DNA from: Alteromonadaceae bacterium XY-R5
GTDB lineage: Bacteria; Pseudomonadota; Gammaproteobacteria; Enterobacterales; Alteromonadaceae
Length of the DNA: 64,000 nucleotides
Assembly (NCBI GenBank): GCA_001660395.1
Contig: LXWE01000001.1
Span: 992,001 to 1,056,000 of the forward strand
Direction: 5' to 3'
Below, in pieces: positions 1 to 64,000 of this stretch. The notes beneath the pieces are model-generated. The model saw only the letters and a program-made list of their open reading frames with translations, ran no database searches and was not told the origin of the DNA. Within the stretch, counting starts at the first letter, position 1. Every line of letters begins with the position of its first letter. The position numbers were made by a program, and so were the translations under genes.

Positions 1-213
1 GCCGACTATGGCCTTACCAATGTCGCATTTGTATTAATCGACTCCACCGTTCAGAACAGCACCCGTTGGCAGTTTGAAGCCATTTATGACACAACGGGTA
101 TCAGCCGGGAATTCTTTAATTCCATTGAAGATGCCCTGAACTGGCTTGAGGCGAAAGGCTGTAACTTTGATAAACAAGAATTTGCTATACCCGACGAAGT
201 CTCGCTCTGGTAA
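1..213 (+). CDS. C-terminal end of an unrecognised protein (partial)
   Basis: An open frame enters from the left edge and ends at a TAA at 211-213, giving the last 70 residues of a protein. The end has the pattern IDSTV...FFNSIEDALNWLEAKGC, with alternating hydrophobic segments followed by a helix. This resembles the C-terminal half of small SpoIIAA/STAS-like proteins, in which such a helix follows a phenylalanine-rich turn. The resemblance is weak and comes from memory, so no function is assigned. It converges on the hypothetical gene at 227-598. Confidence 0.55.
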   Translation, partial: ADYGLTNVAFVLIDSTVQNSTRWQFEAIYDTTGISREFFNSIEDALNWLEAKGCNFDKQEFAIPDEVSLW

Positions 214-226
214 TGTCACCACAGAG

Positions 227-598
227 CTAGAACAGTTCGACCTCACCAAACTCAAAATCTTTTGAATCGTAGTAGCCGCTGCGCCCGTGACAATCAATCA
301 GCCCATATGCTTGCTGTATATCCATATACCAGGTATCAAACACAAACATCAGGACAGACTCAAGCAAAGCATCATCAGCCACCATTTTGAACCGCTTTGA
401 TAATCTGACGATTTGCGGTGCAATTCGCATTAAGCAGATTTTATAAAGGGACAAAGGCACATTGTGTTCGGCACGAATGTAATCAGCAAACGTTCCATTT
501 CCAACGAATTGATAATTGTTTTGGATATACGCTAAATCATCGCCAACAAAATCAGCCAGTGTTTGACCGACATTTTGCCATAAAGCCGCTGCACTCAT
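227..598 (-). CDS. Hypothetical protein, 123 aa
   Basis: I do not recognise this protein. It has no signal peptide or membrane segment and looks like a small soluble helical protein with many aromatic residues (YIQNNYQF, FDTWYMDIQQAYG) and an acidic C-terminus (DFEFGEVELF). It starts with ATG (MSAAALWQ). It stands alone, converging with the partial gene on its left, with about 300 bp of AT-rich sequence upstream that would hold its promoter. The residue composition and lack of a competing frame support a real gene. Confidence 0.6.
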   Translation of the reverse strand: MSAAALWQNVGQTLADFVGDDLAYIQNNYQFVGNGTFADYIRAEHNVPLSLYKICLMRIAPQIVRLSKRFKMVADDALLESVLMFVFDTWYMDIQQAYGLIDCHGRSGYYDSKDFEFGEVELF

Positions 599-903
599 CT
601 TAGCCTCTCATTGTTGTGTAATAGGGATTACATTTAAGGGAGGCGGATTATACTCATCGTACCAGAAGTCTCAAGCGGGAAAATTTGAGTACGAGTCAGA
701 AAATTCTCATTATTTCATTAACTTACAAAAAATTTACGCATTTTAGTTATCGTAAAATACACCTCTAAACAGCACGTTTCGCCGAATCGACATAAACTTA
801 ACCACTGAGTAAAACTCTGACAAGTGTTCGCTAAATTCATCTCAACAGTGGCGTACAGCCCAACATCTTTTGGATGCCAAAAAGACGCGTTAATTAATTG
901 ATA
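599..903. other. Intergenic region without a recognised gene
   Basis: About 305 AT-rich bases lie between the start of the hypothetical gene at 227-598 and the end of the RDD gene. The region should carry the promoter of the former. A weak inverted repeat (TTTACG and CGTAAA around a 12-base gap, near 732-755) is the only structure seen. No open frame of credible composition and no clear terminator were found. Confidence 0.5.
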
Positions 904-1359
904 TTAAATAAATTCTTCAGATGATTCCGCAGACTGATAGACCACCAGTGTACCGGCGATTTTGTCATGCCAGCCTTGCTTACGCTTATCTATCCCCACC
1001 CAGATAAAACCAAGGAACACAGCCAGCATGGAAAGGTAGTAACCCAAATACCTGACGATAAATTGTGCAGCATTTGGTTTTCCCCCTGTTTTTTCATCAA
1101 TTATTTTCATCCCGAGCCAGAGTTTTCCCGGCGTGGCAGATTTGCTTACCCAAAATGCCAACCAGCCTAAAGCGGGTAAACCGTAATTGAGCAGGCTATC
1201 CATCAACCAGTGGGGTTTTGAATGGCCAAACCAATAATCCATGCCAAACAACCAGGTCATCAATGGAAACAACAATAACAGCAATAGAACGGTATCGATG
1301 AGAGAGGCTAATACCCGAGCCCAAAATCCGGCATAACGATATTCGCTGATATTTTCCAT
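904..1359 (-). CDS. RDD family membrane protein
   Basis: A 151-residue integral membrane protein. It has the RDD layout: an N-terminal segment YRYAGFWARVLASLIDTVLL holding the conserved Arg and Asp around the first membrane helix, further hydrophobic segments near residues 60-75 and 105-125, and the basic motif TPGKLWLGMKI between helices. RDD proteins sit in the inner membrane; some have been linked to Na+/H+ exchange, but most have no defined role. A GGAG Shine-Dalgarno sequence lies just upstream of the ATG. It follows the catabolic operon on the same strand after a 64-bp gap, so read-through from that operon is possible, though its content does not suggest a pathway role. Confidence 0.85.
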   Translation of the reverse strand: MENISEYRYAGFWARVLASLIDTVLLLLLLFPLMTWLFGMDYWFGHSKPHWLMDSLLNYGLPALGWLAFWVSKSATPGKLWLGMKIIDEKTGGKPNAAQFIVRYLGYYLSMLAVFLGFIWVGIDKRKQGWHDKIAGTLVVYQSAESSEEFI

Positions 1360-1423
1360 TTAGTTACTCCAATGCATCATCAGTCGATATGATGCTCACG
1401 CTACTGCCAGAGTTCCTGTCTGC

Positions 1424-2275
1424 CTATGCGGATTCGACCAACGGCAATAATTCGAGATATTCTCCATCAGGCCCCTGGCTAACCCCCCATAAAAGCGAGT
1501 CTGCTGGCAATGTCTGTACATGCCAGGAGATACATATAATCCCGGTACTTAGGCTAGCATTCGCAGGTTTGGCTTCGGCCACTTCATCAATTTCTATCAG
1601 GCTATCGCCATTGAACTGCAAGGTCGCGAGTGGGTACTGATGGCTATCGGGCTTGTCGTAGGTGCGATTGAGCACGCCAACGTAGGTATCAAAGCACAGA
1701 GCATGTTTGCCTTGATGCAGTTGCTGATAAAACTCCACACTGCGCGCGCGCGAACCCGCGCAAAGCACACTGATAAACAGCGGGCCGCTTTGTTCAGTGA
1801 TCACCGGCAGTTCAAAGGGCGGCACAGGGCCTTTTACTTGGGTTAAATACAGCACCTCGCCGTTTTTACCCGCCACCTGCATGGCATGAATGTTGTCGCT
1901 TAAGGCCAGTGCCTGAGGCTCGCCAATAACCCTAAAGTAATCAGGGATGCCGGCTTTGCGCAGGGCATACACATCGCCCACAGCAATTTCCAGCGCCATC
2001 CAGCCATGCTGGCGAAAAGGCTCTCGCCACGCCGCATCAACACATTCAATCAAACGCAACAACGGGCTGCCATCGGCGGCAGCCAAAGTCACAACCGCAC
2101 GTCCCAGCAAAGCAGGTTGGTTCAGACCATTAGCAAGTTCATCATTCACCTGCCCCTGGGCAATGACGGTAGTGCCCAGTAACTCGGCGTAAGCCGGCAG
2201 GCAAGCACTCAAGTTTTTTACAATCAGCGTGGCGCTCTGATAGGGGCCTAATCGGCCACTACTCATGCTCGGCAC
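1424..2275 (-). CDS. VOC (glyoxalase-fold) family protein
   Basis: A 283-residue soluble protein built from two vicinal-oxygen-chelate-like halves. The first has PYQSATLIVKNLSACLPAYAELLG, the usual opening strand and helix; the second has PLFISVLCAGSRARSVEFYQQL. VOC enzymes include dioxygenases, glyoxalases and isomerases, and metal ligands cannot be assigned safely here. The start overlaps the end of the lyase gene upstream by 17 bp (or 8 bp if Met4 is used), so the two are translationally coupled. Last gene of the 4982-to-1424 operon; probably an enzyme acting on an intermediate of the same pathway. Confidence 0.75.
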   Translation of the reverse strand: MPSMSSGRLGPYQSATLIVKNLSACLPAYAELLGTTVIAQGQVNDELANGLNQPALLGRAVVTLAAADGSPLLRLIECVDAAWREPFRQHGWMALEIAVGDVYALRKAGIPDYFRVIGEPQALALSDNIHAMQVAGKNGEVLYLTQVKGPVPPFELPVITEQSGPLFISVLCAGSRARSVEFYQQLHQGKHALCFDTYVGVLNRTYDKPDSHQYPLATLQFNGDSLIEIDEVAEAKPANASLSTGIICISWHVQTLPADSLLWGVSQGPDGEYLELLPLVESA

Positions 2276-3152
2276 CGATGCGCTGATAATACTGACCCTG
2301 CTCGAGAATTTCCGGCGTACCTAACAAGCCGTTCAATCCAGTCAAATCCAGCATCTCGCCACGCCAAGGGTCGGTGGTGCCATTGGCTTTTAAACTGGAA
2401 AAAAAGCGCTGGGCCATATGAGCATGTGCCCGCACCAGCGCTCCAGGAAAAATCGCGATTTTGTAACCCAACTCACCTAAATCTGCGGCAGATTTAATCG
2501 GCGTATCACCGCCTTCCACCATATTCGCCAGCAGCGGAATACGGCCAGCAAAGCGCTGATTCAGCAATTGCATTTGCTCCAGCGATTCAGGCGCTTCCAC
2601 AAAAAGCACATCAGCACCGGCCGCCACAAAGGCTTCGGCACGCCCCATGGCAGATTCAAATCCTTCCACCGCAATAGCATCGGTTCGGGCAACAATTAAG
2701 GTATCTTCACTAGCCCGAGCATCCACTGCCGCTTTCACTTTACCCACCATTTCTTCTTTGCTGACCAAAGATTTTCCGCGCAAATGACCACAGCGTTTCG
2801 GCATTTGCTGATCTTCTAACTGAATTGCCGTAGCGCCCATGCGCTCAAACAAGCGCACGGTGCGCTGCACGTTTAAGGCATTCCCAAAGCCGGTGTCGGC
2901 ATCAACAATTAAAGGTAAATTTGTACGTTCGCGGATCACGCCCACGGTTTCAGCCACTTCCTGCATGCTCACTAAGCCTATGTCTGGCTTACCAAAACGG
3001 GTATAAGCCAGACTTGCGCCCGACAGGTACATGGCTTCAAAGCCTGCCTGCTCAATCAATACTGCCGACAGAGCATCGTAGCCCCCCGGCACTAACAAAC
3101 ATTCGGGTTGGGCTAAGCGCTGGCGTAAGGTTAAAGAGGAAATTTGGGTCAT
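2259..3152 (-). CDS. Isocitrate lyase/PEP mutase family C-C lyase
   Basis: A 297-residue (beta/alpha)8-barrel protein of the ICL/PEP-mutase superfamily. Visible signatures are PGGYDALSA near the N-terminus, the metal-binding DADTGFG, the effector-loop motif KRCGH (Cys near residue 119), and VARTDA. KRCGH is the mark of true lyases such as methylisocitrate lyase and dimethylmalate lyase; phosphoenolpyruvate mutase lacks that cysteine. It most likely cleaves a 2-hydroxy dicarboxylate (a substituted malate or citrate-like acid) retro-aldol fashion to pyruvate or an oxo acid plus a smaller acid. It directly follows the aconitase-type subunits that would make such a substrate. Exact substrate unknown. 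Confidence 0.85.
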   Translation of the reverse strand: MTQISSLTLRQRLAQPECLLVPGGYDALSAVLIEQAGFEAMYLSGASLAYTRFGKPDIGLVSMQEVAETVGVIRERTNLPLIVDADTGFGNALNVQRTVRLFERMGATAIQLEDQQMPKRCGHLRGKSLVSKEEMVGKVKAAVDARASEDTLIVARTDAIAVEGFESAMGRAEAFVAAGADVLFVEAPESLEQMQLLNQRFAGRIPLLANMVEGGDTPIKSAADLGELGYKIAIFPGALVRAHAHMAQRFFSSLKANGTTDPWRGEMLDLTGLNGLLGTPEILEQGQYYQRIGAEHE

Positions 3153-3164
3153 GCTAGTGTCCTG

Positions 3165-3680
3165 TTATTCTGTGTTCGCGCCATTTTCGGCACTGAATTT
3201 TTGTTTTAAATACGGCATTAACCCGCCTGCATTCACTATCACCATCAACTCGACTGGAATTGGCTCGCACTGATAACTTGTGCCCTGGGTATGGTTAGTC
3301 ACCAGCCCCTGCTCCGCATCGACGGAAATGCTATCGCCATCGGCAATCTCGCCCGCTTGCTCACACACCAATACAGGCAAGCCTAAGTTCAGGGCATTGC
3401 GATAGAAAATCCGCGCAAAAGAGCGGGCAATCACCGCCGATACGCCAAGCTCCACCAGCGCCTGCGCTGCCTGCTCCCGCGATGAACCGATACCAAACCC
3501 CGTGCCGCCAATCACCACATCACCTGTGGTGATTTCGCCAGCAAATTCCGGACGAATCGCTTCTAAGCAGTGGCTTGCCAACTCGGCTAACGAGGATTTC
3601 ATATAAGGGCCCGGTGCCAGCAGGTCTGTGTCGATATTGTCGCCAAAGCACCACGCTCGGCCTTTTGTCTGTTGTGTCAT
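3165..3680 (-). CDS. Aconitase-superfamily hydro-lyase, small (LeuD-like) subunit
   Basis: A 171-residue swivel-domain subunit. It carries GDNIDTDLLAPG (the usual DNIDTD segment), FGIGSSREQA with the substrate-binding Ser-Ser-Arg, and ARSFARIFYRNALNLGLP. Length and motifs match the short, archaeal-type LeuD/HacB-like subunits (about 160-170 aa), not the about 200-residue enterobacterial LeuD. It pairs with the large subunit immediately upstream (15-bp gap). Because no leuA or leuB is adjacent and an ICL-type lyase follows, a catabolic role (hydration of a substituted maleate or fumarate) is more likely than leucine synthesis. That is inference from context. Confidence 0.85.
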   Translation of the reverse strand: MTQQTKGRAWCFGDNIDTDLLAPGPYMKSSLAELASHCLEAIRPEFAGEITTGDVVIGGTGFGIGSSREQAAQALVELGVSAVIARSFARIFYRNALNLGLPVLVCEQAGEIADGDSISVDAEQGLVTNHTQGTSYQCEPIPVELMVIVNAGGLMPYLKQKFSAENGANTE

Positions 3681-3695
3681 AGTCTGTCCTGCTGC

Positions 3696-4982
3696 TTAAG
3701 CCTTAAGAAGTTCGCGCGGATCGCAAATTTGTCCCGCCACTGCACTGGCTGCCACCGTATACGGCGATGCCAAATACACATTGGAATTGGGCGAGCCCAT
3801 ACGGCCTTTAAAATTGCGCGAAGTGGACGAAATACAGTTTTCGCCGTTAGCAATGGCCCCAGCGCCCATACCAGCGCACGCGCCACAACCTGTGGGCAGC
3901 ATGATCGCGCCGGCTTCGGTTAAGGTGGCTAAGGTGCCGTCTTTGGCCGCCGCTTCGGTGGTTTTGGCCGAGGCCGGTGCAATCAACAGGCGTGTACCTT
4001 TGGCCACTTTGCGGCCTTTGAGCACTCTGGCTGCCATATGCAAGTCGGATAATTTGGCACCGGTACAGGCACCGATATAGGCCTGATGCATTCGGGTGGG
4101 TTCGTAAGTATCTACCGGTGCACTGTTTTGTGGGCTATGGGGCGCAGCCACCATAGGTGCCAGTGCTGAGGTATCAAACTGATAGGTTTTCTCGTAGGTG
4201 CAATCAGCATCGCTGCGCCAACTCAGAGCATCTTCCGCAGGGGTTTTGCCGGTACGTTCAATCCAGTCTGTGGTGGTTTTGTCCGCGGCGATAATGCCAG
4301 TTTTGGCGCCCAGTTCAGCAGACATATTGCACAGCACCATGCGCTCATACATGTTCATGGCATCGATAGTGCTGCCGCAGTATTCCATCACTTTGTAATC
4401 GTTGCTCATGCCTAAAGTGGCGCACAGCATCAGCATAATATCTTTGGCGCTACAGCCGTCCTGTAACTGACCATCAAACTGCAGTTTGTAAGTGTGGGGT
4501 ACGCGGATCCAAATCTCGCCCGTGGCCAGTACGCCAGTCATTTCTGTCGCACCTATTCCCACCATAAAGGTGCCAAAGGCACCGCCTGTGGGGGAATGAG
4601 AATCGCCGCCCACAGCAAACATGCCAGGTTGCAAATGCCCCTGCTGAGGTAACATCACATGGCAAATGCCCTGCATATCGTAAAAATGCGCAATCTGATT
4701 GTTGTCCGCCCAGCGGCGCGTCAACGCCAGAATTTCCGCCGCTTCAGCATCGGTAGCAGGCACATAATGGTCACTCACCAGCACCACTTTGCTGGGATCA
4801 AACACCTTGGCGCCCAGCTCTTTTAAGCGCGATTCCACTCGGCGTGGTCCGCTGGAATCGTGCATCAGCACTAAATCGAGATTACAGGTGACGATCTGCC
4901 CTGGTGTCACCCTGGGCTTACCGCTGGCACGGGCCAGGATCTTTTCGGCGAGGGTGGCGCCTACGCGAGTTGCTACTGTCAT
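3696..4982 (-). CDS. Aconitase-superfamily hydro-lyase, large (LeuC-like) subunit
   Basis: A 428-residue [4Fe-4S] hydro-lyase large subunit. The three cluster cysteines are visible in IGACTG (near residue 304) and GCGACAG (near residue 366). Other family marks are GGDSHSPTGGAFGTF and the closing segment NFKGRMGSPNSNVYLASPYTVAASA. The length fits the LeuC/HacA/dimethylmaleate-hydratase type with a separate small subunit. The ATG at 4982 is preceded by a weak AGG. First gene of an operon (large subunit, small subunit, lyase, VOC protein) facing the crotonase gene across a 105-bp promoter region. The same order (hydratase plus lyase) completes nicotinate fermentation in Eubacterium barkeri, where the substrate is dimethylmaleate; that parallel is suggestive only. 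Confidence 0.88.
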   Translation of the reverse strand: MTVATRVGATLAEKILARASGKPRVTPGQIVTCNLDLVLMHDSSGPRRVESRLKELGAKVFDPSKVVLVSDHYVPATDAEAAEILALTRRWADNNQIAHFYDMQGICHVMLPQQGHLQPGMFAVGGDSHSPTGGAFGTFMVGIGATEMTGVLATGEIWIRVPHTYKLQFDGQLQDGCSAKDIMLMLCATLGMSNDYKVMEYCGSTIDAMNMYERMVLCNMSAELGAKTGIIAADKTTTDWIERTGKTPAEDALSWRSDADCTYEKTYQFDTSALAPMVAAPHSPQNSAPVDTYEPTRMHQAYIGACTGAKLSDLHMAARVLKGRKVAKGTRLLIAPASAKTTEAAAKDGTLATLTEAGAIMLPTGCGACAGMGAGAIANGENCISSTSRNFKGRMGSPNSNVYLASPYTVAASAVAGQICDPRELLKA

Positions 4983-5008
4983 AAATATTTAATTAACCTA
5001 TTGATAAT

Positions 5009-5028
5009 TATAGACTTTACTGTCTATA
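5009..5028. promoter_or_regulatory. Perfect palindrome in a divergent promoter, candidate operator
   Basis: The sequence TATAGAC-TTTACT-GTCTATA is an inverted repeat with 7-bp arms and a 6-bp spacer. It lies midway between the LeuC-like gene (start 4982, minus) and the crotonase gene (start 5088, plus). Its place and symmetry suit a dimeric repressor site controlling both directions. No regulator gene is encoded in the cluster, so the protein that would bind is unknown. The flanks are AT-rich and would also hold the -10 elements. Confidence 0.5.
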
Positions 5029-5087
5029 GTAAATAAAGCAGTGGGCTCAGTTAGCGCACTGAACGACGCACTAACCGGAGTATTCGA

Positions 5088-5858
5088 ATGGAACATCTGA
5101 CCCTTAGCACTGACGGCAAACTGGCGACCCTGACCCTGAATCGGGCGGATAAACGCAATGCCATGGATAGCGCCATGTGGCAGCAACTGCTCGATTACTG
5201 CGATAAGCTGCGCCAGCAACCGCCGAAACTGCTGAAACTGCAGGCCAGCGGCGAGCAGACGTTTTGCGCCGGTGCCGACATTGCCGAGTTGCAACAGCTG
5301 ATGGCGGATAAAGCCGCGTTGCAAGCCAATAACCGCTTGATCCAACAAGCCCAGCAAGTACTGGAAAACCTGCCCTGCCCCACAGTGGCGGTGATCAACG
5401 GCGCCTGTTTTGGCGGCGGCATGGGTCTGGCGCTGGCCTGTGATTTTCGTATCGCTGCCGAGCACGCCCAATTCGCCATTACCCCGGCCAAACTTGGCTT
5501 GCTGTATACCCTGGAAGACTGTAAACGAGTGCTGGATTTGGTGGGCTTGGCCCGTGCCAAGCAACTGCTGATGACGGCCCAGCCCATTGATGCGCAAACT
5601 GCGTTTGACTGGGGTCTGGTCACTCAATTGCATATTAAGGAAGATCTGCATGCAGCCGCTGATGCCTTTTGTCAGCAGCTGCTGAGCCTGAGCAGCACAT
5701 CTTTGCAGGGCATTAAACATACCCTGGCGCACTTGTGTGGTCGCGGTAACCAAAGTGCCGAAGACATTCGTATGCTGTTTACCAACGCCTTTGACGGCGA
5801 GGATTTCAGCGAAGGTGCAGCGGCCTTTTTGGCGCGCCGTCCGGCACAGTTTCCTTAA
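5088..5858 (+). CDS. Crotonase (enoyl-CoA hydratase/isomerase) family protein without the catalytic glutamates
   Basis: A 256-residue crotonase-fold protein. The oxyanion-hole segments are present: CAGADIAEL (near residue 62) and NGACFGGGMGLALACDFRIA (residues 104-123). The two acids of classical enoyl-CoA hydratase are missing: the Glu144 position is Gly113 and the Glu164 position is Pro133 (rat numbering for the reference). Simple hydration is therefore unlikely; decarboxylation, isomerisation, thioester hydrolysis or C-C bond cleavage are other crotonase chemistries. It is transcribed alone, diverging from the hydro-lyase operon and converging on the deacetylase pair. A CoA-thioester step in the same pathway is the natural inference. 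Confidence 0.85.
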   Translation: MEHLTLSTDGKLATLTLNRADKRNAMDSAMWQQLLDYCDKLRQQPPKLLKLQASGEQTFCAGADIAELQQLMADKAALQANNRLIQQAQQVLENLPCPTVAVINGACFGGGMGLALACDFRIAAEHAQFAITPAKLGLLYTLEDCKRVLDLVGLARAKQLLMTAQPIDAQTAFDWGLVTQLHIKEDLHAAADAFCQQLLSLSSTSLQGIKHTLAHLCGRGNQSAEDIRMLFTNAFDGEDFSEGAAAFLARRPAQFP

Positions 5859-5898
5859 GCTCAATTTATCTAAGCTCACTGCAACTAACCCCATCCGT

Positions 5899-6828
5899 TT
5901 ATTCCGCTGCCTGCTGGTGCTGCCAGCCGCTTAGGATGTCACTGGCAGAAGCGGTATAAATATCCTGCTGAGCCAGCCAGCCGAGTAAGCGTTCTAAATA
6001 ACCAATACGGTAGGGTTGCCCCAGTAACCAGGGGTGAATATTCAGCCCCAGCATACGTCCGCCTTGGGTCTCGGCCTCTGTCAGCAACAAGCTTGCGGCA
6101 TCCTGAATTTGCTCCACATACGAAGCTTCCGAATGCAGGTTAGACTGCAGAATAAACTGATCGTCCAGCTCGTTAGATAAGGGCATCGCAGCAATCGGGC
6201 CATTGGCCGTATTAAAGGCGTAAGGCATGTCGTCATTCACCCAGTTGGCGCAGTATTGCACCCCAGCTTGTTTGAGCAGTTCCGGCGTCAGTTCACTTTC
6301 ATTGCGGGCCGGACTTAACCAGCCTGTGACGGGCTGGCCGCTGGCATCGCGCAGCGCCGATAAGCTGTTTTCAATCCACATCTGCTCTTGGGCGCTGTCC
6401 ATACCGCCATAGTGAATACTGTCCATGTTCCAGCCATGACACAGAATTTCGTTATCCCGCTTGGCTAAATGCTCCAGCAACCAGGGATTACGCTGAGCCA
6501 TTTCGCCGTTAATGGCAAAGGTCGGCACGATCCCCACGTTATCCAGCGCATCGAGAATGCGGAATAAACCAATGCGGTTACCGTATTCACGCAAACTGAA
6601 ATGGCGCAAATCCGGATAAGGCATGGTCATACCGCCGGGTACAGCAAAGGGTTTACCCTGCTGATTTAACGGGAAAAACTGCACACACACATTGACCCAC
6701 AGGGCCAGCTTTTTACCTTGTGGCCAACTGATAGGTTTACGATCCGTCAGCATCGACCAGTCGTAACGATCGTGATCCATGCCATAGCCCCGTTTGGGGT
6801 ACATCAGGTGTTCTGCATCTAACGCCAT
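5899..6828 (-). CDS. Polysaccharide deacetylase / PuuE-like family protein (second of tandem pair)
   Basis: A 309-residue NodB-fold protein with no signal peptide, so probably cytoplasmic. Recognisable segments are YGNRIGLFRILDALDNVGIVPTFAINGEMAQRNP, EILCHGWNMDS and GWLSPARNESELTPELLKQAGVQY. These match the cytoplasmic branch containing PuuE allantoinase and bacterial cyclic imide hydrolase, which open rings and do not deacetylate sugars. The ATG overlaps the stop of the upstream paralogue by one base (TAATG), so they are coupled and may form a hetero-oligomer or act on successive substrates. It ends 40 bp from the convergent crotonase gene. Confidence 0.82.
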   Translation of the reverse strand: MALDAEHLMYPKRGYGMDHDRYDWSMLTDRKPISWPQGKKLALWVNVCVQFFPLNQQGKPFAVPGGMTMPYPDLRHFSLREYGNRIGLFRILDALDNVGIVPTFAINGEMAQRNPWLLEHLAKRDNEILCHGWNMDSIHYGGMDSAQEQMWIENSLSALRDASGQPVTGWLSPARNESELTPELLKQAGVQYCANWVNDDMPYAFNTANGPIAAMPLSNELDDQFILQSNLHSEASYVEQIQDAASLLLTEAETQGGRMLGLNIHPWLLGQPYRIGYLERLLGWLAQQDIYTASASDILSGWQHQQAAE

Positions 6829-7775
6829 TAGCCTTGCTCCTTGCCGTTAAAACCCGCCACATTTGCCTGTGCATCGGCATAGTAATGTTCTAAATAGTAT
6901 TCAGCGATTTCCGCCCCTGTGGTCACCCACACATCGTCGTGACTGGTGATGTAATCCAGCGCCTCTTCAAAGGCTTTAAGCCTGTGTGGGCAAGACACCT
7001 GATAGTTGTGGGTAGGGATACACATGACAGTACCGTGACTATCACCTTCGGCGTACAAACGGTCGAAGTTATCTTTGAGCATCTGACCATAGCGGCGCGG
7101 CTCCACCTTATTCACCACGTAGGCAATGGTGTCGTTCATTTCCAGCGAATAAGGAATAGAGACAAACGGCTTGCCTGATCTCAGCTGGATCGGCGTAGGC
7201 TGATCGTCATGGAACAGATCGCAGGTATAAATACCTCCATCGTTGCCAAACAACTCGGTGCCCACTTCGGCAAACAGATCTAAGGTTAATTCTGAGTGGG
7301 ACAGCGCCGGGGCTAAGTAGCCTTTGCACTGCTGGCCGGTATGGCGATAAATGGTTTCCATGGAGTCGCGGATCATGTCGCGCTCCTGCTGCTCACTCAT
7401 GCCATAGGTGTAACGGGTGTTGTAAATGCCGTGGCTGAAAAACTCCCAGTTACGCTCCTTGCACATGGCGATAATTTCCGGGTGGTGCTCACACAAGGCT
7501 GTCGATAGTGAAATCGAACCCCGCACCCCGTACTTATCCAGCACCTCCATTTGGCGCATATGCCCGACGCGGTTGCCGTAATCACGAATGCTGTAGCCTT
7601 GATTGGCCGGATAAGGCTGCGGCCAGGCTTTACGATGAGGATTGGCCGGCGGATTCAGCTCATAAAATTCAATGTTCGGGGCTACCCAAAAGGCCAGCTT
7701 TTTGCCATCAGGCCAGCGGATTTTTGGCCGCTCGGCCCAGGGCCAGTATCCATAAAAACCGGGATCTGCTTTCAT
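6828..7775 (-). CDS. Polysaccharide deacetylase / PuuE-like family protein (first of tandem pair)
   Basis: A 315-residue paralogue of the next gene, sharing the PDGKKLAFWV opening, YGNRVGHMRQMEVLDKYGVRGSISLSTALCEHHPE, FFSHGIYNTRYTYGM and GYLAPALSHSELTLDLFAEVGTE. No signal peptide. Such proteins group with PuuE allantoinase and imidase; the likely reaction is hydrolysis of a cyclic amide, imide or ureide C-N bond. A strong AAAGGAG Shine-Dalgarno sequence precedes the ATG. It follows the isochorismatase-type hydrolase on the same strand, as expected if ring opening gives a half-amide that the neighbour deamidates. That order of steps is inferred. Confidence 0.82.
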   Translation of the reverse strand: MKADPGFYGYWPWAERPKIRWPDGKKLAFWVAPNIEFYELNPPANPHRKAWPQPYPANQGYSIRDYGNRVGHMRQMEVLDKYGVRGSISLSTALCEHHPEIIAMCKERNWEFFSHGIYNTRYTYGMSEQQERDMIRDSMETIYRHTGQQCKGYLAPALSHSELTLDLFAEVGTELFGNDGGIYTCDLFHDDQPTPIQLRSGKPFVSIPYSLEMNDTIAYVVNKVEPRRYGQMLKDNFDRLYAEGDSHGTVMCIPTHNYQVSCPHRLKAFEEALDYITSHDDVWVTTGAEIAEYYLEHYYADAQANVAGFNGKEQG

Positions 7776-7812
7776 TAATCGCTACTCCTTTTCACAACGC
7801 CTTCGAGCGGTG

Positions 7813-8475
7813 TTATTCCGCTTGCAGGTAATCAAACACTTCCTGCACATCCACCACATCGGCGTACTTCAGCACCAAATCCGTCAGGTTCGCATAGTGA
7901 TAAGACTCATGTTTATCTGCGGTGGTTTGCTCAGGCACGATGGCGCGATAGCCGCGGGATAAAGCATCCACCGCCGTGGCGCGAATACAGCCAGAGGTGG
8001 AACCGCCTGTGATGATCACAGTATCCACTTGATGCCACACCAGCAGGGATTGCAGCTGGGTTTCAAAAAACGCTGAGGGCATTTTTTTGCAATAGATCAC
8101 GTCTTTTTCACGGTCGATGGTCAGGCGATCATCAAACTCGCTGCGACGGGAATGAAACTTAATGTTCTGTAGCGAATCTGGGGTATCGGTACGGGTACCC
8201 CAAATGCCGGCATCTTCTCCGGATTCCATATAGGCCACATGGGTCCAGACCACAGGCCAGCCCTTGACCCGAAAAGCTTCTGCCAGACTATTGATGTATT
8301 CCATTTGGCGCGGGTCGGTTTCATAGGCCGTGGCAAATTCATCCACACAGGTATAGGCCTTTTGTGGATCCACATTAATCAGCGCAGCCTTGCGCCCGAA
8401 ACCAAAACGCTTGCGGGTGGGATTTTGTTTCAGCTCCAAATAAATCTGTTTGGCGGTTTTATCTGTGGTTTGCAT
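7813..8475 (-). CDS. Isochorismatase-family cysteine amidohydrolase
   Basis: A 220-residue cysteine hydrolase with an apparently complete triad: Asp36 in LINVDPQKAYTC, Lys130 or Lys131 in YCKKMPSAFF, and Cys163 in GGSTSGCIRATAVDA. The nearest functional models are N-carbamoylsarcosine amidase and maleamate amidohydrolase, which hydrolyse a C-N amide or carbamoyl bond. The start at 8475 (MQTTDKTAK) is chosen because AAAGGAC lies just upstream; an open frame continues 35 codons further but runs through the promoter region. First gene of the minus-strand block with the two deacetylase-like genes; a half-amidase role in the same pathway is inferred. Confidence 0.85.
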   Translation of the reverse strand: MQTTDKTAKQIYLELKQNPTRKRFGFGRKAALINVDPQKAYTCVDEFATAYETDPRQMEYINSLAEAFRVKGWPVVWTHVAYMESGEDAGIWGTRTDTPDSLQNIKFHSRRSEFDDRLTIDREKDVIYCKKMPSAFFETQLQSLLVWHQVDTVIITGGSTSGCIRATAVDALSRGYRAIVPEQTTADKHESYHYANLTDLVLKYADVVDVQEVFDYLQAE

Positions 8476-8553
8476 AGCAGGTCCTTTTGTTATCTGTGCA
8501 GTGGCGAGATGGTGAATTTCTGCACAATAGTACTTGTACTGACTCAAGCAAAT

Positions 8554-8580
8554 GTTATATTGATATAACAACAATATCAA
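8554..8580. promoter_or_regulatory. Two overlapping inverted repeats in a divergent promoter
   Basis: GTTATAT (8554-8560) and ATATAAC (8563-8569) form a perfect 7-bp inverted repeat around TG. TTGATAT (8560-8566) pairs in the same way with ATATCAA (8574-8580). They sit between the start of the amidohydrolase gene (8475, minus) and the start of the acyl-CoA dehydrogenase gene (8664, plus). Overlapping dyads in a divergent promoter suggest operator sites. The motif differs from the palindrome at 5009-5028, so two regulators or two unrelated AT-rich coincidences are possible. Confidence 0.4.
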
Positions 8581-8663
8581 AGCAATTTATTCACCACAAT
8601 AGTTCGCTGATATCTCAACAGTTTTTTGCTTGTCGGATTGAGGCCAGCGGCGGAGACATTTTC

Positions 8664-9848
8664 ATGAGTGACGCTTTACTCAACCATTGGCACGACCTGT
8701 TATTACTGGACAAACAGCTTTCTGACGAAGAGCGGATGATCCGCGATATGGCCCACGATTTCTGTCAGCAAGAGTTGATGCCGGGCATTTTAGAGGCCAA
8801 CCGTCAGGAACATTTCGACCCGGCTATCATGCGCAAATTTGGCGAAGTGGGTTTACTCGGCGCCACCATTCAGGGCTATGGTTGCTCTGGGGTGAACTAT
8901 GTCAGTTATGGCTTAGTGGCCCGTGAAGTAGAGCGGGTCGACAGCGGTTATCGCAGCGCCATGAGCGTGCAGTCGTCTTTGGTGATGCACCCCATTTACA
9001 AGTTCGGCAGCGAAGCGCAAAAAGACAAATACCTGCCCGGCCTTGCCAGCGGTGAGTTGATTGGTTGCTTTGGCTTAACCGAGCCGGACGCAGGCTCAGA
9101 TCCTGCCGGCATGAAAACCCGCGCCACTAAGGTGGAAGGCGGCTATCGCCTGCATGGCAGCAAAATGTGGATCACCAACGCGCCCATTGCCGATGTGTTT
9201 GTGGTGTGGGCGAAAAATACCGATGAAGACAACGCCATTTGCGGCTTTGTGCTGGAAAAAGGCATGGCCGGATTAAGTGCGCCGAAAATCGAAGGCAAGC
9301 TATCACTGAAAGCCTCTATCACCGGCGAAATTGTGATGGATAACGTGTTTGTGCCCGAAGAAAATATGTTCCCCAGCATCCGCGGGCTTAAAGGCCCATT
9401 CAGCTGTTTGAATATGGCACGTTACGGCATTTCATGGGGCGCATTGGGCGCAGCAGAATGCTGCTGGCACGCTGCCCGCCAGTATGGCTTAGAGCGCAAA
9501 CAATTTGGCAAGCCACTGGCACAAACCCAGCTATTCCAAACCAAGCTCGCCAATATGCAAACGGAAATTACGTTGGGCTTGCAGGCATCGTTGCGCGTCG
9601 GTCAGCTTATTGATGCTGGCGACTGGGATCCCACCATGATCTCGTTGGTGAAACGCAACAACTGCGGCAAGTCGTTAGATATCGCCCGTATGGCCCGTGA
9701 CATGCACGGCGGCAATGGCATTGCCGATGAATTCCATATTATGCGCCACGCCATCAACCTGGAAACCGTGAATACCTATGAAGGGACTTACGATATTCAT
9801 GGCTTGATTTTAGGCCGTGCGCAAACCGGCTTACAGGCCTTTTTCTAA
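8664..9848 (+). CDS. gcdH: Glutaryl-CoA dehydrogenase-like acyl-CoA dehydrogenase
   Basis: A 394-residue FAD flavoprotein close to glutaryl-CoA dehydrogenase along its whole length. Visible are [19 protein letters not shown] (holding the Arg and Ser that contact the glutaryl carboxylate in human GCDH), [32 protein letters not shown] and [11 protein letters not shown] with the catalytic base near Glu373. GCDH oxidises and decarboxylates glutaryl-CoA to crotonyl-CoA. The ATG at 8664 has GGAG upstream; an open frame runs 59 codons further but through the promoter. It leads a four-gene operon whose other members are not part of lysine degradation, so the substrate may be a related dicarboxylyl-CoA. 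Confidence 0.88.
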
Positions 9849-9882
9849 TCAGGATTTTAATAAACACGTGAAGGACCAAAAC

Positions 9883-10614
9883 ATGCAACACAGCAGTATC
9901 CGCGGCACCATTTTGTATACCAGTAAAAAGCCGGAGCGCATGGATCAGGAACGCGGACGTGAATATTTCACCCTTACCCGCCAGCGCGATAACGTAATGG
10001 TGCTACAAGCCCATTGCGAAATCGACGATGCGCCGAATGTGATCCGCGACGTGGTGCTGGCCATGCACAGCGACGGCGCGCCCATTGATTGCTCGGTACG
10101 TTTAAGCGTGGGCGACAAATACGAAGGCAGCGGCTGGATGCGTTTTGCCAAAGACTATGTGGAATGCGAAACCCACAATCAGCGCGATGGCCGTATGACC
10201 CAGCGCATTGAGCTGGACGCACCGGTGAAATGGCTGCAAGCCCACCCGATTTTTGGCGATGCCCAATTGATGCGTTTGTACGATTTGTCTCAGGGGCCGG
10301 GCAAAACCTTTTTCCCGAACTTGTTTTTAACCTCACCGGATCACCGCGGCGCCACCGGGCCTTTGCTGTTTAAAACCGGCTTTGGCATCCGTTATGTAGG
10401 CGAAGAAACTGTCACAGTGGCCGCGGGCGAATTCCGCGCCCGCCATTTCCAGATTGTCGATACCGCAGGCAACCTACCAGAAGAACATCCGCCCTATAAC
10501 CTTTGGTGCACGGCCGATGATGACTACCTGTTTTTAAAAGCCGGGGTCGAAGGTTATATGCAAACCCATTACGAATTATTGGATTATGAAAAAATTGAGG
10601 GAGGCTTAAAATGA
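9883..10614 (+). CDS. DUF3108-like protein of unknown function
   Basis: A 243-residue soluble protein without a signal peptide. It is rich in beta-strands; the second half holds ETVTVAAGEFRARHFQI...PPYNLWCTADDDYLFLKA, a pattern of the DUF3108-like beta fold in which a bound molecule is thought to sit in a barrel. Function not recognised. The ATG at 9883 with AAGGA 7 bases upstream is preferred to an earlier ATG inside the dehydrogenase gene. It follows the dehydrogenase by 34 bp, and its stop overlaps the start of the methyltransferase (ATGA). Operon position implies a role in the same pathway, possibly binding or processing an intermediate. Confidence 0.7.
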   Translation: MQHSSIRGTILYTSKKPERMDQERGREYFTLTRQRDNVMVLQAHCEIDDAPNVIRDVVLAMHSDGAPIDCSVRLSVGDKYEGSGWMRFAKDYVECETHNQRDGRMTQRIELDAPVKWLQAHPIFGDAQLMRLYDLSQGPGKTFFPNLFLTSPDHRGATGPLLFKTGFGIRYVGEETVTVAAGEFRARHFQIVDTAGNLPEEHPPYNLWCTADDDYLFLKAGVEGYMQTHYELLDYEKIEGGLK

Positions 10615-11807
10615 GCAACGAGACCCTGCCAAGTTGGCTCGCCCTGACCCAACATGAAGTGATGGCCAAAGCCAGTCACGACGATGTGGCGCGACTAAAC
10701 TTTTTAACCCACTTAAATGTGCATTTAAGTAGCCAGATTTTGCCCGGCGTGCGCGAAGTGTACGAGCAGGAAGTAAAACCGGCGATTATCGAGGCAACCG
10801 GCAGCGAGCCACAAGATCGCCATCAGATCCGCAGCGCCATGCTAGACCACCCTTATTATCAGTTTTGGAGTGCCCTGCGCCGCAACACCATGGAAATGCG
10901 CCATCAGGTCGGCCGTGGTGTGGTGCTGGAGCAAATCGAAGATATCGTTGCTAAGGTCGATGCCTTAAATCAAGGGGCCGACACGCTGGAACTAGACGAC
11001 GCTCTGCCGATTCCGGATAACGTCGGTTTGGTGGATATTCACTGTCAGCCGGGTTGTTACTATGAAGAATACTTCCCTAACGATGTGACGGTCGCCGCCA
11101 GCTACGATATTGGCTTGTTTGTCACTACCGCAGGGTTACTCGGCGGCTTAAGCGACGGTGGCGGTCAGGCCATTGCCAAATGGCTGAAAGAACAACAGCC
11201 GGGCTTTGCGCCAAAACGTATTTTGGATATCGGCTGTACCATAGGCCACAACATAGTGCCGTTGGCAGAGGCCTTCCCGGATGCCGAAGTGATTGCCGTC
11301 GATGTGGCGCGCCCTAGCCTGCGTTATGCCCATGCCCGCGCCAAAGCCCTGGGCGTAAACAATATCCGCTTTGTGCAGGCCAATGGTGAAGACCTAAGCC
11401 GCTACGCCGATGGCAGTTTCGATTTAATTTCCACCAGCATGTTTTTGCACGAAACCTCTCATCAAAGTATGCCGAACATTCTGGCTGAAATTCACCGTCT
11501 GCTGGCGCCAGGCGGCGTGTGCCTGCACCTAGAGCAGCCGCAGTATGACGGTATGCCAGTATTCGAGCAGTTTATGCGTGACTGGGATACCTACTTTAAT
11601 AACGAACCATACTGGGGCCCGATGCATGAACTGGACTTAGCCCAAATGGTGGCCGACAGCGGCTTTGGCGCGCAGCCATTAGAGCAAATCGGTTTGGTCT
11701 CGTTAGTGGATGAAAGCATTTTTGGTAAACGCAGCGCCGGTGATGCCGGTGAAGATTACGGCCGCGCACCTGTGTGGAACGCCTTTTTAATTTGGAAAGC
11801 AGCATGA
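10611..11807 (+). CDS. Class I SAM-dependent methyltransferase
   Basis: A 398-residue protein. The C-terminal half is a Rossmann methyltransferase domain with motif I ILDIGCTIGHN (near residue 205), an acidic residue after the next strand (VIAVDVARPS), QANGEDLSRYADGSFDLISTS and the post-motif LAPGGVCLHLEQPQ. The first 180 residues are a helical region I do not recognise and may select the substrate. The start overlaps the preceding stop (ATGA) and the stop overlaps the next start (ATGA), so three proteins are translationally coupled. A methyl transfer or demethylation-linked step is unusual in a dicarboxylate catabolic cluster and is one reason the pathway looks new. Confidence 0.82.
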   Translation: MSNETLPSWLALTQHEVMAKASHDDVARLNFLTHLNVHLSSQILPGVREVYEQEVKPAIIEATGSEPQDRHQIRSAMLDHPYYQFWSALRRNTMEMRHQVGRGVVLEQIEDIVAKVDALNQGADTLELDDALPIPDNVGLVDIHCQPGCYYEEYFPNDVTVAASYDIGLFVTTAGLLGGLSDGGGQAIAKWLKEQQPGFAPKRILDIGCTIGHNIVPLAEAFPDAEVIAVDVARPSLRYAHARAKALGVNNIRFVQANGEDLSRYADGSFDLISTSMFLHETSHQSMPNILAEIHRLLAPGGVCLHLEQPQYDGMPVFEQFMRDWDTYFNNEPYWGPMHELDLAQMVADSGFGAQPLEQIGLVSLVDESIFGKRSAGDAGEDYGRAPVWNAFLIWKAA

Positions 11808-12163
11808 AAGCAACCGAGAAAATCAGCCTGGCCGCAAAGAAGGCCAAGGGCGCCCGCCCCTATTTTCTGGCCGACAAGCAAACGGAACAAACCCTGTCTA
11901 TGGTGATGACCCTTGCTATGGAATTACAGGTAGCGAATGAACGGATCGCCAGCTTAGAAAGCTTACTGGTGCAAAAAGGCGTGCTCAGTCAGGGCGAACT
12001 GGACGCTTACCAACCGAATAAGGACGAAGTGGCGCAGCGCAGTCTCGCTACCCAGGCCTTTTTATCGCGCCTGCTGCGCTTAACCCAGCAGGGCAAACAG
12101 GAAATGGGCGAAAACCCGCCCAGCATGGAGGCAATTCAAGCCATCCTAACCCAAACGAAATAA
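11804..12163 (+). CDS. Small helical hypothetical protein, 119 aa
   Basis: Not recognised. The protein is predicted helical with a heptad-like stretch TLSMVMTLAMELQVANERIASLESLLVQKG (around residues 32-61), suggesting a short coiled coil. A conserved-looking start KATEKISLAAKKAKGARPYFLADKQ is basic. The ATG at 11804 overlaps the methyltransferase stop (ATGA); a longer reading begins inside the methyltransferase and is less likely. As last gene of the operon, it may be a partner subunit of the methyltransferase or of the DUF3108-like protein. A hairpin follows at 12173-12212. Confidence 0.65.
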   Translation: MKATEKISLAAKKAKGARPYFLADKQTEQTLSMVMTLAMELQVANERIASLESLLVQKGVLSQGELDAYQPNKDEVAQRSLATQAFLSRLLRLTQQGKQEMGENPPSMEAIQAILTQTK

Positions 12164-12172
12164 CCAGTCGTA

Positions 12173-12212
12173 TTTACCTCCACACCTCATTCACTAGAGG
12201 TGTAGAGGTAAA
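12173..12212 (+). terminator. Strong hairpin after the catabolic operon
   Basis: Two 16-base arms (12173-12188 and 12197-12212) pair with a single mismatch around an 8-base loop. It lies 10 bp after the last stop of the plus-strand operon. There is no clear run of T after it, so it may be a 3'-end stabilising hairpin or a Rho-assisted terminator, not a classic intrinsic one. Confidence 0.55.
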
Positions 12213-12347
12213 GTTAAACTGGCTAAGACAGTAGTGATAACAATATTTAGTAGCTAATTGATATCTGCCTTGTTGTGCCACCGTTTTGGTGAAAATGGTA
12301 ATCAACCATCCATTCAGATGGATCACAATCAACAACAAGGAAATATT

Positions 12348-13196
12348 ATGAGATTCACTACCTCACTTCGCCAAGTTTTGGCACCTTTAACCCTGCTCGC
12401 CACACTCTGTTTTGGCAGTTCAGCGTTCGCTTATACCGACTACAGCTTAACCAATGGCGATGTGCGTGTGCATTTGCCATCGGGCAGCAACAGTAGCTGT
12501 GACGTGATTGTATTGGGCGTCGGCACAGCCATGTCTATCTCCAGTTACGATACTCTATCGGATGCCATCAACAGCTACGGCTATGCAACCGTGATCATGG
12601 ATCAGAATGTTGGCGGACTGACCAAAACCGATGCGGATGACTACGCCGCTCTGGTAAGCGAAGTTAAAGCCAATCTGCCCACCTGGGCGGCAGATAGCTG
12701 CGATGCTATTGCCCATTACGTATTGGGCGGACATTCGGCTGGCGGTATGGCTGCCCACAATGCCGTGGCCGCCGATACTACATTGGCGGATGCCATGTTC
12801 AGTATCGACCCTTACGATATCAGCGACAGCGCCAACATCAGCCTGCCTTACATGGTGTGGGGCTTTAACTTCACCACCTGTTTTGTTACCAAGGAAGATG
12901 CCGCTCAGGCGGCCTATGAACACAGCAGTGGCAATCGTGCTTTTTATCGGGTGGAAGCCACCTATTCCTGGGGACCATGTGGTTATTCACCCAAGTATTT
13001 CCACTGCAGTTTTTGTGATGGTCATTGCCCCGCATGTACTAACTGCCAGTTAACCCCAGACAGCTTCTTTGACGATGTAGCCGCCAGCGTTGATGCGTTC
13101 GTGCAATCAGTATTTTATGGCACCTGGTCAAAAGCCGCGCTGAATATCAGCACCACCACACCACTGACCCTGTTTGTGGATACAGATACGCTCTGA
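12348..13196 (+). CDS. Secreted alpha/beta hydrolase
   Basis: A 282-residue exported hydrolase. A Sec signal peptide (MRFTTSLRQ followed by a leucine-rich core and SSAFA, about 24 residues) precedes the mature part. The nucleophile elbow is GGHSAGGMAAH. The C-terminal part has six cysteines in YFHCSFCDGHCPACTNC, unusual for this fold and likely disulphide-bonded in the periplasm or outside. Overall it resembles the chlorophyllase/dienelactone-hydrolase branch; substrate unknown. The ATG at 12348 is fixed by AAGGA and the signal peptide. It stands alone and is closed by a clear terminator. Confidence 0.78.
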   Translation: MRFTTSLRQVLAPLTLLATLCFGSSAFAYTDYSLTNGDVRVHLPSGSNSSCDVIVLGVGTAMSISSYDTLSDAINSYGYATVIMDQNVGGLTKTDADDYAALVSEVKANLPTWAADSCDAIAHYVLGGHSAGGMAAHNAVAADTTLADAMFSIDPYDISDSANISLPYMVWGFNFTTCFVTKEDAAQAAYEHSSGNRAFYRVEATYSWGPCGYSPKYFHCSFCDGHCPACTNCQLTPDSFFDDVAASVDAFVQSVFYGTWSKAALNISTTTPLTLFVDTDTL

Positions 13197-13217
13197 TTCG
13201 CTGACTCAGCACAAGCA

Positions 13218-13248
13218 AAAAGGCCAGAAACCTTTAGTCTGGCCTTTT
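13218..13248 (+). terminator. Intrinsic terminator after the secreted hydrolase
   Basis: AAAAGGCCAGA (13218-13228) pairs with TCTGGCCTTTT (13238-13248) around a 9-base loop, followed by ATTTT. It lies about 20 bp after the stop of the hydrolase and is a good rho-independent terminator. Confidence 0.85.
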
Positions 13249-13359
13249 ATTTTCGTCCTACCTATTCCTGTAACACATTGGTATTATTAAATTTATACTC
13301 AGAGTCTGGTGATATTAGTGATGAACATAAGCCAGCCCAAATACCCAAGGAATGACGCC

Positions 13360-13731
13360 ATGCAATGCCCAAAATGTGAATCTAACTTCGAGCAATTACA
13401 TACTCCTTTCGGCGACGTAGAGCGCTGCCAGCATTGTCAGGGCCTTTGGTTCGATATGCTTGAACACCAGGACCTGAAGGATATCGCGGAGGGTGTGGAT
13501 ACGGGTAATCCCGAGGTTGGCAAAGAATACAACCAGATTGGCGATATTAATTGCCCGGTTTGCCCCAGCAGCAAAATGCTGAAAATGGTCGATATTAAGC
13601 AACCCCATATCTGGTTTGAAAGCTGTCCGACCTGCTATGGCCGCTTCTATGATGCCGGTGAGTTTACCGATGTTTCCGAGTACAACCTTGCCGATTTTAT
13701 TAAGAAGTTCAGTGCGGTTGAACGTCCGTAA
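13360..13731 (+). CDS. Zinc-ribbon (TFIIB-type) protein
   Basis: A 123-residue protein with two CxxC...CxxC zinc-ribbon units: MQCPKCESNF...ERCQHCQGLWFD (residues 1-30) and INCPVCPSSKMLK...FESCPTCYGRFYDAGEF (residues 66-105). The CQHCQGLWFD pattern is that of the zf-TFIIB family, widespread small proteins of unknown function. The start at 13360 is chosen because AAGGA lies 7 bases upstream; an open frame goes back 17 codons but lacks a ribosome site. Single gene with its own terminator. Confidence 0.8.
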   Translation: MQCPKCESNFEQLHTPFGDVERCQHCQGLWFDMLEHQDLKDIAEGVDTGNPEVGKEYNQIGDINCPVCPSSKMLKMVDIKQPHIWFESCPTCYGRFYDAGEFTDVSEYNLADFIKKFSAVERP

Positions 13732-13739
13732 TATCTCGC

Positions 13740-13762
13740 AAAGGGAGTGTTCATCTCCCTTT
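13740..13762 (+). terminator. Intrinsic terminator after the zinc-ribbon gene
   Basis: AAAGGGAG (13740-13747) and CTCCCTTT (13755-13762) form a hairpin with a 7-base loop, followed by CTTTAAC. It starts 9 bp after the stop codon. Confidence 0.8.
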
Positions 13763-13855
13763 CTTTAACGCCTGTCGGATCTTGCTTGTAAGCCGTTAGC
13801 GCGGCTTTTATCCTGCATAATATTATTCGACGAGTTGTGAAAGGACAGACTGACT

Positions 13856-14425
13856 ATGCTCTCTTTATCTCCTGAAAAAACGGCACTCATCATCATCGAC
13901 CTGCAGCATGGAATCGTCACTGGTGAACGTCAGCCTTACTCAAGCGAGACCATCATTGCGCGCAACAAAGCGCAGGCTGATCGGTTCCGGGCAGCCGGTG
14001 CCAAGGTTGTCTGGGTTCGCGTCGGTTGGAATGCAACACTTTCAGATTATCCACCGGGTAACACTGACGAGGTGCTGCCCTATGTGACTAAAGGGAGTTT
14101 ACCGGAAAACTGGTCTGCACTGGTGGATGGCTTAGCCCAACCAGGTGACTGGCATATTCTGAAGCATCACTGGGGCGCCTTTACCGGCACTGAGTTAGAT
14201 TTGCAGTTACGTCGTCATGGTATCAACACCCTGGTGTTTGGCGGCATTGCCACCAACTTTGGCGTCGAATCGAGTGTACGTATGGGCTGGGAGTTAGGTT
14301 ATCACTGTGTGGTAGCCGAGGATCTCTGTTCCACCTTTAGCACCGAAATGCACCAGTTTTCTTTTGAGAAAATCTTTCTGCGGATTGCCCGCACCGTGCA
14401 GGCTAACGAAATTGAACTGGCTTAA
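13856..14425 (+). CDS. Isochorismatase-fold protein lacking the nucleophilic cysteine
   Basis: A 189-residue isochorismatase-fold protein. Asp15 (IIIDLQHGI) and Lys103 (ILKHHWGAF) of the triad are in place, but the segment that normally holds the nucleophile reads GGIATNFGVESS, with Gly136 where amidohydrolases have Cys. This ATNFGVES subgroup is common in databases and uncharacterised as far as I know; true isochorismatases also do without Cys and hydrolyse a vinyl ether. An amidase reaction is therefore unlikely. It is a single gene ending just before a bidirectional hairpin and is not closely similar to the Cys-containing paralogue at 7813-8475. Confidence 0.8.
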   Translation: MLSLSPEKTALIIIDLQHGIVTGERQPYSSETIIARNKAQADRFRAAGAKVVWVRVGWNATLSDYPPGNTDEVLPYVTKGSLPENWSALVDGLAQPGDWHILKHHWGAFTGTELDLQLRRHGINTLVFGGIATNFGVESSVRMGWELGYHCVVAEDLCSTFSTEMHQFSFEKIFLRIARTVQANEIELA

Positions 14426-14442
14426 CTGGCTTGTTTGAAATA

Positions 14443-14463
14443 TGCCCCGAATCATTCGGGGCA
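14443..14463. terminator. Bidirectional terminator hairpin
   Basis: GCCCCGAA (14444-14451) and TTCGGGGC (14455-14462) pair around a 3-base loop, with T and A adding a flanking pair. It separates the convergent isochorismatase-fold gene and the MDR oxidoreductase gene. Poor T-run on either side. Confidence 0.7.
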
Positions 14464-14475
14464 CACATAAACCCC

Positions 14476-15474
14476 TTAAAGTTTTACAATCAATTTGCCC
14501 TGATTGCCGCCAGTGAAAAACAGGTTCAGGCCTGTCATGGCACTGTCCAATCCTTCCAGTACATGGGCGCGATATTTAATCTTGCCTTGCATCACATAAG
14601 GCGTCAGTTTTTCCAGTAACTGCGGCGCTTTGTGTAAATGATCGGGCATGGTAAAGCCTTCAATATGCAGACGCTTTTTGATCACATTGATCCAGCTTGG
14701 CCCTGGTGTGGGCGTGGCTTTGGTGTAATCGGCAATTAAGCCACACACAGCAATGCGACCGTGAGCGTTCATACGCTCGAAAATCTGGGTCTGAATTGGG
14801 CCACCGGTATTTTCAAAAAACACATCGATACCATTGGGCGTGGCAGCCGCGAGTTGCTCAGCTAAGTTGTCGGCTTTGTAGTTAATTGCTGCATCAAAGC
14901 CCAGCTCGTTTACCAGCCACTGACATTTCTCATCACTACCGGCGACGCCAACAACGCGCAAACCGTCCGCTTTGGCTAACTGACCTACCATGCTGCCCAC
15001 AGAACCCGCAGCGCCCGTAACAATCAAAGTTTCACCCGCTTTTGGCTGACCTATGCTATACAGGCCCTGTACGGCAGTTAAGCCTGGCAAAGCAAATATA
15101 GATAATGCCATTTCCGGATTGACTGAGGCAGGCAGTTTATTCAGGCCCTGCGCGCCCACCAGCGCATATTCGGCCCAGCCAAACATGCCAGTGACTTTAT
15201 CACCCACAGCAAAATTGGGGTGTTCAGATGCCACCACTTCACCGTAACCAAAGGAGCGCATTACACTGCCAAGCTCCACCGGCGGAATGTAGCTTTCCGT
15301 ATCAGGGTTCATCCAGCCTAACATGGCCGGATCTAACGACATATGCGATTGTTTTACCAGGATCTGGCCTTCTGCAGGCACAGGAATAGATAGATCCACC
15401 GGGGTAAACATATGTGGGCCAATAGGCTTACCATCAGGACGTTTGCTTAATTGAATAGCACGGTAGGTTTGCAT
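14476..15474 (-). CDS. NADP-dependent oxidoreductase of the MDR superfamily
   Basis: A 332-residue zinc-independent medium-chain reductase. The nucleotide-binding motif VTGAAGSVGSMVGQLAK lies near residues 152-168, and FALPGLTAVQGLYSIG and NALGRIAVCG-like segments (here NAHGRIAVCGLIADY) are typical of the leukotriene B4 dehydrogenase/curcumin reductase (CurA) group, which reduces enones with NADPH. No structural-zinc cysteines are seen. It is divergent from a LysR regulator 107 bp away, so regulation by that protein is likely. Probable role: detoxification of reactive alpha,beta-unsaturated carbonyls. Confidence 0.87.
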   Translation of the reverse strand: MQTYRAIQLSKRPDGKPIGPHMFTPVDLSIPVPAEGQILVKQSHMSLDPAMLGWMNPDTESYIPPVELGSVMRSFGYGEVVASEHPNFAVGDKVTGMFGWAEYALVGAQGLNKLPASVNPEMALSIFALPGLTAVQGLYSIGQPKAGETLIVTGAAGSVGSMVGQLAKADGLRVVGVAGSDEKCQWLVNELGFDAAINYKADNLAEQLAAATPNGIDVFFENTGGPIQTQIFERMNAHGRIAVCGLIADYTKATPTPGPSWINVIKKRLHIEGFTMPDHLHKAPQLLEKLTPYVMQGKIKYRAHVLEGLDSAMTGLNLFFTGGNQGKLIVKL

Positions 15475-15581
15475 GGTGACTCCAATTGGATAATTAACAT
15501 AACGAAGTGCAATTATTTCTTACTGTTTTATCAAGATATATAGCCTAATATGCGAATAACTATTGTCGAAAAAGCAATAAT

Positions 15582-16484
15582 ATGGACGAATTACGCGCCC
15601 TAAAATATTTTGTCGCCGTGGCGAACCAGGGTAGTTTCAGCGCCGCTGCTCAGCAGTTACATGTTCCCGCCTCTTCTATTTCTCGCCGAATTGCAGACCT
15701 GGAACAACAACTCGGCGCCACCTTACTGCAACGTAACACCCGTTCGGTCAAACTCACCGAAGTAGGTCAGGAATATTTCCAACAAGTCACTAACCTGCTA
15801 AGCGAACTGAATCAGGCTAATGACTCAGTACGCACTTATCATAGTGAACCTATGGGCACTATGCGTATCAGCACCACCAATGGCTTTGGTGAAAAAATGC
15901 TGTTACCTGTGCTGGATAGCTTTTCGAAACAGTATCCAAAAATCCAGCTGGATGTGACCTTTAGTGATGAACTAACGGTACTGGAGCGGGACAATATCGA
16001 TATTGCCATTCGTGGTGGTTACGTGCCGAATGAACGTATCGTCGCGAAACAACTGATGGATAATGCCTTTCAGTTGTTTGCCGCACCTGACTACTTACAG
16101 GCGTTTGGTACCCCCACCCACCCGTTTGAGCTGCGTCAGCACAAGGGCCTATACTTCCGCACCCCGTATGGCAAAACGCCCTGGTTGTGCCAGATTGATG
16201 AGCACTGGCATGATGTGTCGGCGCCGGTGATCTTTACTTCAAATTTGGGCCGCTGGTTAGTGGCAAAAGCGATTGCCGGTGAAGGTTTACTGATGCTGCC
16301 GCGCTGGGCCTGTCAGGACGCGATAGACGCAGGAAAGTTAGTTGAAATACACACTACACCGCCGGTCACCATCACGCAGCAGCCTAACTTAGGCATTTAT
16401 CTGCTATACCAGAAACACCGTTATACCGTGCCGAAAATCAAAGTGATGGTGGATTATTTACAGGTAAATCTGTCTGAGTTTTAA
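15582..16484 (+). CDS. LysR family transcriptional regulator
   Basis: A 300-residue LysR protein. The N-terminal winged helix is MDELRALKYFVAVANQGSFSAAAQQLHVPASSISRRIADLEQQLGATLLQRNTRSVKLTEVG, followed by a linker helix and a periplasmic-binding-like effector domain (about residues 90-295). The SISRRI recognition helix places it near the CrgA/AaeR-type subgroup. It is divergent from the MDR oxidoreductase, the usual arrangement for a regulator and its target. The effector is unknown; an electrophile or quinone-like inducer would fit the partner enzyme. Confidence 0.9.
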   Translation: MDELRALKYFVAVANQGSFSAAAQQLHVPASSISRRIADLEQQLGATLLQRNTRSVKLTEVGQEYFQQVTNLLSELNQANDSVRTYHSEPMGTMRISTTNGFGEKMLLPVLDSFSKQYPKIQLDVTFSDELTVLERDNIDIAIRGGYVPNERIVAKQLMDNAFQLFAAPDYLQAFGTPTHPFELRQHKGLYFRTPYGKTPWLCQIDEHWHDVSAPVIFTSNLGRWLVAKAIAGEGLLMLPRWACQDAIDAGKLVEIHTTPPVTITQQPNLGIYLLYQKHRYTVPKIKVMVDYLQVNLSEF

Positions 16485-16734
16485 GCCAGCTATGTACATA
16501 TCACGCAACACATTTTCGATGGGATAATCGACTAAGTAAGTGGTAAATTTAACCAACATTTCGTTTAATCTATCGTTAGAAATGAAACATAAAAGTTCAA
16601 GCCGCTGATTTAAAAGAACTTATCTTTTGGCATCAGGATTGCTGCTTAGACGATCTTAACGAGATAAAAACGTCACCAGGTTTGTGCTTCACTCACATGC
16701 GCTCAAACCATAATTTTGTTCAGGGAGATACAAG

Positions 16735-16965
16735 ATGATACTGGGTCCATTTGAAATTGCTGCGATCGCCATTATTGGTGGTATTGGCTACGCTGCCTAT
16801 GAAGTGCATATGAAACATAAAGCTAAAGCGAATAAGGGCACGAGTAACGAGGACGTAAAAGCCCTCAAAGCTGAACTCATGGCGGTGAAAGAACGCTTAT
16901 CTGTGCTGGAAGCCATAGTCACAGACGAAGGCTACCAGCTGAAAAAGCAGATTAACCAGCTTTAG
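16735..16965 (+). CDS. PspB-like small membrane protein
   Basis: A 76-residue protein with one N-terminal membrane helix (FEIAAIAIIGGIGYAAYEVHM, residues 6-26) and a charged helical tail. The tail ends in LSVLEAIVTDEGYQLKKQINQL, very like the closing coiled coil of phage-shock protein B (LESIL..). PspB-like proteins anchor stress signalling at the inner membrane. Here there is no pspA or pspC next to it, so the assignment is structural resemblance only. AGGGAGA lies upstream of the ATG and a terminator follows. Confidence 0.7.
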   Translation: MILGPFEIAAIAIIGGIGYAAYEVHMKHKAKANKGTSNEDVKALKAELMAVKERLSVLEAIVTDEGYQLKKQINQL

Positions 16966-16971
16966 CAGAAA

Positions 16972-16994
16972 GGCTCATCCTCTAGAGATGAGCC
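16972..16994. terminator. Bidirectional terminator
   Basis: GGCTCATC (16972-16979) and GATGAGCC (16987-16994) pair around a 7-base loop, followed by CCTCTTTCATTT. It separates the PspB-like gene from the convergent HIU hydrolase gene. Confidence 0.8.
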
Positions 16995-17007
16995 CCTCTT
17001 TCATTTG

Positions 17008-17412
17008 TTAGTTGCCTCGGTAAGTAGAATATCCGTAGGGGCTGAGTAACAGTGGAATGTGGTAATGGGGCAAGTCATCATTGGCCGCGAATATCACTGG
17101 AATTTCCGGGAAAAAGCTCGGCTGATGCTGACGGGCAAACCAGTCTCCGGTTAAAAAGCGCACCCGATAAATGCCTTTCGGCAATGCTCCCGCCTCTGGA
17201 TAAAGAACAGGAATACGCCCCTGAGCATTCGTGGTTTTCCGTGCCAGTTCCTTCCAGCCTGACGCCTGCTGTACCTCCAAAATCACCTCGACGCCGGATG
17301 AAGGAAGCCCCGTGGTGGTATTAAGCACATGCACACTTAAGGGATTATTTGCGGCCTGAGTCATGGCGCTGAAGAAAACAAAGCAGGCTGTCAGTAGCAC
17401 TGATTTACACAT
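17008..17412 (-). CDS. Periplasmic 5-hydroxyisourate hydrolase (transthyretin-like)
   Basis: A 134-residue transthyretin-like protein. The start at 17412 (MCKSVLLTAC...) has AGAGG upstream and gives a signal peptide ending in AMTQA, so the enzyme is exported, as for E. coli HiuH and Salmonella TLP. Family segments are HVLNTTTGLPSSGVEV (with the active-site His), the Arg region KGIYRVRF, and HYHIPLLLSPYGYSTYRG. The C-terminus reads YRGN where the family tail is YRGS; the terminal Ser is replaced. It hydrolyses 5-hydroxyisourate in urate breakdown, but no uricase or decarboxylase is adjacent. Confidence 0.85.
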   Translation of the reverse strand: MCKSVLLTACFVFFSAMTQAANNPLSVHVLNTTTGLPSSGVEVILEVQQASGWKELARKTTNAQGRIPVLYPEAGALPKGIYRVRFLTGDWFARQHQPSFFPEIPVIFAANDDLPHYHIPLLLSPYGYSTYRGN

Positions 17413-17485
17413 AAAGAATACCTCTTGTTGGTTTACGTCGCCGCTACAGACCGGCCTAACCAACAAGAGATTTCATCAAGGATGA

Positions 17486-18652
17486 TTAACTGGCGTTGTG
17501 ATAAGCAGAAAGGGTTTGTAAGGCTAAACGAAATACATTTGCGCTGTTATCACCGTCGACGTTTTTCACTACCGTTACCGCGCGCTGGTGATCCAAGCAT
17601 AAAATGGTCATGGTAATACCGCCCATACTGCCGCCCGAATGCATCACCGCATGGGGCATATTTGCCATCATCGTTTGCGCTTCATGATCATCCCGATACT
17701 TTTTACCGTCTTTAATATCGTCAAACCCCACCATCCAGCCAATGCCGAAATTCACCTCTTGGCCGTTATTCAGTTTGGCTTTGGTAAACATTTGCTTAAC
17801 TGTGTCGGGCTTTAAATATTCGCCCTGAGTATGCGCCACAGCAAAGCGGGAAATATCCGATGGCGTCGCGAGAAAACCGCCGCCCGCCCATTTATAGCTG
17901 TGATCCGTCTGGGGTGAATTGATCAGCTTGCCCTCTTTGACACTGTAAGGGCGCTGGCGGTTAGAGATGATTTGGTACTGATCGTCAAAGGCCGAATCTT
18001 GCATCTGCAGCGGAGTAAACACTTCCTGCTGGATGATTTGATGAAAATCTCTTCCGTTACCAACATAAAAACCATCGGCACCTTCCATAACGGCGCTTAT
18101 CAAGGTCCAGGCAAAGGTAGAATAGCTGTGCCCTTCACCCGGTAAATACAACAAAGGATCGTCAGCAAACAACTCCACACCGGCTTTTACATCGGCAAAA
18201 GGACGGTTATACAAAAACTCATCTGCCCCTTCCTTGTAGTGGCGAATGCCCGCCGTATGCGAGGTTAACTGACGTAACGTCATCACCGGCTTATCTTTAG
18301 GCCAGTAGGGCACATACTCGCTGACTGGTTTATCCAAATCGATTTTGCCTTCGTCGTACAAACGCATCAGCCCGGCAGCAGTGATCAGCTTGGCCACACT
18401 GCCAATGCGCATTTTGGTTTTCGGCGACATGGGCACCTGATTTTCCAGATCTGCATAGCCATAGCCTTTAGCCCACACCACGCCGCCAGTATCTGCCACC
18501 GCCACATTGATGCCCGGCACTGTGGGGCTGGCCACCGCCTGGGTAAACCAGACATCAGCCTGCTGTGCGGGGGAAACATTGGCTGCCCATGCAGACAGAG
18601 TGAACACACTTGCCGATACAGCAAGGCCTAACGATTTAAACAGATCAGGCAT
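17486..18652 (-). CDS. Serine hydrolase of the class C beta-lactamase family
   Basis: A 388-residue exported protein with a signal peptide (MPDLFKSLGLAVSASVFTLSAWA). The family nucleophile motif SxxK is in GSVAKLITA, a Tyr motif is in SYSTFAW, and the third box is HSGGSMGG near residue 345. This set is typical of beta-lactamase-fold esterases and D-alanyl peptidases (EstB/PBP-like); AmpC would show KTG. The start at 18652 is fixed by GGGAG and the signal peptide; an upstream in-frame Met lacks both. It could act on peptidoglycan stems or esters in the periplasm. Confidence 0.85.
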   Translation of the reverse strand: MPDLFKSLGLAVSASVFTLSAWAANVSPAQQADVWFTQAVASPTVPGINVAVADTGGVVWAKGYGYADLENQVPMSPKTKMRIGSVAKLITAAGLMRLYDEGKIDLDKPVSEYVPYWPKDKPVMTLRQLTSHTAGIRHYKEGADEFLYNRPFADVKAGVELFADDPLLYLPGEGHSYSTFAWTLISAVMEGADGFYVGNGRDFHQIIQQEVFTPLQMQDSAFDDQYQIISNRQRPYSVKEGKLINSPQTDHSYKWAGGGFLATPSDISRFAVAHTQGEYLKPDTVKQMFTKAKLNNGQEVNFGIGWMVGFDDIKDGKKYRDDHEAQTMMANMPHAVMHSGGSMGGITMTILCLDHQRAVTVVKNVDGDNSANVFRLALQTLSAYHNAS

Positions 18653-18766
18653 ACAACTCCCAATGTTTGGATAGATAACAGATTGATGTAAATGAAGTTT
18701 GCCCCAGTGAAGGGGCAAATGAGAAGGTCACTCAAAGAGAAGATTCGGCAGATCAGCGTAACTGAG

Positions 18767-20200
18767 TTAATCCACCACCATCAGGCTACGGTATTCGTCA
18801 TAGGCGAATTGATCCGTCATGCCGCTGATAAAATCCTGCAGTAAACGGCAGCGATAATAAAACTCCCAGCTGTCATCACAGTCATTTTCCAGCGCGGCCA
18901 CATAGGCGCGGATATGCTTGCCCGGCAGCTTTTTAATCAAGCGTTTATCCAGTAAACGGGCGGATTTTTGCTGATCTAATGTAGCCTGAAAAGCATTTCT
19001 GTCTAAGGTCAGTAGTGAACGATAGCAATCCAGCAGACCGGTAATAATTTTATAGCCCTTCAGCTCCGCCGCCTCCACTTCAGGATCGCAAAAGGCAAAC
19101 TGCAACGCCACCCGTTTCAAACTCTCGGCAATGGCATGGGCGTAGCTGTTATCTTCTAGCAGCGCATGGTTAAAACTGCCCGCGTAAACGGCGTCGATAT
19201 TATCGATAAAACGATGCACCGCATGCTGCACCAAAGGGTGGGTTAACCCGACCCGCAAGGTGATGAAATACTTGGAATCGCGGCTGATGCTCTCGCGCTG
19301 GCGCGCCGCCAGGGCCTTATCAATCACCTTACCCATATGCTCAGCACTGGCATCTAAACCAAACTCAGCGCAGATATCGGCATAGGCCTTAATCAGCTCC
19401 TGACTGAGTTTATCCGTATCTAAAATGCCCTTCTCTACCGCGTCTTCAATGTCGGCAATGCAGTAAGAAATATCGTCGGCGGCTTCCATAATGTAAGTGG
19501 CTGGATGGCGACATCCGGGGGCCATTTCCAGCGCGTCACTGATGCGCTCAACAATGCCCTGTTCACTTAGGTAATAACCAACTTTTTTATGCAGATAACT
19601 GAATGGATGCTCGCGCTCCGGCTTTGGAATGCCGCCGCAACGGGTATATTTTAAAATGCAGGCTATTTGCGCATAGGTCAGATTCAGACCCTGCAGGCTA
19701 TGCACCAGCCGAATGGCCTGGGCATTTCCTTCAAAATGACACAGATCCTGATATTGCTCCTGACTTAAGGCGACGTCAGCGGGCAACAGAGCATCCAGAT
19801 GATCGCTAAACCACTGGCTGATGGCGGCTTCACCAAAATGGCCAAAGGGTGGATTGCCGATATCGTGCATCAGGCAGGCCATTTCCACCAGCGTCTCCAG
19901 TGGCCGCTCCATCTCAGCCATGCCAAATGCAGCCTGCTGTTCGCTGCTGAGCTTGTCGAAAATACTCTGCACAATAAAACGGCCCACCTGCTGGACTTCC
20001 AGCGAGTGAGTTAAGCGACTGCGCACCGCAGCGTTACGCTCCAGCGGAAATACCTGGGTTTTCTGCTGTAACCGGCGCACCGAGGCCGAATTGATAATGC
20101 GACCACGATCACTTTCAAGTGCGCGACACAAGCCTCGTATATCACTGGCCTGAGTGGCGTTATGTTCACGTTGCGGGGTTATTTTTCGACGAAAATCCAT
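18767..20200 (-). CDS. dgt: Deoxyguanosine triphosphate triphosphohydrolase (dGTPase)
   Basis: A 477-residue HD-domain enzyme. The N-terminus FRRKITPQREHNATQASDIRGLCRALESDRGRIINSASVRRLQQKTQVFPLERNAAVRSRLTHSLEV is typical of Dgt. The first metal His is in RLTHSLEV and the HD pair is in LMHDIGNPPFGHFGE (about residues 111-125); a late ADDISYCIADIEDA holds the further Asp. It splits dGTP into deoxyguanosine and triphosphate and helps control dNTP pools. The length suits the E. coli-type (about 505 aa) branch. Monocistronic. Confidence 0.93.
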   Translation of the reverse strand: MDFRRKITPQREHNATQASDIRGLCRALESDRGRIINSASVRRLQQKTQVFPLERNAAVRSRLTHSLEVQQVGRFIVQSIFDKLSSEQQAAFGMAEMERPLETLVEMACLMHDIGNPPFGHFGEAAISQWFSDHLDALLPADVALSQEQYQDLCHFEGNAQAIRLVHSLQGLNLTYAQIACILKYTRCGGIPKPEREHPFSYLHKKVGYYLSEQGIVERISDALEMAPGCRHPATYIMEAADDISYCIADIEDAVEKGILDTDKLSQELIKAYADICAEFGLDASAEHMGKVIDKALAARQRESISRDSKYFITLRVGLTHPLVQHAVHRFIDNIDAVYAGSFNHALLEDNSYAHAIAESLKRVALQFAFCDPEVEAAELKGYKIITGLLDCYRSLLTLDRNAFQATLDQQKSARLLDKRLIKKLPGKHIRAYVAALENDCDDSWEFYYRCRLLQDFISGMTDQFAYDEYRSLMVVD

Positions 20201-20284
20201 AGGGCCTGCTGCATCTTTGTTGATGTAACGACCCTACACTAGTTGCCGCCTAAATTACACCAATCCGCCCATGAAAGTGTACAC

Positions 20285-20635
20285 TTAGCCCTTACAGGGA
20301 TGACAACATTCCTGAGGGCTATTATCCGCAATCATAATCACGCCACGGCCTTTTTTCAGCTTAAGTCGCTCACCGGTATACAAAGCCAGAATCGCTTTAT
20401 CGGTCAGCTCCAGTTGTAGCTCTACCGGCGCCTGTACCTTATCCGCTTTATCCACAGCCACCAGCGATGGCAAAGGATCAGAAGGACTATCACAGCAATA
20501 CAGAGTAATCATGCGCCAGCCGTGATTAGCACGGGGAAACTTGCCATCGGCGTAACAAGACTTAGACCAGGCAGCCAAAATTTTCAGCACATCAGGATCG
20601 TTCGGCGCAACGGCGCCAAAGAGTACACATGCCAT
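20285..20635 (-). CDS. Hypothetical protein, 116 aa
   Basis: Not recognised. A small soluble protein with segments WRMITLYCCDSPSDPLPSLVAVD and a cysteine-rich C-terminus (PQECCHPCKG). The paired CC motifs could bind metal or form disulphides. A GGAG ribosome site precedes the ATG (MACVLFGAV). A 14-bp perfect inverted repeat lies 60-90 bp upstream and may be either the terminator of the chemoreceptor gene or a control site for this gene. Confidence 0.6.
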   Translation of the reverse strand: MACVLFGAVAPNDPDVLKILAAWSKSCYADGKFPRANHGWRMITLYCCDSPSDPLPSLVAVDKADKVQAPVELQLELTDKAILALYTGERLKLKKGRGVIMIADNSPQECCHPCKG

Positions 20636-20696
20636 TGTTATCTCCTTTTATTATTAGGAACGTTCAATCAGCATGGCGAGTGGTGGAGTAAGTATA

Positions 20697-20728
20697 GATT
20701 TAATGGCTCAAACATGAGCCATTAAATC
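20697..20728. terminator. Perfect 14-bp inverted repeat, probable terminator
   Basis: GATTTAATGGCTCA (20697-20710) and its complement (20715-20728) surround the loop AACA. It lies about 100 bp after the stop of the chemoreceptor gene and 60 bp before the start of the next gene on the same strand. Most likely a terminator between them, but the position also suits an operator for the downstream gene. Confidence 0.6.
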
Positions 20729-20829
20729 ACAGTTGGTTTATTAACGACCTGGCGTCAAATTTCGGTGTTAAAGGTCGTGTTTAAAGCGTCCTTTATGCGA
20801 TTCAAACTGAGACGTTAACATCCTACATA

Positions 20830-22425
20830 TTAGCTGGCGGATTTTGACTGACGCCGCTGTGCCTGTTGCCGCCAAAACTGTTGGCTTAGCCCCGTCAGTC
20901 GATTGCCTACCTCACGAATTTCATTGGCTTTGTTATGGGAAGCATTGAGGCTATGTAAATTGCGCTGCGTCACATCACGGATGGCACTGACATTCCGATT
21001 GATAGCTTCGGCAACCTGCGTTTGTTCCTCAATGTTTACCGCAATTTCATTATTGCGACTGGCAATAGACTCAATACTGCCCAACATACGCGCCAGCGAC
21101 TCGATAGTTTCAAGACTGCTTCTTTCGCAGGCTTCAGATTTGCTGCTGGCATTACTGATGGCTCGTACAGCATCTGCCGTCACCTTTTGCAGCGCCGCAA
21201 TCATTTCGCCTATTTCCTGCGTCGACGCCTGAGTTTTATTCGCCAGCGTCCGCACTTCATCGGCAACCACAGAGAAGCCGCGTCCATGTTCACCGGCTCG
21301 TGCAGCTTCGATGGCGGCATTTAGCGCGAGTAAATTGGTTTGATCGGCAATCGTCCCTATCACCGTCAGGATCCCAGAAATCTGCTGGCACTGGCCTTCA
21401 ACGGATTGGATTTGATCACAGGCCTGTTGCATATCCCGCTGCAACTCACTGATCACAAAACCATTATCTTGCACCAGGCTCTTGCCTTTGGCCGCTTCAT
21501 CGACACCACTAGTGGTCTCCTGCGAGGTTTCACTGGCGGCCACCGCGACTTGCTGAAAGCCACTGGACATCTGCGCCACCGCCGACGCAACCTGTTCGGT
21601 CTCGCTAAACTGGGCTTCGATTTCGCGTGCTGAAGTGTTTACCGCTTCGGATAGCTGATGTACGCCATCGCTTAAATGCCAGCCCGAGTCCGCTAACCTG
21701 CCGACCAACGCCGCTGTTTCCGATTCCTGTACTTTAAGCGCCAGTTGCAACTGACCAATTTCGTCCCGACGTCCGGTAAACACCCAACGTGCTAATGCAT
21801 CATTGCTTAACTGCAAAGACTGTTGATGCAAGGCTCGCAACGGTTGCAGGGCAAGATAACCGCCAGTAGATGACAGCAACAGACCCAATAGCAGGCTCGC
21901 CCAAGCCCATAGTGACGGCAACTGAGTTGCCATCAAGGCGCAACATAGCAGGGGTAAAATGGTGCAAAGTAACACCTTAGTGCTAAAGCTTAAAGGCGCA
22001 TTCAACCTGGCTGACTGGCCCCGATTAATGGCCTGATATAACTGCTCGGCTCTGCTGACATGTTCCGGATCCGCCATGCGACGTACCGACTGATATTCGC
22101 ACACCTCACCGTTTTCACTGATCGGTGAAGCAAACGCATCCACCCAGTAATGGTCGCCATTCTTACACCGGTTTTTGACCACCCCCATCCAGGATTTGCC
22201 CGATTTCAGCGTTTGCCATAACTGACGAAACGCCTCTGAAGGCATATCAGGGTGACGGACAATATTGTGATCCTGACCAAGTAACTCCTTTTGGTCAAAC
22301 CCGGATATCTCCACAAAATCCTGATTAACGTAACGAATCTTTCCCTGTAGATCGGTGATAGAGAGAATATTTGCCGCCTCTCCTACGGCTTGTTCTTTTT
22401 GAGTAACGGGCTGATTTATAGGCAT
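20830..22425 (-). CDS. Aer-like PAS methyl-accepting chemotaxis protein
   Basis: A 531-residue chemoreceptor. Residues 15-120 are a PAS domain with the Aer-type phrases [33 protein letters not shown] and [15 protein letters not shown] hydrophobic stretch follows near residues 150-190 (membrane anchor), then a HAMP-like part and the methyl-accepting domain with the hairpin tip [34 protein letters not shown]. Aer proteins sense redox state or oxygen through FAD in the PAS domain and feed CheA. This is a cytoplasm-facing sensor with no periplasmic domain. Single gene. Confidence 0.9.
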
Positions 22426-22701
22426 TCGGGCTACATCTTTTTCTGTCTAACGTGACTGCCTTTAGGGCAAAACCGCAACCAGATATGGATCCCTCAAATA
22501 GAGAAAACCATAACTGATTATCACGTTAAATACGTTAAGCCAATCAGACGCAGTGTGGCTTGATATTGATCAAATCTAACCTTTTGCTGTAAATGAATGC
22601 AGATATAACCAGGAAAAATAGAGACATCAAACGCGGCGAGAATGGAAGTCAGTCGCTACTCAGACAGGCATATCAGGTAACGACTGAAAGACAAGAAAAC
22701 G

Positions 22702-23610
22702 TTAGTCTTGTATAAATTCCAGGGCGGCACATACCACCGCAACCTGCGCGTCGATGCAGTTGTCCGGCGTGGCTTTGGGGCTGTCGGGATAGACTTCCGT
22801 GGTGGTTACATAAGTCGCATTGGTAACGCCACCGCACAACCCCAGCGCTTTTTTGGCATAGTTGATCACGCCGTGTTGCTCGACATTAGCACCAATGATC
22901 ATACCCTTATCATCGGCGGGAGCGATGTGGGTGACCTTTTCTACCGCCTTGATAATGGCCTCTTGAAATTCAGGCTGGGGATTTTCGCTGTCGCCAACCA
23001 GATAGAAGCCATCCGGAATGCCCCATTCGGTAAATACTACGCCGTCACGGGCCGCCAGCGCCGGGCGAAATTCACTGTCGTCTGTATCTGTGGTCTCATG
23101 CAAATCCACATGCACTAAAAACTCAGCGTTCAGGCTGGCCAAATAGTCCATTACCGCTGCGGATTCAGGGGCTGGGCTGTCTGCATAAAACGAACGGTTG
23201 GGATCAATGGCTAATGGATTCCAGCGATTGATCGTCTCGTAACCCCACGGACTGATGCAGGGTAAGATCACCAGATTAAAATCGTCGCTGTATTTCGCCG
23301 CTTCGGTCAGTGCAAAATGAATCGCCCCCTGCACACCACTGGTTTCATAACCATGTACTCCACCTGTGACCAACACATATGGCTTAGCTGGATTAAAAGT
23401 CTGATTACGAATGGCAAACAAGGGGTAGTCTCCTGTGTAAGGGAGGGTACCGTATTGCTCTAATTGAAAGGCCTGTGGCAGGTGTTGTAATTTACTCAAT
23501 ACTTCCTGCTGATACGAACGTTTCACCAGCTGACCGGCTAACCATGCCGCCTTTTCGGCGTCGCTCCAAGGCGTGCCCGGCGTTCCAATGGGATAGTTTG
23601 ATTGCATCAT
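22702..23610 (-). CDS. M14-family metallocarboxypeptidase
   Basis: A 302-residue zinc peptidase. The HxxE metal motif is in GGVHGYETSGVQ, the third ligand in VHVDLHETTDTD, and the catalytic Glu probably in TTTEVY. The region around NPLAIDPNRSF carries the substrate-binding Asn-Arg. No signal peptide. The start at 23610 (MMQSNYPIG) is preferred, with GGAATGAG directly upstream; the frame is open for 23 more codons. It likely trims C-terminal residues or acts as an aspartoacylase-like deacylase; related bacterial proteins are annotated M14 family or succinylglutamate desuccinylase-like. Unlinked to neighbours. Confidence 0.82.
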   Translation of the reverse strand: MMQSNYPIGTPGTPWSDAEKAAWLAGQLVKRSYQQEVLSKLQHLPQAFQLEQYGTLPYTGDYPLFAIRNQTFNPAKPYVLVTGGVHGYETSGVQGAIHFALTEAAKYSDDFNLVILPCISPWGYETINRWNPLAIDPNRSFYADSPAPESAAVMDYLASLNAEFLVHVDLHETTDTDDSEFRPALAARDGVVFTEWGIPDGFYLVGDSENPQPEFQEAIIKAVEKVTHIAPADDKGMIIGANVEQHGVINYAKKALGLCGGVTNATYVTTTEVYPDSPKATPDNCIDAQVAVVCAALEFIQD

Positions 23611-23999
23611 CTCATTCCAACATATGGCAGGCTGTTTGTAGAGTATAGTGTGCAAGGCACTTTTTCGTTTTATCTGCATACAAACAACGCGTTATAACAA
23701 TTCAGTTAAGGCGCCAATGAGCCTCAACCACGACTGAATCGAATCCCCGAAGCCCGGGGTATTTGGGCGCGTATGATAATTGAAATCAGACATAACAAAA
23801 TCCTATTCTTAGGAGAGATTTAGGACATTACACCTATCAAAACGCATCGCGTAGTGGTTCTCAGAGGTAAAAACAGGGATTCCATCCAAATTCACCAGGG
23901 AACGTAACTTGTATCTGAGAAATGCGCGGGCGGTTTGGATACGTCAGCTTTTGTCGCAGCGCCACAGTAACCTGAAAAGACTCATTCGGGAGACTAAAA
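23611..23999. other. Intergenic region upstream of the ftsZ-like gene
   Basis: About 390 bp between the M14 peptidase start and the FtsZ paralogue. It must hold both divergent promoters. A small GC hairpin is visible: CCCCG (23745-23749) and CGGGG (23755-23759) around AAGCC. No coding frame of credible composition was seen; open frames here are shadows or very short. The FtsZ paralogue's ribosome site GGGAG is at its right end. Confidence 0.5.
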
Positions 24000-25055
24000 A
24001 TGGACGCACTTATGAACACGCATTCCGGACTCAATATTTGTGTGATTGGCGCTGGCGGATGTGGAGGCAATACTCTTACTACGCTGGCCCAGCATATCAG
24101 TGATAAACACGTAAAACTGTGGGCGGTAAATACCGATGCCGCCGCACTTAAACATTGTGAAGCCGAAAATAAATTACTGATAGGTGAGACCCTTACCAAA
24201 GGATATGGCGCAGGAGCAGATCCGGATATAGGTTTAGCCGCGGCCCGGGAAAATGAAGAAGACTTACGTTCCCTGATCTCAGGTGCAGATATTGTCATCG
24301 TCACCGCCGGTCTTGGTGGCGGCACCGGAACAGGTGTGGCGCCATTTATACTCGCATTGGCGCAGGAACAAGGGATTCATTGCATGGCCGTTATGACCCT
24401 GCCCTTTTCTTCGGAAGGAAAATTTCGCAATCAAATTGCATACGAAGGCCTGGAAAAATTAACCCAGCATGCCAATGCATACATAACCCTTTCTAACGAC
24501 CAGTTACTAACCTGCCTGAATACCAGCGTTGGCATACAATCTGCGTTTACATATAGCAATGCCGTGTTGCGAAACTTGCTTGGCGCGCTGGTACAGATGC
24601 TGACATGCACAGGCATCATCAACGTAGATTTAAATGACCTCGCCAAAATTCTTTCATACCGCGGGGAATCCATTTTGGGCGTCGGCACGGCTATGTCGCA
24701 GGAAGCGTCCCTCGACGCACTCGAACAGGCACTTAATAATCCATTGGTATATCAAGCTGATATTTGTCAGGCCCGCGGCATCATACTGCAAATATTTTGC
24801 CGTGAAGACTTACCGATTAGTTGCTACGACCAGCTTACACAAAACTTATCAGCACGCTTAGGCAGAGAAAATCCATTGATTATTCAGGGCCTGACCATTG
24901 AGCCGGCACTTGAAAATGACATCGAAATTCTCGTCATTGCCTCGGGCATAGGTGTGCTCGAGAATGAGCAGGAAATGTCTGCAACCATTGAGGATGAGTT
25001 ATTCGAAATCCCCGCCTTTGTCCGTGCGCTTAAACTTGGGCAACGTCAACACTAA
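24000..25055 (+). CDS. Divergent FtsZ paralogue (tubulin/FtsZ GTPase)
   Basis: A 351-residue FtsZ-family protein outside any division gene cluster. Motifs in order: GAGGCGGNTL (residues 17-26), NTDAAAL, the tubulin signature GGGTGTG at residues 106-112, and the T7 catalytic loop NVDLND at residues 208-213 with both acids. Nucleotide binding and GTPase activation should therefore work. The C-terminus ends in DELFEIPAFVRALKL, close to the FtsZ peptide (DIPAFLRKQ) that binds FtsA and ZipA, but the usual 40-60-residue linker is almost absent. The sequence between motifs is far from housekeeping FtsZ, so a second, specialised filament is likely. GGGAG precedes the ATG. It converges on the broken WYL gene with a 2-bp gap. 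Confidence 0.88.
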   Translation: MDALMNTHSGLNICVIGAGGCGGNTLTTLAQHISDKHVKLWAVNTDAAALKHCEAENKLLIGETLTKGYGAGADPDIGLAAARENEEDLRSLISGADIVIVTAGLGGGTGTGVAPFILALAQEQGIHCMAVMTLPFSSEGKFRNQIAYEGLEKLTQHANAYITLSNDQLLTCLNTSVGIQSAFTYSNAVLRNLLGALVQMLTCTGIINVDLNDLAKILSYRGESILGVGTAMSQEASLDALEQALNNPLVYQADICQARGIILQIFCREDLPISCYDQLTQNLSARLGRENPLIIQGLTIEPALENDIEILVIASGIGVLENEQEMSATIEDELFEIPAFVRALKLGQRQH

Positions 25056-25057
25056 AA

Positions 25058-26086
25058 TTACGCCGGAGGTTGAGCATACATGCATGCAAGATGTTGGCTT
25101 AGGTTACAAAAATATTGACGTAAACTGGCGGGTTCGAGCACCTCGACCAACTCGCCTAAGCCTCGCAGAAACACTCTTAACTGACGGGTATCTGTCACCT
25201 GACTGGTTAAGATAACCCATTCTGGATCATCACTTTCCGTGATAGTTTGGGCATGGCCCAAAGTAGCATCGCGCAATAAAAACCGGCTAATTTTACGCAC
25301 TTTAAGTTTCAAATGGATATCCTCAGCGCCGCGCTGGGTATCCCATTTCAAACGCTGCAAATCAAATCAATTAGGCGTCTGAACGGTCTGTTCGGTAATC
25401 GAAACTTCTTTAATAAAGCCCAGTGGAAAACCGTAAATGCGCGGATGAAGAGTACCGAAGGTACAAATAATCATCGGACTGCCATCTTTATAAATCAATC
25501 CAAGTAAATTAACCCGATCATACAGCTTCCACAGATACTCGCCGGTTTTTGGATAAGGCAGGATACGTTTGATTTTGGCGCTAATTTGCTTTTTATGCAG
25601 TAAGGCTTCCTTCACCAGATGCAAAGTATCCTTATCAGGCTCGGGCAGGCTGATCGGCAGTGACGAATTAAACATAGCGACCGACTGTGACCAGTGATGC
25701 AGCCAGCTACTGGCCTCGCTATCGATAATGCGCTGCGCGCGTGAAAAGTAAGGTGCGAGTTCAGCAAGCGTCGAATCCGGCAAAATCGGCGCTCCTACCT
25801 GATTGAGCACATTAAACGCCAGTGCCGTGTTTGCATCCATCAGATTAAGATTTAGCTGTTTCCAGCTGGCACTGATATACCAGCCAAACGGCTTGCTACG
25901 CTGATCCGATTCCACCCCAAACCAGCCCATTTGTTCCAGCGCAACCAAATCGCGCTGGATCGTACGGATATTGACTTGTTGATGGCCTGCTTGTTCAAGC
26001 AGATGAATAAGCTGCTCAACACTGATTTTACGCGGCTGGCGCGGCAAATACTGAAGAATATCTAGACGACGCTGAAAGGCTGACAT
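25058..26086 (-). pseudogene. WYL-domain transcriptional regulator interrupted by an in-frame TGA
   Basis: Reading from 26086, residues 1-239 form a DeoR-like winged helix (LIHLLEQAGHQQVNIRTIQRDLVALEQMGW) and a WYL domain (about residues 160-235). The frame meets TGA at 25367-25369 and then continues in the same frame for another 103 codons to 25058. The continuation reads FDLQRL...IHLKLKVRKISRFLLRD...VTDTRQLRVFLRGLGELVEVLEP, which is the C-terminal WCX domain that belongs to these regulators. Together they give about 342 residues, the normal length. One base change (for example CGA to TGA) explains the break. The shorter protein might still bind DNA but would lack the C-terminal domain. Confidence 0.8.
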
Positions 26087-26154
26087 GGAAAATTCCTTTT
26101 TCTTTTAGCCTAACGAAGGGCTGCGACAATTCCTGTCGCAGCTTTTTCAGAACA

Positions 26155-27138
<984 letters not shown>

Positions 27139-27149
27139 AACCTGCCTGC

Positions 27150-27205
27150 TTGTATCGGTAAAACTGCTTAACGTATACTATACCCCAGTATAGGTTTAAC
27201 TCCAA
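27150..27205. promoter_or_regulatory. Face-to-face promoters and operator of the dmeR/dmeF pair
   Basis: On the plus strand TTGTAT (27150-27155) and TATACT (27174-27179) are spaced by 18 bp. On the minus strand TTGGAG (27205-27200) and TATAGT (27182-27177) are spaced by 17 bp. The inverted repeat CTATAC-CCCA-GTATAG (27178-27193) overlaps both -10 boxes. A C/G tract flanked by A/T-rich inverted arms is the known form of RcnR, FrmR and DmeR operators. A bound repressor would silence both genes. Confidence 0.75.
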
Positions 27206-27217
27206 TGAGTAAGATGA

Positions 27218-27493
27218 ATGGCGCATATTCTAAAAGATCAGAAAAAGCTGCTCACACGGGTACGTAAAATTAAAGGTCAGGCGAATGCCCTGGAAGTGGC
27301 CCTTGAACAAGCCAAAGACTGTACCGCTATTTTGCAGCAAATCAGCGCCATTCGCGGCGCGGTAAACGGCCTGATGACTGAAGTGCTGGAGCACCATATG
27401 CGTGAACACCTGGGAGCCGATGATATCAGCCCGGAAGCCCGCCAACAGGAACTGGAACAGGTAATCAGCGTTTTAAAATCTTATATGAAGTAA
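27218..27493 (+). CDS. dmeR: CsoR/RcnR-family metal-responsive repressor (DmeR-like)
   Basis: A 91-residue all-helical repressor. Family marks are RVRKIKGQANALEVALEQAKDCTAILQQISAIRGAVNGLMTEVLEHHMREHL. The conserved Cys35 (DCTAILQQ) and His residues late in helix 2 (EHHMREHL) together with the N-terminal His (MAHIL) match the RcnR/DmeR nickel-cobalt ligand set (His3, Cys35, His60-64). CsoR would need a Cys in helix 2, which is absent. Metal binding releases it from the operator at 27178-27193, inducing the divergent CDF gene. It ends 3 bp from the convergent histidine kinase gene. Confidence 0.88.
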   Translation: MAHILKDQKKLLTRVRKIKGQANALEVALEQAKDCTAILQQISAIRGAVNGLMTEVLEHHMREHLGADDISPEARQQELEQVISVLKSYMK

Positions 27494-27496
27494 GGC

Positions 27497-28702
27497 TTAA
27501 TCTGCTAATTTCGGCCAGCTAACAGATACACAGGCACCGCCTAAGGTGGTGGCCTTCCCCAGTTCAACCCGGCCCTGGTGCCAGCTCATGGCTTTTTCCA
27601 CAATCGCCAGCCCTAACCCATAACCGTGCTGGCTGATCGCGCTTTGGGCAAAAGGTAACAGTAAATGGGATGGGTCGTCACCAAAGCCGGGGCCATCATC
27701 TTCAACTTCCAGTCGCCATCCTGCATCGCCTAAATCCGACACTCGTACCAACACCCGCTGATTTGCATATTTGCAGGCGTTACCTAGCAAATTATTGATT
27801 ACCCGAATAAAAAGCCGAGGTTCAACTTTAACTTCCATATCAGTAGCGAATTCCGCGGCTATTTCACACTGACTAAACTGACGAAATTTAACCAGCACAG
27901 GCTCAAGCAATTCCGCCAGCGACAACCAACTCAGAAACAAATCCGGTTCCGTATTTTCAGCTCGGGTATATTGCAGGTATTCATCAATTAGGGCGTCCAG
28001 TTCTGCAATATCTGCCTGCATCGCCTGATGAATCTCCTGATCCTGCTTAGCGGTTAAGGTCGCCAGTGAAAAACGTAAGCGTGCCAACGGCGTGCGCAGT
28101 TCATGGGACAAAGTGTCAGACACCTCACGAGTAAGTTGCATCATTTCCGTTAAACGCACTGACATTGTCCGCAGCGTTACCACCACGTTTTTAAGATAAA
28201 ACCCATGAGTAAAATCGAATACTCTGGGATCACGCTGTCTGGCAAACCTATCCACACTGTTACGCAGGTTCTGTAAATCCCGAAACAGCGGATACAGCAA
28301 TACAAACAGCACCAGCGCCAACGCACTATAAAACAGTGCTGGTGCCAGCCACTCCTGATGCTCACGTTTGGGCAGCGGCCCGATTTCGGTCAGATGCTCA
28401 TCGTCCTGATACACATAAAAATAATAGCCTTGGTTGCCATCCGTTACCCTGAGCCAACCCTGTTCAACCAGCTGTTGTTTCAGTTTGGCTGATAACCCCA
28501 GCTGTTCCATGTTTAACTGGGTCGGCCTTTGCCCTTCTACACTCAGTTCCACCACATCCTGTAAAGAGAACAACGGCTGTGGTTCGTACAGATGCCAAAA
28601 CATCCGGTCGGCCCCGGCGATCACCGCAAAAATAATGAACAGAAACAGCAGGTAATAGCGCAGAAAAACCGATGGTAACCAGTGCAGCAACTTACTTTTC
28701 AC
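27497..28702 (-). CDS. Membrane sensor histidine kinase (RstB-like)
   Basis: A 401-residue kinase. Two membrane helices (about residues 12-32 and 119-138) flank a periplasmic sensor of about 85 residues. HAMP-like linker, then the phospho-acceptor helix DTLSHELRTPLARLRFS (His near residue 203), the N box NNLLGNACKYA, and G boxes DDGPGFGDD and GYGLGLAIV. The start overlaps the response regulator stop by 11 bp. It is the last gene of the MipA/DUF3019/regulator/kinase operon and phosphorylates that regulator. The stimulus is unknown; the linked envelope proteins suggest an envelope or ion signal. Confidence 0.9.
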   Translation of the reverse strand: MKSKLLHWLPSVFLRYYLLFLFIIFAVIAGADRMFWHLYEPQPLFSLQDVVELSVEGQRPTQLNMEQLGLSAKLKQQLVEQGWLRVTDGNQGYYFYVYQDDEHLTEIGPLPKREHQEWLAPALFYSALALVLFVLLYPLFRDLQNLRNSVDRFARQRDPRVFDFTHGFYLKNVVVTLRTMSVRLTEMMQLTREVSDTLSHELRTPLARLRFSLATLTAKQDQEIHQAMQADIAELDALIDEYLQYTRAENTEPDLFLSWLSLAELLEPVLVKFRQFSQCEIAAEFATDMEVKVEPRLFIRVINNLLGNACKYANQRVLVRVSDLGDAGWRLEVEDDGPGFGDDPSHLLLPFAQSAISQHGYGLGLAIVEKAMSWHQGRVELGKATTLGGACVSVSWPKLAD

Positions 28703-29375
28703 TCAACATATATCCCTGGCCCCAGAAGGTCGATATCTGATGGCTAATCTTGTCGATACTATCAAGCTTGCGCCGCAAACGGCTGATCCGCCCATCGATG
28801 GTGCGGCTGACACCGTCATATTCGCGACCAACGGTGGCGTCGAATAGCTGGTTTCGGGTGATTTTGGTGCCTTGATGCTGTGCCAGTAACCACATTATTT
28901 CAAATTCGTAAGGCGTAAGATGCACATCTTCTCCCGCCACACTAAGTGCTCGACGCCCCATATCCAGCAATAAATTGCCGACCTGCATCTGACTTTGCTG
29001 ACTTCCCCCGCCGCGCACAGCCTTAAGACGCGAGCGAATCCGCGCCAGCAGAATAGAGGGTTCCACCGGTTTGGCAATATAGTCATCACCACCAACCGCA
29101 AAGCCCTGCAACTCACTTTGGGTGTCACTTAACGCGCTCAAAAATAACAGCGGGCCATCAAAATGACGGCGAATATCCTTAGCCAGTTCAAAGCCTGAAC
29201 TGCCGGGCAGCATCACGTCACATAAAATCAGATCATACTGCTGCTTCAACAAACGGGCGCTTAATTGCCGCCCCTGCGACAAGTGCTCAGTGCGCATATC
29301 GTGGGCATTGAGAAAACGGCATACAGAATCAGCCAGACGCTGATCGTCTTCAATTAATAAAATTCGCGCGGACAT
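28692..29375 (-). CDS. OmpR-family response regulator (RstA-like)
   Basis: A 227-residue regulator. The receiver has the acidic pair EDD (residues 9-11), phospho-acceptor Asp53 in LILCDVMLPG and the Lys in YIAKPVEP. The winged-helix output domain covers about residues 130-225 (LTPYEFEIMWLLAQHQG, GVSRTIDGRISRLRRKLD). The start at 29375 (MSARILLIEDD) is preferred: GGAG lies 9 bases upstream and the codon overlaps the DUF3019 stop by one base (TGATG). It is cotranscribed with its kinase. Confidence 0.92.
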   Translation of the reverse strand: MSARILLIEDDQRLADSVCRFLNAHDMRTEHLSQGRQLSARLLKQQYDLILCDVMLPGSSGFELAKDIRRHFDGPLLFLSALSDTQSELQGFAVGGDDYIAKPVEPSILLARIRSRLKAVRGGGSQQSQMQVGNLLLDMGRRALSVAGEDVHLTPYEFEIMWLLAQHQGTKITRNQLFDATVGREYDGVSRTIDGRISRLRRKLDSIDKISHQISTFWGQGYMLSEK

Positions 29376-29770
29376 CAGAATACACTCCATGGATGTTTAC
29401 GTCGCAGGCGCACGTCCTTGCCTACAAACAGCACTTTTACTTGTCGTCTGAGCGGGGTAAAACGGTTATCAGGTGAATACAGGGTGTATTCCGTCACCTG
29501 ATCCAGCTCAACCTGCTCGATCCTGTGTCCTTGTTGCTCATCGGTGCAAAACAATGCCTGCTCGGGATTGCGCACACAAATGTGCTGGGGTTGCGCTAGG
29601 CGCCAAATAAACTCTAATCCGGTGACGCAGGTAGCATCCTGCTCACCGATACAAATACGCGGTTTGATCTCAAACCAATTGTGGTTATCCAGGTTTGCCT
29701 CTGCCGACACCGCTATCGGCAATAGGGTTAACCACAATGTCAGGAGGAAATTCCGTTTACCTCTTGTCAC
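29375..29770 (-). CDS. DUF3019 family protein
   Basis: A 131-residue exported protein with a signal peptide (about 23 residues, ending AVSA). The mature part has four cysteines in the DUF3019 pattern: IKPRICIGEQDATCVTGLEFIWRL and HICVRNPEQALFCTD. Two disulphides are likely in the periplasm. It starts with GTG at 29770, sharing one base with the MipA stop (TAGTG), and its stop overlaps the regulator start. DUF3019 genes are, as far as I recall, often found between a MipA/OmpV gene and a two-component pair in Shewanella and Alteromonas relatives; a role as an accessory sensor or ligand protein for the kinase is a guess. Confidence 0.78.
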   Translation of the reverse strand: MTRGKRNFLLTLWLTLLPIAVSAEANLDNHNWFEIKPRICIGEQDATCVTGLEFIWRLAQPQHICVRNPEQALFCTDEQQGHRIEQVELDQVTEYTLYSPDNRFTPLRRQVKVLFVGKDVRLRRKHPWSVF

Positions 29771-30768
29771 TACCAGCTCCAGTTTAGGCCAATGAAATAG
29801 TTAAAAAGCTCCGGCGATTCAATCAATGGACTACCAGCGATACCACTGCCCAGACGCTGATACTGCACCTCCGCGACCAACGAGACGGCATCTGAAAACG
29901 GCCAGCTCATGAAAGCTTCAACAATGTGATTCAGGCTAGAATGTCCCTGATAAACATGTTCAGGACGATAGATAAGATCCGGCACAACCTCGTAATCAAA
30001 CTCCACCGTTTGATAAAAATCGTTGATTTTCGCCTTTTCCTGCTCCGTTAATACCTGCGCTGTTTCTTCAAATTCGAGCCCATAGTAATAATCCACCAGC
30101 CTGGCACTTTTTAGTTCGAGCATGACATTCACACCAAAGGCGACACTGTCAAAATGCCAGTCTTTTCCCGCCATGAGTTGCGCCTCATAACCTCGGTGAA
30201 CATTGGTAATGTCTTTGAGAAGCTTTGCTCCAAAACGCATCTTATCGGCAAAGCTCCATCGCAACCCTGCCATGTAGGAATAATGGCGTGTGCGAATATT
30301 TTGAAAGCGATAATCTTTTGAAGAAACCAGAGACGATTCAATCGTTTCACTAAAACGGTTGGGGCTGTTTTTACCCACAAAAGACGAGATTAAATAGCTC
30401 TGATTGAAGTAGACGCCATCCACATTGAGATCGCTGACAAGATCAAGACTGGTATTCTTAGATTCGAATAACGCATACCCCAGACGGAAGTTTTCCAGGT
30501 AAAAGCGCTCCGAGTAGTAGCGCACTTTCGGCAACAAATAGAGAGGTTGAGGGGATTCATGGTTAAGGGGATTATCCCATTCGCCGTAACCGGCAGATAA
30601 CTCAATTTGCCATTCTCCGGTCGGCGTATACAGCGTTTCGAGCGATGCCTGTTCGAGCAATGCATCTATTTCCTCTGCCCAGGCGCATTTAGGTCCGGTA
30701 ACAAACAGGCAAAGTATTAGCCACTTGATACCAGATCGCAGATAGTTAGACTCAGAACGCAACAACAT
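29770..30768 (-). CDS. MipA/OmpV-family outer membrane protein
   Basis: A 332-residue protein. Signal peptide ends near KCAWA (about residue 31). The mature chain is a series of alternating beta strands with aromatic girdles (YLLPKVRYYSERFYLENFRLGYALF) and a closing strand FNYFIGLNWSW ending in an aromatic residue, typical for outer-membrane barrels. MipA was first described as an MltA-interacting scaffold; OmpV relatives act as porins or adhesins. First gene of the coupled four-gene operon. No good ribosome site is seen at the ATG. Likely target and founder gene of the two-component system. Confidence 0.8.
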   Translation of the reverse strand: MLLRSESNYLRSGIKWLILCLFVTGPKCAWAEEIDALLEQASLETLYTPTGEWQIELSAGYGEWDNPLNHESPQPLYLLPKVRYYSERFYLENFRLGYALFESKNTSLDLVSDLNVDGVYFNQSYLISSFVGKNSPNRFSETIESSLVSSKDYRFQNIRTRHYSYMAGLRWSFADKMRFGAKLLKDITNVHRGYEAQLMAGKDWHFDSVAFGVNVMLELKSARLVDYYYGLEFEETAQVLTEQEKAKINDFYQTVEFDYEVVPDLIYRPEHVYQGHSSLNHIVEAFMSWPFSDAVSLVAEVQYQRLGSGIAGSPLIESPELFNYFIGLNWSW

Positions 30769-31136
30769 GCCCGCTTATCATTATTATTATTATCGGAAAA
30801 TTTTAATTGCCCGAATAAACTATATTCCTGCGCACAATTCAAGGGGCTTCCCCCGCTCTTCCATACAAATACGAAGCTAATTGATGATTATTTCATCCAG
30901 TGCCAGCTTTAAAACTGTGACTTTCAGAATGTTTCATTCCTTCGTGAAGGCGTCACAAATGTTACATATTGGTACAAATTATCAGCAGCCCAGTCATGAT
31001 AACGATTCGCCCACATTTGCCGTCCCAAGACACACACATTGATACATTTTTACCCGTTTTCACTTGCTAGCATCCCTGCACCGGTGCGCATTAGCCCGGA
31101 TGAAATATCACAATAAATCAAAAATAAGAGGCAACT
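30769..31136. other. Divergent promoter region between the MipA operon and the S8 protease
   Basis: About 370 AT-rich bp with no gene. Near 30779-30796 there is a short run of repeated ATT. A small hairpin CCTTC-GT-GAAGG lies near 30943. AAGAGG just before 31137 is the ribosome site of the protease gene. Specific operators could not be recognised; the response regulator of the MipA operon may bind here. Confidence 0.5.
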
Positions 31137-34100
31137 ATGACTCCTTCCAGGAAACTCTCGTTAGCCGTAATTGCAGCGCTTTATGCGGTGGGTACAGGGA
31201 CCACCGCAGCTGCTATCGGTGACGGTTCAAATCTAAAAGCCATTGAGCTGACAGATGCGATCAAACATTACAACGAGCAATTACAGGAACAACGCAAGCG
31301 TTCCAGTAATGGCAGCCTGAATAACAAACCGAATAATCATCGTAATATCGCCCTAAAACAGAAGGTCGATTTCCATTACGAAAACGGTTTAAATGGTGAA
31401 TACACCTACATCGTCGAACTCACCGATGAACCTGTGGCTCGCTATCAGGGCAACCTGTCAGGTTTAGCCGCAACGTCTCCTCGCATCAGCGGACAGAAAC
31501 TGCTGACGGCACAAACCGCGCGTAAAGGCACAAACCTCAATGCCGTGAACCAATACACGCAGTTTTTGCAACAAAAGCAACAGGGGATCCTAAGTCAGGC
31601 TGCAAGCCTGGGGATTCTGTCTTCTGCGACCAATATTAAAGCCAGCTATACCAAAGCGTTTAATGGTATGGCAGTAAAGCTGACGCAGGATCAAGCCGCT
31701 CGCCTGTCACAGCTGACTGGTATCCGCAGTGTGACCCGTGAAAAGCTATATAAACTGCATACCGATGTCGGTCCGCAGCACATAGGTGCCGATCAAATCT
31801 GGACTGCCAGTGCAACGGATGCTGAGTACAAAGGCGAAGGTATTGTAGTTGGCGTGTTAGACACGGGCATCAACAGCGATCACCCTGCGTTTGCAGATGT
31901 TGCTGCCGATGGCTATGACCATCAGCTGCCGTCACGTTATAACGGTTATCTTGGCGATTGTGCCGAGGAAGAATTTGCCGCTATGTGTAACGACAAACTG
32001 ATCGGTGTGCATTCTTACAACGTTATCACCGACAGCTACAGCGATTACTATTGGATGATCAACGGCGGCCAGATGTCACTGCCGGTACGTCCACAAAACG
32101 GTGAAGACTACAACGGCCACGGCTCACACACCTCGTCTACCGCTACCGGTAACGTTCTGTATGATGTTGATTACAAAGTTCCAGGTCTTGAAGAGTCAAG
32201 CGATGGGGTCAGCACTGGCCTGGTGTTACCAAGAATTTCCGGTGTCGCCCCTCGTGCAAACGTGATCATGTATCAGGTCTGTTTCCCGGGCGATGGCTCT
32301 GTTGCAGGTACCGAATACTATGCAGGCTGTCCTAGCTCTGCCCTGCTTGCAGGTATCGAAGATGCCATTGCGGATGGCGTCGACGTTATTAACTTCTCAA
32401 TCGGCAGCACCTACGGTTCATTCCCTTGGGATGATCCCGTTGAACTTGCGTTTTTAAGTGCACGTGAAGCCGGCATTTCAGTCGCGGCCTCCGCAGGTAA
32501 TGCATATGATCCCGCTTATGCTTCTGAAGCCCGAGGTGCCATTGATCACTTCTCTCCCTGGCTAACCTCCGTTGCAGCAGCAACCCATAGCCGTGCATTT
32601 GAAGTGTCGGACAAGTTCTTAAACGCAGCAACCGCTGACGGGACGACTAACACCTTAGCTAATTTAAGTGGTAGTGGTATCGGGCCAAGCTACACAGGCC
32701 CCATCATTGCGGCAGCGGCTTATGGTGAACAATACACCCAATGTAATGAGAGCTTTCCCGCCGACTTTTTTGCTGCAGATCCTTCGGGCACGCCTTTTGA
32801 AAAAGCGCCTATCGTAGTGTGCCAGCGCGGTGAAATTGCGCGTGTCGCCAAAGCTGAAAACGTTGCCGCAGGCGGCGCCGGTGGTTTTGTGCTGTATAAC
32901 GCCAACTACGGTGAAACCATGGCCGATGACACCTATGTGATCCCCGGTATCATGATTGATTCTAACGAGTGGTGGGGCTCGTGGGAAAATGGCTACTATG
33001 GGCTTCAGGCATGGCTTGCTGAAGGCAGTAATCACCAGATCACCATCACTGAATCTGAATTGCAGATCACCACACGTGATGCTGATCATATTGCTGACTT
33101 CTCGTCGCGCGGACCCAACTTCGATGCGCCGGATGTAATGAGTCCGAACCTGGCGGCACCAGGTGTGGATATCTATGCCGCCTATGCAGACGAAATGCCG
33201 TTCACCACCTCCCCCATGCCATCAGATTATATCGCCATTAGCGGTACATCTATGGCGGCACCTCACGTGGCGGGTGCCATGGCATTGTTAACCCAGGCCA
33301 AGCCTGAATGGACGCCGGCCCAAATCCAGTCAGCGCTGATGACCACAGCGTCGATGGAAGGCGTCACCCGCACCCTGGATGGCTCAAACGCATGGAATAC
33401 CGGCATTGAAGATGCACAGTTCAGTGATGCTGGTAGTGGTGTGATTAACGTTGCCCGCGCGGTTAAAGCAGGCCTGCTTCTGGACGAAACGGCGGAACAC
33501 TACAACGCTGCCAACCCTAAGAATGGTGGTCAGATTTACACCCTGAACTTACCTTATCTGTATAACGATAACTGCGATCGTAGCTGTAACTTTATCCGAA
33601 CCTTTACCGCCACGACAGACGGTACCTGGGATATTGAAGCAGAGGTACTCACCACCTTAGGCGCGCCTTATCTGGAGCTGTCTGTATCGCCTTCCAGCCT
33701 GACATTGGCTGCGGGTGAAACCGGCGTCATCAGTGTCACTGCCAAAGTCACTGAAGTACAGGCCGTTGGTGCTGACACCTCAGCAGAGCAATTGCTCGGC
33801 AAAGTCACTCTGACACCGACCAGCAGTGAATTACCGACTCAGTACTTGCCTGTTGGGATTCGTTTGGGCACTAACGATCTGCCTGAAAGCCTGTCAGCCA
33901 CCATTCATCGCGAGTCTGGTCACGTTCTGTTAAAAGATCTGATTACGCCGGATGTGAGTGAATTCAATGGCATGGTGCATGGACTGACCAAAGCCGAGAT
34001 TAAGGAATTTACCTTAACCAGCTTACCCAATGAATATCGCGCTTATGGCGGCATTTACGGCAGCACCGACTGGACAGCAGCCGATTTAACCGCCACTGGC

Positions 34101-36197
34101 GGCGCCCACATCGAGTTCTTCGATGTGCCGGAAGGAACCAAACGCGTGGTGCTTGAGATTGCCGAAGCAGATCTCAATGCTTTCTCAGCCCTGGATATCG
34201 GTTATGACGTAAACGGTGATAACGACATTCAATGGACTGACGAAGCCTTATGTTACTCCGTCCTCGATGGTGGTGATTACTGCGCAATTAACGATCCCAC
34301 GCCGGGCCGTTACTGGATGATCATCAGTAACTACAAAGACGAATGGTTAGATCCGGAGAATCTGGCTGACCACTTTAAAGTCGCGTTAGCGATGATCCCT
34401 GAAGGTGAAGGCAGCAATGCCACACTAACGGGTCCTGAAGGTGCGGTGGCAAGCGGAACACCTTACTCAGTTCAACTGAACCATCAGTTGTCTGAACTGA
34501 ACGAAGGCGATATTTATTATGGCCTGGTTGAGTTAGGTTCTGATGCCTATAACACCGGTAATCTGGGCAACGTTGGCGTGAAGCTGAGCGTAGGTGGTGA
34601 CGATGTCACAATCTCTGCCAGCCAGTATGCGGCTAAAGTTGGCGACGTTATCGCCTACGAGGTAAATGTGTTACCTAACCTTGCCGGTGGCGAGCGTGCA
34701 TTGACTCTGGATATTGCCCTTCCTGAAGGTCTTCAGCTAATTGAAGATTCCGTCAGTGTGGCGAGCATTAATGATTTAAGCCAGGGTCTAAGCATCAGTG
34801 AGGGTCAAATCAGCCTGGCGGCAAGTCAACCGTCTTCATTGGATCTCGCCCGCACTTACGTGTTTACGAGCAACCATGAAGATGAGCAATGCCGTGTTCC
34901 TTACGGTGATAATCCTGCGTTCTATGACCTTGCGGCATATTACAGCCCTATGGTGGTAGAGGGTACAGCAGACAATGTGACGATCATTCCACGCGGCGTG
35001 TCTGGTCTGCCTTATGTGCCCTTATTCGGTATGGAAGAACAGCATGCAACTGACTACCTGGCCATATCTCCCTTTGGTTATGTGCAGTTCGATACTGGCT
35101 TCCACTTCTTCAACGCGGTCTATCCGTTTGATGAAAACTACAGCGAATACCCGGCCACCCAGGTCGCGCCATTATGGCGTGGTGACGTGGTGATGCCAGG
35201 CTATTACTGGGACTACAACCGTGGCCGTTATGTCAATGTGGCCTATGCCGCTGTTGATGAAAGCTACTACATCTTCCAGTGGGACGGTGGACAGGAACAG
35301 TTCATCAATATGTTGCAGGATAACCTAACCCCAGATGAAAATAGCTATTACAGCATTCAAAGCTTTGTATCCCTAGATATTAGCTTTGCCGCAGGTGACT
35401 ATGAACTGGTGTACGCTTACAACAGCATTGAAACCGCTAACCCGCAATACGGGTCTATCGGGGTGAAAGGCTATGTAGGCGAGCTAGGTATCGCGGGTCC
35501 TTATCAGGGCTACTTAACCAAAGGCCTTGCGTATAACAATGTGGATGAAGTCATCAGTGAAGGCACTGTGTTCTGCGGTGACTATCGCGGTCCGGAACAG
35601 TCGAAAATTACCCTGAGCTTCAATGCAAAAGTCGTCGCAAGTGCCATTGGCGCAGATAACAGCATTACAGTTACCAGCCAGTATGCAGATTCTGAAGAAG
35701 TGGTCAGCAGCTACAAGGTAACTGCACCGTCTAATATTCAGCTGGCGACAATTGGTGATATCACCATTGACGAAAACACCCACTCAGACGCCATCAACGT
35801 CATGTACGTAGATACCCTGAACACCGCCAACAGCATTCGCGTTGAAGGTGAACATGTTTCTGCCGAAATCAGCGGTGATGCGTCTGGCAGCACCTTTGTG
35901 CTGACGCCAGATACTAACTGGCATGGTGAAACGACCGTGACCGTTACAGTGACAGATAAAGCCAACAGCGCCGATTCTGCCTCTGTTAGCTTCCTGCTGA
36001 CGGTATTGTCTGATGGGGTAGAAGTAGAGGGCTGTACCGACAGCAGCGCCAACAACTACAACAGCGACGCTACGGTGGACAATGGCAGCTGTACCTTTGC
36101 CACAGAGACTCCAGCGAAGAAATCCGGTGGTGGTAGCTTTGGAATGCTAATGATGATGCTATTGTCGTTAGGTTTGGTACGTCGCTTTCGCGCCTAA
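31137..36197 (+). CDS. Large secreted S8 (subtilisin-family) serine protease with GlyGly-CTERM tail
   Basis: A 1686-residue protein. Order: signal peptide (about 26 residues, ending TTAAA); an I9-like propeptide (about 90-200) around YIVELTDEPVARYQG; S8 catalytic domain with Asp242 (VLDTGIN), His328 (NGHGSHTS) and Ser705 (SGTSMAAPHVAG); an inserted PA domain (about 520-640, near VVCQRGEIARVAKAENVAAGGAGGFVLYN); several beta-sandwich repeats; a GCTDSSANNYNSDATVDNGSC motif (about 1631-1652); and a GlyGly-CTERM tail (KKSGGGSFGMLMMMLLSLGLVRRFRA). Such tails are cut by rhombosortase and the protein leaves through type II secretion. AAGAGG lies before the ATG. Likely an extracellular scavenging protease. 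Monocistronic. Confidence 0.92.
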   Translation: MTPSRKLSLAVIAALYAVGTGTTAAAIGDGSNLKAIELTDAIKHYNEQLQEQRKRSSNGSLNNKPNNHRNIALKQKVDFHYENGLNGEYTYIVELTDEPVARYQGNLSGLAATSPRISGQKLLTAQTARKGTNLNAVNQYTQFLQQKQQGILSQAASLGILSSATNIKASYTKAFNGMAVKLTQDQAARLSQLTGIRSVTREKLYKLHTDVGPQHIGADQIWTASATDAEYKGEGIVVGVLDTGINSDHPAFADVAADGYDHQLPSRYNGYLGDCAEEEFAAMCNDKLIGVHSYNVITDSYSDYYWMINGGQMSLPVRPQNGEDYNGHGSHTSSTATGNVLYDVDYKVPGLEESSDGVSTGLVLPRISGVAPRANVIMYQVCFPGDGSVAGTEYYAGCPSSALLAGIEDAIADGVDVINFSIGSTYGSFPWDDPVELAFLSAREAGISVAASAGNAYDPAYASEARGAIDHFSPWLTSVAAATHSRAFEVSDKFLNAATADGTTNTLANLSGSGIGPSYTGPIIAAAAYGEQYTQCNESFPADFFAADPSGTPFEKAPIVVCQRGEIARVAKAENVAAGGAGGFVLYNANYGETMADDTYVIPGIMIDSNEWWGSWENGYYGLQAWLAEGSNHQITITESELQITTRDADHIADFSSRGPNFDAPDVMSPNLAAPGVDIYAAYADEMPFTTSPMPSDYIAISGTSMAAPHVAGAMALLTQAKPEWTPAQIQSALMTTASMEGVTRTLDGSNAWNTGIEDAQFSDAGSGVINVARAVKAGLLLDETAEHYNAANPKNGGQIYTLNLPYLYNDNCDRSCNFIRTFTATTDGTWDIEAEVLTTLGAPYLELSVSPSSLTLAAGETGVISVTAKVTEVQAVGADTSAEQLLGKVTLTPTSSELPTQYLPVGIRLGTNDLPESLSATIHRESGHVLLKDLITPDVSEFNGMVHGLTKAEIKEFTLTSLPNEYRAYGGIYGSTDWTAADLTATGGAHIEFFDVPEGTKRVVLEIAEADLNAFSALDIGYDVNGDNDIQWTDEALCYSVLDGGDYCAINDPTPGRYWMIISNYKDEWLDPENLADHFKVALAMIPEGEGSNATLTGPEGAVASGTPYSVQLNHQLSELNEGDIYYGLVELGSDAYNTGNLGNVGVKLSVGGDDVTISASQYAAKVGDVIAYEVNVLPNLAGGERALTLDIALPEGLQLIEDSVSVASINDLSQGLSISEGQISLAASQPSSLDLARTYVFTSNHEDEQCRVPYGDNPAFYDLAAYYSPMVVEGTADNVTIIPRGVSGLPYVPLFGMEEQHATDYLAISPFGYVQFDTGFHFFNAVYPFDENYSEYPATQVAPLWRGDVVMPGYYWDYNRGRYVNVAYAAVDESYYIFQWDGGQEQFINMLQDNLTPDENSYYSIQSFVSLDISFAAGDYELVYAYNSIETANPQYGSIGVKGYVGELGIAGPYQGYLTKGLAYNNVDEVISEGTVFCGDYRGPEQSKITLSFNAKVVASAIGADNSITVTSQYADSEEVVSSYKVTAPSNIQLATIGDITIDENTHSDAINVMYVDTLNTANSIRVEGEHVSAEISGDASGSTFVLTPDTNWHGETTVTVTVTDKANSADSASVSFLLTVLSDGVEVEGCTDSSANNYNSDATVDNGSCTFATETPAKKSGGGSFGMLMMMLLSLGLVRRFRA

Positions 36198-36225
36198 ACA
36201 ACAACTTCTCATAAGCTAAAACATC

Positions 36226-36256
36226 ATACGCCCTGAGGGATTCCTTCAGGGCGTAT
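36226..36256. terminator. Bidirectional intrinsic terminator
   Basis: ATACGCCCTGA (36226-36236) pairs with TCAGGGCGTAT (36246-36256) around a 9-base loop, followed by TTAT. It ends the protease transcript and abuts the stop codon of the convergent solute-binding gene. Confidence 0.88.
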
Positions 36257-37018
36257 TTATTCGCTCAGACGCAAATACATCATCATTCGCTCAAACTCAT
36301 CACTGGCCTTTAATGCAGCCAAACCTGCGTTAAATTCCTGAATGATTTTTTCATGGCCCGCAACTTTACGCGAAGCACTCAAATAGTATGGCTCGGTATA
36401 AACGGGTGGAAGCAGAGGTTCAATACCGTCGGGGAGATCCGGTGGTAAATCGCGACTGAGGTACAAACTGGATGCCTGTTCCGCTAAATAGGCATCGATG
36501 CGCCCATGGTGAAGCATGTGCAATCCCTCCAGTACGTCTTTTACGCCCACACTGAAAATGCCATGATTGGTCAGATACGTCTGCTGAAAACTATTACGCA
36601 GGACACCAACACGTTTGCGCTTTAGATCAGTGAGCTGAGCAACGGCAAAATCGCGCTGCTTCTGCAGCCAAATTACCTGACGCTCTTCCCCCACGATATC
36701 GCTGAAGACTCCCCACTTTTCTCGTTCAGGGGTTTTGTTGATCATGAAAATGGCGTCAACCTCACCATTTTCCGCCAGTTGCAAGGCTCTTGCCCAGGGA
36801 ACAATAACTTTTCTGGCATGATAGCCCCGCTGTGCGAAGGCTGCTTTTACCACCGCCCAGGCACGATTTTCTTCAACACCGCCACGACCGATATAAGGAG
36901 GATATTGCAGGCTGGCCACGACAACGGTGGGTTCTTCACTGGCAACACAAGGTGGAATACAGGCAAACAGGAACAAGCTCAGGCAAAGCAATAACCCGGA
37001 ACGAAAACAAGGCAACAA
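36257..37018 (-). CDS. Periplasmic solute-binding-like protein (SBP_bac_3 family)
   Basis: A 253-residue exported protein with a signal peptide (MLPCFRSGLLLCLSLFLFACIPPCVA). The mature part follows the amino-acid-binding fold: VVASLQYPPYIGRGGVEENRAWAVVKAAFAQRGYHARKVIVPWARALQLAENGEVDAIFMINKTPEREKW. No ABC transporter subunits are adjacent, so it may serve as a sensory or orphan binding protein, as many such proteins do in Alteromonadales and Shewanella. The sequence FACIP might be taken for a lipobox, but it is weak. Monocistronic. Confidence 0.82.
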   Translation of the reverse strand: MLPCFRSGLLLCLSLFLFACIPPCVASEEPTVVVASLQYPPYIGRGGVEENRAWAVVKAAFAQRGYHARKVIVPWARALQLAENGEVDAIFMINKTPEREKWGVFSDIVGEERQVIWLQKQRDFAVAQLTDLKRKRVGVLRNSFQQTYLTNHGIFSVGVKDVLEGLHMLHHGRIDAYLAEQASSLYLSRDLPPDLPDGIEPLLPPVYTEPYYLSASRKVAGHEKIIQEFNAGLAALKASDEFERMMMYLRLSE

Positions 37019-37121
37019 CAGCTTCTCCGATAACGGTGTCTAGCTAATAGCCTAGCGGGAAACATAAGTCACGCCATATTGACGCGCCAATCCTATACCA
37101 AAGGATAAGGCCACGACCTAT

Positions 37122-38504
37122 CTATTCAGCACGACACGCCTGGTTGCGGCCAGCCTGTTTGGCAGCATACAACGCCTTATCCGCTCTTTTCATCAGTAGG
37201 TCCGAGCTGTCTCCGTCCCGATAGGCAGTGATCCCCAAACTGATAGTGAACGTCGGCAATTCCTCAAACTGGCATTGTTCGATTTGCTCTCGCAATATTT
37301 CGGCCACACTGATGGCTATATTTTCATCGGCATGACGCAGCAATACCGCAAACTCTTCACCGCCCAGACGGAACAATAAGTCCGTTAAACGCAGGCGCGA
37401 TTTAAGGCTTTCAACCAGGCGCTGCAGCACCTTATCCCCGACATCGTGGCCATAGCTATCATTGATGTGTTTAAAGCGATCGACATCCAGTACAATCAGG
37501 CTAAACATATTGCCTCGCTGCGCCAGTGCAAGCTCTTCACTCATCACGCTCTCCCATTTATGCCGATTAAAGGCACCGGTCAGTTTATCCCGTGTCGCCA
37601 GTTCCATCAGTTGCTCTTCGACTTCGTAGCGATTGCGCATTTCATTGGAGAAGCGCGCGACCATCTGACGTAAATCATTTTCCAATTCGGCCAGTTCGTC
37701 CCGCCCTTTTACCGCAGCCAGGTCCTGAGGTTGAATTGCGTCAGGATCGTGAATACTGTGTTGTAGCGTCTCTATTTGTCCCTGCAAACTGCCTACTCGT
37801 TTTCGAAAACTTTGCACCACAAACAACGTAAGATACAGGCCAATACCAAGGGCACTCACCCCTAAAGCAAGATTCACCAGCATAAATTCACGCTCATGCT
37901 TTTCGGTATAGTCTGAAATTTGCAGGGTGAGTGACTCAATATTTTCAAGTAACGCTTCTGACTGTGCATCCAGACTACCGTCCAGACCTTCCAGCGCATT
38001 CCAATGCAACTGATGCAGGCTCTTATCGGCAGAGACAAATTTACGAAAGGCCTGTTCAAAGGCTTTGCGATGCTGATGAAACTGATTGACCGCCAGCAGC
38101 ACGGACTTATGCTCTGACACATCCAGCCTCACTCTGCCCTTACTCAATCCGGTTTGGATAATGGCGACAGCGCGTTCTAACTGGGTTTCCAGGTCACTGT
38201 CATAATCATCAAACTCCACTTCAAGGGTTGATTTTTCTTCAGTCGACTGGGAATCATTACGCACAATCTGACGGATTTTCTCCATCAGTAAATGCTGACG
38301 CATTTGCAGCAGTTCAATTTCAGAGACAACATCAGTAAGGGGAATATCTATTTCTGCGACTTCACGCATTTCCACGTTAATTGATTGCAGTTTAAACACT
38401 GAATACACAATCACGATAAACAGAAACGATAACAGGACCGTAGACAAGCCACTGATAGTGCGGGTAATCGAAGCGCTTAGCCAGTTCAGCATAATCACAT
38501 ACAA
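37122..38504 (-). CDS. Membrane diguanylate cyclase (GGDEF)
   Basis: A 460-residue protein. An N-terminal membrane helix (about residues 15-40) and a second near 200-225 bracket a helical periplasmic domain of the four-helix-bundle type. A coiled coil follows, then a GGDEF domain: DKLTGAFNRHKWESVMSEEL, LDVDRFKHINDSYGHDVGDKVL and the active site RLGGEEF (about residue 385). The inhibitory RxxD site is present five residues upstream (RLTD). It should make cyclic di-GMP under control of a periplasmic signal. Neither Met1 nor Met5 has a clear ribosome site. Located between two solute-binding proteins, which could supply the signal. Confidence 0.88.
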   Translation of the reverse strand: MYVIMLNWLSASITRTISGLSTVLLSFLFIVIVYSVFKLQSINVEMREVAEIDIPLTDVVSEIELLQMRQHLLMEKIRQIVRNDSQSTEEKSTLEVEFDDYDSDLETQLERAVAIIQTGLSKGRVRLDVSEHKSVLLAVNQFHQHRKAFEQAFRKFVSADKSLHQLHWNALEGLDGSLDAQSEALLENIESLTLQISDYTEKHEREFMLVNLALGVSALGIGLYLTLFVVQSFRKRVGSLQGQIETLQHSIHDPDAIQPQDLAAVKGRDELAELENDLRQMVARFSNEMRNRYEVEEQLMELATRDKLTGAFNRHKWESVMSEELALAQRGNMFSLIVLDVDRFKHINDSYGHDVGDKVLQRLVESLKSRLRLTDLLFRLGGEEFAVLLRHADENIAISVAEILREQIEQCQFEELPTFTISLGITAYRDGDSSDLLMKRADKALYAAKQAGRNQACRAE

Positions 38505-38588
38505 ACAAGAACATCAAAGCTATAGGATAACAGAAGCTGATTAGCATATGAGGTAGTATCAGTGGAATCGCTTTGTCTATTGCCCATA

Positions 38589-38612
38589 CTTGGTGCAACC
38601 CTACGCACCAAG
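38589..38612. promoter_or_regulatory. Perfect 8-bp inverted repeat upstream of the NasR-like gene
   Basis: CTTGGTGC (38589-38596) and GCACCAAG (38605-38612) flank AACCCTAC. The arm order is GGTGC then GCACC, the reverse of the NtrC consensus, so it is not an NtrC site. It could be an RNA hairpin or an operator. Confidence 0.45.
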
Positions 38613-38809
38613 AACATTCCAGAACGCCCCCCTTGAGCATTTTTCGGTTAAAAATCAAACCAATGCTAACAAGCTAAATAAAATGAGCCAGCCCGAAACC
38701 CGCTGTCTAGTGCCATTCCAAAAGATTGTTATTGCAATGACCAAATGTGGAATAAGCGTTGCTTTAAATTCTGTTTACCAGAGTCAGCTACCTCGCTTGC
38801 GCGATTAAC

Positions 38810-38828
38810 AGTTGGAACCACGCCAACT
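38810..38828 (+). promoter_or_regulatory. Leader hairpin close to the start of the NasR-like gene
   Basis: AGTTGG (38810-38815) and CCAACT (38823-38828) pair around the 7-base loop AACCACG, 38 bases before the ATG. The loop opens with AACC like the hairpin at 38589-38612. A place in the 5' leader of an RNA-binding antiterminator gene suggests autocontrol, but the loop does not match the ANTAR hexaloop well. Confidence 0.35.
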
Positions 38829-38865
38829 AAATGTTGATGCAGTACCGTTAACGTTCGGAGCAAAC

Positions 38866-40176
38866 ATGAGCCAGCACAGTGATGCCACCCGCCGATTTTT
38901 ACTTGCCGCAAAGCATGCAGAAATCAAAGCACTGAAACAGCTGACATCCAACTGTCGGGTTGTAACCAGTGTGTCCGAACTGATCCACCAGCTTCAGCGT
39001 GAGCGTGGGATGAGCAACATCTATCTGGCGTCCAAAGCCCAGCGCTTTCAAAATCAGCGGGCCGAACAAATTCATAACAGTCAGCAAAGCGAAGAACTAT
39101 TGCGCAGTTTACTGAATGCGCAATATCTGATTGGGCATGAGTCTGCAGATAATATGCGCCTGCTAAACAGCATCACAGTGGCCTTGCAGGGCATTGATCA
39201 TCTGTCCTTGCTAAGAATGCAGGTAGGCGATTGCAAGGTCGATGCACTGGCATCATCCCAAGCCTATTGCCGCTTGATTGCTGGACTTCTCTCGGTCGTG
39301 TTTGAAGCGGCAGACGTTGCTGGCGACCCCGTAATCACCCGTCTGCTCGTCGCCCTGTTCAATTTTATTCAGGCCAAAGAATATGCCGGACAAGAGCGCG
39401 CCTGGGGTGCCATCGGTTTTGCTGAAACCCACTTTGACAGCACACTCTGTCAGCGTCTGGAACAGTTACAGCAGGCACAAGAACACTGTTTCAGTAACTT
39501 TGAGGAATTCGCCAATCAGGCCGAGCGGAATTTATGGCAACAGGTGCAACAGCACCCCTCGACCCGGTCTTTGGTACAAATGCGCAGCATGATCCAGCAA
39601 CTGGCAGATGGATCTCCCATTGCCGCAGAGATCAGCGAAGTCTGGTATGAGTTGGCCACGCAGCGCATTGATGAGATGCACCAAATTGAAGAACAGCTTG
39701 CCGAACGATTACTTAAAGTTGCCAATCAGCGGGTAAAAGAAGCCGAAGAAGAACTGTATAACCATAAAAAGCAGCTCAAACTACTCGCAGCCATTGAACA
39801 GCCGCTGGATTCCAGCCTGAGCATGTTGTTCGACCCATCTTTGCCTGGCTTACAGGGGATTGATGTGCAAAACAGTGTGTCAGTTTCGCAAACAGATAAG
39901 CTCGCGTTACACCGTTCATTCTATGACTTGCTACGCGGCCAGTCGGAACGAATTAAACATATGGCCGATGAGCTGAATGAAGCCAAACGCGCCATCACCG
40001 AACAAAAGCGCATAGATCGGGCCAAACTGTTATTAATGCAGCAGCTTTCCATGTCGGAGGCAGATGCCTATCGCACCTTACAAAAGCGCGCGATGGATGA
40101 AAAAGTGCGGATTGCAGATATGGCGGAACAAGTTATCAAAGCCTGTCCCCCTGGCGCGACAAAACTACGCGCATAA
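38866..40176 (+). CDS. NIT and ANTAR domain antiterminator (NasR-like)
   Basis: A 436-residue protein. Residues about 35-330 form an all-helical NIT domain (LIHQLQRERGMSNIYLASK at its start; the Arg-rich start is the nitrate-binding helix pair in NasR). The C-terminus (about 375-430) is an ANTAR RNA-binding domain: RIDRAKLLLMQQLSMSEADAYRTLQKRAMDEKVRIADMAEQVI. In Klebsiella, NasR binds nitrate or nitrite and then prevents termination in the leader of the assimilatory operon. The start at 38866 has GGAG upstream; an earlier ATG lacks one. Unusually, no nitrate transport or reductase genes follow; a solute-binding gene converges. Confidence 0.87.
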   Translation: MSQHSDATRRFLLAAKHAEIKALKQLTSNCRVVTSVSELIHQLQRERGMSNIYLASKAQRFQNQRAEQIHNSQQSEELLRSLLNAQYLIGHESADNMRLLNSITVALQGIDHLSLLRMQVGDCKVDALASSQAYCRLIAGLLSVVFEAADVAGDPVITRLLVALFNFIQAKEYAGQERAWGAIGFAETHFDSTLCQRLEQLQQAQEHCFSNFEEFANQAERNLWQQVQQHPSTRSLVQMRSMIQQLADGSPIAAEISEVWYELATQRIDEMHQIEEQLAERLLKVANQRVKEAEEELYNHKKQLKLLAAIEQPLDSSLSMLFDPSLPGLQGIDVQNSVSVSQTDKLALHRSFYDLLRGQSERIKHMADELNEAKRAITEQKRIDRAKLLLMQQLSMSEADAYRTLQKRAMDEKVRIADMAEQVIKACPPGATKLRA

Positions 40177-40197
40177 CCCTGAGACGTTAGAGTTATC

Positions 40198-40989
40198 TTA
40201 GTTCTGACATTGCTGAATCAAAGGCTGGGTGTGCTTTTCAAGGGAAGCGGCAAATCTGCCGCTTTGCTTAAACAGCTGCAAGTGTTCATTAATCATTGGC
40301 AGTAGTGCCTGATTCTTTTTACTCAAAATAATACTCGCTGCCACAATATCCACGGGCTGTGGCGACTGGTAGAAAGTTTGATGACAAAAGTGAGAGGAAT
40401 TGAACAACCGCAAGGCGTTGTATTCATTCAGGATCACATAATCGCAGCGTTGCTTTACCAGCATGTCCAGCATATTCTTTTGGTTTGCCGAATCAATACG
40501 GGCATCCTGTTTACGATCAAACAGTGGCATTAATGCCGGATAGACATAGCCGCGACGAGTACAGATGCGCTGGTATTTAGCATTGGCTAACGTAAAGTCT
40601 GGCGCAAAGGGCGTCAGGCTATACAGGTAAGTACGGTGTTCGATCACAGTATCGGATGCAATCACCTGCTCAGGATGGCTCAGCCAGCTAAGGCTGGATA
40701 AAAAAGCATCGGCTTTACCTTCATATATAAAGGCTTCATTGCGGGTACGATTGGAGTCCAGATATTCAACCGACAGCAGTCCCTGTTCCTTCAGGGTATT
40801 CAGAAAATCAGGTAACAGACCGACATAGGCCCCTTCGGAATGACTGTAATACACATAAGGGGCTGCACCCGGGGCATTTACCAGGAAGGTAAAACGCTGT
40901 TTATTGGTATCGGCAAACGCCTGATAGGCCAACCCCAAACTTACGCCAACAACCCAAATGAAACGTAATAACCCCATTGGCCCGCCCAT
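40198..40989 (-). CDS. Periplasmic solute-binding-like protein
   Basis: A 263-residue exported protein with a signal peptide (hydrophobic core FIWVVGVSLGLAYQAFA). The mature part has the SBP_bac_3 type layout (VNAPGAAPYVYYSHSEGAYVGLLPDFLNTLKEQG). Two starts are possible, Met1 at 40989 or Met5 at 40977, and neither has a clearly better ribosome site. No transporter genes are near. It is not closely similar to the protein at 36257-37018. Two cysteines (RICTRR, RCDYVILNEY, FCHQ) may form a disulphide. Orphan binding protein; possible sensor partner for the adjacent cyclase. Confidence 0.75.
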   Translation of the reverse strand: MGGPMGLLRFIWVVGVSLGLAYQAFADTNKQRFTFLVNAPGAAPYVYYSHSEGAYVGLLPDFLNTLKEQGLLSVEYLDSNRTRNEAFIYEGKADAFLSSLSWLSHPEQVIASDTVIEHRTYLYSLTPFAPDFTLANAKYQRICTRRGYVYPALMPLFDRKQDARIDSANQKNMLDMLVKQRCDYVILNEYNALRLFNSSHFCHQTFYQSPQPVDIVAASIILSKKNQALLPMINEHLQLFKQSGRFAASLEKHTQPLIQQCQN

Positions 40990-41107
40990 TCCCGATTAAC
41001 AGATGTGTCTTCTGACTATCGGGGGGTATTGTACTGGCAATGATCGTTAGCACAAGCTCGATAGCATCAGGCTAAGAACCACTGATTCTAAGGGGTAAAG
41101 GATTTTC

Positions 41108-41788
41108 TCAAGTCTGAGCCCACTGACGCAGCAAATTATGATAGACCCCTGTAAGCTGGATGATTTCAGGGCTATCATCCACCTGCTGACGTAACGACTG
41201 AATGGCGGTATCCATATCATATAGAATCGAACGCTTTTCATCGCTGGCAATCATGCTTTGTAACCAGAAAAACGAAGCCAGGCGTCGACCCCGTGTAACC
41301 GGAGTGACCCGATGCAAACTGGTTGACGGGTAGAGCACCATACTCCCCGCCGCCAGCTTGATTTTGTGCGATCCATACGTATCTTCAATGACTAATTCAC
41401 CGCCATCATAGTCATCCGGCTCAGAGAAAAATAAGGTCATGGAAAGATCCGTACGCACTTTAACCGGCGTGCCAGGAACCTGACGAATAGCATTATCCAC
41501 ATGCACACCAAATGACTGTCCGCCCTGATAACAGTTAAACAAAGGCGGAAATATTTTCAGAGGCAGCGCAGCCGACATAAACATTGGGCTTTGGGCTAAC
41601 GCCTGCATAATGATCTCACCCATCTCGTGAGCTTCAGGCGATGACTCAGGTAACTGCAAATTATTCTTGGCTTTGGCGGATTGATAGCCCGCGGTGATAT
41701 TGCCGTCGGCCCACTCGGCTTTGAGCATTAGCTCACGACAATAGGCGACTTGTTCTTTGCTGAGCACATCGGCAACTTTCAGCAACAT
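41108..41788 (-). CDS. piuC: PKHD-type Fe(II)/2-oxoglutarate dioxygenase (PiuC/YbiX-like)
   Basis: A 226-residue non-haem iron oxygenase. The iron triad is visible as His-x-Asp in [10 protein letters not shown] and the distal His in [15 protein letters not shown], whose Arg binds 2-oxoglutarate. Length equals E. coli YbiX (225 aa). The start at 41788 (MLLKVADVL) has GGAG upstream, while an earlier in-frame GTG overlaps it. The gene lies directly downstream of a Fiu-like receptor, as in E. coli (fiu-ybiX) and Pseudomonas (piuA-piuC), and is probably induced by iron starvation. The native substrate, perhaps a siderophore, is not known. Confidence 0.9.
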
Positions 41789-41823
41789 AACCACTCCATA
41801 GAAACTGATTCAAAAAAACGCAA

Positions 41824-41846
41824 AAGGCAGGTGAAACACCTGCCTT
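41824..41846 (-). terminator. Terminator between the Fiu-like receptor and piuC
   Basis: A perfect 10-bp stem (AAGGCAGGTG and CACCTGCCTT) with a 3-base loop. Read on the minus strand it is followed by TTTTGCG and a run of seven T. It lies 26 bp after the receptor stop, so only partial read-through would reach piuC. Confidence 0.88.
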
Positions 41847-41872
41847 AATCTATACCTTATTTGCTACTAACC

Positions 41873-44035
41873 TTAGAAGGCGTAACGGGCAGACAGAGTA
41901 AAGGAACGGCCTTCACCTGGAATAAAATGTCCACCGCCGACCTGATCGATGTAGTCTTCATCCGTCAGGTTTTCACCGTTCAGTTGCAGACTTAATTTAT
42001 CATCAAACTGATAAGATACCATCAGATCAAACAACAGATAATCATCTGCCACGCGGCGTGATTCAGGGTTAGAACTGTTATACACCTTACCCATATACTG
42101 AGCACCAAAGCCAGCAGCCAGTTGATCGCTCAACTCGTACTTGGTCCACAGGCTCCAGGAGTTTTTCGGCGTACGAGGTAATTCATTGCCCACCGTAATG
42201 GCCGAGCTGGCGTAACCGCCTTCTTTCAGCACTTCACTGTCCTGATAGGTGTAAGACGCTGTCACCAGCCAGTTTTTGTTGATCTGACCGGCCGCACTCA
42301 GCTCCAAACCTTCAACCTGATGCTCACCACCAATTTCGTAGTTACCATCAATATCACGGGTACGGACTTTATCTTTATTGGTACGGAAAATAGCCGCATT
42401 CAACGACAGTGCATCATCCATCAGTGACCACTTAGTACCAATTTCGTAGCTGGTGGTTTCTTCCGGTTCCAGTGTATTGTAGTTGGAAGAGACAGTTAAG
42501 CCTTCTGCTGATGGATTCAGTGAGTTACCGGCACCAAAATACACACTACCGTTAGCAGCAGGTTTAAATACCAGACCTAGATTCCAGCTCAGCATGCTGT
42601 CTTTGCTGGACACAATAGAAGACGGATCAGTGTAACTGTTTTGATAATCGACGCTGAAATCGTCATAACGCAAACCAACCGTCGCTTCCCATTGCTCAGT
42701 GAAGGTCACACTATCAAAGATATACACGGCTTTATTGGTGCTTTCTGCTTTGATAGACGTTCCATCACGACCATATTCGCCGGTAAATTCCATGTACGGA
42801 TCCGGGTTATATAGATCGTTCAGGCCAGGATCATCATTCAGATTATCGGCTACCAACGCAACATAGTTCCAGCGTTTAAAGTCTTCGCTCGCCCACTCAA
42901 CCCCCGTCACCAGATTATGTGTGGTCGCACCCAACTGATATTCACCAATCAAATCAAACTGCACAGCTGCCAGCGAATCTTTCGTATCACGGGTTTTCTC
43001 ATCGCTCATGCGCACATCAGTTGATTCTGCAATCTTATAAAAACGCGGCGCAGTCACAATTCCCTTTCGCGCAACAGAACCTATACGAGCATTGGCACGC
43101 AACATAGTGCTGTCAGACAGATCATATTCATATGACGCCGTCAGAGATTTCGCATCAATTTCTTCAAAATCACGATACAGGTTGCCGTAGAAATTATCGA
43201 AATCGACAGGCGGAGCTTCACCGGCATAATCCGCCAGTTCATCCACGATATCTCCCGTAGCTGGAACCCAGGGGATACCATAATCAGGCACATTATCCTG
43301 TTTCTGCAGGTCGGCGTTTACACTGAAACGGCTATTGGTATTTAAACCGGTAGCGAAGGAAATCGCACCAGCAAAGGTTTGGTTTTCAACGTGGTCACGT
43401 CCGGCGACATCGCCGTCGTCAGCCAGCAAGTTCACGCGCAAAGCAGAGTTGTCGCCCAGCGTTTTGTTCGCATCAACTGTTGTACGGTAATCACTTTCAG
43501 TCCCCACACGGGCTGAAGCTTCAACAAAATCGTCCAGCTTCGCAGTTTTCAACTGCAGACTAATGCTACCACCTGTGGAACCGCGACCACTGACTGCAGA
43601 CCCTGGACCTTTAGCAACTTCAACAGATTCGATATTAAACATGTCACGGCTATAGCCAGAAATATCGCGAATACCATTGATGAAAATATCTGTACGGGCA
43701 CTAAAACCACGAATAGACATGCTATCACCACTTGGCGTACCGCCTTCCCCCGCAGCCATGGAAATACCTGACACGTTACGCAGTGCATCACGAAGGCTAT
43801 CGACATTGCGATCGCGCATTAATGGCTGGCTGATTGTCGTAATGGTTTTGGCTGTATCCAGCAAAGGCTGTGGATATTTACGATTGGCCGATTCGTCGAC
43901 TTTATAGCTGTTTTCTGTTTGTGCCGTCGCGTGTGTAACTTCAAGTTCACGCACTTCCTGGGCTTGTGCCCATGCTGATAAAGTGGCTGTAACTGCGACA
44001 GCGATTTGTGCTGGTTTGCTGAAGTGATTGGCCAT
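41873..44035 (-). CDS. TonB-dependent catecholate siderophore receptor (Fiu-like)
   Basis: A 720-residue outer-membrane receptor. The signal peptide is MANHFSKPAQIAVAVTATLSAWAQA; a plug domain follows (TITTISQPLMRDRNVDSLRDALRNVSGISMAAGEGGTPSGDSMSIRGFSARTDIFINGIRD), then a barrel ending in ...FTLSARYAF with a terminal Phe. Plug phrases and gene order with piuC match Fiu/PiuA, which import ferric monocatechols. The start at 44035 has GGGAG upstream. A Fur box lies about 160 bp upstream. Confidence 0.92.
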   Translation of the reverse strand: MANHFSKPAQIAVAVTATLSAWAQAQEVRELEVTHATAQTENSYKVDESANRKYPQPLLDTAKTITTISQPLMRDRNVDSLRDALRNVSGISMAAGEGGTPSGDSMSIRGFSARTDIFINGIRDISGYSRDMFNIESVEVAKGPGSAVSGRGSTGGSISLQLKTAKLDDFVEASARVGTESDYRTTVDANKTLGDNSALRVNLLADDGDVAGRDHVENQTFAGAISFATGLNTNSRFSVNADLQKQDNVPDYGIPWVPATGDIVDELADYAGEAPPVDFDNFYGNLYRDFEEIDAKSLTASYEYDLSDSTMLRANARIGSVARKGIVTAPRFYKIAESTDVRMSDEKTRDTKDSLAAVQFDLIGEYQLGATTHNLVTGVEWASEDFKRWNYVALVADNLNDDPGLNDLYNPDPYMEFTGEYGRDGTSIKAESTNKAVYIFDSVTFTEQWEATVGLRYDDFSVDYQNSYTDPSSIVSSKDSMLSWNLGLVFKPAANGSVYFGAGNSLNPSAEGLTVSSNYNTLEPEETTSYEIGTKWSLMDDALSLNAAIFRTNKDKVRTRDIDGNYEIGGEHQVEGLELSAAGQINKNWLVTASYTYQDSEVLKEGGYASSAITVGNELPRTPKNSWSLWTKYELSDQLAAGFGAQYMGKVYNSSNPESRRVADDYLLFDLMVSYQFDDKLSLQLNGENLTDEDYIDQVGGGHFIPGEGRSFTLSARYAF

Positions 44036-44192
44036 GTAATCTCCCTGGAAAAAGACCGATTCCAATACCAGATCCTACGAACCCAGAATTGGCGCATCTA
44101 TCTCTCAGTGAGCAGAGTAAAGCGCGGGGGTTCAGACACTGGCACATTGATTAAGCGGCAGCATCCTAGCACCATCAAAATATAATGTATAT

Positions 44193-44211
44193 GATAATTA
44201 TTCTCATTATA
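44193..44211. promoter_or_regulatory. Fur box upstream of the Fiu-like receptor
   Basis: GATAATTATTCTCATTATA matches the 19-bp Fur consensus at 15 of 19 positions. It lies in an AT-rich stretch about 160 bp before the receptor start and should repress the receptor when iron is plentiful. The rest of the 44036-44393 gap holds only the terminator at 44340-44364 and no gene. Confidence 0.8.
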
Positions 44212-44339
44212 TATAAAAATAAAATCTTCTGATTTGTGAAATTCAATAAGAAATCCCACATTTACGAAACTTTTACCTTTATAAACAAAGAATTATATTA
44301 AACGTAAATTCGAGCTGAATATTTTTGCCTAAGGCACAA

Positions 44340-44364
44340 AAAAGTCGGGTAATTCCCGACTTTT
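44340..44364. terminator. Intrinsic terminator after the PhzF-family gene
   Basis: AAAAGTCGGG and CCCGACTTTT pair around TAATT; extra A bases on the left give a T-run on the minus strand. Positioned to end the PhzF-family transcript (minus strand, stop at 44394). Confidence 0.88.
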
Positions 44365-44393
44365 AGTTAAAACGCCTAAAATGCATTCTTAGG

Positions 44394-45185
44394 CTAAATA
44401 TCTATGATACCGCTCAGGTACTTAACAGCTTGCCCGGAGATCCTCACACAAGTTCCCTCTACTTCACATTTCAGTTCCCCGCCTCGCTGCGAGACCTGAT
44501 GAGCGAGTAGATGTGACTTATCTAAACGTTTGGCCCAGAAAGGTGCTAAACCGGCATGAATGGAACCTGTCACCGGATCTTCATCTCCACCATTCGCAGG
44601 CCAAAAATAACGCGACACAAAATCAACATGTTTTCCGGGTGCGGTCACCACAACATCGAAAGGAGCCAACTGTTTAAGCCTTTCAGCATCTTGTATTACC
44701 GTTGTTATCTCGTCTTCACTGGTATAAACCGCAAAATACGCCTGCTGATTACGCCATACCTCACTGGGGGGTAGCGACAATCCATGCAACAACGCCTCAG
44801 GTACCTCTGATAAAGGTTCAGGTGCGCGATTCGGAAAGGTCATCTCAATCCAGCCATCTGGCTTTTTCACCACGTCCAGGTTACCTACAGCAGCAGCGTA
44901 AAAGCCAACGTTGCTAAGCGCCGGCGCTTGCCCAAATAACACAAATGCTGTCGCTAACGTTGCATGGCCGCAAAAATCGATTTCTTTAAGAGGGGAAAAC
45001 CAGCGAATCTGATAACGACCTTCATCACCACGCACGGCAAATGCGGTTTCAGATAAGTTATTTTCAGTGGCGATGGCCTGCATTTTTTCATCTGCCAGCC
45101 AACTCTCCAGCAATATCACGGCCGCCGGATTGCCCCGAAAAAGCTGCCCGGTAAACGCATCGACAACTGTGATGGTTAGTCTCAT
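44394..45185 (-). CDS. PhzF-family isomerase/epimerase-like protein
   Basis: A 263-residue protein of the diaminopimelate-epimerase-like fold. Family phrases: VDAFTGQLFRGNPAAVILLE, NNLSETAF with the catalytic Glu46, EIDFCGHATLATAFVL and DPVTGSIHAGLAPFWA. PhzF itself isomerises a dihydro-3-hydroxyanthranilate in phenazine synthesis, but most family members (such as E. coli YddE) have unknown roles, and no phenazine genes are here. Monocistronic. Confidence 0.9.
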   Translation of the reverse strand: MRLTITVVDAFTGQLFRGNPAAVILLESWLADEKMQAIATENNLSETAFAVRGDEGRYQIRWFSPLKEIDFCGHATLATAFVLFGQAPALSNVGFYAAAVGNLDVVKKPDGWIEMTFPNRAPEPLSEVPEALLHGLSLPPSEVWRNQQAYFAVYTSEDEITTVIQDAERLKQLAPFDVVVTAPGKHVDFVSRYFWPANGGDEDPVTGSIHAGLAPFWAKRLDKSHLLAHQVSQRGGELKCEVEGTCVRISGQAVKYLSGIIDI

Positions 45186-45219
45186 TAAAACTCCTTAGCA
45201 AATGCGCTAACGAGGAAAT

Positions 45220-46407
45220 TCAAATCCGGTGTGATGAATGGATTTTGCGCTTCAGCCAGTGCGAAAATTCCGTTTGAAGTTGCGGTAGCCCCTTTGCAAG
45301 CACGGCTTCAATCTGCTCCTTCTGCATAAGCTGGCATTGATTATTGATTTCTTCAAGCAATAGCCCTGATAGCTTTTCACGCCTCTCGGGGGTATCCATC
45401 AGATAATAAACGAATGCCCAACTTGTACTATAAAGTCTTTCGCGTTTGGCACTATCCCAATCTTTATCCGAAGCTTTAAACAGCTGATCAAGGCTCACGG
45501 GTGCCATTTTCAATCCGTATTTTCCATACCAATGAGTATTGGGTGAAATTCGAGCACCATTTTGCACAGACTCAACTACCTCGGCATACTCCGCCAATCC
45601 CTCATTCAACCATTTGGGCATAGTTTTAAAATGCGTACGATTAATCGCATGTACAGCTTCATGTAATGCTGTTTTCATTCCCGCCTCAGGCTCGTTAAAT
45701 AGCACATATGCTTCATGCTTGGGATAGGTATAAAAGCCAGCGACGCCCTGTCCAAGCCCCCTGGCTACTCGTTCCTGTTCGAATTGCTGCTGATTTAAAA
45801 AAAATCTGAAACTTAATTGTGTTTTCTTAAGTGCCGACTCTGGTAATAAGGTGCCATAAAGAGAAAAAAGCGTATCTATTTGTTCTAGTAACTGAATTTT
45901 TTGAGAATCCTGTAAACTGCCATCCAACACTGTAACGTTAAAATAGTCATACACTTTATCCTTAGCCATGGCGTAAAACTCGTACACATGGGCTGATGGC
46001 CTTTTATCTGTAATATGAGTAGTTCCGCGACTATCGGTCCATACATATAGTCCCTTTTCTTCTTCCGGCAGAGAAAACACCTGAGGATCGCGGCCACAAA
46101 CAATCTTGGGCGGGCTAATCTCTTTAATGCTACCCGGTTTATGGCTAAGCATAGCCGGCAATAATTTCTCAGCCGTTGAGACCGATGCTGATTCCTCACG
46201 GGAGTTGATGGTGGGCGAATAGAGTTCTGACTTTAGAGCCTTTTCAGCGGATATATCTTGCCCAGATATACGCAAAAATGATTCAGCCCAACGCAAAGAA
46301 ACTTCAAGCCAGTCAGGCATTTCAGGCGAACGTCCCCCCATCACCACCACAAACCAGAACAACCCAAGCCAAATACCAAAAATGCAAAGCCAAATCCGTA
46401 ATTTCAA
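45220..46407 (-). CDS. DUF4124 and DUF1570-like metallopeptidase protein
   Basis: A 395-residue protein with an N-terminal membrane anchor (IWLCIFGIWLGLFWFVVVMGG). Residues about 115-135 (GLYVWTDSRGTTHITDKRP) are a DUF4124 unit, a motif for periplasmic wall-linked proteins. The second part has HEAVHAINRTHFKTMPKWLNEGLAEYAE (from about residue 246), the HExxH...E pattern of gluzincin-type zinc peptidases, as in DUF1570. It is probably a periplasmic membrane-bound protease or peptidoglycan-related enzyme. The region looks more AT-rich than the neighbours. Confidence 0.72.
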   Translation of the reverse strand: MKLRIWLCIFGIWLGLFWFVVVMGGRSPEMPDWLEVSLRWAESFLRISGQDISAEKALKSELYSPTINSREESASVSTAEKLLPAMLSHKPGSIKEISPPKIVCGRDPQVFSLPEEEKGLYVWTDSRGTTHITDKRPSAHVYEFYAMAKDKVYDYFNVTVLDGSLQDSQKIQLLEQIDTLFSLYGTLLPESALKKTQLSFRFFLNQQQFEQERVARGLGQGVAGFYTYPKHEAYVLFNEPEAGMKTALHEAVHAINRTHFKTMPKWLNEGLAEYAEVVESVQNGARISPNTHWYGKYGLKMAPVSLDQLFKASDKDWDSAKRERLYSTSWAFVYYLMDTPERREKLSGLLLEEINNQCQLMQKEQIEAVLAKGLPQLQTEFSHWLKRKIHSSHRI

Positions 46408-46523
46408 TTCATATTCCTACTTGTGAACGTGGCACAACCAGAAAATATTTTACCCGCAATCAATAGGCAAGCAGTTTTGGCTCACGGCTATATAGCAACG
46501 TCGTACTGGAACAATAAAATGGC

Positions 46524-47450
46524 CTATAACAAACCATTTAACCGCAACCACTGTTGCAGATCCAAAAACCAATCGTAAGTATGACGCATACCAAAGCCGT
46601 GGCCGCCTGTTGGTAACAGCAGTAATTGCACGCTAATCTGCTTATCACGCAATGCCTGATAGTAAGCCAGGGAATTTTCCACCGGCACCGCTTTGTCATC
46701 GTTAGCATGAACAATAAAGGCAGCAGGACTGTCGGCATTTACCTGCAACTCATTGGAAAATGCATCTTCATCAGCCTTGCTGGCATTTTTCCCTAAGAGC
46801 AAATCATGGGAACCTTGATGCGTCAGGCCAGGCTGCATGCTGATAACTGGATACACCAGAACCTGAAACGCGGGCTTTACATCAGAGGCCTGACTACCTG
46901 TATCAACCGGTGTATTAAAATGCGTGGCGGCGCTCGCCGCTAAATGACCACCGGCAGAAAACCCCATAACACCAATCTGCGCAGGGTTTAACTGCCATTG
47001 CTGACTATGCTGTTTTACCGTAGCAAGTGCCTGCTGCAGATCCTGCAACGGACCAAACTGTTGCTGTGCCATGGTGGTGGCAGATGGCATGCGGTATTTG
47101 AGCACAAACGCCGTGACACCCAGCCCAGCCAATCGCTTGGCCACATCATGTCCTTCTTTATCAATGGCAACACCACGATATCCCCCACCGGGACAAATCA
47201 CCACAGCGGTACCGTTACGCATTTGTGGATCCGGCCAGTAAGCAGTAAGGGTGGGCTGCGATATCTTTTCAATAAAGCGATTATTGATTTCGGTGCGGGA
47301 GACAAATTCATTATCTGCACTAACGAGGGCTCCTGGGATTACGCCTGGGTATAACGCCACGTTTTCCGCGACTGGTTGAAAAGGGCTCACCGATGCGCAT
47401 CCCCCCAATAACAAAAACAACACCACGAAGGTTCCTAACACTCGACACAT
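46524..47450 (-). CDS. Lipoprotein alpha/beta hydrolase (BD-FAE/esterase type)
   Basis: A 308-residue hydrolase. The start at 47450 gives a lipoprotein signal (MCRVLGTFVVLFLLLGGC, lipobox LGGC). The body has VVICPGGGYRGVAIDKEG (oxyanion-hole HGG-like), nucleophile GFSAGGHLAASAA, the acid in VHANDDKAVP and His in GGHGFGMRHT. These match bacterial acetyl-xylan or feruloyl esterase-like proteins of the dienelactone/BD-FAE group. Periplasmic or surface lipid-anchored; substrate unknown. An earlier in-frame Met lacks a lipobox context. Confidence 0.85.
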   Translation of the reverse strand: MCRVLGTFVVLFLLLGGCASVSPFQPVAENVALYPGVIPGALVSADNEFVSRTEINNRFIEKISQPTLTAYWPDPQMRNGTAVVICPGGGYRGVAIDKEGHDVAKRLAGLGVTAFVLKYRMPSATTMAQQQFGPLQDLQQALATVKQHSQQWQLNPAQIGVMGFSAGGHLAASAATHFNTPVDTGSQASDVKPAFQVLVYPVISMQPGLTHQGSHDLLLGKNASKADEDAFSNELQVNADSPAAFIVHANDDKAVPVENSLAYYQALRDKQISVQLLLLPTGGHGFGMRHTYDWFLDLQQWLRLNGLL

Positions 47451-47660
47451 ATCCCCACATCCCTTTGAATAAAGCACTCGGGCATTATGACTCAGGCCCA
47501 CAATAAAGCGCGAAAAAGTCTCAAATTTATTAAGATAAGAACCAAGCCAAAAGTAAAAACAGCTTATGAATCAAACGATAATCCTTATGTAACCGTTACA
47601 TTGTCGGTTACACTCGGTGCTTTAAAGGAATAAGAAGAGCATCTGTAAAGGAGTATTACA

Positions 47661-50294
47661 GTGACCAGACTGCGGCAATCCTCAGGGATAATGGGCATTT
47701 TCATGCTTGGGTTAATTTGGATAACGCAATCCGTTCAGGCACAAACTTCGGAGAATGGTTATCAATTTTCTCCCGAGCCTGCCTGGGTAACGCCTATCAT
47801 CCTAAACGATGTTGCGGAATCCGTCGCCACAGCCCAAAGCAAAGAACAGGCATATTTACTGGTCGATCGTCAGTATAACGCCACGCTTGCCACGCCTGCC
47901 TCATATCATCACTTCGCAATTAAAGCCCTCAATCCTGCAGGCATTGAAGATGTCTCAAAAATAGAGATCGAGTTTGATCCCAGTTACGAAAGCATTCACA
48001 TCAACCGTATTTTGATCCACCGGAATGGCCAAACCGAAAATCGCGCCCAGCGAGCCAGATTTCACCTATTCCAAACCGAAGACGAAGTGGAGTATCAGCT
48101 GTATAACGGCGATAAAACCCTGAACATCCTGCTGGATGATGTGCGGGTTGGCGACATCGTTGAATACAGTTATACCGCTGTTGGCACAAACCCTGTGTAT
48201 GCGGGGCATTTTAGCCGCGCCCTGTCGTTTGCCTGGTCAGTGCCGGTTGATAATGTGTCCTATCGCATTTTGTGGCCGACACAACGCCCTTTGCAAATAA
48301 AAAACCATCTTACCGAGCTTGAATATCAACTTAAACAGCGCGGAAACACACTGGACTATCAATGGCAATCAGGTCCAACCGAGAGCATTAGCAACGATGA
48401 TGATGCTCCCGACTGGTTTAATCCATATGCCACTATCTATGTCAGTGATATGCAAAGCTGGGCGCAGGTCGCAGACTGGGCTAAACCGCTCTATCAAGCC
48501 CAGCCAGGCAGTGTACAGACACAAATTGATCTGCTTGCCGAGCAAAATACCGGCGCAGCCAATCGTCTGCTTGCCGCCCTGCGCTTTACCCAGGAAGAGA
48601 TCCGCTACCTGGGTATAGAATTAGGTGCAAACTCGCATCAGCCACATAGCCCTGCGCAAGTACTGCAACAGCGTTACGGTGACTGTAAAGATAAGTCTCT
48701 ACTGTTGGTCAGCCTGCTCAAAGGATTGGACATTGACGCAAGTGTCGCGCTGGTAAACACAGAGAATGGCCGCAACTTGCCTGACTTACCCCCTTCGCCA
48801 CTCAAATTCGATCACGCTATCGTTCGCGCCCAATTGAATGGAAAAAGCTACTGGCTCGATCCGACTCGTAAATATCAGGCCGGCGATTTAGCCCATATCT
48901 ATCAGCCTAATTTTGATTTCGCGCTGGTCGTCAATGATGGAGAACTGATGTCGATGGCGCGGGATGAAAAGGGTAAAAACAACAAACGCGTCGAAGAGTT
49001 TTTCGATTTGCAGTCGAATCCGGATGAAGCACGCTACGAAATTGTTACCCGCTATCAGGGGTATTTCGCCGATAACTATCGCCGCCAGTTAAGCAAAAAT
49101 ACCCTTGAAGACCTGCAAAAAGATTATTTGGATTTTACCCGTGGCTATTATCCAAGCGCTCAGGTTCATCGCGATATCCAGGTATTTGATGATAAGAATG
49201 ACAACCAAATTACCGTCAAAGAGTTTTATACCATCCCATCTTTCTGGCAAAAGGATGACACGAGCGATTACGTTTACCTTGAGTTCGTGCCGTTTCTCAT
49301 CAGTGATCATCTTCAAAGCATCGAGAATACCGAACGAAAATCGCCGCTCGACGTGCAATATCCTATGCACTTAACCCAAACTTCCCGCATCCTGACGCCC
49401 AAAGATTCGAGCTTTGAAACTTATCACCAGGAGATTCAGGATGCCGCCTTTAATTACAGCAGCGATGTCACCTTTAGCAACGATATACTGGTGCTGGAAT
49501 ACCGCTTCGACAGCCTGACCAATACTGTCGAGGCTGGGCGGGTGGCAGAATATGCTGAGAATATCGAATCGATGCTAGACGATAATTATTTTCAGATAGA
49601 GATGATCGATCCTGCTCTCCATTTTGGCGAATATAAATTTGATAAGGATGATCTCAACTGGCCATTGGTAATGTTCAGCCTGTTATCGTTGAGTATGGCC
49701 ACTTGGCTGGCAATCAAAATTACCCATTACGATCCCCCAGCACGGCAGACGAATACTAAGCCTGATGAGGCCAAGTCAGGCATAGGTGGCTGGTTAATCC
49801 TGCCCATGCTGGGACTCCTTATTGCACCTTTGTCACAGTTATTGAGCATCCAACAGCTGATGTATCTGATGTCTGCCAGACAATGGGCTATCGTCGCGTA
49901 TGAATACTCGGGGCAGCTACAGGCAGTGCTCTATTCCGAGGTATTTATGAATATTTTCTTCTTCACCTGTTTGCTTGCGCTGCTTTGGCTGTTTTTTAAA
50001 AAACGTAGCAGTCTGCCGCACAGTTACATTGCCTTTACCGCACTTTATTTGCTGGTATTTGCTGTCGATCTCTACCTACTGGAAATGGTGGGAGGTGAAG
50101 ACTGGGCCGTGACTCAGGAGGATCAAATCGCTCTAATCGCTGAGACCATTACGGCCGTTGTCTGGATTAGCTACTTTTTGCTGTCACAGCGAGTGAGAGG
50201 GACATTCGTCAATCGCCGTCGCACAAAGGCTCTGGCGGTTGACGACAATTATACATCTGATACGAATGCTCCTGAGACGTCATCGCTCAATTAA
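47661..50294 (+). CDS. DUF3857-transglutaminase-DUF2569 membrane protein
   Basis: An 877-residue protein starting with GTG at 47661 (AAAGGAG upstream); signal peptide ends near SVQAQ. Residues about 60-220 are DUF3857 (YNGDKTLNILLDDVRVGDIVEYSY); a transglutaminase core follows (LRFTQEEIRYLGIELG, QRYGDCKDKSLLL with Cys342, FDHAIVRA with its His). A first membrane helix lies near 670-690, and a C-terminal DUF2569 membrane part (SGIGGWLILPMLGLLIAPLSQLL) spans to about residue 860. DUF3857-transglutaminase proteins are periplasmic and of unknown role. The 3' end overlaps the convergent hypothetical gene by 4 bp. Confidence 0.85.
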   Translation: MTRLRQSSGIMGIFMLGLIWITQSVQAQTSENGYQFSPEPAWVTPIILNDVAESVATAQSKEQAYLLVDRQYNATLATPASYHHFAIKALNPAGIEDVSKIEIEFDPSYESIHINRILIHRNGQTENRAQRARFHLFQTEDEVEYQLYNGDKTLNILLDDVRVGDIVEYSYTAVGTNPVYAGHFSRALSFAWSVPVDNVSYRILWPTQRPLQIKNHLTELEYQLKQRGNTLDYQWQSGPTESISNDDDAPDWFNPYATIYVSDMQSWAQVADWAKPLYQAQPGSVQTQIDLLAEQNTGAANRLLAALRFTQEEIRYLGIELGANSHQPHSPAQVLQQRYGDCKDKSLLLVSLLKGLDIDASVALVNTENGRNLPDLPPSPLKFDHAIVRAQLNGKSYWLDPTRKYQAGDLAHIYQPNFDFALVVNDGELMSMARDEKGKNNKRVEEFFDLQSNPDEARYEIVTRYQGYFADNYRRQLSKNTLEDLQKDYLDFTRGYYPSAQVHRDIQVFDDKNDNQITVKEFYTIPSFWQKDDTSDYVYLEFVPFLISDHLQSIENTERKSPLDVQYPMHLTQTSRILTPKDSSFETYHQEIQDAAFNYSSDVTFSNDILVLEYRFDSLTNTVEAGRVAEYAENIESMLDDNYFQIEMIDPALHFGEYKFDKDDLNWPLVMFSLLSLSMATWLAIKITHYDPPARQTNTKPDEAKSGIGGWLILPMLGLLIAPLSQLLSIQQLMYLMSARQWAIVAYEYSGQLQAVLYSEVFMNIFFFTCLLALLWLFFKKRSSLPHSYIAFTALYLLVFAVDLYLLEMVGGEDWAVTQEDQIALIAETITAVVWISYFLLSQRVRGTFVNRRRTKALAVDDNYTSDTNAPETSSLN

Positions 50295-50638
50295 ACCGAG
50301 AAGCGTGCCAGGCGGCTTTCCCAGTCGCCGTCATGTTCTTCTTCACAACGCTCTTCGCTATCAAAACGTACATGCCGATTCGGCTGCTTTAACACCACGC
50401 CCATTTTCAACAGTTGTGCGTGTACCGCTTTACAGAATTTAGGTTTTAACGCTTCTGCGGCCTGCATTTGCGCATCTGAGCTAAACACACAGGTAACTAA
50501 TAGACTGCCAGGAAAATGGTTATAACGAACCGTGTGAGTGAGCCATTCAAAGCCATCTGCCCATCCCTTAGCATCTTCGCAGACTATGGTCAGGGCCTTA
50601 ATTAAACTCGCTTCACGCTTTTTAACGGTAGTACTCAT
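50291..50638 (-). CDS. Hypothetical protein, 115 aa
   Basis: Not confidently recognised. A soluble protein with phrases AKGWADGFEWLTHTVRYNHFPGSLLVTCVFSSD and VRFDSEERCEEEHDGDWESRLARF. It resembles a small conserved family in marine gammaproteobacteria and Pseudomonas which is sometimes named Fis-family regulator, but I see no helix-turn-helix. It starts MSTTVKKREASLIKAL. Confidence 0.65.
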   Translation of the reverse strand: MSTTVKKREASLIKALTIVCEDAKGWADGFEWLTHTVRYNHFPGSLLVTCVFSSDAQMQAAEALKPKFCKAVHAQLLKMGVVLKQPNRHVRFDSEERCEEEHDGDWESRLARFSV

Positions 50639-50713
50639 TGCAAAACAACAGCCTGTATTAATGTTACAAACCGCGAGTATACCTTATACACGTCTGATAC
50701 TGGCAGATAATCA

Positions 50714-50737
50714 AACTGCGGGCTTTCACCCGCAGTT
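50714..50737 (-). terminator. Hairpin terminator after the PEP-CTERM-like gene
   Basis: AACTGCGGG and CCCGCAGTT pair around CTTTCA just after the stop of the gene at 50746-51309 (minus). Followed on the minus strand by TGATTATC, a poor T-run. Confidence 0.7.
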
Positions 50738-50745
50738 GTCGTAAA

Positions 50746-51309
50746 TCAATATGACGCTTGTCTTCTGCGCAAAAACGCGGTCATCAGTGCTAATGCGAGT
50801 AACAGGGTCAGAAACGTTTTTGGCGCGGAGACATCTACCTGCGCAAGTTCAAACGACACCGGCACAATTTCAGTGTGCTGATACAACACACTAAGCGTAG
50901 AGCTACGCACAAACAAATCCCCCGACGTTACTGTAAGAACAACATGTAAAATACCGTCGAGTAACGAATCAACTTCCAGTTTGTAATTTGGCACACCGGT
51001 ATTCACTTCCAGATAATCCACCTCACTGCCATCGGCAGTAATCAGCAGATACTCAGACTCGCCTGCGATACCCTGACGGGTATTGTCGGCATCACCATCA
51101 TCAAATACATTCAGATTCAACCAGGCGGATTTAATAACATCCGTCAGGCTGTCAAAGCCTAGCGCGTTAATATCATGGGTAAAGGTATAGCTGGTACCCG
51201 CGCTTAACAGCAGGTCGCCACTTAACATTTGCTCGTCCTCAATTTTAAGAACCGCGGCAGATGCCAGCATAGGAAGGGCGCAAAAGACTAACGTCAGAAA
51301 CCTATTCAT
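50746..51309 (-). CDS. Exported protein with PEP-CTERM-like sorting tail
   Basis: A 187-residue protein with a signal peptide (ALPMLASA) and a C-terminal tail VSAPKTFLTLLLALALMTAFLRRRQ: a short VSAP motif, a membrane helix and an Arg-rich end. That layout is the exosortase (PEP-CTERM) signal as seen in Alteromonadales, where VSAP or similar replaces VPEP. The mature part is beta-rich (LNLNVFDDGDADNTRQ, VVLTVTSGD). Likely a surface or matrix protein. No exosortase gene is in the window. Confidence 0.72.
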   Translation of the reverse strand: MNRFLTLVFCALPMLASAAVLKIEDEQMLSGDLLLSAGTSYTFTHDINALGFDSLTDVIKSAWLNLNVFDDGDADNTRQGIAGESEYLLITADGSEVDYLEVNTGVPNYKLEVDSLLDGILHVVLTVTSGDLFVRSSTLSVLYQHTEIVPVSFELAQVDVSAPKTFLTLLLALALMTAFLRRRQASY

Positions 51310-51623
51310 TACTGCAACTCCAATTAAATGAATACTGAACCAATCGCCAATCTGATATGAGCATTCTATGTGCCAAGTTATATCTTGTTGAATCCACTAT
51401 TGTTTATAAAACAATCAAAACAGAGTGTAAATTTAGCAGACACGCGGGGCTCAACTGTTCAACAAACAGACACCAAAGCCACTCCAGCTGCGCATTTAGA
51501 CCAATTAACTGCCCATAACTCGAAAAATAGTAATCATTTTCAACGAATTGCTTGATTTTACGCACACATGCAAATGATAATAATTCTCCTTTGCAAAAAT
51601 ACAATTCGGGAATTCACACTAGA
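51310..51623. other. Promoter region between the PEP-CTERM-like gene and the second TonB receptor
   Basis: About 314 AT-rich bp. It holds the Fur box at 51573-51591. A reading frame that opens upstream at 51552 is in frame with the receptor but runs through the Fur box, so it is not taken as the start. Confidence 0.55.
51573..51591. promoter_or_regulatory. Probable Fur box upstream of the second TonB receptor
   Basis: AATGATAATAATTCTCCTT matches the Fur consensus at 11 of 19 positions, with a clear GATAAT core. It lies 33 bp before the ATG at 51624. Confidence 0.6.
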
Positions 51624-53741
51624 ATGCGCGTATCAACTCTCACTTTAGCAACCCTTGCGGGCTTGTCTGCTAACAGTTTTGCTGACCAAACAGCTGAACC
51701 GCTCGAAACCATTCAAGTGGTGGGCCGTGCACAGCAGTTTTATCTGGACAGCAACACTCGCGTGGGCACCAAAACAGATGCAGAGTTGATGGAAATTCCA
51801 TTGTCAGTGCAGGTACTTCCAAGACAGTTGATCGAAGATCAGGCTGCACGTGATATCACCGATCTGTACCGTGCCATCGCAGGGGTGAGCGAATTTAGCT
51901 ATTCCGGCGTGACTTTCCGTGGCTTTCGCGACGACGGCAACGTCTTTTATGACGGCGTCCGCGGAGACCCGTTTTCTGGCTTTAGTGTGCCGCAATTATT
52001 CAATGTTGAGCGCGTAGAAATTCTAAAAGGCCCAGCGGCTGCCCTGTATGGCGGCGGTGAGCCCGGCGGTATGATCAATTATATCTCGCGTCAGCCAAGC
52101 TTTACTGAGAGCAAAAACCTGACATTGAGCACCGGAAATTACAATCTGGGTGGTGCCTCGCTAAACATGACTGGCGGCATCAATGATTCGGTCGCTTATC
52201 GCTTCGGCGCATTTTACGAAAAGCAGGACAGCTTCCGGAATAACGCCGATTCGGAAAACATTGAACTCGCCGGTGGGCTGCATTTCGCCCTGGGCGACAA
52301 TACCATGCTGCGTACAACCTACGATTACATCGTCCAGAATCTTGGTGGCGCACGTTTACGCGGCGTGCCTGTGGATGACAATGGCAACTTTCTGGTCAGC
52401 CGCAGTTATAACGCCAATGAAAAAAGCGACTACCAGGATTTAGAAGCTCTGGTACTGCAAGCTAACCTCACCCACGATTTTAGTGAGCAATTAAGTTTTA
52501 ACGGTACTCTACGCTATTTAGATAATGAGCGTAATCAGGCTTATCATGAATCCCAAAGCTGGGTTGATGTAAACGGTGATGGCGAAGCTAACATTGATGA
52601 CCAAACCATACGTCGAGAATACCGTAAACAATATCGCGCCAATGATGAAATCAGTCTTACCCTGGATTTTGTCTACGATACAACGCTGGCTGGCATGAAT
52701 AATACCCTGCTGTTTGGCGGCGACTGGCACACAGTAGATACCGACTATGACTACTGGCGTGCCCGCTATGAAAAAGACGGGGTCAAAAACCTGAATATTT
52801 TCACCCTCAATTATGGTGAAACGGATCCCAGTACGTATAACCTGACAAACCAAAACCGCGATGGTATGAAGCAAGAAAGAGCCAGTCTGTACTTGCAAGA
52901 TACCCTGCACTTCAACCCGCAATGGTCAGTCATGCTGGGTGCACGCTTTGATCATTTCCAGGAAAAGAGCAAAGAAACGCTAAGTGAATACACTGATAGC
53001 GATATATCACCACGCGTGGCTGTCACTTATACGCCAACGGCAGATGCAACCTTTTACGCCAATTACTCAGAAAGCTTCAACCCTGTATCATCAGATGATT
53101 ATGACGATGCCGGTGCCCAAACGCTGGCACCAGAAACCGGCAATCAAATTGAGCTGGGCGCGAAGCATAACTGGCTGAAAGGCAAAATCATGACCACCTT
53201 GTCCGTATATCAAATTGATAAAGAAAATATGGTGGCGTCTAACCCCGACTATATCGAAGGGGAAAACGATGATACCGAAGCCGCACTGATCAACTACGGA
53301 TTGATCGAAAGTCAGGGCGCAGAATTCACCCTGGTCGGCGACATTGGTGAAAACATCAGTGTGACCGCCAACTACGCCTACAACGATACCAAAATTGTAC
53401 GTGGTGACAGCTCTAACCTATCGGGGGAAACCGACCGTTTTGCCAATGCACCTCGCCATCAGGCCGGCTTATGGGCGCGTTACGCCTTAGCTGACATCAA
53501 CTCGGCAGTGGCGTTAGGGATGGATTACGTCAGTGAGCAGGTCAGTTTATCGGGTCAGACCGTAAAACCTTTCACCGTATTTGATGCCAGCTGGACCACC
53601 GAATGGCAGGCGGTAACGCTGAGTGTGAATGTAAAAAACCTGTTTGATAAAGTGTATGCCGTAAGCGGTTTTAGCGAACGCAATGGTCATTTCCCAGGGG
53701 CACCAAGAGAAGTGGTAGTGCAGCTAAGCTACGATTTTTAA
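51624..53741 (+). CDS. TonB-dependent siderophore receptor
   Basis: A 705-residue outer-membrane receptor. The start at 51624 gives a signal peptide (MRVSTLTLATLAGLSANSFA). Plug: ETIQVVGRAQQF (TonB box region), VGTKTDAELMEIPLSVQVLPRQLIEDQAARDITDLYRAIAGVSEF, GFRDDGNVFYDGVRG, VERVEILKGPAAALYGGGEPGGMINYISR. Barrel ends in REVVVQLSYDF with terminal Phe. The plug fits hydroxamate/ferrichrome-type (FhuA/FpvA-like) siderophore receptors. Iron control by the Fur box just upstream; the next gene encodes a PepSY membrane protein typical for reductive release of iron. Confidence 0.9.
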   Translation: MRVSTLTLATLAGLSANSFADQTAEPLETIQVVGRAQQFYLDSNTRVGTKTDAELMEIPLSVQVLPRQLIEDQAARDITDLYRAIAGVSEFSYSGVTFRGFRDDGNVFYDGVRGDPFSGFSVPQLFNVERVEILKGPAAALYGGGEPGGMINYISRQPSFTESKNLTLSTGNYNLGGASLNMTGGINDSVAYRFGAFYEKQDSFRNNADSENIELAGGLHFALGDNTMLRTTYDYIVQNLGGARLRGVPVDDNGNFLVSRSYNANEKSDYQDLEALVLQANLTHDFSEQLSFNGTLRYLDNERNQAYHESQSWVDVNGDGEANIDDQTIRREYRKQYRANDEISLTLDFVYDTTLAGMNNTLLFGGDWHTVDTDYDYWRARYEKDGVKNLNIFTLNYGETDPSTYNLTNQNRDGMKQERASLYLQDTLHFNPQWSVMLGARFDHFQEKSKETLSEYTDSDISPRVAVTYTPTADATFYANYSESFNPVSSDDYDDAGAQTLAPETGNQIELGAKHNWLKGKIMTTLSVYQIDKENMVASNPDYIEGENDDTEAALINYGLIESQGAEFTLVGDIGENISVTANYAYNDTKIVRGDSSNLSGETDRFANAPRHQAGLWARYALADINSAVALGMDYVSEQVSLSGQTVKPFTVFDASWTTEWQAVTLSVNVKNLFDKVYAVSGFSERNGHFPGAPREVVVQLSYDF

Positions 53742-53775
53742 GCACCGCGACAAGGTTAAATTCCATTCATCCAGG

Positions 53776-53800
53776 AGGCCGGCATCCAATGCCGGCCTTT
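53776..53800 (+). terminator. Terminator-like hairpin between receptor and PepSY gene
   Basis: GGCCGGCAT (53777-53785) and ATGCCGGCC (53789-53797) form a perfect 9-bp stem with a CCA loop, followed by TTTACTG. AGGAGG overlaps its 5' edge (53773-53778), and the ATG at 53789 in its 3' arm is in frame with the PepSY gene. Confidence 0.75.
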
Positions 53801-53830
53801 ACTGTTAGTAATAGGCGAAAAAAGCTGCTC

Positions 53831-55030
53831 ATGAAAAAGCATCAGTGGTACAACATTCATCATTGGGTCGGCCTGAAGCTATCGATATTGCTGTGCTTTA
53901 TTCTGGCAACCGGTACCCTCGCCGTTGTCTCAAATGAAATAGACTGGCTTACCAATCCGGCGATTCGCGCTGAACACAGTCAGCCTGTCGATAACATGAA
54001 TTGGACTGCTTTTTATCAGGCCGCTCAGCAACAGATTCAGCATGGTCAACTTTCCAGTTTGTCGGTGCCTTTACATCAGGGATTTAACGCCGAAGCCCTA
54101 ATGCTGGACAGTGAGCAAAAACGCCATCGTCTTTATTTTGATCCCGTCACGCTGGAGTTTCAGGGAGAAGGTAGCTGGATGAACTGGCAAACGACGTTAC
54201 GTCGTCTCCACCGTCATTTAATGCTGCCATTAAACTGGGGCCTGACTATCGTTGCCAGTACCGCCATCCTGATGCTGATCTCACTGATTTCAGGCCTAAT
54301 CCTGCATCCCCATTGGTGGCGTGGGTTGTGGCGTTTGCCCCGGCGATCTCATCCTCGGCTATTCTGGGGTGACTTGCACCGCCTGCTTGGGTTATGGAGC
54401 AGTTGGCTGTTACTGATTATCAGCCTCACCGGCATTTGGTATCTGGTTGAAAAATATGGCCTTGCGGCAAACTACCCGAAAGATGCCAACGCCATGAGTC
54501 CGCAGGCGCAATATCAAGCAGTACGGGTAAGCGACGCAACCTTCAAAACTATCATTGAAGCGGCCAACCAGCTGCGGCCAGAACTGAAAATCACGCAGGT
54601 TTACTTGCCAACCAAACCTGGTGGTACTGTACGCATCGATGGTCAGGCGGGCGAACTCCTGGTCAGAGACAGAGCGAACAATCTGGTCTTTGATCCTGTT
54701 AGTGGGGAATGGCTTTCTCAGCGTGTTGGCACAGATCTATCTGCCCATGTACGTATTTCAGAAGCGGCAGATCCGTTGCATTTTGGTACCTGGGGAGGAT
54801 ATCCAAGTAAGGTAGTATATTTTCTGTTTGGTACTGCCTTAACCTATGTCAGTCTAACGGGAACCTATCTATTTGCCTTGCGGTTACTGCGCGCAAATAT
54901 CAGTAAGAGCATGGGCCAGGGCGCACTGTTTGGTGCCGCTATCCGACAAATGGGAGGGATAAAATTTATTTCATCTGGCATCGTACTGATCGCCGTCATA
55001 CTGGCCTGCTACCAGCTACTCACTTACTAG
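53831..55030 (+). CDS. PepSY-associated membrane protein (ferric reductase-like)
   Basis: A 399-residue protein with about four membrane helices (near 14-36, 136-160, 190-212 and 345-368, plus the last segment near 380). His residues in helices (YNIHHWVGLKLS, HRHLMLPL, LHRLLG) suit haem ligands of this family. Two PepSY-like parts lie in the periplasmic loops. PepSY-TM proteins next to siderophore receptors are thought to reduce ferric siderophores in the periplasm. The start at 53831 (MKKHQWYNI) is chosen for its signal-anchor; the alternative ATG at 53789 adds 14 residues and has AGGAGG upstream. Confidence 0.85.
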   Translation: MKKHQWYNIHHWVGLKLSILLCFILATGTLAVVSNEIDWLTNPAIRAEHSQPVDNMNWTAFYQAAQQQIQHGQLSSLSVPLHQGFNAEALMLDSEQKRHRLYFDPVTLEFQGEGSWMNWQTTLRRLHRHLMLPLNWGLTIVASTAILMLISLISGLILHPHWWRGLWRLPRRSHPRLFWGDLHRLLGLWSSWLLLIISLTGIWYLVEKYGLAANYPKDANAMSPQAQYQAVRVSDATFKTIIEAANQLRPELKITQVYLPTKPGGTVRIDGQAGELLVRDRANNLVFDPVSGEWLSQRVGTDLSAHVRISEAADPLHFGTWGGYPSKVVYFLFGTALTYVSLTGTYLFALRLLRANISKSMGQGALFGAAIRQMGGIKFISSGIVLIAVILACYQLLTY

Positions 55031-55037
55031 CCTTCGG

Positions 55038-55691
55038 TTATTCGCTGTCTTTTGTATCACTGAGTTTGTCATAAGCGCCCTGTGCAATACCGACATTGCC
55101 AAGGGTTAGCTGGCCGTTATCAATCCCCAGCACTTTACCGGCCAGGATTTCATCCCGCGTAGAAAATAAGAAATCAGTTACCTCATCTTCCGAAGCATCG
55201 CCTTCCTGTAGATTGCGCGCAAACTGCTGGCTCAGGCTTAACTCATTTAACTGAGACAATGAAGACACGCGCTCCAAGCGCTCACTCAGTCGCGTATCGC
55301 GATTGAGATAATCCAGTAACGCCTGCTGTTTATCCGTCGGCTCATCATCGGCAACCAATTGCCACTTTCCATCTTCCATGGCAATGGGTGGCACTGACTC
55401 AAGGCCAAGATCTTCCGCTTTATCCGCCACTTCGTCGCTGACTTGTTTAAAGTAGAACTCCAGCATATCCGCAATAGTCGACTGACTAACCTTCGAATCT
55501 CCAGCATTAATTTTATCCACCAGCGCATCAATGCTCTGTACGTCCGTCAGACTGTCTTCAACCGTCTGCGCAGCCTCTAACGGCGAGCTTTTCGACATGT
55601 CCACCACAGACTGTAATGCCGCAGCTGAACTATTATCTTTGTCGAGATAATCAAATAAAGTCAGGCGATTAGTAGTGCTGGTCGTTTGCAT
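55038..55691 (-). CDS. Hypothetical protein, 217 aa
   Basis: Not recognised. An acidic, helical soluble protein without cysteine, signal peptide or membrane helix. Short repeated phrases occur: LTLFDYLDKDNSSAAALQSVVDMSKSSP and LLDYLNRDTRLSERLERVSSLSQLN share a DYLxxD...S pattern, suggesting an internal duplication. It converges on the PepSY gene with a 7-bp gap. Confidence 0.6.
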   Translation of the reverse strand: MQTTSTTNRLTLFDYLDKDNSSAAALQSVVDMSKSSPLEAAQTVEDSLTDVQSIDALVDKINAGDSKVSQSTIADMLEFYFKQVSDEVADKAEDLGLESVPPIAMEDGKWQLVADDEPTDKQQALLDYLNRDTRLSERLERVSSLSQLNELSLSQQFARNLQEGDASEDEVTDFLFSTRDEILAGKVLGIDNGQLTLGNVGIAQGAYDKLSDTKDSE

Positions 55692-55966
55692 GGTCTTGTC
55701 CTTCCGTCGACGATTATTTGGCGCGAATACCTGAGATAGGCTAAGTTCAGCAAGATCAACGCCAACATCGTTTTCAACACCGAGCGATTTTCAAAGCCCT
55801 GTCCATATCATCGCCTCGCCTCGAACAATCAAAATTTTTTACAAGATGGGCGCGCCTTTATACTGATTGATTAAATTTCAATCTTTTCATTAAATTACAA
55901 GCCATTATACTGGTTAAAAATCATCTCCCGTTTGATATATGAAACACCTAAAGACAGAGGATCACA

Positions 55967-58096
55967 ATGAACCAGACCCACTCCTTTTTTCAGCAAGTGA
56001 GTATTCGTAATAAATTACTCGTCTCGATCCTCGGATTACTGATCCTCTGTATTCTGGTCCTCAGTGGCTTTTCCTACCGCGCCATGCAAAATCTGTCGGA
56101 TGACTACGCTACAAGCACCGAAAATGAAGTACGAAAATCGGTGCTAAATACAATGAAACTGACCGGCCAGAACGCCGCAGCTCAAGTGCAGGAACTGCTC
56201 AATGTGGCGAATCAGGTCCCTAAAGAGCTGACGAAAATGCTCGAAGACAGTGCCTTTCCAGACAAGCCTCTAAGCCGTGAACAAGTGATGGCGCTGACCA
56301 AATCGGCTCTGACCAGCAATCCAAAACTCAGTGCCTTATACGCCCAGTTTGAAGCCAATGGTTACGATAACAATGACAATGCGTTAGCAGGGAGTGGCGA
56401 CCACACCTCAGACAGCGGCAGCCTGGAAACCTATTGGGTTAAGGAAGCCGGAACTTACAATCACTATGCTTCTGAGTCAGCCGAAAAATACGATGCCAGC
56501 CTGGATGATAATGGCATTCGCGCAGCAGAGTTCTATCTGTGCAGCTACGACAGTCACAAGGCCTGTTTACTTGATCCATATCTGTACGAAATTGAAGAAG
56601 GCAACAGCGAATTAATGACCAGCCTGATCCAGCCGGTGATGAAGAACAACCGTTTCATCGGGGTCGTGGGTGCCGATATCAATCTGCCGGTCGTACAAAA
56701 CTGGCTAAAGAAACAGGCATCAGAATTCTATGGCGGCCAGTCACAACTGAGTCTGATCAGCCAACGCCAATTGCTGGTTGCGTCTACCCAGCATCCAGAC
56801 AGCCTGAGTCAAAACGTGGCTACGGCAGCGCCCGAATTGAAAACGTTGCTCGATACCCAAAGTAGCGAAATCACTGATCCAGACTTCTGGCATGTCAAAG
56901 TAGCGCTGTCTGTAGAAGGCATAGATACCCAGTGGACCCTGATTGTATCTGTGCCGACAAAAGTGGCACTGGCCCCTTTGGCGAAAATGGAGCAACAAAC
57001 CCAGGCGTCGTTCAGCCAGCTGACCCAAAGCTTTATTGTGATTACAATAATTGTGTTGGCTGTCGCAGCCATTCTGATTTTCTGGCTGGCAGGCACCCTG
57101 TCTAAACCAATCGAACGGGTGTCAGGTTCGATTGCACAGTTAGCCAGTAATGAAGGTGATCTTACGCAGCAAGTGGATGTCGCCAGCCATCAGGAACTGA
57201 TCCTGCTGGCCGATGGCCTCAACCGCTTTATGGCCAAGCTTCGCGATATGATTTCTCATCTCAAGCAGGTGGCCGGCAAGCTGGACGAGCAGATGCATCA
57301 TATGGATGCCAGTGCCAATGCTATACGCCATGAAACCGAAGAGCAGGATCAGAACCTCGACAACGTAGTGACCGCCATGAATGAAATGGCCACCAGCGCC
57401 ATTGAAGTGGCCAAACTGGCCAGTCATACCTCTCAGCGCGCCGATGAAAGCGGCAAATTGCTGGTCGAAACCCAGCACAGCGTGAAACAAAATGTGGATG
57501 AGGTAAATGCCCTGGCCAGCAGCATGCAGACCACATCTGAACAGGTGGCGAATGTCGCCAACCGAAGTCAGGACATCACCAGCATCATAGGTACGATTCA
57601 GGCCATCGCCGAACAAACTAACTTACTCGCGCTCAACGCCGCTATCGAAGCCGCCCGCGCCGGTGAGCAAGGCCGAGGCTTTGCTGTGGTGGCAGATGAA
57701 GTGCGCAGTCTGGCGGCCCGCACCCAGGTATCCACTCAGGAAATTAGTGGTCTCATCAAAAATCTACAGAGCGATGTGGATGTTGCTGTGTCGGCCCTTG
57801 GCAGCATTCAGCAATCTGTACAGGCAACTGTCGGTACCACCATGGAAACCTTCGAGCGTTTATCTAAAGCCGCAGAGGGCATGGCAATGATCAACGACAA
57901 CGCTGCTCAGGTAGCAACAGCCGCCGAAGAGCAAAGCCAGGTCAGCGAAGAAATCAACAGCCGTATTGTCGCCATCGGCGATGGCAGCACACAGTTAGCC
58001 AGTATGAGTGACGAGCTTAAACAATTAAGCAATGACGTCAAAGAGTTGGTCAATGGCATGAACACCCAACTGGGTCGTCTTAAATCCGGCGATTAA
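55967..58096 (+). CDS. Methyl-accepting chemotaxis protein with dCache-type sensor
   Basis: A 709-residue chemoreceptor. First helix near 18-38; a periplasmic region of about 310 residues with Cache features (ETYWVKEAGTYNHYASESAEKYDASLDDNG... YLYEIEEGNSELMTSLIQPVMKNNRFIGVVGADINLP); second helix near 354-378; HAMP; methyl-accepting domain with the tip [34 protein letters not shown]. The GVVGADI motif is typical of the membrane-proximal small-ligand-binding sub-domain. It senses an external small molecule. Monocistronic, closed by a terminator. Confidence 0.92.
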   Translation: MNQTHSFFQQVSIRNKLLVSILGLLILCILVLSGFSYRAMQNLSDDYATSTENEVRKSVLNTMKLTGQNAAAQVQELLNVANQVPKELTKMLEDSAFPDKPLSREQVMALTKSALTSNPKLSALYAQFEANGYDNNDNALAGSGDHTSDSGSLETYWVKEAGTYNHYASESAEKYDASLDDNGIRAAEFYLCSYDSHKACLLDPYLYEIEEGNSELMTSLIQPVMKNNRFIGVVGADINLPVVQNWLKKQASEFYGGQSQLSLISQRQLLVASTQHPDSLSQNVATAAPELKTLLDTQSSEITDPDFWHVKVALSVEGIDTQWTLIVSVPTKVALAPLAKMEQQTQASFSQLTQSFIVITIIVLAVAAILIFWLAGTLSKPIERVSGSIAQLASNEGDLTQQVDVASHQELILLADGLNRFMAKLRDMISHLKQVAGKLDEQMHHMDASANAIRHETEEQDQNLDNVVTAMNEMATSAIEVAKLASHTSQRADESGKLLVETQHSVKQNVDEVNALASSMQTTSEQVANVANRSQDITSIIGTIQAIAEQTNLLALNAAIEAARAGEQGRGFAVVADEVRSLAARTQVSTQEISGLIKNLQSDVDVAVSALGSIQQSVQATVGTTMETFERLSKAAEGMAMINDNAAQVATAAEEQSQVSEEINSRIVAIGDGSTQLASMSDELKQLSNDVKELVNGMNTQLGRLKSGD

Positions 58097-58111
58097 CCTT
58101 TCTCTTTTTGG

Positions 58112-58130
58112 CCGCCTCTGACTGGGGCGG
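58112..58130 (+). terminator. Terminator after the dCache chemoreceptor
   Basis: CCGCCTC (58112-58118) and GGGGCGG (58124-58130) pair with one G-T pair around TGACT, followed by TTTGTTCT. Confidence 0.75.
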
Positions 58131-58215
58131 TTTGTTCTAATCTTGTCGCAAAGTTGTACAAGGTCATCGCGGGCAGGTATAACTTCTGGTTGTGTGTTTC
58201 TTGCAAAGGGTGACT

Positions 58216-59349
58216 ATGTCAGCCAATCAATTTTCCAAAGATTATCTGGTGGTGGCGCAAAATGCGTCTGGCCGTAATATGAAAGTGCCACTGTATCGAT
58301 TTAAAGGCGCAAAGCCTGGCCCTAAAGTCTATATCCAAAGTTCAATCCACGGCGCCGAGGTCCAGGGCAATGTGGTGATTTATCATCTGATCCAAACTCT
58401 GCAGAAGCAGCCAATTTGTGGCGAGATTACCCTGGTACCTAACTGCAATCCGGTTGGTACTAACATTAAGGCCGGAGAATATACCCTTGGCCGTTTCGAT
58501 CCGGTTAACGGCACCAACTGGAATCGTGGTTATTATTTTGATCCCGACAATGTCGATGCCTTTGCTAAACGTGTTGGGCCAGATGAATCCCTGACTCAGA
58601 TCAAAGCCCGCTTTCGCGACAATATTAAAACCCAGATCGATGAGCGCCTGAATAGCACCTGGGGGCTGGGACTGGCCCAGCAACTGAATCTGAAATTACA
58701 GCAGCTGGCCTTTGACGCGGATATCGTTATCGATCTGCACAATGGACCCGTATCCACCCGCCACATCTATGTACCTGAATACGCCAAAGCCGCCGCCAGC
58801 CTATTTAATATTCCCCATGTGATCCTGATCCCGAATACATTTGCTGGCGCGTTGGATGAAGCCACGTTTTGCCCCTGGTGGCGATTGCAGGATGCGTTAT
58901 CGGCTAAACGAGGCCAGACAATATCTTTAGGTGTCGAAGCCTTCACTCTGGAAATGGGCAGTCAGGAGGTGATCAACTTCGATGAAGGCCGTTACGATGC
59001 CACCAGCATCCTCTCGTACTTGAATGCCCGCGGTTGTTTGCAGGATGCGAATTATCAGCCAGACAATATTCAGCGGGTGGCTGTATATTTGAAAGACTAC
59101 AAAATTCTGTATACCAAACAGGGCGGCATGGTTGAGTATCTGGCCCGCCCAGGTAGCCGAATAAAGCAGGGCGAACCGCTGGCCAAAGTGCTAAATGTAG
59201 ACGAGCTGGAAAATCCGCGCGCCACCGATACCATTTTGGCACCCTGCGATGTGATCCCGATATTACATTTCCCTTCGGCCTCAGTACTCAGTGGCACTCA
59301 GTTATACAAGTGCTTTACCCACTATTTCGATCTGGCCGAGGAAGCTTAA
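58216..59349 (+). CDS. AspA/AstE-type zinc deacylase (succinylglutamate desuccinylase/aspartoacylase family)
   Basis: A 377-residue zinc enzyme. The HxxE motif is in SSIHGAEVQG, the third ligand in VIDLHNGP, the Asn-Arg substrate motif in NGTNWNRGYYFDP and the catalytic Glu in FTLEMGSQE. The start at 58216 has AAAGGG upstream. C-terminal part has a biotinyl-like beta domain (VEYLARPGSRIKQGEPLAKVLN), common in this family. It cleaves an N-acyl amino acid. Followed 4 bp later by the ketopantoate-reductase-family gene, so the two form an operon. Sequence is not close to the M14 protein at 22702-23610. Confidence 0.85.
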   Translation: MSANQFSKDYLVVAQNASGRNMKVPLYRFKGAKPGPKVYIQSSIHGAEVQGNVVIYHLIQTLQKQPICGEITLVPNCNPVGTNIKAGEYTLGRFDPVNGTNWNRGYYFDPDNVDAFAKRVGPDESLTQIKARFRDNIKTQIDERLNSTWGLGLAQQLNLKLQQLAFDADIVIDLHNGPVSTRHIYVPEYAKAAASLFNIPHVILIPNTFAGALDEATFCPWWRLQDALSAKRGQTISLGVEAFTLEMGSQEVINFDEGRYDATSILSYLNARGCLQDANYQPDNIQRVAVYLKDYKILYTKQGGMVEYLARPGSRIKQGEPLAKVLNVDELENPRATDTILAPCDVIPILHFPSASVLSGTQLYKCFTHYFDLAEEA

Positions 59350-59353
59350 AACC

Positions 59354-60382
59354 ATGAGCAGTGACACTCAGCAACATGTGATCTTCGGCGCCGGCCTGAT
59401 TGGCGGCTATGTCGGCGCGATGCTGACCCATCAGGGCCTCAAGGTCAGTATGATCGTTCGTCCTGCCATTCAGGCACGCTGGCAGAATGGCATCACGCTG
59501 AGTGACTATCAGGGCAATGCATCGGAAAAAGTATCCCCAGTGCTTTTTAGCGAAAACTGGCAGCAGTTAGGACACTGCGATGTACTTTGGCTGACAGTGA
59601 AGTGCACAGGTGTGCAGCAGGCCGCGGCAGAAATCGCGCCTTTGGTGGGGCCGGATACCTTAATCATCTGCTGTCAGAATGGCCTGGGTTCGGATCAGAT
59701 CCTGCGCCAGCACTACCCCAATAATCCCATCATCCGGGCCATGATCCCCTTTAACGTGATCGAGCAAACACCCGCACAGCTGCATCGCGGCTCAGAAGGG
59801 GCGTTTACCTTAGAACTTGGCGCAGCAAGCCAGCAAATAAGTAACATTGCCTCCCTGTTACAACACCCGCTCATGCCCGTTTCCAGCACAGATTGCATGA
59901 CCGAATTGTTGTGGGCCAAGTTGCAGTTAAATATGGGTAATGCCGTCAACGCGCTTGCCGATATTCCGGTGAAACACATGCTGCTGGAGCAAGGCTACCG
60001 CCAGGTATTGGCGCTGCTGATGGAAGAATTGCTGACGGTCGCAAAGGCCAAAGGCTTAGCACTCCCAAAACTCAGTGCCGTACCTGCCAGCTGGTTACCC
60101 AAGGTTTTGCGCCTGCCGAACTGGCTGTTCCGCCGCCTGGCCAACAAAATGCTGGCCATCGACAGCAAAGTACGTACTTCTATGTGGTGGGATTTGCATC
60201 ATAACCGCGCCACCGAAATTGATTATCTGAATGGTGCCCTAGTGGCAGAAGCTGACGCGCTAGGCATTCCCTGCCCTGCTAACAGAACCATTATCACCAT
60301 GATTAAGCAGTTGGAACAAACAGAATCCAAATCCGCCATAAGCGCTCCTGCGCTGTTACAGGCGATTAAAAAAGCCATTTGA
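59354..60382 (+). CDS. 2-Dehydropantoate 2-reductase family protein
   Basis: A 342-residue NAD(P)H oxidoreductase. Rossmann motif GAGLIGGYVGAMLTHQG near residues 11-27, then the catalytic Lys region (WAKLQLNMGNAVNALAD) and a helical C-terminal domain (TEIDYLNGALVAEADALGIPCPANRTI). PanE/ApbA proteins reduce ketopantoate for coenzyme A, but many paralogues act on other 2-oxo acids. The gene follows the deacylase by 4 bp and is cotranscribed, which argues for a catabolic or unusual role. The start at 59354 is used; an earlier frame lies within the deacylase. Confidence 0.87.
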   Translation: MSSDTQQHVIFGAGLIGGYVGAMLTHQGLKVSMIVRPAIQARWQNGITLSDYQGNASEKVSPVLFSENWQQLGHCDVLWLTVKCTGVQQAAAEIAPLVGPDTLIICCQNGLGSDQILRQHYPNNPIIRAMIPFNVIEQTPAQLHRGSEGAFTLELGAASQQISNIASLLQHPLMPVSSTDCMTELLWAKLQLNMGNAVNALADIPVKHMLLEQGYRQVLALLMEELLTVAKAKGLALPKLSAVPASWLPKVLRLPNWLFRRLANKMLAIDSKVRTSMWWDLHHNRATEIDYLNGALVAEADALGIPCPANRTIITMIKQLEQTESKSAISAPALLQAIKKAI

Positions 60383-60511
60383 CAGATCAAGCATTGCTAA
60401 ATATTTGCTGCGACGCCCTGTAATATTTCTGTATGATAAATGTAATAATCGCCCCGGCGACGCCCCCGATTTCCCAAACGTTAGGCCCCTATCACAGTCA
60501 GGCAGAATGAC

Positions 60512-61534
60512 ATGAGCAGTACCCAGACAGCGCCCAGATATGCCAAAAGTATTCTTCAGTACCATATCCAGAAGTTGCAGCAGATGGGCCTGAACCTGCA
60601 GGAGATTGGCGAGAAAACTCAGCTGCAGATAGATAAATTCCTCTTGGATGACAGTTACTTTCATAGTAAGTCAGCGCAGGGTTATCGCATTATCAAATTG
60701 CTGTATGCCACCTCCTACCATCAGCAGTACGAGATTAAAGAAACCCTCGCCGTAGTCGAACAACCTACGGCCTTTAACGCCTATTTGCTCAACAGTGCAA
60801 ACGCCGTCAGTATGCTGGATAAAATCTGCCAGTTTATCGGTGCCTGTTATCCCGACAATCAGATTGGCTGGCACGAAGTGGGCGATGACGTTGAATTTTT
60901 CCTCAAACAGCATCCGCTGGAAAAAGATTTTATCAGCCCCCAGGGCTTTCTTGCCTACATAGGGTTAATGCTCAAAGCTCTACTTCCTAACGACAAGGTT
61001 GAACCGCTAATTGGCGCCAACTGTCTGGCCTTTCCGGATCAGATTGGCTTTTTACAACATGTGTCGCGCAACGTACATTTTGGCTCCGCCTATTCCTCTA
61101 TTCGTATCCCTAAGGAGTTGGCGTATCAGGATATTCCCACGTACAACGGGCGTATCAGTGCTTATTTGCAGGAGCAGTTTACCAGCAATTTTCCGCAATT
61201 TAGCGCGCCGCCCGATTTGCTCGAACTGATATACGCCGATATCAACCAGGCCATCACCCACGGCAATGATAAACGCTTTTTCAATGCCGATTTTATCGCT
61301 GCGCGCCACGGTTTAAGCAGAGCCACCCTTTACCGGCGCTTGGTTGAAAACCACACCAGTTTCACCGAAATAGTAAATAGCATTCGCAAAGAACAATCCC
61401 AACGCCTGCTCGCTAACCCACTGCTCAGCCTAAGCGAGATCAGCAGTAAGCTCGGCTACGCCAATCTATCTGCCTTTAACCGGGCTTTTCGGCGCTGGTA
61501 TGGCATCGCTCCCGCCACGCTGCGCCATCACTGA
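60512..61534 (+). CDS. AraC family transcriptional regulator
   Basis: A 340-residue regulator. The last 95 residues form a double helix-turn-helix (FIAARHGLSRATLYRRLVENHTSFTEIVNSIRKEQSQRLLANPLLSLSEISSKLGYANLSAFNRAFRRWYGIAPATLRHH). The N-terminal 230 residues are a helical ligand-binding domain of the Arabinose_bd (OruR/ArgR-like) type. It lies between the deacylase/reductase pair and a GH3 gene; either could be its target. Confidence 0.88.
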   Translation: MSSTQTAPRYAKSILQYHIQKLQQMGLNLQEIGEKTQLQIDKFLLDDSYFHSKSAQGYRIIKLLYATSYHQQYEIKETLAVVEQPTAFNAYLLNSANAVSMLDKICQFIGACYPDNQIGWHEVGDDVEFFLKQHPLEKDFISPQGFLAYIGLMLKALLPNDKVEPLIGANCLAFPDQIGFLQHVSRNVHFGSAYSSIRIPKELAYQDIPTYNGRISAYLQEQFTSNFPQFSAPPDLLELIYADINQAITHGNDKRFFNADFIAARHGLSRATLYRRLVENHTSFTEIVNSIRKEQSQRLLANPLLSLSEISSKLGYANLSAFNRAFRRWYGIAPATLRHH

Positions 61535-61731
61535 AAAGTTCCCTGATGGTTATCCTTGCAACGATATGATCACCCGACTGCAACCAGAAGAGCAGAACAA
61601 CTTTTCAACATCCAATTAACATAATCGCCTTGCAATAGTTCCCTCCATCACTAAATGGCAGGTGAGCTCAGGTGGTTTGCATGTGTTGCCAACATAACCC
61701 GAGTCTTCCCTGCACATGAGGAAAGACAGTC

Positions 61732-64000
61732 ATGGCAATTCATACCTATAAAAAAACCAAACTTGCCTGCTGTTTACTGTCGATCACTGCACTGCTGTAT
61801 GGCTGCGGTGGATCAGGCAGTAGCAGCGGTGCAAATACGTCAACCGATACCAGTATTCCAGCAGGGCACAGTGTCAGTGACGCCGAAGCCGATAGTCGCG
61901 CCAACTCCATGCTGGCACAACTGACCCTGGCGCAGAAAATCGATATCGTCCACGGTCACGGCTCGCCTGTGGGCCAGCTTGGCTACATTGGCTTAAATTA
62001 TCCGTCTGTGCCCGGCGCCATGGATTTAGCCGTTGGCTATGTACCCGGAATTGATGCCATTGGCCTGCCGGAAAACAACATGGTAGATGCCTCCAGCGGC
62101 GTTACTGCCGAAGGCTTACAAGCCACATCACTGCCGGCGACTGTGGCACTTGCCTCGACCTGGTCGCCTGATATTGCTTATGCCTACGGCAGCCGTATCG
62201 GATTAGAAGCGCGTACGCTGGGCTTTACCACAGCCTTGGGTGGTGGCGTCAACCTGATCCGCGATCCACGTAACGGCCGTGGCTTTGAATACCTGGGTGA
62301 AGACCCGATTCTGGCTGGCGAGCTCGCCGCAAAGCGCACCATAGGTGTACAGGAAAACAAAATCCTCTCGACCATCAAGCACTTTGCTTTTAACGACATC
62401 GAGACCAACCGCATGATAGGTAACTCGGTCGTCGACGAACAAACCATGCGCGAGACCGAATTGCTGGCCTTTGAAATCGCCATCACCAAGGGCAAACCTG
62501 CCTATGTGATGTGCGCCTTTAACCAGGTCAACGGTCAATACGCCTGTGAAAACGACTACTTGTTAAATCAAGTACTTAAAGGCGAATGGGGTTATCAGGG
62601 TATGGTAATGTCTGACTGGGGTGCCCAGTCCAGCACAATCGATGCCGCCCTGAATGGTCTGGATGAAGAACAGCCGGGGCAGGATAAGCAGGACACTGAA
62701 ATTCCTTATTTCATGAGCCTGTACATGGGTGGCCCCTGGTTTATCGACGATTTAGCCGATGCCGTCACTAATGGTGATGTGCCGCTGAGCCGCTTAAACG
62801 ACATGGTATTTCGTAAAATCCGCTCCATGATTGCCATGGGTGTGGTTGATGAGCCACCACAAGCACCAGGTGACATTAACGAAAGTGCCGGTAACGTCGA
62901 TGCTAAAGCCTTTGCAGATGCCAGCATCATCCTGCTGCAAAACAAAGTGCCAGCTAACGCTGAACAAACCAGCAAAGTTCTGCCTGCAAAAGCCGCCGAG
63001 ATCAACAGCATAGTGGTAGTCGGTAACCATGCAGATAAGGGCGTGCTATCCGGTGGTGGTTCAGGTGGCGCGGCGCCGCTGATTGAAAACCAGGTAGATG
63101 AATGTGGTCAGTTGCCCATTTCACCTTACCCTTCATGTCCAACCTACATAGGCGTGTCTCCGTTAACCGCCATTGAGGAAGAATACCCCAACGCGACCGT
63201 AACCTACTTCGAGGGTGATGATGCCGACGCTGCCGCCGACGCGGCCGCAAATGCAGACTTAACGCTGATTTTTGCAGGTGCCTGGTTCAGTGAAGGTACG
63301 GATAACGCCGACATGAAACTGTCATCGCCTGCCAACAATGACACAGGTGTATACACCTATGATCAGGACGCCCTGATCGCCACGGTAGCAGCCAAGGCGA
63401 AACGTTCTGTGGTGGTGCTGGAAACGGGTCAGCCGGTATTAATGCCCTGGGTAGATAAAGTCGATGGCATCATCAATGCCTGGTATCCGGGTGTGCGCGG
63501 CGCTTACGCCATTGCCGACATTATCTCTGGCGATGTTAACCCATCAGCCAAACTGCCGGTAACTTTCCCCAAAGCAGAGTCGGATTTGGTGGCGACCTCT
63601 TTACCCACTAACTTAGGTACCTTCTTGGGCGCGACCGTCAGCATCAAAAGTCTCGCCAGCTACATCAAATACTATGTGGATCTGTATCTGGGCGATGGTG
63701 CTTACGACTATCTGCGTCAGGTCTTCTACACCGAAAAACTGGCCTGGAATGGTTACAAATGGATGGACAAAAACAACATCGAGCCGCTGTTTGCCTTCGG
63801 CCATGGCTTGTCTTACTCCACCTTTACCTATAGCGATGTGAGCGCCTCAGAAACCAGCGATGGCGACGTAGACGTTAGCTTCACTATCGCCAACACCAGC
63901 GACATTGACGGTACCGAAATTGCCGAAGTCTATGTCAGTCTGCCTGACAATGTGCCGGGTAATGAACAGCCACCTAAACGCTTAGCAGGATTCTCCCGTG
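61732..64000 (+). CDS. Glycoside hydrolase family 3 lipoprotein (partial, runs off the right edge)
   Basis: The first 756 residues of a GH3 enzyme. A lipoprotein signal with lipobox LYGC (about residues 22-25) is followed by a Ser/Gly/Thr linker. The first GH3 domain has ALGGGVNLIRDPRNGRGFEYLGEDP, KHFAFNDIETNR and the nucleophile Asp295 in GMVMSDWGA. The second domain (from about residue 420) and the start of a fibronectin-like domain (VDVSFTIANTSDIDGTEIAEVYV, RLAGFSR) follow. GH3 enzymes remove glucose, xylose or related sugars from beta-glycosides. GAGGAAAG lies upstream of the ATG. Exposed on the outer surface or in the periplasm. Confidence 0.92.
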   Translation, partial: MAIHTYKKTKLACCLLSITALLYGCGGSGSSSGANTSTDTSIPAGHSVSDAEADSRANSMLAQLTLAQKIDIVHGHGSPVGQLGYIGLNYPSVPGAMDLAVGYVPGIDAIGLPENNMVDASSGVTAEGLQATSLPATVALASTWSPDIAYAYGSRIGLEARTLGFTTALGGGVNLIRDPRNGRGFEYLGEDPILAGELAAKRTIGVQENKILSTIKHFAFNDIETNRMIGNSVVDEQTMRETELLAFEIAITKGKPAYVMCAFNQVNGQYACENDYLLNQVLKGEWGYQGMVMSDWGAQSSTIDAALNGLDEEQPGQDKQDTEIPYFMSLYMGGPWFIDDLADAVTNGDVPLSRLNDMVFRKIRSMIAMGVVDEPPQAPGDINESAGNVDAKAFADASIILLQNKVPANAEQTSKVLPAKAAEINSIVVVGNHADKGVLSGGGSGGAAPLIENQVDECGQLPISPYPSCPTYIGVSPLTAIEEEYPNATVTYFEGDDADAAADAAANADLTLIFAGAWFSEGTDNADMKLSSPANNDTGVYTYDQDALIATVAAKAKRSVVVLETGQPVLMPWVDKVDGIINAWYPGVRGAYAIADIISGDVNPSAKLPVTFPKAESDLVATSLPTNLGTFLGATVSIKSLASYIKYYVDLYLGDGAYDYLRQVFYTEKLAWNGYKWMDKNNIEPLFAFGHGLSYSTFTYSDVSASETSDGDVDVSFTIANTSDIDGTEIAEVYVSLPDNVPGNEQPPKRLAGFSR

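Follow-up and report, generated by a model that had tools for sequence, protein, structure and literature searches.

Why should a bacterium carry a second FtsZ away from its division genes, and what might control it? The question is raised by a 64,000-nucleotide stretch of the genome of Alteromonadaceae bacterium XY-R5, here called the window, in which the following gene and parts of it were recognized.

24000..25055, plus strand: ftsZ2, second FtsZ gene, 351 aa, ATG start (by Pfam, NCBIfam and an FtsZ2 profile)
24951..25004, plus strand: linker, 18 residues (318-335)
25005..25025, plus strand: C-terminal peptide EIPAFVR (336-342), by residue conservation

FtsZ2 of the window matched the Pfam families Tubulin (140.6 bits) and FtsZ_C (48.7 bits) far beyond chance and scored 272 bits against the NCBIfam ftsZ equivalog TIGR00065, below the cut-off of 295.2, indicating that it is an FtsZ paralogue and not the ftsZ equivalog. 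The GGGTGTG motif and the other GTP-binding loops are intact, as are the T7-loop residues N208, D210 and D213, which were invariant in all 16 FtsZ2 proteins aligned, and GTP-dependent polymerization of FtsZ2 is predicted. One further Tubulin-family match was found in the same genome (G000, 5.1 Mb in 415 contigs), on another contig (G000:C372); this is a housekeeping FtsZ, 36% identical to FtsZ2 and flanked by ORFs recognized by eye as FtsA and LpxC, which excludes that the genome has no other ftsZ. A first-pass annotation of the window had described a second FtsZ with intact GTPase motifs (GGGTGTG and the T7 residues) standing outside the division cluster, and both claims were borne out, the former by the domains and motifs and the latter by the position of the other FtsZ between the FtsA- and LpxC-like ORFs. 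A PhuZ-like identity was rejected because the PHROGs match was weak (29.7 bits). AlphaFold models made without alignments had a mean pLDDT of 47 for FtsZ2 and 46 for the regulator fragment described below and were set aside.

FtsZ2 has in common with housekeeping FtsZ (TIGR00065) the domains, the GTPase loops, the T7 catalytic residues and the C-terminal peptide, but differs from it in forming a clade of its own, in its sub-equivalog score, in the short linker of the window's protein, in its non-cluster location and in its operator-controlled promoter. FtsZl1 and FtsZl2 are likewise extra FtsZ-superfamily proteins alongside FtsZ in proteobacteria. They are highly diverged (Makarova and Koonin 2010), with coiled-coil or ~300-aa extra C-terminal regions, whereas FtsZ2 of the window is a compact, ordinary FtsZ of 351 aa that ends nine residues past the peptide.

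The C terminus of the window's FtsZ2 reads EIPAFVRALKLGQRQH, with the nine residues ALKLGQRQH after EIPAFVR. The same peptide binds FtsA/ZipA in other FtsZ proteins. At I337, P338 and R342, conservation reached 90% or more both among 41 FtsZ2 and among 28 housekeeping proteins, and the peptide of FtsZ2 may serve as an FtsA/ZipA tether. EIPAFVRALK had been taken for the last residues of the protein and likened to the FtsA/ZipA-binding peptide; the peptide is present, but it is not the very end. The normal linker had also been called missing, or nearly so. At 18 residues it is the shortest in the clade, but it is not absent, and FtsZ2 linkers ranged from 18 to 66 residues (median 40; 40 proteins with a recognized peptide of 41 examined), compared with 44 to 82 (median 62) in 28 housekeeping proteins from the order and with 63 in this genome's housekeeping copy. 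With such a spread inside the clade, a short linker is not the trait that FtsZ2 proteins have in common and was ruled out as their key feature, and the differently spaced, membrane-adjacent filament proposed from it was not sustained.

We then asked how widely FtsZ2 occurs. Among 395 genomes drawn from the window's family, 38 matched FtsZ2 at E<=1e-68; one of these matches (G002) is a housekeeping FtsZ, so that 37 genomes carry FtsZ2, at 38 places, a patchy distribution. An order-level sample gave matches at E<=1e-112 in 23 of 394 genomes, 17 of them in four other families, and at the same threshold in a class-level sample of 369 genomes only the window's own genome matched. The FtsZ2 clade spans five families of one order. 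A profile built from 16 FtsZ2 proteins scored the FtsZ2 group, these 16 included, at 457-565 bits, versus 342-362 bits for the order's housekeeping FtsZ. Two FtsZ2 proteins of family f6 scored 378 bits, near the housekeeping range, yet their loci have the regulator and they grouped with FtsZ2 in the tree. In a quick maximum-likelihood tree, 23 FtsZ2 proteins from the five families split from 22 housekeeping and two archaeal FtsZ proteins with an SH-aLRT of 97, so the phylogeny of the paralogues places FtsZ2 in its own clade. An earlier tree, in which f25 was represented by one row, put that row outside the FtsZ2 clade; fine placement is unsure in both trees owing to long branches.

In IMG/VR, 106 pattern-matched stretches for FtsZ2 and 45 for the regulator included no relative of either, and all 24 matches of an FtsZ2 search in phage records were below 60% identity; a phage origin of FtsZ2 was rejected on these results. 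A wider contig scan found 15 loci at 35-48% (14 archaeal and one bacterial MAG). A Candidatus Thiodictyon plasmid (L121, 5956-7047) encodes an FtsZ distant from FtsZ2; its gene is followed by one for Sir2, and ~5 kb off there is a WYL gene.

The dN/dS ratio was 0.04-0.13 in 13 of 14 FtsZ2 pairs, the 14th being saturated. These values indicate that FtsZ2 is under purifying selection and is maintained in the lineages compared; the window's genus is represented by one genome only. Two of the 38 family loci (L087 and L099) have an ftsZ2 broken by an in-frame stop; one genome, G304, has both an intact copy (L078) and a broken one (L099). It is highly improbable that FtsZ2 is an ordinary redundant or decaying duplicate with no special role: the broken copies, the broken regulator gene of the window and the patchy distribution (37/395) would fit that explanation, but the low dN/dS, the separate clade and the conserved operator argue against it. 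Decay in relatives, which had been raised as a possibility for this gene, is thus mostly excluded, except for the two broken copies and the window's regulator.

The most informative features of the locus are an adjoining regulator and a common operator, both of which the first-pass annotation had missed.

25058..26086, minus strand: wyl, gene of a DriD-like WYL-type regulator, convergent with ftsZ2, 2 bp gap
25367..25369, minus strand: in-frame stop TAA of wyl, near the WYL/WCX border
23940..23958, plus strand: predicted ftsZ2 operator, TACGTCAGCTTTTGTCGCA
23968..23973, plus strand: ftsZ2 -10 box TAACCT, nine bases past the operator
26122..26140, minus strand: predicted wyl operator, TGCGACAGGAATTGTCGCA, with perfect half-sites
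26107..26112, minus strand: wyl -10 box TAGGCT, nine bases past the operator

The stop splits wyl into 25367-26086 (239 aa, putative helix-turn-helix and WYL part) and 25058-25360 (100 aa, WCX domain). Since the truncated regulator is without its WCX dimer domain, the module is probably impaired in the window's genome, either uninducible or in decay, as judged from one assembly. HTH_11 scored 19 bits on the window's regulator fragment (cut-off 25) and Pfam WYL gave no match on the regulators, so that both domains lie under the Pfam thresholds; PADLOC WYL models matched 16 of 17 regulator members. The WCX domain PF25583 gave 44.9 bits on the separated window piece and was above the cut-off in all five intact relatives of one scan; in another scan L107 scored 23.5, just under the cut-off of 23.9.

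Sixty FtsZ2 loci were examined, comprising 38 from the window's family (the window included), 17 from other families and five from Pseudoalteromonas megaplasmids (chromids). Regulators were located by sequence search, or by record annotation on the megaplasmids. A WYL-type regulator lay within 750 bp of ftsZ2 in 34 of the 60 loci (15/38 in the window's family, 12/12 in f25, 2/2 in f6, 0/2 in f2, 0/1 in f21 and 5/5 on the megaplasmids); many loci are related, and these counts are not independent. In some lineages, the window's among them, the regulator gene is convergent with ftsZ2; in others it lies upstream with the same orientation. Twenty-five loci had no regulator. The ftsZ2 gene is uninterrupted in 24 of them, suggesting that FtsZ2 does something outside WYL control. 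Twenty of the 25, all in genus g62 (L081-L084, L086 and L089-L103), have instead a divergent HicB-like antitoxin gene (PF15919 in one member) 410-560 bp upstream of ftsZ2, which may be a substitute regulator; no DriD-type operator was found in the ftsZ2 upstream regions of these loci. By eye, they mostly lie beside genes resembling biotin-biosynthesis genes.

In the window, one 19-bp palindrome, TRCG(A/T)CA-N5-TG(A/T)CGCA, precedes both ftsZ2 and wyl, and neither promoter has a recognizable -35 box. The palindrome was present before both genes in all nine convergent loci first compared (<=3 mismatches; consensus TGCG(A/T)CA-N5-TG(A/T)CGCA), and in 26 of 26 further regulator loci, which were not used for its discovery, it preceded at least one of the two genes with <=2 mismatches. 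Regulator and site thus occur together: all 35 loci with a regulator have the palindrome, compared with none of 23 tested without one, where every ftsZ2 upstream region had >=4 mismatches (the regulator-less L099 and L105 were outside that test). The position of the site differs among lineages. The ten Pseudoalteromonas-type loci have it before ftsZ2 alone and f6 has it before both genes, whereas in f25, with ftsZ2 downstream of wyl, it precedes wyl alone (three or four of the ftsZ2 upstream regions of f25 were checked). In shuffled 200-bp upstream regions, <=2 mismatches occurred in 3 of 2000. The 1.05 Mb of loci contained 44 sites with <=1 mismatch, of which 42 fell at ftsZ2 or wyl promoters, a few gene starts having been set by eye. 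A test set beforehand concerned L080, where ftsZ2 has the site and no adjoining regulator; a regulator gene (501.8 bits) preceded by a further site was found in this genome (G192), at a distance of 14 kb. Conversely, 13 of 13 genomes with a siteless ftsZ2 promoter had no regulator at E<=1e-15.

The sequence TANNNT was found exactly nine bases past the operator in 34 of 37 promoters (five further f25 sites were left out), and at the -35 position the match to TTGACA averaged 1.86 of 6, below the shuffled value of 2.48. The presence of a -10 box and the lack of a -35 box suggest, with good support from sequence, that these promoters need the bound regulator.

In the window's own genome, exact TDCGWCANNNNNTGWCGYA was found at three places, namely ftsZ2, wyl and one within a coding region. 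With one mismatch allowed there were 40 sites, versus 45 for the reversed pattern; this lack of excess led us to reject a wide regulon, and the regulator looks like a dedicated switch. Across 16 regulator genomes, 22 of 28 exact sites were at the module (none in G092) and the reversed pattern gave nine, so that the other six sites are at about background; ten regulator-less genomes had two exact sites, with none for the reversed pattern. At L212 (G128:C4:79800-82800), an extra operator-like site lies ~46 bp before a 165-aa gene, behind which comes what by eye is a DnaQ-like exonuclease gene. The ftsZ2/wyl pair is ~22-24 kb off, and TAGGAT stands eight bases after the site, not nine; the 165-aa gene is a possible further regulon member.

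What kind of regulator is it? A profile of the family matched five PDB chains at E<=0.01 (7u02, 7tzv, 9cu3, 9pfq and 8tp8), with E about 1e-5 and over the C-terminal part only. 7TZV is named as DriD (PMC12340889), and the other four chains, which have an identical aligned stretch, are presumed to be DriD too. In that paper, DriD is an ssDNA-stimulated activator with the consensus ATACGAC(X)7GTCGTAT, its site overlaps the -35 region at a fixed distance to the -10, and driD is reportedly not activated by DriD itself (PMC12340889). What DriD induces in Caulobacter is DidA, an inhibitor of division (PMC4211646). In the printed promoters of didA and driD (best-scoring frame) and bapE (third-ranked frame), the site is followed by nine bases and then CAAGGT, CAATCT or CAAGCC, hexamers that we read as the -10 boxes. 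The DriD operator therefore resembles the one described here, being 19 bp with TRCGAC-N7-GTCGYA half-sites (TGCGAC-N7-GTCGCA here) nine bases ahead of the -10. The regulators are also alike in size (~330 aa) and WCX domain, and seemingly in HTH/WYL-type layout, and in both systems the output is a division protein. They differ in that DidA is an FtsN-binding inhibitor whereas the target here is an FtsZ paralogue, in that wyl, unlike driD, often has the site itself, and in that good sites in the window's genome are at the two module promoters only.

Against a DriD-like activator, the regulator resembles DriD only weakly (E about 1e-5) and only in its C-terminal part, and a repressor could occupy the -35 region too. 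BrxR-family WYL proteins repress defence islands through inverted repeats (PMC9122601), with 11-bp repeats, a 5-bp spacer and a position downstream of the -10, and a WYL regulator near defence genes is also what is seen in Pseudoalteromonas. A BrxR-like repressor that silences a harmful ftsZ2 until a ligand releases it is nevertheless improbable. The operator here differs in size, position and promoter layout, no 11-bp repeat downstream of the -10 was found, the 19-bp site lies, as in the DriD layout, across the -35 region of promoters that have no -35 box, and the five matched WYL chains have a single aligned stretch, taken as that of DriD.

We give about an even chance to the reading that, when DNA is damaged or phages attack, a DriD-like activator turns on ftsZ2 and the resulting FtsZ paralogue, itself active, halts or reshapes division. 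The regulatory half of this module is well supported by sequence, while the trigger (ssDNA or damage) and the effect on division are inferred. In this model, ftsZ2 and wyl would form a small two-gene module with ftsZ2 as its output, and the regulator, with its presumed helix-turn-helix and WYL domains and its WCX dimer domain, would bind the 19-bp palindrome over the -35 region of the ftsZ2 promoter, its own promoter or both, depending on the lineage. Kinship and operator suggest that, as in DriD and PafBC, the WYL domain would respond to ssDNA, produced when DNA is damaged or a phage attacks. Induced FtsZ2, presumably an active GTPase, would polymerize and dock through its C-terminal peptide on FtsA/ZipA at the division site, where it might compete with or join housekeeping FtsZ, so that division would be paused or reshaped until the stress is over.

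FtsZ2 could instead be a backup division FtsZ that works under damage or phage attack, when SulA-like or phage inhibitors block housekeeping FtsZ. Its GTPase motifs, T7 loop and C-terminal peptide are all intact, and a phage inhibitor of FtsZ exists, since T7 Gp0.4 sequesters FtsZ and blocks division (PMC13423816). T7-loop and other positions that are conserved in housekeeping FtsZ are changed in FtsZ2; the changes make its mixing with FtsZ uncertain and could alter inhibitor binding. We nonetheless consider a backup role rather doubtful, as SulA-like genes showed no enrichment alongside FtsZ2 (they were present in 7 of 26 FtsZ2 genomes versus 9 of 14 without it, using a weak model and related genomes), and by analogy DriD drives an inhibitor rather than a backup.

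A further explanation is suggested by the neighbourhoods of the pair. On the five megaplasmids, the annotated neighbours varied and were, locus by locus, viperin with a reverse transcriptase and HNH; McrBC; two DUF262 (GmrSD-type) genes; a nuclease-domain gene; and HipA. Counting the first four as defence gives 4 of 5 loci, in stretches of 13-17 kb, whereas an annotated defence system (Dnd) was found in one of ten fixed-position control stretches of the same replicons, which at 11 kb are shorter; two of the test loci are from one species. PADLOC named Zorya, Drt1a and GmrSD-like proteins among 65 neighbours of ten Pseudoalteromonas-type loci; in the 25 families listed, out of 79, for the other loci (94 neighbours), there were single matches to a type I methyltransferase, DpdF and Fic. 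The link to defence is therefore suggestive in one genus, Pseudoalteromonas, and unproven in general.

Genomes of two genera are 100% identical over 11.8 kb (L104, 4909-16746, and L105), a stretch that carries ftsZ2 together with genes resembling those of an integrase and ParA, reflecting either recent transfer or assembly cross-contamination; L104 and L105, both among the 25 regulator-less loci, are the same element. In the window, an HD-domain protein (18767-20200) that matched the PADLOC dGTPase model at 236 bits lies 3.8 kb from ftsZ2 and could be housekeeping.

We regard it as unlikely that the pair is an anti-phage module in which the regulator senses infection and FtsZ2 is an abortive or decoy effector. 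The megaplasmid neighbourhoods, the PADLOC matches and the identical element with its integrase- and ParA-like genes would agree with it. However, the nuclease-domain case is weak, the two megaplasmid loci from one species have near-identical ftsZ2 genes, the HicB-type group and the three f25 loci inspected have ordinary flanking genes, and the window has no clear adjoining defence system, with the HD protein as its one PADLOC match. Returning to the DriD-like activator, we put forward more tentatively that the module is partly mobile and ssDNA-triggered and that the FtsZ paralogue takes over or jams the Z-ring, as an SOS-independent checkpoint or an anti-phage response of Pseudoalteromonas and related bacteria.

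A full-text search gave no FtsZ paralogue under WYL control in the titles and opening abstracts among the matches listed, most subscription papers being outside its scope. The published damage-induced division blocks compared use dedicated inhibitor proteins (SulA, SidA, DidA and YneA). If the induced protein is indeed an FtsZ paralogue, division would be stopped or rerouted by a logic of another kind, and FtsZ duplication would be linked with a stress or phage response. With the 19-bp site, more DriD-like regulons could be sought in bacteria other than Caulobacter, and in the bacteria that carry it a second FtsZ may act as an emergency brake or a backup for division.
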